This document shows positions 1-32,214 of a DNA stretch of 32,214 nucleotides, piece by piece. The DNA lies in the NCBI GenBank assembly GCA_030600085.1, contig JAUVMT010000005.1, positions 1 through 32,214 of the forward strand, read 5' to 3'. The notes below the pieces were generated by a model, which saw only the letters and a program-made list of their open reading frames with translations, made no database searches and was not told the origin of the DNA. This DNA is from Gemmatimonadales bacterium. GTDB taxonomy: Bacteria > Gemmatimonadota > Gemmatimonadetes > Palauibacterales > Palauibacteraceae. How positions within the stretch are numbered: position 1 is the stretch's first letter; the number at the start of each line of letters is the position of its first letter. Position numbers and translations under genes: made by a program.

Positions 1-1682
1 AAGGCGCGGTTATAGGTGACCCTCAGGTTCTGCTCCGGCGTCGGCTTGAACATGAAAGCCGCGCGGGGTGACCACACGACCGGACTGACGACGTCGTTGT
101 AATCGGCCCGGAGGGCGAGCACCAGCTCGAACTTCTGGCTGAGCGCCGTCTGCGACTGTACGAACCCTCCCACCTGCAAGATGTTGTCATTATCCTCGTT
201 CGCCCCGTTGATCGTGCCCTCGGTTCTCGGAGTCGTCTTCAGGAAGTCCACCCCGTACGTGAAGGACTGTCGGTCGCCGAGAAGGCTGGTGTTCTGCAGC
301 TGGGTGGCGAAGACGTTCGACTTGTCGACGATCGACTCCCCCGACCGCAGGAGATAGGTGTCGCCCGCGTTGCTCCGGTTGAAGTAGACGTTGGCGAACA
401 GACCCTTCCAGTTCAGGCGCGTCTGGACGTAGTCATAGGACCAGTTGTCAATCTGGCCGGCTCCGATCCCGGTCAGGTCGATGCTCGTGCCCGAGGTCGT
501 GTGCCCGTAGGAGAAGATCACGCTCGTCTCGTCGTTAGGCCTCCAGTCCGCCCTCAGGTCGACGCTCCAGTTGTTCAGCGTCGAATCCCGGACGCCGACG
601 CGAGAGAGGTCCTCCGCCGTCACGGTCGGCGGGAAGAGCAGGCAGGCCTGACTGCTCGGATCGGCGAGACACGCCTGGGCGGCCTGCTGCAGCTGGAACT
701 CTTCCGGATCTACGAAAATGAAGTCCGTGCCTCCCAGGAACTGCCCCGAGACCTTGATGCCGAACTTGTCGCTCGTCTTGAAGGCGAGGCGACCCTGCGT
801 CTGGAACAAGCCCTTGGTGTTGTCGGGAACGGTGACCGGACCGGCCCCGGACTCCTTCTGGTTCCTGGCGCCGCCCGCTACGGAGAACACGAAGCCCGGA
901 TCGTCGATCGGCGACGTCGTGATCTGGTGGACCACGCCGTTGGCCGTGTTCGGGCCGTAGACCGCCGAGGCCGGACCGAGTACCACCTCGATCCGCCCGA
1001 TATCCGTCGGCACGGTCGGGTTGAGGTGCGAGATGTTCGCCCGGAGAGATGGCACGCGGGCGATGCGGTAGTCCGTCAGGTACATGACCGCGCCCGAGAA
1101 GATGTTGTTGAATCCCCTCGTCACGAAGTAGTTGCCCTGAACGCCCGTGGTGATGACGTCCACCCCGCTCACGTTGTCGATGAAGTCGGTGGTGCTGAGC
1201 GCCGCCTTGGACTTGATCTGTATCTCGTCGACGACGTGGATCGATGCCGGCGCCTCGAGCAGCTTCTCCTGTACGCCTCTCTGGACGGTCGCCGTAATCG
1301 GGTTCATGCTGAACAGCTGCTCGGTCAGGTCGATCGTCAGGCTCGTGACCTGACCCGCCGTCACGACCACGCCCGGCTCGTTGTGCGTGCGCCAGCCCGC
1401 GCTGTTGAAGCGGACCGTATAGGTGCCGGCCGTGATCTCCGTAAACCTGAACGTTCCGGTCTGACCGGAGAGGCCGCCCGTAATCGTCGTGCCGGCGGCA
1501 TCGAGCACGGTGATCTCCACGGCGGCCAAGGTCGCGCCGGTCCCTTCATCCCTGACCGTCCCCCGGATGGCCCCGCCCTGGGCCAGAGCCGTCGTCGGGA
1601 TCAGCGGGATTAGCAGGAGCGTGAGTAGAGTGAGAAGCCTGAATGGGAGCCGGCGGTGAGAAGGGGGTCGGCGGAGAAACAT
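1..1682 (-). CDS. TonB-dependent receptor with N-terminal carboxypeptidase-regulatory-like (CarbopepD_reg) domain, 3' end truncated by window edge
   Basis: My minus-strand translation from ATG at 1682: MFLRRPPSHRRLPFRLLTLLTLLLIPLIPTTALAQGGAIRGTVRDEGTGATLAAVEITVLDAAG...TAGTYTVRFNSAGWRTHNEPGVVV, then a plug-like domain (ASIHVVDEIQIKSKAALSTTDFIDNVSGVDVITTGVQGNYFVTRGFNNIFSG...IGRIEVVLGPASAVYGPNTANGVVHQITTSP). Open to the window edge, so absent from the ORF track. Confidence 0.9.
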   Translation of the reverse strand, partial: MFLRRPPSHRRLPFRLLTLLTLLLIPLIPTTALAQGGAIRGTVRDEGTGATLAAVEITVLDAAGTTITGGLSGQTGTFRFTEITAGTYTVRFNSAGWRTHNEPGVVVTAGQVTSLTIDLTEQLFSMNPITATVQRGVQEKLLEAPASIHVVDEIQIKSKAALSTTDFIDNVSGVDVITTGVQGNYFVTRGFNNIFSGAVMYLTDYRIARVPSLRANISHLNPTVPTDIGRIEVVLGPASAVYGPNTANGVVHQITTSPIDDPGFVFSVAGGARNQKESGAGPVTVPDNTKGLFQTQGRLAFKTSDKFGIKVSGQFLGGTDFIFVDPEEFQLQQAAQACLADPSSQACLLFPPTVTAEDLSRVGVRDSTLNNWSVDLRADWRPNDETSVIFSYGHTTSGTSIDLTGIGAGQIDNWSYDYVQTRLNWKGLFANVYFNRSNAGDTYLLRSGESIVDKSNVFATQLQNTSLLGDRQSFTYGVDFLKTTPRTEGTINGANEDNDNILQVGGFVQSQTALSQKFELVLALRADYNDVVSPVVWSPRAAFMFKPTPEQNLRVTYNRA

Positions 1683-1923
1683 GGTCCGGCGACAGGAGCG
1701 ACCGTTACGAACACCCTCAGCGTCCATCGCGCGCCTCGCTCGTGCGGGTTAGGAAGATGGTGGCCGTCGGGAATCCGCCTAGGCGGCACCGCAGGACGTC
1801 TGGCAGCAGACGGCCTGGGGGAACCGGCAGCGCGGACCGGTAAACTTAAGAGCTAAGGGAGGATCTGGGCAACGAGCGGTAAGAGCCGGCTCGTTGGGCT
1901 GAAGAAAACTCGGAGCAAAAAAA

Positions 1924-1945
1924 GCCCGGCGACTCGGCCGGGCTC
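1924..1945 (-). terminator. Rho-independent terminator for the exbB-like gene (minus strand)
   Basis: Perfect 8-bp inverted repeat AGCCCGGC (1924-1931) / GCCGGGCT (1938-1945) with an A-tract at 1917-1924 on the plus strand, i.e. a U-tract 3' of the hairpin on the minus-strand transcript; about 50 nt past the stop of the 1997..2698 gene. Confidence 0.75.
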
Positions 1946-1996
1946 GTTCTAGGAATCCGCTATCTCCCGTCCGCCTCGCGGCGGGGGGGCCAGACC

Positions 1997-2698
1997 TCAA
2001 GAGGCCGCTTTGGACATCTCCTGCTCGTGGAGCGCGTCGATCATCTTCTGGGCGCTCTCCTCCATGTCGATCACCAGCCTATCAACCCGCGTCACGAAGT
2101 AGTTATGCGCGACGTTGATCGGAATCGCGATCGCCAGGCCGGTAGCCGTCGTGATGAGGGCGACCTTAATGCCGCCGGCCACCAGCGTGGCTTCCACCTC
2201 GCCCGCGATCTCGATCGCCTGGAAGGCCTGGATCATCCCGATCACGGTCCCCAGGAAACCGAGGAGCGGCGCCACGTTCGACAGCGTCGCGAGCCATACG
2301 AGGCCTTTCTCGAGCTCGGCGATCTGGATCGCACCCGCGTTCTCGATCGCCTGGATGACCCGTTCCGTACCCTCCTCGTGCCGGCGCAGACCTGCCTCGA
2401 GGATGGCGGCAGCAGGGGCCTTGGAGTCTTCGCAGCGCGCGAGGGCCTCGCGGAGCCGGCCGTGGGCGATCAACCCGTCGACATCCGACAGAAGGACGCG
2501 AGTTCGGGACGACTTCACCTGGAGATCGTAGAACTTCCAGATGATGATCAAGGCACCTACGGCCATGCAGAAGCCGAGGGGCCACATCATGAAGCCGCCA
2601 GCCGCCCAGATCTCGCCCAGGTTGAACTCCTGCCCTTCGCCCAGTCGGGGCGTGGCTTCTTGTACCAGCCACAAGGCTGTCGCGATAAAGCTGTTCAA
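1997..2698 (-). CDS. MotA/TolQ/ExbB proton channel family protein
   Basis: 233 aa ORF; motif block LVWLATLSNVAPLLGFLGTVIGMIQAFQAIE...VAGGIKVALITTATGLAIAIPINVAHNYF is characteristic of ExbB/TolQ. Confidence 0.92.
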   Translation of the reverse strand: MNSFIATALWLVQEATPRLGEGQEFNLGEIWAAGGFMMWPLGFCMAVGALIIIWKFYDLQVKSSRTRVLLSDVDGLIAHGRLREALARCEDSKAPAAAILEAGLRRHEEGTERVIQAIENAGAIQIAELEKGLVWLATLSNVAPLLGFLGTVIGMIQAFQAIEIAGEVEATLVAGGIKVALITTATGLAIAIPINVAHNYFVTRVDRLVIDMEESAQKMIDALHEQEMSKAAS

Positions 2699-2901
2699 AA
2701 TAACCTCCAGCCGCCTTGACTACGGCGCGTCATGCAGAGCCGAACGACCCGTCCAAAGACAGGCGGCGCAAGCTAAGAGAGCCTCGCGGAGGCTGTCAAG
2801 TCACGCCGAAGCGGCCCCGAGTCGGCGAGCAGGGGCTGGTTCGGCGGCGGTACTCCGCCCAGCGAAGCGGGTCCGCGCAGCGCCTCCGAGCGGGCATCGC
2901 G

Positions 2902-3909
2902 TCAGGTTTTGATGCAGCGAACCCATCGGCCAGGCGATCGCTCCTCCAGCAGGGGAAGGGCGAGGGAGCACTCCTCGTCCCGCGCCGGGTGCCGGCAGCG
3001 ACCGAAGTACGCGCAGCCCGTCGCTCGCTTGGGAGGATCCGCACCTTCCCGCAGCTCGGTCGCTCTCGGCTTCTCCGAAGGCGGCCGCGGTCGGGGCACC
3101 GCCGCGAGAAGCGAGCGCGTGTAGGGGTGCAGCGGCTGGTGATAGAGGGTGTCTGCATCCGACGCCTCTACGATCCGTCCCGCGTACATCACGGCGACCC
3201 GGTCGGCAACCTGTCGAACAACCGCCAGGTCGTGCGCGATGAAGAGATAGGAGAGACCGAGCCGCTCCTGCAGATCCGCCAGCAGGTTCAGAACCTGTGC
3301 CTGGATCGAGACGTCCAGGGCGGACACCGGCTCGTCCGCCACGATGACGTCGGGCTCGACCGCCAGGGCTCGGGCGATCCCGATCCGCTGCCGCTGGCCG
3401 CCGGAGAACTCGTGCGGGTATCGCTCCGCCGCCTCCGGGCCGAGCCCCACGAGGCCGAGAAGCTCGGTGATGCGTCGCCCCCGTTCCTCGCCGGCCGCGA
3501 GTGCGTGGACGGACAGAACTTCGCCCAGCATGCCGCCGACCGTCATCCGGGGGTTCAGGGATCCGAACGGATCCTGAAAGACGAGCTGAACCCTGCGCCG
3601 AAACTCCAGAAGTTCGGTGCGCGACATGGATCCGAGGTCGCGTCCCCGGTAGCGGACCGTCCCCGAGGTCGGCGGCTCGAGACCCATCAGCAGCCTGGCC
3701 GTCGTGCTCTTTCCGCAGCCGGATTCGCCGACGAGCGCCAGGGTCTCGCCTCTCAGGATCCGGAGGGAGACATCCTCCACGGCTGCCGTTATCCGTTCCG
3801 CTCCCCAAGGACCGCGCGAAGCGTAATGCCGAGCGAGCCCTTCCGCCTCCAGGAGAACCCCTCCGTTCCCCTCGGACGCGGCGCGGCCGCCCACGGGCTC
3901 GTCGATCAC
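2902..3909 (-). CDS. Dipeptide/oligopeptide ABC transporter ATP-binding protein (OppF/DppF type)
   Basis: 335 aa; Walker [11 protein letters not shown], signature FSGGQRQRIGIARAL, Walker B VIVADEPVSALD, C-terminal oligopeptide/dipeptide extension (HPYTRSLLAAVP...GCAYFGRCRHP). Confidence 0.95.
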   Translation of the reverse strand: MIDEPVGGRAASEGNGGVLLEAEGLARHYASRGPWGAERITAAVEDVSLRILRGETLALVGESGCGKSTTARLLMGLEPPTSGTVRYRGRDLGSMSRTELLEFRRRVQLVFQDPFGSLNPRMTVGGMLGEVLSVHALAAGEERGRRITELLGLVGLGPEAAERYPHEFSGGQRQRIGIARALAVEPDVIVADEPVSALDVSIQAQVLNLLADLQERLGLSYLFIAHDLAVVRQVADRVAVMYAGRIVEASDADTLYHQPLHPYTRSLLAAVPRPRPPSEKPRATELREGADPPKRATGCAYFGRCRHPARDEECSLALPLLEERSPGRWVRCIKT

Positions 3910-4979
3910 GATTCGCCAACCTCTTCCCGCCGACCATCCGGCGACCCCGGCCCGAAGCCGGAGCCGCTTCTCCGCCGCTCAGGCTCGTCAACCAGCCAAC
4001 AGCGGGCGGCGCTCTGCTCGGCGCGGCCGCTCCGCAGGAGATCGGGAACGTCCCGGCAACGGCTCCAGGCGTATGGACAGCGGGGCTTGAACCGGCAGCC
4101 GGTCGGCCACGCGGTCGCGCGCGGCACGTTGCCGGGGATCTCGGCGAGCCGCTCTCGCCGCTCCTCAAGATCCGGGACGGCCTGCAGCAAGCCCTCGGTG
4201 TACGGGTGCTCCGGAGCACGGAAGAGCGCTTCCACGGACGCCTCCTCTACGATCTGGCCGGCGTACATGACCAGCACCCTGTCGGCCACCTGAGCGACGA
4301 CCCCGAGATCGTGGGTGATCAGCAGAACCGCCGTTCCCAGCTCCGTCTGCAGAGAGGCCAGCAACTCAAGTATCTGACTCTGTACCGTCACGTCCAGCGC
4401 CGTCGTGGGCTCGTCGGCGATCAGGAGCGACGGCCTCGTCGAGAGGGCCATGGCGATCATCACCCGCTGCCTCATCCCGCCGGACAGCTGGTGCGGATAG
4501 TAGCCGTATCGGTGTTCGGGATCGGGGATTCCGACTCGATCCAGCCATTCGATCGCCACGCGTTTGGCGGCGGCCGGCCCACGCTCGCCCGGACCGGTCG
4601 ACATGGCCTCGTGCTCACGGATAGCCTCGGAGACCTGCTGGCCGATCGTGAAGACCGGGTTCAAGCTGGTCATCGGTTCCTGGAAGATCATCGAGATCTC
4701 CCCACCCCGGACCTCGCGGAGCCTGGACTCGGCGGCCGAAGTGAGCTCCTCTCCGCGGAGCTGCACGCTCGAGCCTGCGAGCAGGCGGCCCGGAGGCTCG
4801 GGCAGAAGTCGAAGGATCGACAGGGCCGTCACGGACTTTCCACAGCCGGACTCGCCGACCAGGGCTACCGTCTCGCCCTCCAGCACCTCGAACGAGATCC
4901 CGTCCACGGCTCGGGCCTCGCCTCGATCGGTGGCGAAGTACGTCCGCAGATCCCGAACCTGGAGCAACGGCGAAGTCAT
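3906..4979 (-). CDS. Dipeptide/oligopeptide ABC transporter ATP-binding protein (OppD/DppD type)
   Basis: Start taken as ATG at 4979 ([30 protein letters not shown]), inside the longer 3906..5366 ORF; Walker [11 protein letters not shown], signature [15 protein letters not shown], Walker [14 protein letters not shown]-terminal [14 protein letters not shown]...[13 protein letters not shown]. Starts where the upstream permease ends. Confidence 0.94.
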
Positions 4980-5842
4980 TAAGAGACCCTCCTCGGATCG
5001 AGGGCATCGCGCAGCCCATCTCCAACCAGGTTGAAGGCCATCACCGTGAAGACGATCGCCAGCCCCGGGAAGGTCGTGATCCACCAGGCATCCAGCATCG
5101 CATCGCGGCCGGACGCGACCATGTTCCCCCAACTGGCCGTCGGCGGCTGCACGCCGAGGCCGAGGAAGCTCAGCGCGGCCTCCGCCAGGATGGTGTTTCC
5201 GATGCCGAGGGTGGCCGCGACGATCACCGGCGTGAGGACGTTGGGCAGAACGTGCCGCGCCAGGATGCGGGTACGACCGAACCCGAGCACCCGAGCTGCC
5301 GTGACGAACTCCATCTCCCGAACCGTGAGCACCTGCCCACGGACGATCCGGGATACCCCCATCCATCCCGTGAGTCCGAGGACCAGCGTCACGAGCGCGA
5401 TCGACGGCTCGAAGAGGGCGACGAGCACGACGAGCAGCACCAGACGCGGGAAGCTGAGCACCAGATCGACTCCCCGCATGAGCACGGTGTCGAGTCGGCC
5501 GCCGAAGAAGCCGGCGATAGCTCCGATCGCGGTCCCCAGCGTGATCGCGATCAGGATGGCCAGGAAGCCGATCGATAGGCTGATGCGGGCTCCGTACAGC
5601 ACACGGCTGAAGATGTCGCGCCCGAAGCGGTCCGTACCCATCGGGTGCGAGACCGAAGGCGCCTGATACCGGGTGGCCACAATGTCGGTCTGCGCATCCG
5701 GGTCGTAGGGGGCAAGTGCCGGAGCCAGGAGGGCAGTCCCGGTCAGGAGCACGATCAACGCGAGACCCAGAATCGCCTGCCGATGCCTACTGAAGCGTCG
5801 CCAGGTCTCACGACCCCTCTCTCTCCGCGCTCGGCTCAACAC
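4979..5842 (-). CDS. Dipeptide/oligopeptide ABC transporter permease (OppC/DppC type)
   Basis: 287 aa; MGTDRFGRDIFSRVLYGARISLSIGF, EAALSFLGLGVQPPTASWGNM...VMAFNLVGDGLRDALDPR. Confidence 0.95.
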   Translation of the reverse strand: MLSRARRERGRETWRRFSRHRQAILGLALIVLLTGTALLAPALAPYDPDAQTDIVATRYQAPSVSHPMGTDRFGRDIFSRVLYGARISLSIGFLAILIAITLGTAIGAIAGFFGGRLDTVLMRGVDLVLSFPRLVLLVVLVALFEPSIALVTLVLGLTGWMGVSRIVRGQVLTVREMEFVTAARVLGFGRTRILARHVLPNVLTPVIVAATLGIGNTILAEAALSFLGLGVQPPTASWGNMVASGRDAMLDAWWITTFPGLAIVFTVMAFNLVGDGLRDALDPRRVS

Positions 5843-5847
5843 CGTAC

Positions 5848-6843
5848 TCAGTCCGTCCGGATGCGAGGGTCGATCACGGCGTACAGAAGGTCGGCCAGGA
5901 GGTTGGCTCCAAGCACGAGGACGCCGAACAGGAAGCTGGCGGCCATGACGACCGGGTAGTCTCGGGCGAGGATCGCGTTGTAAAGGGCGCGGCCCATCCC
6001 CGGCCAGGAGAAGACCACTTCGATGACGACCGAGCCGCCGAACAGAAGGGGTAGGTAGAGGCCCAGCAGGCTCACGATCGGGATCAGCGCGTTTCGCAGG
6101 GCATGCTTGAGGATGACGCGCCGCTCCGAGAGACCCTTGGCCCGCGCGGTTCTGATGTAGTCCTGACTGATCACCTCGAGCAGTGACCCTCGCATGTAGC
6201 GTGCGACGCCCGCGGCCGATGCGATTCCGAGGGCGAAGGAGGGCAGCACGAGGTGACGCAGCCTGTCCACGATGCGCTCGATGGGTCCCATGAACTCGTA
6301 GTCGATCGAAGTCACGCCAGAGATCGGCAGGCGGAGAAACTCGGGCATGGCCGGCGATGAGAAGGCCAGGATCAGCATCAGGCCGAGCCAGAAACCCGGC
6401 ATCGAGTACACGAAGAGCGAGACGAACGTCGTGACGTTGTCGAGGGCGGAGTACTGCCTGACCGCCTGCACCGCCCCGACCGCGCAGCCGACCAGAAAGA
6501 TCAGGACGAGCGAGACGGCGCTGAGCAGCAGCGTGTTGGGAAGGGCGTCCCGTATGACGTCCGCCACGGGCCGGTGCTGGCTGAACGAGTAGCCGAAGTC
6601 ACCCGTGAAGAAGGAACGCAGCCATCGCAGGTACTGCTCGTGCAGCGGCCGGTCCAGCCCGAGGTTCTCGCGCATCCGATCGATGATCTCGGGACTGACG
6701 TTCGGGTTGAAGTACGCGGTGGCCGGGTCGCCGGGCGCCAGGTGGAGAAGCAGGAAGATGAACGTGACGATGCCGATGAGGATCGGTACCGCTTCGAGAA
6801 GGCGTCGAACGGCGTAGCGGATCAAGGCTGGAAGAGCCACCAC
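5848..6843 (-). CDS. Dipeptide/oligopeptide ABC transporter permease (OppB/DppB type)
   Basis: 331 aa; IRYAVRRLLEAVPILIGIVTFIFLLLHLAPGDPA, LRNALIPIVSLLGLYLPLLFGGSVVIEVVFSWPGMGRALYNAILARDYPVV. Confidence 0.95.
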   Translation of the reverse strand: MVALPALIRYAVRRLLEAVPILIGIVTFIFLLLHLAPGDPATAYFNPNVSPEIIDRMRENLGLDRPLHEQYLRWLRSFFTGDFGYSFSQHRPVADVIRDALPNTLLLSAVSLVLIFLVGCAVGAVQAVRQYSALDNVTTFVSLFVYSMPGFWLGLMLILAFSSPAMPEFLRLPISGVTSIDYEFMGPIERIVDRLRHLVLPSFALGIASAAGVARYMRGSLLEVISQDYIRTARAKGLSERRVILKHALRNALIPIVSLLGLYLPLLFGGSVVIEVVFSWPGMGRALYNAILARDYPVVMAASFLFGVLVLGANLLADLLYAVIDPRIRTD

Positions 6844-8444
6844 GAGCGGACGTCCGCGAGCTCCCCACGGAAGTCCGGACTCGCGCCCTGCAACCGGCGG
6901 CGCAGCGCGTCGGCCCGCTTCTCCACGTACAGGAAGGTGAACGGCTGGTCGGCGGCGAGCATCGCATCGTACCGCCGAATAAGCCTCTCCTGAGCCGAGC
7001 GGTCCGTGGCCTCCGGAATCGAGTCCATCACCGCGTCCAGCTCCGGATTGCAGTAGCTGGTGAACTGGAGCGGCTTCCCGATCCGGTCACAGGCCCACTG
7101 GTCACGCTCGTCCAGCACCAGACCCTGTGTCCAGCTGAGGAGGAAGGCGTCGAAGCGCCGCTCCGGGCTCGTCACGTCCGCGATCACGCTCTGATGCTCG
7201 CGGATGCGCGGCCGGGCCTCGACGCCGACCTGCGCCAGGTAGCGCTGCACGAGCTCGGCGATGGATCCTCTCTCTCGACTCTCGTTGGTGGAGATGTCGA
7301 AGCTGAACCGAACCCCGTCCCGCTCCCTGACGCCGTCTCCATCCGCATCCCGCCACCCGGCGCTCTCGAGGATCGCGGCCGCGGAGTCGGGCGCATGTGC
7401 GAGGGGCCGCAGGGCGGAATCGTACGCCCAGTGCCAGGCGCCGACCGGACCCGCGGCGGGAGTGGCGAGGCCGTGCCTCACGACCTCCACGATCTCCGAG
7501 CGGTCGATCGCCATGGTCAGGGCCCGTCTGACGCTCGCGCTCTCGAAGAACGGCCGCACCGAGTTCCAAGCGATGAAGGAGTAGTTCGGGAACGGATAGG
7601 CCACGAGCCTGAGATCGGGATCCGCCTCGATTCGGTCCACGAAGACGGGAGCGACCCGCACGTACATGTCCACGCCCCCGCTCCGAAGCTCCGCGAAGAG
7701 AGTCGTCTCGTTCGGCACGACCCGGTAGACGAGACGGTCCAGGTAAGGCCGCCCCCCCAGCTCAGCGGGGAAATCGGGATTCGCTTCGAAGATCCAGCGG
7801 TTCGCGGGCAGATGCTCCACGAAGCGGAACGGGCCGTTGCCGACCGGCTCGCTGGTGCCGAACGGGTGCGTGGCCAGATCCTCCGGAGCCGTGCCCTCCA
7901 GGATGTGCCTGGGCATGATCGGGAGCGCCGTCCACCCGTGAAGGAAATCGGCGTGTGGCCGAAGCGTGAAGCGGACCGTGTGCGGGCCGAGTATCTCGAC
8001 CGATTCCCACGCGTCGAAAGAGGAGCGGTTCGGGTAGGGGACCGCCGGATCCTTCACCCGGTCGAAGGTGAACGCGACGTCGTGGGCCGTGGTGGGCGTG
8101 CCGTCATGCCAGTAGACGTCGTCGCGCAGCTCGAAGACGACTTCGTTGCTGTCCGGACCGACCGTCCATGAGCGCGCCAGATATGGCTCGGGCCGCAGGG
8201 CGTCGTCGTAGCGGAGAAGCGTCATGAACAGCACATACGCCTGGAACTGGTCGGTCATGTAGTCCCGGGAGAAGAACGCGTTCATCGTCTGGATCTCGCC
8301 CAGGCCCGCGACCACCGCGGTGCCTCCGTAGCGTTCCGCCGCCGGCACCGCCCCCGGATCCGGTCCCTCCACGGGAGGCTCTCCGGCGCAGCCTCCCGCC
8401 ACCAGCGCAGCCGCTACCACCGAGGAATGCCGACACCACCTCAC
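6822..8444 (-). CDS. ABC transporter substrate-binding lipoprotein, SBP_bac_5 (peptide/nickel) family
   Basis: 540 aa; lipoprotein signal VVAAALVAGGCAGE; WHDGTPTTAHDVAFTFDRVKDP and downstream SBP_bac_5 blocks. Confidence 0.93.
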   Translation of the reverse strand: MRWCRHSSVVAAALVAGGCAGEPPVEGPDPGAVPAAERYGGTAVVAGLGEIQTMNAFFSRDYMTDQFQAYVLFMTLLRYDDALRPEPYLARSWTVGPDSNEVVFELRDDVYWHDGTPTTAHDVAFTFDRVKDPAVPYPNRSSFDAWESVEILGPHTVRFTLRPHADFLHGWTALPIMPRHILEGTAPEDLATHPFGTSEPVGNGPFRFVEHLPANRWIFEANPDFPAELGGRPYLDRLVYRVVPNETTLFAELRSGGVDMYVRVAPVFVDRIEADPDLRLVAYPFPNYSFIAWNSVRPFFESASVRRALTMAIDRSEIVEVVRHGLATPAAGPVGAWHWAYDSALRPLAHAPDSAAAILESAGWRDADGDGVRERDGVRFSFDISTNESRERGSIAELVQRYLAQVGVEARPRIREHQSVIADVTSPERRFDAFLLSWTQGLVLDERDQWACDRIGKPLQFTSYCNPELDAVMDSIPEATDRSAQERLIRRYDAMLAADQPFTFLYVEKRADALRRRLQGASPDFRGELADVRSWWLFQP

Positions 8445-10165
8445 GGCGCCTCCTCCCGCTCAGTCGAGGCCCAGCGCCAACGCGGCAGGGTCACCAGCTC
8501 CCCGCGAGCGTCCATCCGAACGCCCTCGAGGCCGGCACGCACACCGGCGAGATCCTCGTTCCAGAACAGGAACGTGATCGGCTGTTCACGCTGGAGAATC
8601 CGGGCGAACTCCGTCCACACCGCACGCGCCTCCGATTCCTCGGCCAGGGTGACGCCGAGGTCCATGAGGCTGTCCGTCACCGGGTTGGCGTAGGAGCTCC
8701 TGTTGGCACTGCCCTCGCGCGCGGCCTGCGAGCTGTGGAAGAGAGGCCGGGGATCGACCCGAAAGTTGTCCAGCACCCAGTTCGTGAGGACGGCGTCGAA
8801 GTCGCGCGCGCGATGGCGGCCCAGAACCGTCTGCCACTCCAGCAGCTGCGGTTGGACGAGAACGCCTACTCGAGCCAGCTGCGCCTGGACGATCTGCGCC
8901 ACATCGGCCAGCACGGGACTCGTGGCCACCGAGAGCAGCGTAAACTCGAGCGGCGTCCCGTCGCGCTCGCGGCCGCCGTCCCCGTCGGAATCGCGCCATC
9001 CCAGCGCCTCCAGGATCGCGGCCGCCGAGTCCGGCGCGTAGGGAAGCGGCTCTAGTCCCGGGGAGAGCGGATGCCAGGGCGGGATGGGACCGCTCGCAGG
9101 GGTCCCGCGACCGCCCAAGACAGCCTCCAGGAGCTCTCGCCTGTCGATCGCGAGGGCGAGCGCCGTTCGCATCTCGGCGCTCTCGAAGGGTTCCCGCCGC
9201 GTGTTCCAGCCGATGTACGTGAACATTCGCCACGGGAAGGCGACGACGCGGACCCCCTCCGCACCCTCCACGCGCTCAACCTCGCTCGGCCCGATCGTCC
9301 CGTGCACGTCCACCTCTCCGCGGATGAACTCGGAGAGCAGGGTCGTTCGTTCGGGCACGATCCGGTAGAGCACCCGCCCGATCGCGGGCGGACCGCCGAG
9401 TGAGGGGGCGAACGCCTCGTTCTTCTCGAAGACGAGCTGCTCGCCCGCCTGCCAGCGGACCAGCCGGTACGGGCCGCTTCCCACCGGAGAGCGCCCGAAC
9501 GGATGGCGACTCATCTCCTCGGACGGAACGCCTTCCAGCAGATGTCGGGGAACGGGCGGCCAGTAGAAGCTCTCGAGTGGCTGCGATCCGAGGGAAGCGA
9601 GGGTGAACCGGATGCGATACGGGTCGAGCACCTCGGCGTCCGTGACGTCGGCGAGGTACACGGCTCCAAGCGGCGATCCCGACCGCTCGTCCTTTGCCAT
9701 GTCGAAGGTGAACTTGACGTCGTGAGCGGACACCGGCTCGCCGTCGTGCCAGCGAACATCGTCTCGGAGGGTGAACACGACGGTCTCGCCCTCGAACTCC
9801 CAACTCTCGGCAAGCCAGGGACGGACCGTGTAGGTCGAGTCGTAGGTCACGAGAGGCGTGTAGAGCAGGTGGTAGATGAGGTCGTTGGCGTTCTGGTCCG
9901 TGCTGACCAGGGGGTTCAGGGTCTGGAGGTCAGCCGTGTAACCCAGGATGAGGGGGGCGGCTCCCTCATCACGCCCACCTCCGCCTCCGCAGGCGACCCA
10001 ACCCGCACACAGCAGCGAAAGCAGGGCCAGCACCCGGCGCTTGCGCCAGGCGGACCACCCCGAGCGAGCTAGCGTGTCCCGCGCGACAATGCGCCGCGTC
10101 GGGGAGACGATCCGGTCAGCACTCCGGCCTTTCCGCACGACGCCAAGGTAGGCGTGCGGCCGCAT
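8441..10165 (-). CDS. Second ABC transporter substrate-binding lipoprotein, SBP_bac_5 family
   Basis: ORF 8441..10255; start proposed at ATG 10165 because the longer ORF overlaps the lipM-like gene, but the true start is uncertain. Lipoprotein signal RRVLALLSLLCAGWVACGGGG; WHDGEPVSAHDVKFTFDMAKDERSG. Clear paralog of the 6822..8444 protein. Confidence 0.9.
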   Translation of the reverse strand: MRPHAYLGVVRKGRSADRIVSPTRRIVARDTLARSGWSAWRKRRVLALLSLLCAGWVACGGGGGRDEGAAPLILGYTADLQTLNPLVSTDQNANDLIYHLLYTPLVTYDSTYTVRPWLAESWEFEGETVVFTLRDDVRWHDGEPVSAHDVKFTFDMAKDERSGSPLGAVYLADVTDAEVLDPYRIRFTLASLGSQPLESFYWPPVPRHLLEGVPSEEMSRHPFGRSPVGSGPYRLVRWQAGEQLVFEKNEAFAPSLGGPPAIGRVLYRIVPERTTLLSEFIRGEVDVHGTIGPSEVERVEGAEGVRVVAFPWRMFTYIGWNTRREPFESAEMRTALALAIDRRELLEAVLGGRGTPASGPIPPWHPLSPGLEPLPYAPDSAAAILEALGWRDSDGDGGRERDGTPLEFTLLSVATSPVLADVAQIVQAQLARVGVLVQPQLLEWQTVLGRHRARDFDAVLTNWVLDNFRVDPRPLFHSSQAAREGSANRSSYANPVTDSLMDLGVTLAEESEARAVWTEFARILQREQPITFLFWNEDLAGVRAGLEGVRMDARGELVTLPRWRWASTEREEAP

Positions 10166-10236
10166 GGCGGGAAGCTGGGGCTCCGCCTGAGAATCGCGGC
10201 CGCGCTGATCTTGCCGGACCAGCCGGGGAGAGGCGA

Positions 10237-11043
10237 TCAGCGGCGCCAGGTCCATCCCGGATCCAGGTAGCGGCCCTCCAGAGACCGCGCCGCCCGTCGT
10301 TCCGATGGATCCGGCTCGCCGGGCTCGAGCCGGACCTCGAACTCCTCGGCGAACCCGGCCGCCAGGGCGCTCTGCATCTCCTCCTGGGGCGGCACCCGGC
10401 CGAGGAGCTCGTGAATCGAGCAGGCGCCAGAAGGGAGGGGTTCCCCCGCCGGCGGCGCCAAGAGCAGCTCATCGACCTGAGACTGATCATCGTGAATCAG
10501 GATGGAGCCGTGCTGGAGAACTGCTCCGTCGACGCGCCATTGAGCGCTTCCGACGAGCTTTCTTCCACCGCTGGTCAGCTCGCCTGGAAGCGGGTCCCGG
10601 AAGCACGCTCGAGCTAGCGGCGGTGGGGCGGCGTTCGTGCCGCTGCTCCGCGTCTCGGCGGACGCCACGGAATCCAGCGGGACGCCCACTTCGGCAAGCC
10701 CTCGAGCGATCCCTCGGTTGATGCGGCGATAGCAATCGTGCAGCCCTCCCCATAGGCCCGCCGGCGCGGTCACGCTGTAGGTGATCTCCCGGCTGTGAAG
10801 CACGGCGCGACCGCCCGTCGGTCGGCGCACGACATCGATGCCTCGGCCTCTCGCCGCCTCCGGATCGTATCGGCCGCGGGCCGCCTGATTCCGGCCGAAC
10901 GACAGGCAGGGGGGGCTCCAGCCGTAGAATCGGAGCGTGACCACACCCTCTCTGGCGGAGGCCATCAGGGCCTCGTCCAGCGCCATGTTCCAAGCTCCGG
11001 GAGATGGTGGACTCGAGAGGTGGCGAACGAAATCGGTGGGCAT
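10237..11043 (-). CDS. Lipoate-protein ligase A / LipM-like octanoyltransferase family protein
   Basis: 268 aa; NMALDEALM, FGRNQAARGRYDPEAARGRGIDVVRRPTGGRAVLH, ACFRDPLPGELTSGGRKLVGSAQWRVDGAVLQHGSILI (BPL_LplA_LipB fold). Confidence 0.88.
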   Translation of the reverse strand: MPTDFVRHLSSPPSPGAWNMALDEALMASAREGVVTLRFYGWSPPCLSFGRNQAARGRYDPEAARGRGIDVVRRPTGGRAVLHSREITYSVTAPAGLWGGLHDCYRRINRGIARGLAEVGVPLDSVASAETRSSGTNAAPPPLARACFRDPLPGELTSGGRKLVGSAQWRVDGAVLQHGSILIHDDQSQVDELLLAPPAGEPLPSGACSIHELLGRVPPQEEMQSALAAGFAEEFEVRLEPGEPDPSERRAARSLEGRYLDPGWTWRR

Positions 11044-11115
11044 CTGGCCGCCTCGTTTCGGACGAGAGCATCACCCGGAGCCGCGGAGACCTTGCGGGAG
11101 CGGCAGCGCCTCGCG

Positions 11116-12612
11116 CTATCCCTCGGGGAAGCTCCAGCGGACATCCAGCTCGCGTCCGGCTCGTCCCTCGTCCAGGCGGCGGACGGGCGTCGCGTGCGGC
11201 GCGCCGGTCACGAGCTCCGGGTCGCTCTCCGCCTCCGCCGCGATAGAAAGGAGAGCGTCGGCGTACCGGTCTAACTCCTCCTTCGTCTCGGTCTCGGTGG
11301 GCTCGATCAACATCGCCTCGGCCACGATGAGCGGGAAGTAGACCGTTGGTGCGTGGAAGCCGTAGTCGAGGAGCCGCTTCGCGACGTCCAGTGTCTTCAC
11401 GCCCGTCTTCTTCTTGAGCTCGGCGCCGCTGAACACGGACTCGTGCATTCCCCGCCCATAGGGAAGCGGGAAGCAGCTCTCGAGCCGAGCGCTCAGGTAG
11501 GCGTTGTTCAGGACCGCCGCTTCCGCCATCTCGCGAAGGCCGCTCTGGCCGAGCATCCGGATGAAGGTGTAGGCCCGGACCAGCACGCCGAAGTTGCCGT
11601 AGAAGCCGTGGACCCTACCGATCGACTGAGGCCGATCCCAGTCCAGAGAGAGAACGCCGTCCTCCGACTTCACGGTCGGCATCGGGAGGAACGGCTCCAG
11701 ATGCGACATCACCGCGACCGGCCCGGCCCCCGGTCCTCCTCCGCCGTGCGGGGTGCTGAACGTCTTGTGGAGGTTAAAGTGGACGATGTCGTAGCCCATG
11801 TCGCCCGGACGCGCGATGCCGGTCAGGGCGTTCAGGTTCGCTCCGTCCATGTACATCAAGCCGCCGGCCTCATGAACGAGCTCGCTGATCTCGAGGATCG
11901 CGGACTCGAAAACCCCCAGCGTGTTCGGGTTCGTGAGCATCAGCCCGGCGACGCGCTCGTCCAGTGCCTCGCGCAGAGCCTTCACCGAGAGGCGGCCGGC
12001 CTCGTTGGACTTGAGCTCCGACACCTCGAAGCCGGCGAGCGCTACCGTGGCGGGGTTTGTTCCGTGCGCAGAGTCCGGAATCAGAACCCGCCGGCGCTGG
12101 ACGTCGCCCCGCGACTGATGGTACGCGCGCATGAGAAGCACGCCAGTGAGCTCGCCCTGCGCTCCGGCAGCGGGCTGGAGGGTGACGGCGTCCATGCCGG
12201 CGATCTCGCCGAGCATATCCCCGAGCTCGTGCATGAGCCCGAGCGCCCCCTGCGCGACGTCGACGGGAGTGAACGGATGCAGGCCGGCAAAGCCTCCGAG
12301 GCGCGCCATCTGCTCGTTGACCTTCGGATTGTACTTCATGGTGCAGGAGCCGAGCGGGTAGAGGGCGCGGTCGACGTGGTGGTTCTTGAGCGAGATCTCC
12401 GTGTAGTGGCGGACCGCCTCGTGCTCGGGCACCTCCGGCAGCCGCGGCGGGGAGGCTCTCAAGTGGCGGGCCGGTATGAGTTCCTCCAACGGCCGCGTCG
12501 GCACGTCCGGGCGCGGCACGGACGTGCCGGAGCGACCGGGCCGGGAGCGCTCGAAGATCGTCGGCGTCGTCGGGCCCAGGAACGGGAAGGGGATCCGGCT
12601 CACAGGTCGCAC
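11116..12612 (-). CDS. gcvPB: Glycine dehydrogenase (decarboxylating) subunit 2 (P-protein beta)
   Basis: 498 aa; PLGSCTMKYNPKVNEQ, PAAGAQGELTGVLLMRAYH, PLP-lysine region HFNLHKTFSTPHGGGGPGAGP. Confidence 0.96.
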   Translation of the reverse strand: MRPVSRIPFPFLGPTTPTIFERSRPGRSGTSVPRPDVPTRPLEELIPARHLRASPPRLPEVPEHEAVRHYTEISLKNHHVDRALYPLGSCTMKYNPKVNEQMARLGGFAGLHPFTPVDVAQGALGLMHELGDMLGEIAGMDAVTLQPAAGAQGELTGVLLMRAYHQSRGDVQRRRVLIPDSAHGTNPATVALAGFEVSELKSNEAGRLSVKALREALDERVAGLMLTNPNTLGVFESAILEISELVHEAGGLMYMDGANLNALTGIARPGDMGYDIVHFNLHKTFSTPHGGGGPGAGPVAVMSHLEPFLPMPTVKSEDGVLSLDWDRPQSIGRVHGFYGNFGVLVRAYTFIRMLGQSGLREMAEAAVLNNAYLSARLESCFPLPYGRGMHESVFSGAELKKKTGVKTLDVAKRLLDYGFHAPTVYFPLIVAEAMLIEPTETETKEELDRYADALLSIAAEAESDPELVTGAPHATPVRRLDEGRAGRELDVRWSFPEG

Positions 12613-13289
12613 GACCCTCCGGGGGGGATCACGACCACGTCCGCCGTGCTCCCCACCAACTGCCGAAACCGCTCCGGATCCTGCTCAACCAGCTCGAAGG
12701 TGTCGTAATGGATCGGAATCACGACGGACGGCTCGATCATCTCGACCGCCCGCGCGGCGTCCTCCGGCCCCATCGTGAAGTTGTCACCGATCGGCAGCAG
12801 CGCGGTGTCTACCTGCCCCTTCAGAAGAGTCATATCCACCGTCAGCGCCGTGTCGCCCGCATGGTACACGCGGTGGCCGTCGATCGAGAGAAGGATGCCC
12901 GCCGGGAACGTCGTAAAGCCTTCCGCGCCCTCGCCGGCCACCTGTCCTCCGTGAATCGCCGGCGTGAGCTTCACCCGGCCGAAGGGGAAATCCCATCCTC
13001 CACCGATGTGGAGCGGGTGCGCGTTCTTCACCCCCTGTTTCGTCTGGGCATAACTCACGATCTCGAAGGTCGCGACGAGCGTCGCTTCGGTGCGGCGAAG
13101 GATCTCCCACGCGTCGGCCACGTGATCGAAGTGGCCGTGGGTGAGCAGGAGGTAGTCCAGCCGATCGAAGTGGTCCGGGTCCACATCCGCCAACGGATTG
13201 TCCGAGAGGAACGGGTCGATGAGGATCCGCGTCCCGTCCTCGCCCAGCAGCTCTACGCATGCATGTCCGTGGAAGGTCAGCTTCGCCAT
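12600..13289 (-). CDS. UPF0173-type metal-dependent hydrolase (metallo-beta-lactamase fold)
   Basis: Start at ATG 13289 (MAKLTFHGHACVELLGEDGTRILIDPFLSDNPLADVD), inside ORF 12600..13451; LLTHGHFDHVADAWEI, YHAGDTALTVDM, IPIHYDTFELVEQDPERF. Confidence 0.93.
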   Translation of the reverse strand: MAKLTFHGHACVELLGEDGTRILIDPFLSDNPLADVDPDHFDRLDYLLLTHGHFDHVADAWEILRRTEATLVATFEIVSYAQTKQGVKNAHPLHIGGGWDFPFGRVKLTPAIHGGQVAGEGAEGFTTFPAGILLSIDGHRVYHAGDTALTVDMTLLKGQVDTALLPIGDNFTMGPEDAARAVEMIEPSVVIPIHYDTFELVEQDPERFRQLVGSTADVVVIPPGGSCDL

Positions 13290-13305
13290 CTCCGTCTCGC
13301 TCCGA

Positions 13306-14640
13306 TCAGCGTCCAGCGAGCACGTCGACCAGCCGATCGATCTCGGCTCGCGTCCTCTTCTCCGTGAACGCGAGCAGGAGTCCGTCCGGCGTCTCGAGGT
13401 CCGGAAAACGACCGAGGCGAACCCCCGCCAGCAGGCCTCGCTCCAGGCCACGGCTCAAGATCGCGCGCGGATCCTCCGGCGTTCGCACCGCGAACTCCCG
13501 CACGAACGGCGTGTCAGGATACAGCAGCTCGAATCCATCCAGCTCCAGAATCCGCGCGGCGGCGTAGTGCGCGTTCTGCACGGACGTCTCCGCCACCTGC
13601 CTCAACCCTTCCCGGCCGAGCATGGCCAGATGAAGGGTCGCCGCCAGCGCGTTCAGCCCCTGATTCGTGCAGATGTTGCTGGTGGCCCTCTCGCGCCGGA
13701 TCTGCTGCTCCCGGGCTTGGAGGGTGAGCACGTAGCCTCGGCGACCCTCGGTGTCGTCCGTGGCTCCGACGATCCGGCCCGGCATCTTCCGGATGAGCTT
13801 CTTGCGCGCCGCGAACAGGCCGACGACCGGACCGCCGAAGTTCGGGGTGTTCCCGAACGGTTGACCCTCGCCGGCCACGACATCCGCTCCCTGCTCGCCC
13901 GGCGGGCGAATGAGGGCGAGTGACACCGGGTCGGCCACCGCACACACGAGGAGCGCTCCGGCGTCGTGTATCCGATCGGCCAGGGGTGACAGCTCCTCGA
14001 TCAGGCCCAGGGCGTTGGGACTCTGCACCACGACACAGGCCGTGGCATCAGTCACATCCAGCGCCTTCTCCTCCACCGTCCCGCTTTCCCCTGGCCCGAC
14101 GCTGAGAAGGGAGACATCCAGGCCTTGCGTGTACGTCCTCACAACCTGGCGGTAGTGGGGATGCAGGTGGCCGGCGAGAAGGATCTCCCTGCGTCGCGTC
14201 ACCGAGAGGGCCATGAGGACGGCCTCGGCCGTGGCGGTCGCCCCATCGTACATCGAAGCGTTTGCCACATCGAGCCCGGTGAGCTCGCACACCATGGTCT
14301 GAAACTCGTAGATCGACTGAAGCGTCCCCTGGCTCACCTCCGGCTGGTACGGCGTGTAAGCCGTGTAGAACTCACTCCGCCGCAAGACGTGATCGGCCGC
14401 CGCGGGCACGTGGTGATCGTAGATCCCCGCTCCGGCGAAACAGACGAGCTCGGCGTTTCGCGCCGCGTGCCCGGAAACAAGGCTCGTCGCCTCCCACTCG
14501 GAGAGCGGATCCGGCAGCGGGAGGGGGTCGTCCAGGATCAGGCTCGCCGGGATATCGCCGTAAAGGTCCCGGACGCTGGACACGCCGACCGCGGCCAGCA
14601 TCTCCCGCCGGTCGGCCTCGCTGTGCGTCAGGAAGGACAT
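13306..14640 (-). CDS. gcvPA: Glycine dehydrogenase (decarboxylating) subunit 1 (P-protein alpha)
   Basis: 444 aa; FLTHSEADRREMLAAVGVSSVRDLYGDIP, FYTAYTPYQPEVSQGTLQSIYEFQTMVCELTGLDVANASMYDGATATAEA. Confidence 0.96.
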   Translation of the reverse strand: MSFLTHSEADRREMLAAVGVSSVRDLYGDIPASLILDDPLPLPDPLSEWEATSLVSGHAARNAELVCFAGAGIYDHHVPAAADHVLRRSEFYTAYTPYQPEVSQGTLQSIYEFQTMVCELTGLDVANASMYDGATATAEAVLMALSVTRRREILLAGHLHPHYRQVVRTYTQGLDVSLLSVGPGESGTVEEKALDVTDATACVVVQSPNALGLIEELSPLADRIHDAGALLVCAVADPVSLALIRPPGEQGADVVAGEGQPFGNTPNFGGPVVGLFAARKKLIRKMPGRIVGATDDTEGRRGYVLTLQAREQQIRRERATSNICTNQGLNALAATLHLAMLGREGLRQVAETSVQNAHYAAARILELDGFELLYPDTPFVREFAVRTPEDPRAILSRGLERGLLAGVRLGRFPDLETPDGLLLAFTEKRTRAEIDRLVDVLAGR

Positions 14641-14673
14641 CGTAGGAGAGCTTCTAACAGATCGACGCCGCCG

Positions 14674-15063
14674 TCACTCTTCGACAATCGCCCGGTAGGC
14701 TTCAGCATCGAGAAGCTCGTCCAGATCCGACGGATCCTGCACCCTGAGCCGGATCATCCACCCCTCGCCGTGCGGGTCGGAATTGACCAGCGCCGGATCT
14801 TCCTCCAGGGCCTCGTTGACGGCGACGACTTCGCCCGAAACCGGGCTGTACAGATCCGAAACCGCCTTGACCGCTTCGATCGTCCCGAAAACCTCCATCC
14901 GCTCGAAGCTGTCGCCCACTGCCGGAAGCTCCACGTAGACCACGTCCCCGAGCTCCCCCTGGGCGTAGTCCGTGATTCCGACCACGATCTCGTCCTCTGA
15001 ATCGGCCGAGCGCACATACTCGTGCTCTTCTGTATACCTGAGAACCTCGGGGATTCCCGACAT
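14674..15063 (-). CDS. gcvH: Glycine cleavage system H protein
   Basis: Start at ATG 15063 (MSGIPEVLRYTEEHEYVRSADSEDEIVVGITDYAQGELGDVVYVELP), lipoyl-lysine region IEAVKAVSDLYSPVSGEVVAVNEAL; internal to ORF 14674..15132. Confidence 0.96.
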   Translation of the reverse strand: MSGIPEVLRYTEEHEYVRSADSEDEIVVGITDYAQGELGDVVYVELPAVGDSFERMEVFGTIEAVKAVSDLYSPVSGEVVAVNEALEEDPALVNSDPHGEGWMIRLRVQDPSDLDELLDAEAYRAIVEE

Positions 15064-15115
15064 CCGTATCCTCCGTTGGCTGGCGCTAGCCGCCGGTGAA
15101 GCGGCGCGGCGGCTG

Positions 15116-15145
15116 ACAATACCCGGGAGCATCCAAAGGCGTCAA
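15116..15145 (-). promoter_or_regulatory. Candidate sigma70-type promoter for the gcvH-gcvPA-gcvPB operon
   Basis: Minus strand TTGACG (15145-15140) - 18 nt - TATTGT (15121-15116), about 50 nt upstream of gcvH ATG. Confidence 0.5.
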
Positions 15146-15216
15146 GGAGCAACGAAAACGGGTGTCCCGGGGGGGTCCTCGAGCCGCGCTCGAACCGCTC
15201 GGCAGGATCGAGGGGA

Positions 15217-15894
15217 TCAGGCATCCCGTCCGCGCTGGAGGCGTCTCCGACCCTTCTCCTGCTTGATCCGCTTGCGCGCCTCCCGCTCGGTCTCGCCGGG
15301 CAAGCGGACCTTGATCTCCGCAGCGCCCATGCACACGAAGCCGTTGACTTTAATCAGTGGGGCCTCCGAACCTGTCGCCTCCTGGGCTACCTGCTCGAAG
15401 CCGCCCATCAGGGCGAAGCCGTTGGATTCGACGCGCACGCCCGGTGGAACGATGATCTCGACCCCACCCATGCACACCACGACCGTCACCTCCGTGACCG
15501 AGTCGCCGAAGATGGCCTCCCGGAAATCCAGTCCCGCGCCACCCATGATCGCGACGACGTTCATGTGCCGAGGCGGCGTCCACTCGCCCTTCCGCTCGGT
15601 GCCCCCACACACGGCCACCATCGTCTGGTTCCTCGGCACGGCGCGCGAAGGTTCGACCCGTACGGACGGCGTGACCTCGACCTCGGCGTCCACGGAGAGA
15701 GCGGGAAGATCGGCGACGAGCTCGGCCAGCTCCGCCGGGCTCCCGGAGCTGTACACGAGATCCAGTCGGCGCTCGAGCTCGGAGATCTCCAGGTGATCCG
15801 CCGCGAAGTGAACGGACAGGCGTTGCACGGTCTTCTCCCGCTCCTCCGTCAAGGCCGGAAACTCTGAGGGCGGTAGTCGGTCCGGCAGCTTCAT
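15217..15894 (-). CDS. DUF1707 domain protein with LiaF-like (cell wall-active antibiotics response) C-terminal region
   Basis: 225 aa; N-terminal REKTVQRLSVHFAADHLEISELERRLDLVYSSGSPAELAELVADLP (DUF1707 pattern); C-terminal repeated CMGGVEIIVPPGVRVESNGFALMGGFEQ blocks (LiaF-like). Confidence 0.85.
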   Translation of the reverse strand: MKLPDRLPPSEFPALTEEREKTVQRLSVHFAADHLEISELERRLDLVYSSGSPAELAELVADLPALSVDAEVEVTPSVRVEPSRAVPRNQTMVAVCGGTERKGEWTPPRHMNVVAIMGGAGLDFREAIFGDSVTEVTVVVCMGGVEIIVPPGVRVESNGFALMGGFEQVAQEATGSEAPLIKVNGFVCMGAAEIKVRLPGETEREARKRIKQEKGRRRLQRGRDA

Positions 15895-15906
15895 GGTCAG
15901 GCCCGA

Positions 15907-17178
15907 TCAGCGAATGTGGCGTGTCTTTCGGCTCATGTAGTCCAGCAGAATGTACTGGCCGAGAGACATCGTCGTCGTAAAGTAAGCCTTCCCGCGGCAG
16001 ATCTCCGACACCTTGCGAACGAACGCGATCAGCGCCGGCGTCCGAGCGAGCATGAACGTATTGATCACGATCCCGTCCCGGCGACACGCCGCGACCTCCC
16101 GGAAGGTGTCCCTCAGTATACGCTGGTCCAGTCCCATCGAGTTCTTGTAGATCCGGCCGCCGGGCAGCGTGATCGCGCTCGGCTTGCCGTCCGTGATCAT
16201 GATGACCTGGCGCATCTCGCCGCGCTCAGCGCGAAGGATCCGGCGGGCGATGCGCAGTCCTTCCGCCGTGTTGGTGTGGTACGGGCCGACCTGCGCACGG
16301 GCGAGCGCGGAGAGCGGAATCTCCTCGGCTCTGTCGTGGAACAGCACGCAACGCAGCGTATCTCCCGGAAACTGCGTGCGGAGCAGATGCGACAACGCCA
16401 GGGCCACCTTCTTCGCCGGCGTGAAACGGTCCTCCCCGTACAGGATCATCGAGTGACTGCAATCGAGCATCAAGACGGTGGCGCAGCTCGATCTGTACGT
16501 GGCCTGGTGAACGTGCAGGTCCGCGTAATCGACCGGCAGCGGGAATCTCAGACCCGACCGGGCTATCGCGCTGCGGAGCGTCTCGGGCACGTCGACGTTC
16601 AGCGTGTCCCCGAACTCGTACGGTTTGGACCCGGCCTCAGCTTCGACTCCGGTCGCGAGCTTCGGCGTCTCGTGTGCGCCAATCCCCGCCTGGCCACGAG
16701 ACCCGAGAAGGTCCCGGAGCGCCCGGTGGCTGAGGAAATCGAGGCTCTTCCGCGAGAGCTCGAACTTCACGGAGCGGGCGGCGCCATGCCCTACACTTCC
16801 CGCCCCTGTCACCGGCTGCGCCTCGTCGGGGGCGCGAGGAGCCTGGTCCAGTTGGATGTACCCCGCCTCGACGAGCCGCCCCACGATCTCATCGAGCATG
16901 CGCGCGATGGCCTCCGCCGCCTCCTCATCCGGCTCACCGCCGCGCAGGGCTTCGAGCATCTCGGGGGTGAGGTCGCCACTCTCCATCAACGCCCGGAGGA
17001 TGGCGTCCTTCAGCGCGTCGAGGCTGTCCGACTCTTCCGGCTCGCCGGTCAACGGGTTCCAGCTCCAACCGCCGAATCCCGAGTCGAGGAGGAAATCAGA
17101 GAGCTTGTCGAGGAGCTCCTGCAGGTTCAGGGCATCGAGGAGACCGCCCCGGTACTGTTCATAGGTGGTGGTTCTCAC
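15907..17178 (-). CDS. VWA domain-containing protein (MoxR/ChlI-associated type)
   Basis: 423 aa; MIDAS motif [45 protein letters not shown]. Confidence 0.88.
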
Positions 17179-17233
17179 GACCTTCTCCCGACGGTAGGTT
17201 CCTCGAGACTAATAACCGCTCCGGGTAGCTGCT

Positions 17234-18085
17234 GTGCCACCAGACGTCTCCTCGGTCCCGTTCAGCAAGTATAGCGGCGCCGGAAACGATTTTGCGATCG
17301 CACTCGCCTCGGATTTGAGCTCGCGCGAGCCCTCCGATCTGGCGCGACTCATCTGCCCGCGTGCAACGGGCGTGGGGGTGGATGGTCTCATCGTCGTGGA
17401 ACCGCGCGGCCAGGACCGCGTGGCCGCACGATTCTTCAACCCCGATGGATCGGAGTTCTCCACCTGCGGGAACGGGACGCGCTGCGTCGCTCGCTTCGCC
17501 GGCCAGCGGGGCCTTACCTCCGGAAGCGCGATCGCGATCCAGACCTCGGCGGGGGTCGTTCAGGCGAGCGTCACAGGTCAGAGCGTCGCCCTCGACTACG
17601 AGATGGAGATCTGGGTCGAGCGAGCCGTGAGCGTGACGTACGACGGCGCGCCAAAGACGGGATGGCTCGTACAGGTGGGCACACCCCACCTCGTGATTCC
17701 GATCGAGACGATGCCGGAGCGGGAGATCGAGGCCCTGTCCGCGCCGATCCGATTCGATCCATCCCTGGGCGCTTCCGGGGCCAACGTGGATCTCGTGGTG
17801 CGCGACGGCTCCGCCGAGGTCTCGATCCGGACCTACGAGCGCGGCGTGGAAGCCGAGACGCTGGCGTGCGGCAGCGGTGCGATGGCCGCCGCTCTGGCCC
17901 TGCACGAGGCCGGGCTGACGGAGCGGACGCTGACGCTCCACACCAGGAGCGGGGAGATGTTGGAGGTGACCCTCCTGGATGACGGTGCCGGGAACGCGAG
18001 CGCGGAGTCACGCCGCAGGCCGATGCGCCTGAAGGGACCCGCACGCCGGATTTTCGAGGGCGAGTATCCGCTCCGTGAACCGTAG
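17234..18085 (+). CDS. dapF: Diaminopimelate epimerase
   Basis: 283 aa (GTG start); FSKYSGAGNDFAI, active-site cysteine motifs FNPDGSEFSTCGNGTRC and ETLACGSGAMA. Confidence 0.94.
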   Translation: MPPDVSSVPFSKYSGAGNDFAIALASDLSSREPSDLARLICPRATGVGVDGLIVVEPRGQDRVAARFFNPDGSEFSTCGNGTRCVARFAGQRGLTSGSAIAIQTSAGVVQASVTGQSVALDYEMEIWVERAVSVTYDGAPKTGWLVQVGTPHLVIPIETMPEREIEALSAPIRFDPSLGASGANVDLVVRDGSAEVSIRTYERGVEAETLACGSGAMAAALALHEAGLTERTLTLHTRSGEMLEVTLLDDGAGNASAESRRRPMRLKGPARRIFEGEYPLREP

Positions 18086-19208
18086 GACCTCCGTCGCCGA
18101 GCACGGCAACCTCGCCGACCGACGCGACCTCGCGGAATGGCGCGACCTCGCGGATCAGCTGCTCGGGTGGTTTCGACCCGACGATCGGCAGGTCCCGTGG
18201 AGACACTCCAGCGACCCCTATCGCGTCTGGGTCGGGGAGGTGATGGCTCAGCAAACGCAGATCGCCACCGTGCTTGGCCGTTACGATCGGTTCCTCACTC
18301 GATTCCCCACCCTCTCATCGTTGGCGGACTCCAGCCTCGACGAGGTCCTCAAGGCTTGGGAGGGGATGGGATACTACGGGCGGGCGCGAAACCTACGCTC
18401 CGCGGCCAAGGAGGTCATGGCCGCCTACGGAGGCCGGCTGCCGGAGGATCCGAAGAGGCTGCGGCAGCTTCCCGGGATCGGCCCCTACACAGCCGGCGCG
18501 ATCGCCAGCCTGGCCTTTGGCCAGGATGAGCCGGCCGTCGACGGCAACGTGCGGCGCGTCCTCAGCCGTCTCTTCGACATCGCTCGGCCCACGGCTCGAC
18601 GCCTGGAAGCGGCCGCCCGGAGGCTGATCGAAGCACGGCCCGGGCGCGCCGCAGCGCTCAATCAGGCGATGATGGACCTCGGCGCCGTGCTCTGCACCCC
18701 TCGAGCTCCCGGCTGCGAGTCCTGCCCGCTGGCCGTGCACTGCCTCGCGCTTGCCCGTGGCTCGGTTGCCGACCGCCCCCCGACGGCCTCGCGCCGGCGG
18801 CTGCCGCACCAGACGGTGGGGGTAGGCGTCGTGTGGAGGGAAGGCAGGGTCCTCATCGCGCGGAGGCCACCGTCGGGACTGCTCGGCGGGTTGTGGGAGT
18901 TTCCGGGCGGCAAGCTGGAATCGGGCGAATCGGCGGCCGCGGCGGTGAAGCGAGAGCTCATGGAGGAGGTCGGCGTCGAGGTGCGCGTGGGTGCTCTCAT
19001 CGACCGGGTCGATCACGCGTACAGCCACTTCAGCGTCACCCTCCACTTCCACGAGGCCGAGTACCTCTCCGGCCGAGCACGGCCACGTGCCGCCTCCGAG
19101 GTCCGCTGGGTAGAGCCGGGAGCGCTCGGCGATTACGCCTTCCCCGCGGCCAGCCACACTATCGTCGACCGCGTGAGATCGACGGGCCGCGTCGCAGGGG
19201 GCGCCTAG
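18075..19208 (+). CDS. mutY: A/G-specific adenine glycosylase
   Basis: 377 aa (GTG start proposed); VGEVMAQQTQIATVLGRYDRF, LPGIGPYTAGAIASLAFGQDEPAVDGNVRRVLSRLF, [4Fe-4S] motif C-X6-C-X2-C-X5-C (CTPRAPGCESCPLAVHC), C-terminal NUDIX-like domain (LLGGLWEFPGGKLE). Confidence 0.95.
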   Translation: MNRRTSVAEHGNLADRRDLAEWRDLADQLLGWFRPDDRQVPWRHSSDPYRVWVGEVMAQQTQIATVLGRYDRFLTRFPTLSSLADSSLDEVLKAWEGMGYYGRARNLRSAAKEVMAAYGGRLPEDPKRLRQLPGIGPYTAGAIASLAFGQDEPAVDGNVRRVLSRLFDIARPTARRLEAAARRLIEARPGRAAALNQAMMDLGAVLCTPRAPGCESCPLAVHCLALARGSVADRPPTASRRRLPHQTVGVGVVWREGRVLIARRPPSGLLGGLWEFPGGKLESGESAAAAVKRELMEEVGVEVRVGALIDRVDHAYSHFSVTLHFHEAEYLSGRARPRAASEVRWVEPGALGDYAFPAASHTIVDRVRSTGRVAGGA

Positions 19209-20671
19209 GCCAGGCCTCCGCTGAACGGCGGATCGTCGGCGCCGGGCCGACGCCGGGAGGGTCGTCGCTGGTAGCCCGAATCGGTTCGACTGATTCTCCG
19301 CTTCGAGTGCAGAGCTTCAAGGACCAGCTCGCAGGCCGCGGCCACCTCCTCGGCCCGCGCATCTTCCGCCACGATGCCGGACGCCTCGACGAGCGGGAGC
19401 AGTCCCGTCACGTTGGAGAAGCCCTCCACCAGCGCGCCGCCACGGCTCATCTCCGAGATCCGCAGCATGCCCCCCAGATCGAAGTACTCGATGACGGGCG
19501 TGGCATCCTCCTCACGGAAGTGCTCCTCGAACGTCGCCTCACATGCGTCGGCGATCAGGTCGAAGGCGATCCGCTCGGCTCCCTGGAGCTCGCCTTCGTA
19601 CTCCAGCTCCAGCTTGCCGGTGATCGACGGCAGGGCGGCGTAGATGTCGGCAGGGCGTACGGTCGCCTGCTCTTCCCCGAGCAGGAGCGCTCGTCGTTCT
19701 GCAGCCGATACCGCGTTCTCGGTCACCGTGATAGGCATCCGCTGGCTCACCCCGGAACGCTGGTCCACTCGCTTGTCGGCCCGAGCGGCGAAGGCGACTC
19801 GCTCGACGATCTCCTTCACGAAGGCGGGCATCACCACGTCGATCTCGCGGTCGAGCCACGCTTCCTGGCCGGTGATGGCGATGCCCGTAGCCAGCTCCCG
19901 CGGATAGTGGGTGATCACCTCGGAGCCGACCCGGTCCTTCAGCGGCGTGATGATCTTGCCCCGGGCGGTATAGTCCTCGGGGTTCGCCGTGAACACGAGC
20001 TGCACATCCAGAGGCAGCCGCACGGGAAAGCCCTTGATCTGCACGTCCCCTTCCTGCATGACGTTGAACAGCGCGACCTGCACCTTTCCGGCGAGGTCGG
20101 GCAGCTCGTTGAGCGCGAAGATGCCGCGGTTCGCGCGCGGCAGCAGGCCGAAGTGGATGTTCAGCTCGTCGGACAGGACGTGCCCGCCTCTCGCGGCCCG
20201 GATCGGGTCCAGGTCGCCGATGAGGTCGGCCACGGTGACATCGGGGGTCGCCAGCTTCTCCACGTATCTGCTGTCCCGGCCAACCCAACGCACCGGTGTA
20301 TCGTCGCCCTGCTCCTCCACCCGCACTCGACCGAACCGGCTGATCGGAGCGAGCGGGTCGTCGTTGACTTCCGATCCCTCGATGACCGGTATCTCGTCGT
20401 CCAGCAGTCCCACGAGGGCGCGCAGGATCCGGCTCTTGGCCTGTCCCCTGAGACCGAGCACGATGAAGTTGTGGCGAGAGAGGATTGCATGGACGATTCC
20501 CGGGATCACGCTCTCGTCGTAGCCGATGATCCCCGGAAACAACGGGCCGCCTTCCTTCAGCCGGCGCCTCAGGTTGGCCCGCAGCTCTTCCTTGACCGAG
20601 CGCGGCGTGTATCCCGAGCTCTTCAGCTCACCCAGCGTTCGCGGCCCTTCCATCTCTCCTCCGGTTTTCAA
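19205..20671 (-). CDS. AAA+ ATPase, magnesium chelatase ChlI/MoxR-like
   Basis: 488 aa; Walker A GLRGQAKSR; GIFALNELPDLAGKVQVALFNVMQEGDVQIKGFPVRLPLDVQLVFTANPEDYTARGKIITPLKDRVGSEVITHYP. Confidence 0.88.
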   Translation of the reverse strand: MKTGGEMEGPRTLGELKSSGYTPRSVKEELRANLRRRLKEGGPLFPGIIGYDESVIPGIVHAILSRHNFIVLGLRGQAKSRILRALVGLLDDEIPVIEGSEVNDDPLAPISRFGRVRVEEQGDDTPVRWVGRDSRYVEKLATPDVTVADLIGDLDPIRAARGGHVLSDELNIHFGLLPRANRGIFALNELPDLAGKVQVALFNVMQEGDVQIKGFPVRLPLDVQLVFTANPEDYTARGKIITPLKDRVGSEVITHYPRELATGIAITGQEAWLDREIDVVMPAFVKEIVERVAFAARADKRVDQRSGVSQRMPITVTENAVSAAERRALLLGEEQATVRPADIYAALPSITGKLELEYEGELQGAERIAFDLIADACEATFEEHFREEDATPVIEYFDLGGMLRISEMSRGGALVEGFSNVTGLLPLVEASGIVAEDARAEEVAAACELVLEALHSKRRISRTDSGYQRRPSRRRPGADDPPFSGGLA

Positions 20672-20683
20672 AATCGCGCCCCT

Positions 20684-21877
20684 TTACGTTTCTACGACGG
20701 ATCGAGAGGGCCGTTCCTTGAGCGCCAGGAGCCATAGCGCTGCCGCGGCCAGGAACGCCGCAGCGGCGTGAAACGCGATTGTGTAACCCAGCGCGCCGAA
20801 CGCCCACCCGCCCGCCGCCGGACCGACAGCCCTCGCGAGCGCGCTGGCCGATTGGTTCACCCCCAGCACGCTCCCCTGGTCCGCGTCGTCCGCCCGCCCG
20901 GACAGGATGCCGAGCAACGAAGGATTGAAGAGCCCCCAGCCCGCGCCCAGAAAGGCGAGTGACGCCAGGATCCCGCTCGTGCCGGGCGCCCAGGCGAGGA
21001 CGATGAGCGCGAGCGCCACGGCGGCGGTGCCGGATATCGCCGTGCGCCTCTCGCCCAGGCGTTGGACGACCGGACCGACAACCCCACCCTGAGTCACCGC
21101 CGACACCACTCCGGCGAAGGCGAAGAAGGCGCCCGCCTCCGCGGCGCTCATCCCGATCGGGTTGTGCAGCAGCAGCGGGAAGATGGTCGTGTAGGCGGCA
21201 ATCCCGGTGTTGGCGAGAAGCGTGGCTCCGATCGGACCGCGAAAACGGTTGTCACCCAGCGTCTGGGCCAGGACGCGGAGCTGCTCGCCCGCTGCACGCA
21301 CGCCCGAGGTCGAGGACCATCCGTCGGGCTTCACCCTCTTCTCGACCGGAAGCGATTCCGGAAGAAAGGCGATGGCCACCACCGCCGCCAGAAGGCTGAG
21401 TCCGGCGGCCACAAACCCGGGAAGGGCGTACCCCCACCGGCTCATGAACCCGCCGATCGCAGGACCGATGATGAACCCGATGCCGAAGGCGGCGCCGATG
21501 AGTCCCATCGCCTTCGCCCGGCCTTCCCTCGGACTTCGATCGGCCACGTAGGCCTGCGCGACCGGTATCGTGGCGCCCATCACGCCACCCACGATCCGCG
21601 AGAGCAGGAGGACCCAGATGCTGCCGGCCAACGCGAAGACGACGTACGACCCGGCGGTCCCGAGCAGTCCGAGGATCAGCGGCAGCCGGCGTCCATGACG
21701 GTCCGAAATCCGGCCCCAGATCGGCGCGAAGACGAACTGCATCGCCGAGTAGGCGCCGATGATGCCTCCGACCGCGAGCGGGCTCGCCCCGAAGTCCGTG
21801 GCGAAGAACGGCAGAAGCGGCAGGACAATGCCGAAGCCGATGAGGTTGATGACGATGGTGAGGAAGACGACGCCCAA
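20684..21877 (-). CDS. MFS transporter (TetA/multidrug-resistance-like)
   Basis: 397 aa; motif A-like WGRISDRHGRRLPLILGLLGTAGSYVVFALA, multiple hydrophobic segments. Confidence 0.9.
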   Translation of the reverse strand: MGVVFLTIVINLIGFGIVLPLLPFFATDFGASPLAVGGIIGAYSAMQFVFAPIWGRISDRHGRRLPLILGLLGTAGSYVVFALAGSIWVLLLSRIVGGVMGATIPVAQAYVADRSPREGRAKAMGLIGAAFGIGFIIGPAIGGFMSRWGYALPGFVAAGLSLLAAVVAIAFLPESLPVEKRVKPDGWSSTSGVRAAGEQLRVLAQTLGDNRFRGPIGATLLANTGIAAYTTIFPLLLHNPIGMSAAEAGAFFAFAGVVSAVTQGGVVGPVVQRLGERRTAISGTAAVALALIVLAWAPGTSGILASLAFLGAGWGLFNPSLLGILSGRADDADQGSVLGVNQSASALARAVGPAAGGWAFGALGYTIAFHAAAAFLAAAALWLLALKERPSRSVVET

Positions 21878-21918
21878 CGAGAGGCCACGGCGGTCGTTGC
21901 CCCCCGCCTGCCGCGAAG

Positions 21919-22725
21919 TCAGAGCTCGCCGCCCGCGTCGAAGCCTGGTGGCAGCAGTCCGCGCTCGGCCAGGTGAGCCAGGTGAGCTCGAACGGCGCCC
22001 TCGGCGGCCGATTCCAACCCGGCCGCAAGATCGGGGTAGACACGCCGCCTGATCGCATCCAACGACCTCGCGCCCGCCTCGAGGGCATCGCGGATCTGGC
22101 GCTCGCGCTCGAGACGGTGGTGTAGATAGCCCTCCAGGAGCGCTCCCGCTTCGGCCACGAGGGGACCGTGTCCGGGCAGGATGCGCTCGGGTCTCAGAGA
22201 GATGAGACGACTGAGACTCGCCAGGTACGAACTCATGTTTCCGTCCGGCGGCGCGACCAGGGTCGAGCCCTCTCCGAGCACCGTGTCACCGGTGAACAAC
22301 CAGCGAGCAGGCTGCAGGCAGAAGCTCAGCGAGTCGGCCGAATGTCCCGGGGTCTCCAAGACGTCGAGGTGGGCCGAGCCTTCGTCGACCTCGATTCGGT
22401 CTCCATCTCCGAGCGGTCGTCCCTCCAGCCCGATACGGGCGAGGGTCTGCGGCGACGCCGCCAGAGATGCTCCGAACTCCTCGGCCGCCCTGGGAGCCAG
22501 AGCCGCATGATCGTGGTGGGCATGAGTCAGGCAGACCCACTCCACGACCGCCTCCCCGACCAGCTCGACGAGCCGGTCGATGCCCCTCGGCCGATCCGGA
22601 CCAGGATCCAGCAAGACCGCCCGCCGGGCCCCGATCCTGTAGCTGCGGGTGCCATCCAGCGTCAGCGGCCCCGGGTTGTCCGCCACCACCACACCCACCT
22701 CCTCGCCCAGCTCGGTGGCCGCCAT
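21919..22725 (-). CDS. MBL fold metallo-hydrolase (LACTB2/RNase Z-like family)
   Basis: 268 aa; CLTHAHHDHAALAPRAAEEFGASLAAS, ETPGHSADSLSFCLQPARWLFTGDTVLGEGSTLV, ILPGHGPLVAEAGALLEGYLHHRLERERQI. Confidence 0.9.
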   Translation of the reverse strand: MAATELGEEVGVVVADNPGPLTLDGTRSYRIGARRAVLLDPGPDRPRGIDRLVELVGEAVVEWVCLTHAHHDHAALAPRAAEEFGASLAASPQTLARIGLEGRPLGDGDRIEVDEGSAHLDVLETPGHSADSLSFCLQPARWLFTGDTVLGEGSTLVAPPDGNMSSYLASLSRLISLRPERILPGHGPLVAEAGALLEGYLHHRLERERQIRDALEAGARSLDAIRRRVYPDLAAGLESAAEGAVRAHLAHLAERGLLPPGFDAGGEL

Positions 22726-22735
22726 CTCGGGAAAG

Positions 22736-23536
22736 CTACTCCAGCACGACAGGGGCCGGCCGAACCCTTCCGGCTTCGAAGATCAGCTCGGCGAGGATCG
22801 GCTTCACCACGCGCCCCTGAAAGGCGTGGAAGACCTCGTCCAACGATCTGAATCGGTCGAGAAGCTCGAGCGTGGTGCGGGTGGGAAAGAGCATCGGCAG
22901 GCGGCCGGCAGCGAAGCGTGCCAGCGCGTCGGCCGGGTCGAGCCAGGCGAACGCCGTGTGTTCGCGGGTCAGCTCCGGCTCTCCGCCTGGATGGCGAGCG
23001 AGGAAGAAGCGCGTGTCGTAGCGCCTGCTGAACTGCACGGGCGTGATCCAGCGTGAGAAGTAGACCACGGCGGACGCATCGAGCCGGACGCCGCTCTCGG
23101 CCAGGAGCTCCACGAAGGTCAGCGACCCGTCGAGCAGGCTCTCCCGACGGGCTCGCGCAGCCCTCAAAGCCGCCGACGCGGCGGCGGCGGCCAGCAGCAG
23201 GCCCGTCTCCTAGAAGGCCTCGCGCAGAGCAGCGAACACGGCTTGCGGCTCGCCGGCCGTCCCATCCTTCACCTGGTCGATCGCCTCGGCTGAAGAGTCT
23301 TCCGGATCGACGGTACCACCGGGGAAGACGTGCGCTCCGGCGGCGAAGCGGCTCTCGACCGGCCGCTGCAACAGAAGGACGTCGAAGCGACGGGTCGTGG
23401 AGCGGGCCAGGCATACCGTGGCGGCCGGCCTGGGCTCGACCGGCGGCGAGCCCTGTGGGATGTGGCCTCTCGCGAATTCCTCTGCCTCGATATCGCGCTG
23501 CACGCGTTCCGTGTCCGGGAGCTCGCCGCCTACCAC
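22736..23536 (-). pseudogene. NUDIX hydrolase (NUDT19-like) interrupted by an in-frame TAG in the Nudix box
   Basis: ORFs 23210..23536 and 22736..23167 are in the same frame. Read-through gives FPGGTVDPEDS...AVFAALREAF*ETGLLLA...VVYFSRWITPVQFSRRYDTRFFLA; the only interruption is TAG at 23212-23210 (minus), at the first Glu of REUXEEXGU. Confidence 0.85.
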
Positions 23537-23540
23537 TCGC

Positions 23541-24263
23541 TTACCACTCGAGCAGTTCCCCCGTCGCGAGCCCCGCCAGGACCAGGAGCACGAGGAGCGA
23601 GGCGAGCACGATTAAGAAACCGACCACGGGGATGAGGACGATGGCGGCCGCCCTGCCCGGCGTCGTCCGGTGGGCTTCCCGTAAGCCCATCACCAAGAGA
23701 ACCAGCGACCAGACGGCACCCACGGCCGGCCCCAGGAACGGAGCCGCCGTGAAGACGGCAGGCCCAGCGCTGTAGCAGAAGAGGCGCGCGGTGGCCCGCA
23801 TGCCGCGCCGCGCCGGAGCCAGGATGACCGCAAACAGCTGCAGCACAAGAACGCCGAGGCCGAGGCCGATCAGGGCGGCGAAGGGCTCGAAGAAGAACTG
23901 CACGAGTGGAGCCAGCGGAGCTGCCGGGCGGAATGCCGCGGTAAGCAGCGGCGCGTCGGTCGATCGCCACAACAGCACGAAGAATGCGGAGGTGATCGAT
24001 ACCAGCAAGTAGTAGAGCAGGGGTCTGGCCAGAGAGCCTTCCCATGCCAGGCGGCGGAAGAAGGCGGCCGGCTGGAAGAGGCTGTCGCGCCAGGTACGAA
24101 GGAGACTGGCGGGGAACGCCACGGAGGAATCTTCCCAGGCGACGCTTCCGGCCCGCGTTTGATCGTGATGGGCGACCGCGGCTTCCGAGAGCCGGGTGCC
24201 GCAGAGCGGGCACTCGATATTGCCGTGGCCGGATTCGAAGCCGCAGTGCGGGCAGATGGGCAA
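23541..24263 (-). CDS. Zinc-ribbon plus Yip1-like integral membrane protein
   Basis: 240 aa; N-terminal CPHCGFESGHGNIECPLCGTRL zinc ribbon; Yip1-like region SLFQPAAFFRRLAWEGSLARPLLYYLLVSITSAFFVLLW and further hydrophobic segments. Confidence 0.75.
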   Translation of the reverse strand: MPICPHCGFESGHGNIECPLCGTRLSEAAVAHHDQTRAGSVAWEDSSVAFPASLLRTWRDSLFQPAAFFRRLAWEGSLARPLLYYLLVSITSAFFVLLWRSTDAPLLTAAFRPAAPLAPLVQFFFEPFAALIGLGLGVLVLQLFAVILAPARRGMRATARLFCYSAGPAVFTAAPFLGPAVGAVWSLVLLVMGLREAHRTTPGRAAAIVLIPVVGFLIVLASLLVLLVLAGLATGELLEW

Positions 24264-24362
24264 GTGGACCTCGCGTTGGAGTTCCGGGCAGGGGGCGAAG
24301 ATGGCGTCTCGAGCGGCGCCTAGCCAAATCGGCCGGCGTGCCCCGGCTGGCTCAGAGAATGC

Positions 24363-25265
24363 TCAGCGCTCGCTCGCCAGCCAACGGTACAACCCCCGCA
24401 CGTTCAGCGCGAACCACTCCGCGTAGCCGCCCCACGACGCGTACTCGTCCAGGCTGATCCGCTCGGCCGCCTCGTCTTCGCTCCACCCCGCGTCGAGCGC
24501 CTGCTGAACCGCGTCGCGCAGATCCCCGTAGTAGGCGATCTGCCGCTTCACGGCGCCGCGATCTCCAACCGGCCCGTGCCCGAAGGCGATCGTCTCGAAC
24601 TCCAGCGTGTCCAGCGCCTCGAGCGCCAGGAAGAACTCACGGAACTGGTGGCTGCCGAGGTCGCGATATCCGACGCGATCGTTGGCCACGAAGTCCACGG
24701 CGAAGGCGATGCTCGCATCGGGTATGAGCCCGACGATCATGCTCGCCGTGTGGCTCGGGCCGAGGTAGACCAGGCGGACCTCCCGTCCCCCCGGCCTCAG
24801 GGTGAGGCGGCCGCTGAAGGTCAGGTCGGGTGGCGGGAGGCTGGGATTCGCCGCCTCCAGGAGGGGCGCCAGCCCGTTCTCGTGGCCGATGATCAGGGTT
24901 CGGCCGCCGAATATCGCTCGCAGCACACCGGCGCCCGAGGCATGGTCGGCGTGATGGTGACTGTAGACGATGGCGAGAAGCGGGACGCCGGGAGCCACGG
25001 CCCGGATCTCCTGGGCCAGGATGCGGGCCGCATCATCGGAGATCGGATCGAACGCGACCACGCCGTCGTCCGTGACGACGAACAACGTGTTGTGGGCTCC
25101 ATAGCTGAACTGGAAGACCCCATCCGCCAACTCCGTCGTCGCCCACTCCGTCTCCTGGGCCGAGGCTTCCGTTTCAGAGAACAGGCCGCCCAGAACGCTC
25201 ACCGCCAGAATCGACGCCAGCGCGAGCCGGCTCCGCAACCGGAGCGCCTTCCGGATGACGCCCAT
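24363..25265 (-). CDS. Exported MBL fold metallo-hydrolase
   Basis: Start taken as ATG 25265 (MGVIRKALRLRSRLALASILAVSVLGGLFSETEASAQ, signal peptide); IVYSHHHADHASGAGVL, FGHGPVGDRGAV. ATG shares one base with the dnaN stop (TGATG). Confidence 0.88.
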   Translation of the reverse strand: MGVIRKALRLRSRLALASILAVSVLGGLFSETEASAQETEWATTELADGVFQFSYGAHNTLFVVTDDGVVAFDPISDDAARILAQEIRAVAPGVPLLAIVYSHHHADHASGAGVLRAIFGGRTLIIGHENGLAPLLEAANPSLPPPDLTFSGRLTLRPGGREVRLVYLGPSHTASMIVGLIPDASIAFAVDFVANDRVGYRDLGSHQFREFFLALEALDTLEFETIAFGHGPVGDRGAVKRQIAYYGDLRDAVQQALDAGWSEDEAAERISLDEYASWGGYAEWFALNVRGLYRWLASER

Positions 25266-26368
25266 CAATCCAGAAGCCTCAGTGGCATCACGAGGCAAAG
25301 GTAGTCGGAGCCACCTTCCGCGGGCTGCAATGTCGCTGCCCGCTCCGGAGCCTTGAAGCTAAACTTCACATCGTCGTCCGACATGTAGCGCATCACCTCG
25401 AGAAGGTAGTTCGCGTTGAAGCCGATTTCGAGCGACTCTCCATCGTAATCGACCGCAAGCTCGTCCTCGGCCTCGCCCAGGTCGGGCGTCTGCACGCGGA
25501 ACTTCAACACGCCAGGCTCGAACAGCAGCCGGACCCGGTGGGTCTGGTCGCTCGCCACGACGGCCATCCGCCGGATGGCGGACTCCAGGCCGGCACGGCT
25601 CGCCACAACCTCCTTGTCGTTGTCCTTCGGTATGACCTGATCGAAGTTCGGGTACGGGCCCTCGATCAGGCGAGTGAAAACGGCGCGCCGCTCCGAGCGG
25701 AAGGCCAGGTGGTTCGCAGACCGGGCGATCTCCAGCTGCTCTTCGGCGTCGAACAGCCGTTGCACCTGGCCGAGCGCTTTCGGCGGCACGATCAGATCTG
25801 CCTCCGGGGCGCCCGCCTCGTGGAGGTGCTTGGTCATCATGGCGAGCCGGTGTCCGTTCGTCGCCACCATCGTCGTCGACTCCGGCCGGAGCTGCCAGAG
25901 CACGCCATTGAGGATCGGCCGGCTCTCTTCGGTGGACGCGGCGAACGAGGTGTGGGAGATCAGCTCCTGGAGCGCCTCGGCAGACATCTTCCAGCTCTCC
26001 GAGAAGTCCACCTCCGGGAAGGTCGGGAACTCCCCTTCCGGGAGGCCATAGAGCTTGAATTTGCTCCGGCCACACTCGATTCGTATCTGATCCTGATCGG
26101 CGATCAGATGGACCGGAGCGTCCTCGAGCTCCCGGGTGATCTCCGAGAACTTCTTGGCGGGGACGGTCACGGCTCCCTCGGCCTCCACCTCCGCATCGAT
26201 CGCTACCTGGACGGAGATGTCCAAATCGGTACCGCACAGCTGTACCGAGTCCCCGTCCGCCCTGAGCAGGATATTGGAAAGCACCGGTAGCGTCGTCCGC
26301 GCCGGGATCGTGGCGGAGACGGCTCCCAACCCCCTCTGCAGCTTCTCACGTGTAATGGACAGCTTCAT
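25265..26368 (-). CDS. dnaN: DNA polymerase III subunit beta (sliding clamp)
   Basis: 367 aa; MKLSITREKLQRGLGAVSATIPARTTLPVLSNILL, TNGHRLAMM, C-terminal YLCLVMPLRLLD. Confidence 0.97.
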   Translation of the reverse strand: MKLSITREKLQRGLGAVSATIPARTTLPVLSNILLRADGDSVQLCGTDLDISVQVAIDAEVEAEGAVTVPAKKFSEITRELEDAPVHLIADQDQIRIECGRSKFKLYGLPEGEFPTFPEVDFSESWKMSAEALQELISHTSFAASTEESRPILNGVLWQLRPESTTMVATNGHRLAMMTKHLHEAGAPEADLIVPPKALGQVQRLFDAEEQLEIARSANHLAFRSERRAVFTRLIEGPYPNFDQVIPKDNDKEVVASRAGLESAIRRMAVVASDQTHRVRLLFEPGVLKFRVQTPDLGEAEDELAVDYDGESLEIGFNANYLLEVMRYMSDDDVKFSFKAPERAATLQPAEGGSDYLCLVMPLRLLD

Positions 26369-26429
26369 TCGGAACCTCGTTGGTCCGGCGATGGAAAAAG
26401 TGGCGTAGTAATTCTATCCCTACCTGTAG

Positions 26430-26476
26430 AAATAAATCTTAGTAGTAGCAGTAGGGCGCGTTGGAAAGTGGAAAAC
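26430..26476 (+). other. Candidate oriC basal unwinding element: AT-rich tract, DnaA-trio repeats, GC spacer, DnaA-box-like sites
   Basis: 5'-aaataaatct TAG TAG TAG CAG TAG ggcgcg ttggaaagtggaaaac-3'; trios at 26440-26454, GC-rich spacer 26455-26460, box-like AGTGGAAAA 26467-26475 (reverse complement TTTTCCACT, 7/9 to TTATCCACA). Lies in the dnaA/dnaN intergenic region. Confidence 0.7.
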
Positions 26477-26702
26477 CTCTCGCTGACAGGCCGAGCAGAC
26501 CCGAGCGGTGGGCGATGACGGGTGTGGCAGCCGTGTCGAACGTTGGGGGAAGCCGGTGGCGAAGAGACAGGCTGGTTCCACACCAGCGACCCAATGGCAC
26601 TCTTCATCCACCCCGATCCGGGCTGGCTCCACGCCATCCGCGTCATCTTTCGACAACCCGTGGGAAAACCGGTGACGTTGACCATCCGGCCGTCGATCCA
26701 GC

Positions 26703-28082
26703 TCAACTGGCCAGCGCTTCCTGAAGCCTGCGAACCTGCGACCGGAAGGTAGGATCGCCCGCCATCTGGGCTTCCACTTTGTTGACCGAGTGAATGACTG
26801 TCGAGTGGTCGCGCCCGCCGAAGATCGACCCGATGTCCGTATACGGTAGATCGAGGGTCGTCTTGATGAGGTACATGGCGACTTGGCGAGGCACGACCAG
26901 GGTGCGGGTCCGGCGCTTGGACTTCATGTCGTCGACGGTCACGTTCCAGTGCTCGGCGGTCCGCTCGACGATCTGCTCCGGCGTGGTCCGAACGCGTTCG
27001 GCGTACTGTTGCGGCTCGGTGTCCAGCGCCTCGCGCGCCAGGTCCAGGTTGATCTCCCTGCGCGTGAGCGAGCTGAAGGCGAGCAGCTTGATGAGGGCCC
27101 CCTCGAGCTGGCGCACGGAGGTCTTCCTGATGCGGGCGATGTACTCGATGACCTCGTCGTCCATGGACAGGCCGTCTTCTTCGGCCTTCTTCTGCAGGAT
27201 GGCGATGCGCGTCTCGAAGTCGGGCGGCTTGATGTCGGTGACGAGTCCCCACTCGAAGCGCGAGACGAGGCGCTCCTGGAGTCCCGGGATCTCAGGAGGC
27301 GGCCGGTCCGACGTGATGACGATTTGCTTCTGGGCATCGTAAAGCGCGTTGAACGTGTGGAAGAACTCTTCCTGAGTGCCCTCCTTGTTTCCCAGGAAGT
27401 GCACATCATCAACAAGGAGAACGTCGATCTGGCGATACCGCTGCCGGAAGTTGGCGGTTCGACCGCTCTTGATCGCGCCGATCATCTCGTTGGTGAACTG
27501 CTCGGATGTCGTGTAGACGACCCTGCGCTCGGCGAAGCGATCGAGAATCGCGTGCCCGATCGCGTGCATCAGGTGGGTCTTGCCGAGCCCGGTATCGCCG
27601 TAGATGAACAGCGGGTTGTACGCCGCGGCGGGGGCGTCGGCGACCCGGCGGCAGGCGGCGGTGGCGAGCTGATTGTGCCCTCCGATCACGAATCGATCGA
27701 ATCGATAGCGGTCGTTCAGGCCGATGGCGGCGGGATCGGTCGGAAGCGGCACGACCTCGTGACCGAGGTCGTCCACCACCTCCTGGCCCAGGGGCTTTCC
27801 CCCGAGCTCCGGGAACTCCAGGCGCTCGTCCTGTCCATGGTGCTCGAAGCGGACCTGCAGCGGCCTTCCAAGCTCCCGCTCGGCCAACTCCCGAAGCAGT
27901 CCGCCGTACTTATCCTCGATCCACTCCACTGCGAACTTCGTCGGCGCGCCCACGACGAGGGTCTCGTCAGTGAGCGCGATCGCTTCCGTGGAGGCGAGCC
28001 AAGTCGCGAACGTCTGCTCCGGCAGCACCTCCTGGGAGGCTTGAGCGATGCGGGACCAGACCTGGGTGGCGGTTAGTTCCAT
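26703..28082 (-). CDS. dnaA: Chromosomal replication initiator protein DnaA
   Basis: Start at ATG 28082 (MELTATQVWSRIAQASQEVLPEQTFATWL); NPLFIYGDTGLGKTHLMHAIGH, DVLLVDDVHFLGNKEGTQEEFFHTFN, C-terminal GGRDHSTVIHSVNKVE. Confidence 0.98.
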   Translation of the reverse strand: MELTATQVWSRIAQASQEVLPEQTFATWLASTEAIALTDETLVVGAPTKFAVEWIEDKYGGLLRELAERELGRPLQVRFEHHGQDERLEFPELGGKPLGQEVVDDLGHEVVPLPTDPAAIGLNDRYRFDRFVIGGHNQLATAACRRVADAPAAAYNPLFIYGDTGLGKTHLMHAIGHAILDRFAERRVVYTTSEQFTNEMIGAIKSGRTANFRQRYRQIDVLLVDDVHFLGNKEGTQEEFFHTFNALYDAQKQIVITSDRPPPEIPGLQERLVSRFEWGLVTDIKPPDFETRIAILQKKAEEDGLSMDDEVIEYIARIRKTSVRQLEGALIKLLAFSSLTRREINLDLAREALDTEPQQYAERVRTTPEQIVERTAEHWNVTVDDMKSKRRTRTLVVPRQVAMYLIKTTLDLPYTDIGSIFGGRDHSTVIHSVNKVEAQMAGDPTFRSQVRRLQEALAS

Positions 28083-28179
28083 CCGATGTCGTTTGCTACC
28101 TACCGGGAAGGCTCGGGGCCGGTCGATAATTCCGGGCCGAGAGCCGGGGGGCGTCAACCTAGACGGACCGCTCGCGAGT

Positions 28180-28185
28180 TGTCAA
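28180..28185 (-). promoter_or_regulatory. Candidate -35 element of a dnaA promoter
   Basis: TTGACA on the minus strand, about 100 nt upstream of dnaA ATG; the -10 is poorly defined. Confidence 0.3.
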
Positions 28186-28222
28186 CGGCCATTCCGTCGG
28201 CGACCCCGTGGCGCCGGATTGT

Positions 28223-28251
28223 TTGACAGTTCAGGAGGGCGAATCTACACT
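28223..28251 (+). promoter_or_regulatory. Candidate sigma70-type promoter for rpmH-rnpA
   Basis: TTGACA (28223-28228) - 17 nt - TACACT (28246-28251) upstream of rpmH. Confidence 0.6.
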
Positions 28252-28387
28252 TCTGAGCTTTCTTCCGGAGTGGAACACCCCCGCGAAACGCGGTTATACG
28301 GGGCCGCGACGTGCCGGACAGGCCGCGCGTGCGACGGTGCATGCGTGCCGTGCGGAGCTTTTCCCCGAGCCACCAATTCCGAGCGCC

Positions 28388-28558
28388 ATGCAACCGACGT
28401 ACAGGAAGCCCAGCAACAGGAAACGGCGGAAGGACCACGGCTTCCGGGCCCGAATGAAAACGAAGGCCGGCCGACGCGTTCTCTCCCGCCGCAGAAAGAA
28501 GGGCCGAAAGCGCCTGACCGTGAGCGACGAGTTCCGCCGCAAGCGGCGAAGTCGCTGA
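28388..28558 (+). CDS. rpmH: 50S ribosomal protein L34
   Basis: 56 aa [56 protein letters not shown], internal start of ORF 28208..28558. Confidence 0.97.
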
Positions 28559-28598
28559 CGCCCGCCCGTCCCAGGCGCACCCTCCAGCGCCGTCTTAC

Positions 28599-28958
28599 AT
28601 GAAGGCCGAGAGATTTCCGCGCACGGCGCGAATCGGCAGCGGCCGAGAGATCCGGGAGCTCCTGCGACGGGGCCGTCGCTGCCGGCTCGGACCGGTCGAT
28701 CTGTTCGTGGGCCCGGCGGCGGAGGACCGACCGCGCGTGGGCGTGATCGTGCCGCGATACGGCCACAGCGCGGTGGAGCGAAACCGGCTGCGCAGACGGG
28801 TCAGGGAGATCGCTCGTCGCGAGTGGCTCCCCGTTGCGTTGGGGCGGGAGCGCCCTCTCGACGTGCTGATACGGGCGCGACGAGAGGCGTACGAACGCTC
28901 GTTCGAGGAGCTCCGGGCCATCGTTCTCGAGAGTGTGGAGCGCCCATGCGGCGTGTGA
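28599..28958 (+). CDS. rnpA: Ribonuclease P protein component
   Basis: 119 aa; [27 protein letters not shown] (RNR motif); position after rpmH. Confidence 0.93.
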
Positions 28959-29227
28959 TTGTGGGTTTGATTCGGGCCTATCAGGTAGCGCTCTCGCCCT
29001 TGCTCCCCGGCGCCTGCCGGTTCACGCCCACGTGCTCCCAGTACGCACTGGAAGCCGTCACCGATCACGGGCCTCTAAGGGGGAGTTGGCTGGCGACGAG
29101 ACGCCTGCTTCGCTGTCATCCCTTCGGCGGCCTCGGATACGACCCCGTTCCGCCGAGCGCGGAGCCTCCGGGAACCGGCGGTCCGGATCTGGTAGAGGGG
29201 CTCGTCGAGCCAGGGTTTGGGGACTGA
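28946..29227 (+). CDS. yidD: Membrane protein insertion efficiency factor YidD
   Basis: [69 protein letters not shown]; internal start of ORF 28823..29227; overlaps rnpA by 13 nt. Confidence 0.96.
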
Positions 29228-31098
29228 TGGAGCGAAGGCTTCTGATCGCTATCGGTCTCATGCTCGGTGTGATCGCCGTCACCAACCTGGTCTTCCCGCC
29301 CCTACGAACCGAGTCCCCCCAGGGAGGCGCGGACACCGTCGCCGTCGTCAGGGATACAGCTCGGTCCGGCGGCCTCGGCCCGCTGGACGGGGCGCGGCAG
29401 GAAGAGGCGCCGACAGAGCCCGTGGAGGAGCGCCTCGCAGATCCCGGGCGGGACGTGCTCGTCGACACCATCCAGGTGGTTTCGCCGCTGTACCGTCTTC
29501 GGTTTGTCACACGGGGCGCGGCCCTGGTCTCCGCGCAGCTGTCGACCTACGGTTCATACGCTCCGGATGATCCCGAATCCGTTCCGGTCGAGCTCCTGCG
29601 CCAGGGCGACCGGCTTCTGGAGTTCCGGGTGGCCGTGGGGCTGGACACGCTCGACCTGTCGGACCGGCCGTTCGAGGCGAGCGCCAGCGAGATCAGGGTG
29701 TCGGAGGGTTCGCCGAGAGACTCTCTCACCTTCCACTACGTGATCGGGTCGACCGAGCGCGGACCGCTCGGCTTCAGGGTCACGTACCACTTCGACGCCA
29801 CCCGCTACCTGGTCGGCGTGCGTGGAGAATTCGAGGGCGTGGGCGACCGCGGGTACACGATCGCCATGTCGCTAGGCGAGGGTCTTCGGACCAACGAAGC
29901 GTCCCCGAAGGAGGATTTCAGCCAGCTCGCGTTGGCTACGAAGGGAAGAAGCGGCATTCAGAGCCACAGGCTCTCCTCCGTCGAGGACGGAGAGAGAGAG
30001 GCGGCCGAGGGGGGTCCCTTCGACTGGGTGGCGGTCAAGAACAAGTACTTCCTGATCGCCTACCTGGTGACCGAGGGAAGCCCGGGCTTCGGGGGGGTGC
30101 TACTCGACGGTCTCCCCGATGAGAACGCTGCCCGAATCACGGCTACGCTTCCGGTGCCCGCGGGATCGCCCGAGTTCTCGTTCGACGGCTACCTAGGACC
30201 GCAGGACTACACGCGACTGCGGGCGATCGGCAACGACCTGCACAACGTGAACCCCGTGGGCTGGCGATGGCTGCAGCCCGTGATCCGGCCGCTGGTCGCG
30301 ATCGTCATGGCGATCCTCACCTGGATGCACGAGGCCCTGGGCCTTGCGTGGGGCTGGGTGCTTATCCTCTTCGGCGTTCTGATGCGGATCGTCCTCTTCC
30401 CGCTGTACCAGAAGTCGATGCGTGCACAGATGGCGCAGATGAGGGTGCAGCCGCTGATGAAGGACATTCGGGAGAAGTACAAGGACGAGCCGCAGCGCAT
30501 GCAGCAGGAGATGATGCGGCTTTACAAGGAGCACAACGTCAACCCGCTGGCGGGCTGCCTGCCGATGATGCTCCCCTTCCCCGTCCTGATCACCCTCTTC
30601 TTCGTCTTCAGGAACACGATCGTGTTCCGAGGGGCCCCGTTCCTCTGGCTCCCCGATCTTTCTCTCAAGGACCCGTTCTACATCGTCCCCTTGCTGATGG
30701 GTGGCTCGATGTTCCTGCTGATGTGGATCGGCCAGCGGGGCATGGAGCAGACGGCGCAGACGAGGATGATGGGCTACGGGATGCCGATTCTGTTCACCTT
30801 CCTGTTCGCCAACTTCCCGTCCGGGCTGAACCTATACTACGCCACGAGCAACTTCGCCTCCCTCCCGCAGCAACTTTACATCGCTGGGGAGCGACAAAAG
30901 GCGAAGGCGGCTGGGCCGTCCGCGGGGACGGCCGCTGGGGAGAGCGAGCCCAAAGGATCGGCAGGCGCTCGGAAACCTGGCGGCGGAAAGTCGAAGGCCG
31001 GAGGCGGAAAGGCTGGGAAGAAGAGCGGCGCGGGAGGTCGCAAGAGCGGTGCGGGAAAGAAGCGACGGTCCTCGAAGAAGACCTCCTCCAGGCGATAG
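29227..31098 (+). CDS. yidC: Membrane protein insertase YidC (Oxa1 family)
   Basis: Start ATG at 29227 ([23 protein letters not shown]), one-base overlap with yidD stop (TGATG); YQKSMRAQMAQMRVQPLMKDIREKYKDEPQRMQQEMMRLYKEHNVNPLAGCLPMMLPFPVLITLFFVF. Confidence 0.97.
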   Translation: MERRLLIAIGLMLGVIAVTNLVFPPLRTESPQGGADTVAVVRDTARSGGLGPLDGARQEEAPTEPVEERLADPGRDVLVDTIQVVSPLYRLRFVTRGAALVSAQLSTYGSYAPDDPESVPVELLRQGDRLLEFRVAVGLDTLDLSDRPFEASASEIRVSEGSPRDSLTFHYVIGSTERGPLGFRVTYHFDATRYLVGVRGEFEGVGDRGYTIAMSLGEGLRTNEASPKEDFSQLALATKGRSGIQSHRLSSVEDGEREAAEGGPFDWVAVKNKYFLIAYLVTEGSPGFGGVLLDGLPDENAARITATLPVPAGSPEFSFDGYLGPQDYTRLRAIGNDLHNVNPVGWRWLQPVIRPLVAIVMAILTWMHEALGLAWGWVLILFGVLMRIVLFPLYQKSMRAQMAQMRVQPLMKDIREKYKDEPQRMQQEMMRLYKEHNVNPLAGCLPMMLPFPVLITLFFVFRNTIVFRGAPFLWLPDLSLKDPFYIVPLLMGGSMFLLMWIGQRGMEQTAQTRMMGYGMPILFTFLFANFPSGLNLYYATSNFASLPQQLYIAGERQKAKAAGPSAGTAAGESEPKGSAGARKPGGGKSKAGGGKAGKKSGAGGRKSGAGKKRRSSKKTSSRR

Positions 31099-31128
31099 GC
31101 TGCGGCAGGCACGGTCCGGCGAAGGAGA

Positions 31129-32214
31129 ATGAAGGGAAAAGACCGGGCTTTTCCGGCCGACACGATCGCCGCCATCTCGACGGCTCCCGGGAGAGCGGGG
31201 ATCTCGGTGGTGCGCGTCAGCGGACCGGACGCCGTCGCCGTGGCGGGGAGACTGGGCATTCCCGAGCTTGCTCCGCGCCGAGCCACCCTGGCCCCCGTTC
31301 ACCATCCTGAAGACGGTCGGATGGTCGACCGAGCCGTCCTCACGCTACATCGCGCGCCGTCATCCTACACAGGTGAGGACCTCCTGGAGATCAGTGGGCA
31401 CGGAGGCTTTCTCGTGCCCCAACTGATCCTGGACGCCGCCTGCGCCGCCGGTGCCCGTCTGGCGAGGCCCGGCGAGTTCACGATGAGAGCCTTTCTGAAC
31501 GGCAGAATGGACCTCGTTCAGGCCGAGGCGACGCTGGACCTGATCGATGCGCGCTCCGAGGCGGCGCACAAATCGGCTCTCTTCCAGCTGGAGCGGGGTC
31601 TCTCACGCCGTATCGAAGAGTTGCGGGACGAGGTGATCGGCCTGTTGGCGTTGCTCGCGTACGAGATCGATTTTCCGGAGGAGGACGACGGTCCGGTGCC
31701 GGAGTCGCGGATCGCGGCAGCGGCCGATGCCCTGACCGGCGGCCTGCGCGAGCTTCTGCTACACGCGCCCGAGGGTGAGATGGTGAGGGACGGAGCACTA
31801 ACCGTGATCGCAGGCCGGCCGAACGCGGGCAAGTCCAGCCTCTTCAACGCGTTGTTGGGCGAAGAGCGAGCGATTGTGACGGAACTTCCGGGAACGACGA
31901 GGGACGCGATCGAGGCGATCCTCAGTGTCGAGGGCTATCCGTTTCGGCTCGTGGACACGGCTGGGATAAGACGCCGACCGGGAAGGTTGGAGGGTCTCGG
32001 CATCGAGGTGGCAGAGAGCTATCTGCAGAAGGCCGACCTCGTCTTGTTCTGCGCGGAGGCGGGACGGCCCCTCGGAGCGGAGGAGCGAGAGTTCCTGGAG
32101 AAGTGGTCTGGGGGGGAAAAGACGGGCCAGGCGGAGGATTCCGGACCCGTTCTGATCACGGTGCGGACCAAGGCGAATGTAACGTCGGCGGGCTCACGGG
32201 CGTCTGCGAACGCG
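31129..32214 (+). CDS. mnmE: tRNA uridine-5-carboxymethylaminomethyl(34) synthesis GTPase MnmE, 3' truncated by window edge
   Basis: Translation from ATG 31129 after [43 protein letters not shown]...[18 protein letters not shown]...[23 protein letters not shown]...[35 protein letters not shown]...VDTAGIRR. Confidence 0.97.

Follow-up and report, generated by a model that had tools for sequence, protein, structure and literature searches.

A basal unwinding system (BUS) has been predicted in 1755 of 2070 bacterial origins; the bacteria in which its function was tested include Deinococcus radiodurans, Helicobacter pylori and Synechococcus, and unwinding by DnaA has been reconstituted (PMC8287927). 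The rules of that search call for a DnaA box that differs from TTATCCACA at no more than 2 positions, optionally followed in tandem by a second box with up to 4 mismatches, a spacer of no more than 16 bp between the box and the first trio (with a peak at 10-13 bp) and at least three DnaA-trios of the form 3'-NAN-5', among which 3'-GAT-5' is the commonest in the published set (PMC8287927). In Thermotoga maritima, the annotated trio only supports unwinding, while another TAG module, the eTrio, is essential (PMC10316083). Not every species therefore has to rely on a trio array as its essential element. The 2023 BUS paper names the positioning of the second helicase on the other strand as an open question.

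We analysed a stretch of 32,214 bp (the window), which is one whole contig of a draft Gemmatimonadota genome (2.25 Mb, 279 contigs, 88.7% complete), and compared its dnaA-dnaN spacer with these systems and with the spacers of related genomes.

Layout of the dnaA-dnaN spacer

The initial annotation of this DNA placed a BUS-type origin between dnaA and dnaN, and its two gene calls are borne out by Pfam matches (Table 1). The spacer spans exactly 26369-26702 (334 bp) and both flanking genes lie on the minus strand; dnaA followed by dnaN is also the gene order in every one of the 115 Gemmatimonadota loci in which the two could be located. Read along that strand, the order of elements that the annotation had described (DnaA-box-like sites, a GC spacer, five triplets, AT-rich DNA and then dnaN) is confirmed, and the string it quoted occurs in a single copy in the window.

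Table 1. Coordinates of the genes and of the observed or predicted origin features in the window
Feature	Position	Strand	Sequence	Remark
dnaN, DNA polymerase III beta clamp	25265-26368	-		Pfam PF00712/PF02767/PF02768, E 3.6e-37 to 5.9e-27
AT-rich unwinding region (predicted)	26400-26439	.		62.5% AT vs window mean 33%
Weak or remnant opposite-strand array	26405-26416	+	GTA GTA ATT CTA	not significant in the window alone
Five DnaA-trios	26454-26440	-	CTA CTG CTA CTA CTA	bound strand 3'-GAT GAC GAT GAT GAT-5'
GC-rich spacer, 4 bp	26458-26455	-	CGCC	
DnaA box 2 (weak)	26467-26459	-	TTTCCAACG	4 mismatches; 4 bp from trios
DnaA box 1	26475-26467	-	TTTTCCACT	2 mismatches to TTATCCACA; 12 bp from trios
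Degenerate DnaA-box-like site	26574-26582	+	GGTTCCACA	6/9 to consensus; GTGGA core invariant in six congeners
Degenerate DnaA-box-like site	26604-26612	+	TCATCCACC	7/9 to consensus; GTGGA core invariant in six congeners
dnaA, replication initiator	26703-28157	-		Pfam PF00308 E 1.8e-69, PF08299 E 2.2e-27

The two DnaA boxes, both imperfect (2 and 4 mismatches), overlap by one base (26467). The trio run is 15 bp long, with four of its five trios reading 3'-GAT-5', and on the plus strand it appears as 5'-TAG TAG TAG CAG TAG (26440-26454). Directly beyond the trios lie 40 bp so rich in A and T that only 0.07% of all 40-mers in the window reach that level. In its boxes, 12 bp spacing, trio number and central A on the bound strand, the block follows every sequence rule of the published search (PMC8287927), and its 12 bp distance between box 1 and the trios falls inside the published 10-13 bp peak.

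The annotation also listed further box-like 9-mers upstream in the spacer. All of them lie where it had placed them, but one, TTTTCCCAC (26668-26660), scores 5/9 as a 9-mer rather than the 6/9 it was given, which the region reaches only when the frame is moved along by one base. The other two sites (26604-26612 and 26574-26582) are probably genuine weak DnaA sites, because the GTGGA core is kept in all six congeners. A hairpin at 26571-26587 (GCTGGTGTGGAACCAGC), flagged as terminator-like and located downstream of dnaA, includes the box-like GGTTCCACA on the other strand.

Conservation, initiator and origin assignment

We searched for the combined pattern of a box with at most 2 mismatches, a gap of 0-16 bp and at least 4 CTA/CTG triplets. 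It was found at a single place in the window, and 1.6 Mb of sampled sequence from three related genomes gave 0 matches. When the spacer was aligned with those of six congeners, 30 of the 37 columns of the BUS block (26476-26440) were invariant (81%), compared with 44/226 (19%) upstream and 28/71 downstream, making the block the best-conserved part of the dnaA-dnaN spacer. Box 1 reads TTTTCCACT or TTCTCCACT in six of six congeners, and the box 2 position reads TTTCCAAC, again in six of six.

The same arrangement extends across the phylum. When up to 3 box mismatches are allowed, the BUS pattern is present in 90 of 117 Gemmatimonadota dnaA-dnaN regions. The spacing between the best box and the trios is 12 bp in 53 and 4 bp in 20 of the 115 loci, which are the window's two box distances, and a separate lineage (family f11) carries a perfect TTATCCACA together with CTAATAATAATA-type trios. 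A loss of the triplets and their spacing in relatives, named in advance by the initial annotation as evidence against its reading, was not seen: both are kept in the congeners and in the phylum. Beyond the phylum, no BUS adjoined dnaN in the Nitrospirota loci sampled, and Acidobacteriota and Chloroflexota yielded too few for the motif test. In genus g6 of the window's own family (L036, L038, L040-L042 and L044-L047), boxes 1 and 2 read TTTTCGACA and ACTTCGACA, with CG replacing CC, a sequence change that suggests a lineage-specific DnaA box.

The cognate initiator retains the residues that hold the trios. The window's DnaA aligns with B. subtilis DnaA from the BUS complex (8btg_A) over residues 32-482 (phmmer E 2e-125); N187, I190, R202 and E228, which hold the trios in 8BTG, correspond to identical residues N223, I226, R238 and E264, and the arginine finger R264 is likewise identical (R300). 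Among helicase-loading partners, DciA was found in 30 of 31 relatives' genomes, while the DnaD domain (PF07261) was found in 0 of 31 genomes, including the window's own (a draft, 88.7% complete), with positive results in the B. subtilis and L. lactis controls. As no DnaD-domain protein was detected in relatives, recruitment to the second strand through DnaD and a DnaD recognition element (DRE) is unlikely in the Gemmatimonadota lineage. In one Acidobacteriota genome (G203), the DnaA C-terminal domain was matched eight times; seven of these matches are weaker and scattered and are possibly other proteins sharing that DNA-binding domain.

Because the block fits the published rules, is rare, is conserved in congeners and phylum and is accompanied by a DnaA with its trio residues kept, we conclude, with a probability of roughly 0.9, that it is a BUS, the unwinding module of the chromosomal origin in a Gemmatimonadota bacterium. 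The order of elements, their spacing, the identity of the triplets, the AT-rich flank, the position of dnaN, the conservation and the cognate DnaA all support what the annotation had proposed.

A GC-skew analysis, which the annotation had suggested as a check, was run on samples of three genomes. In a congener assembled as one contig (G005, 27% sampled), there was no significant skew split, either raw or at gene-corrected third codon positions; the split was matched or beaten by 235 of 300 raw and 142 of 300 third-position permutations. Two more distant, finished single-contig genomes (G168 and G035, ~10-12% sampled) showed no raw GC-skew switch at dnaA in their samples. With no skew detectable in the samples, this check lends the origin position no independent support. 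The assignment is based on gene order, the motif and its conservation, and skew-based origin prediction is unreliable for these three genomes.

The opening of this origin most likely proceeds as follows. Domain IV of DnaA would occupy the overlapping boxes (26475-26459), and the DnaA oligomer would then extend over the GC spacer and onto the trios, holding the plus strand (26440-26454) as a single strand. This would open the AT-rich stretch lying between trios and dnaN, as reconstituted for other species (PMC8287927), and lead to helicase loading; a DciA-type operator is present in this lineage, with no DnaD-domain protein detected. We infer that replication of the window organism most likely starts at this spacer and, likewise, that DnaA binds and unwinds the DNA and that the helicase is loaded there.

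An opposed array in related spacers

The annotation's reading of the spacer holds for the forward BUS, but it overlooked a trio-like half on the opposite strand, weak in the window and clear in its relatives. Counted over dereplicated spacers (<75% identity in the segment) and compared with dinucleotide shuffles, a null that is not tree-aware and leaves same-family spacers non-independent, at least two in-frame opposite-strand TAG/CAG/AAG triplets follow the AT-rich stretch in 39 of 73 Gemmatimonadota spacers, versus 12.2 expected (maximum 19 in 200 shuffles). The control, CTN on the forward strand in the same test, yields 6 versus 5.1 expected. NTN runs on the reverse strand with a score of 8 or more are similarly enriched (33/73 versus 7.5 expected; forward control 7 versus 4.1), as are opposite-strand triplet pairs 3 bp apart (51 versus 16.1 expected, maximum 32). 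Enrichment persists when AAG is dropped, so that TAG/CAG alone are counted, and the 20 bp preceding dnaN are left out (17/71 versus 5.6, maximum 10). The position of these mirror triplets tracks the trios (MAD 3.0 bp) and less so dnaN (MAD 8.5 bp).

An inverted DnaA box located 28-43 bp beyond the trios (about 36 bp) is present in 31 spacers, versus 2.2 expected (maximum 6). The opposite-strand array is clearest in families f5 (9/10) and f7 (7/16) and the inverted box in f6 (12/15); at the cut-offs used, both occur together in only 10 of 73 spacers. The rigid 12/4 bp spacing between box and array, sought by eye on the mirror side, was not seen.

Outside the phylum, in-frame opposite-strand pairs are present in 14 of 17 Deinococcota spacers versus 6.6 expected (maximum 11), one of them reading AGTCGTAGTAGCAG before dnaN. 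In a sample made up mostly of Bacillota, opposite-strand trio pairs were not enriched (2/30 versus 2.5 expected). Inverted boxes were found in 6 of 29 spacers from other bacteria, versus 2.0 expected; examples come from one Saganbacteria locus and a small number of Clostridia, and the inverted box alone was therefore rejected as a phylum-specific trait. Individual spacers provide further observations. In Deinococcota (L371-L395), TAGTAGCAG / GTCGTAGTAGCAG arrays are found on the opposite strand ~20-40 bp past the forward trios, and in several of these loci the array lies directly before the likely dnaN ribosome-binding site. On the far side of the Candidatus Saganbacteria spacer (L106) there is a near-perfect mirror BUS, with an inverted TTATCCACT, 12 bp and then CTATTATTA on the opposite strand.

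Within the window's genus, the place homologous to the remnant array in Table 1 reads GTTCTACTC, GTTCTTCTGCTT or GTTCTTCTACTT in the congeners, with AGAA..AC invariant in all six, and neither the window nor its genus shows an inverted DnaA box at the distance of about 36 bp.

One account of the mirror half, which we put forward tentatively and at clearly less than even odds, is that Gemmatimonadota and Deinococcota origins contain two facing trio arrays around one AT-rich stretch. The second array, accompanied by the inverted box in many relatives, would receive a second DnaA oligomer on the opposite strand, each oligomer would guide one helicase, and bidirectional replication would proceed without DnaD; in the window, this half would have eroded. 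The opposing array would then be a candidate substitute for DnaD and the DRE, with DnaA itself taking the second strand. The phylum-wide enrichment of opposite-strand triplets and their positional tie to the trios argue for two opposed halves, as do the enrichment of the inverted box in Gemmatimonadota, the occurrence of opposite-strand trios in Deinococcota and not in the mostly Bacillota sample, and relatives that possess DciA with no DnaD domain detected. However, the window has only GTA GTA ATT CTA without an inverted box, the mirror box-to-array distance looks less regular than the forward one, both parts coincide in few spacers, same-family spacers are not independent and the placement of a helicase is pure inference.

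Rather than being origin DNA, the TAGAA/GTAG bases conserved between trios and dnaN could belong to a dnaN promoter or leader. They sit 5' of dnaN, and -10 elements adjoining ORFs are common in Deinococcota (PMC12340547). No sigma-70-like promoter was found in 26340-26720, however, the position of the element follows the trios and not dnaN, and the 3-bp periodicity exceeds that of dinucleotide shuffles. We consider a dnaN promoter a doubtful and less likely cause of the conserved TAGAA. Finally, the forward triplets are almost certainly not a chance or microsatellite-like repeat in ordinary intergenic DNA, a reading to which the shortness of the 15 bp run lends itself but which is refuted by the conservation tests, with no box-plus-trio pattern in the 1.6 Mb of related DNA, position and spacing kept across the phylum and a BUS block far better conserved than the surrounding spacer.

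Novelty and comparison with known origin systems

The forward BUS is a known kind of origin in a little-studied phylum, and it extends a well-supported plan for origin opening to Gemmatimonadota, with an intact cognate DnaA. In the open-access literature, we found no paper linking DnaA-trios to Gemmatimonadota or treating the origins of the phylum. A search of the same literature, whose scope takes in few subscription papers, returned no description of an opposed trio array, and the mirror-image half of Gemmatimonadota origins seems to be undescribed. The opposite-strand array of the relatives matters more than the forward BUS, as it would bear on the placement of the second helicase and is open to mutation, also in Deinococcota. 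In that phylum, a DnaA unwinding assay has already been reconstituted for a cultured relative. If true, the mirror half could explain how replication starts in both directions.

The forward block most resembles the BUS of B. subtilis (PMC6669920, PMC8287927, PMC10721633), with which it shares a box pair, a short GC spacer, CTA-type trios, AT-rich DNA and dnaN in the same order and polarity. Unlike B. subtilis, the window has weaker boxes and a high-GC genome, and the search of its relatives turned up no DnaD-domain protein. Compared to the predicted BUS set, the block fits all of its sequence rules (PMC8287927).

The mirror half has two partial counterparts. In T. maritima, the eTrio and DnaA-trio also provide a second TAG module near the trios, which T. 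maritima DnaA binds as single-stranded DNA; however, both of its modules are on the upper strand (PMC10316083), whereas the second Gemmatimonadota array is on the opposite strand and faces the first. The DRE of B. subtilis, like the mirror half, is a proposed recruiter of a second helicase to the other strand. The DRE is bound by DnaD and lies directly opposite the trios (PMC10201434), whereas the mirror array lies beyond the AT-rich stretch and would be bound by DnaA.
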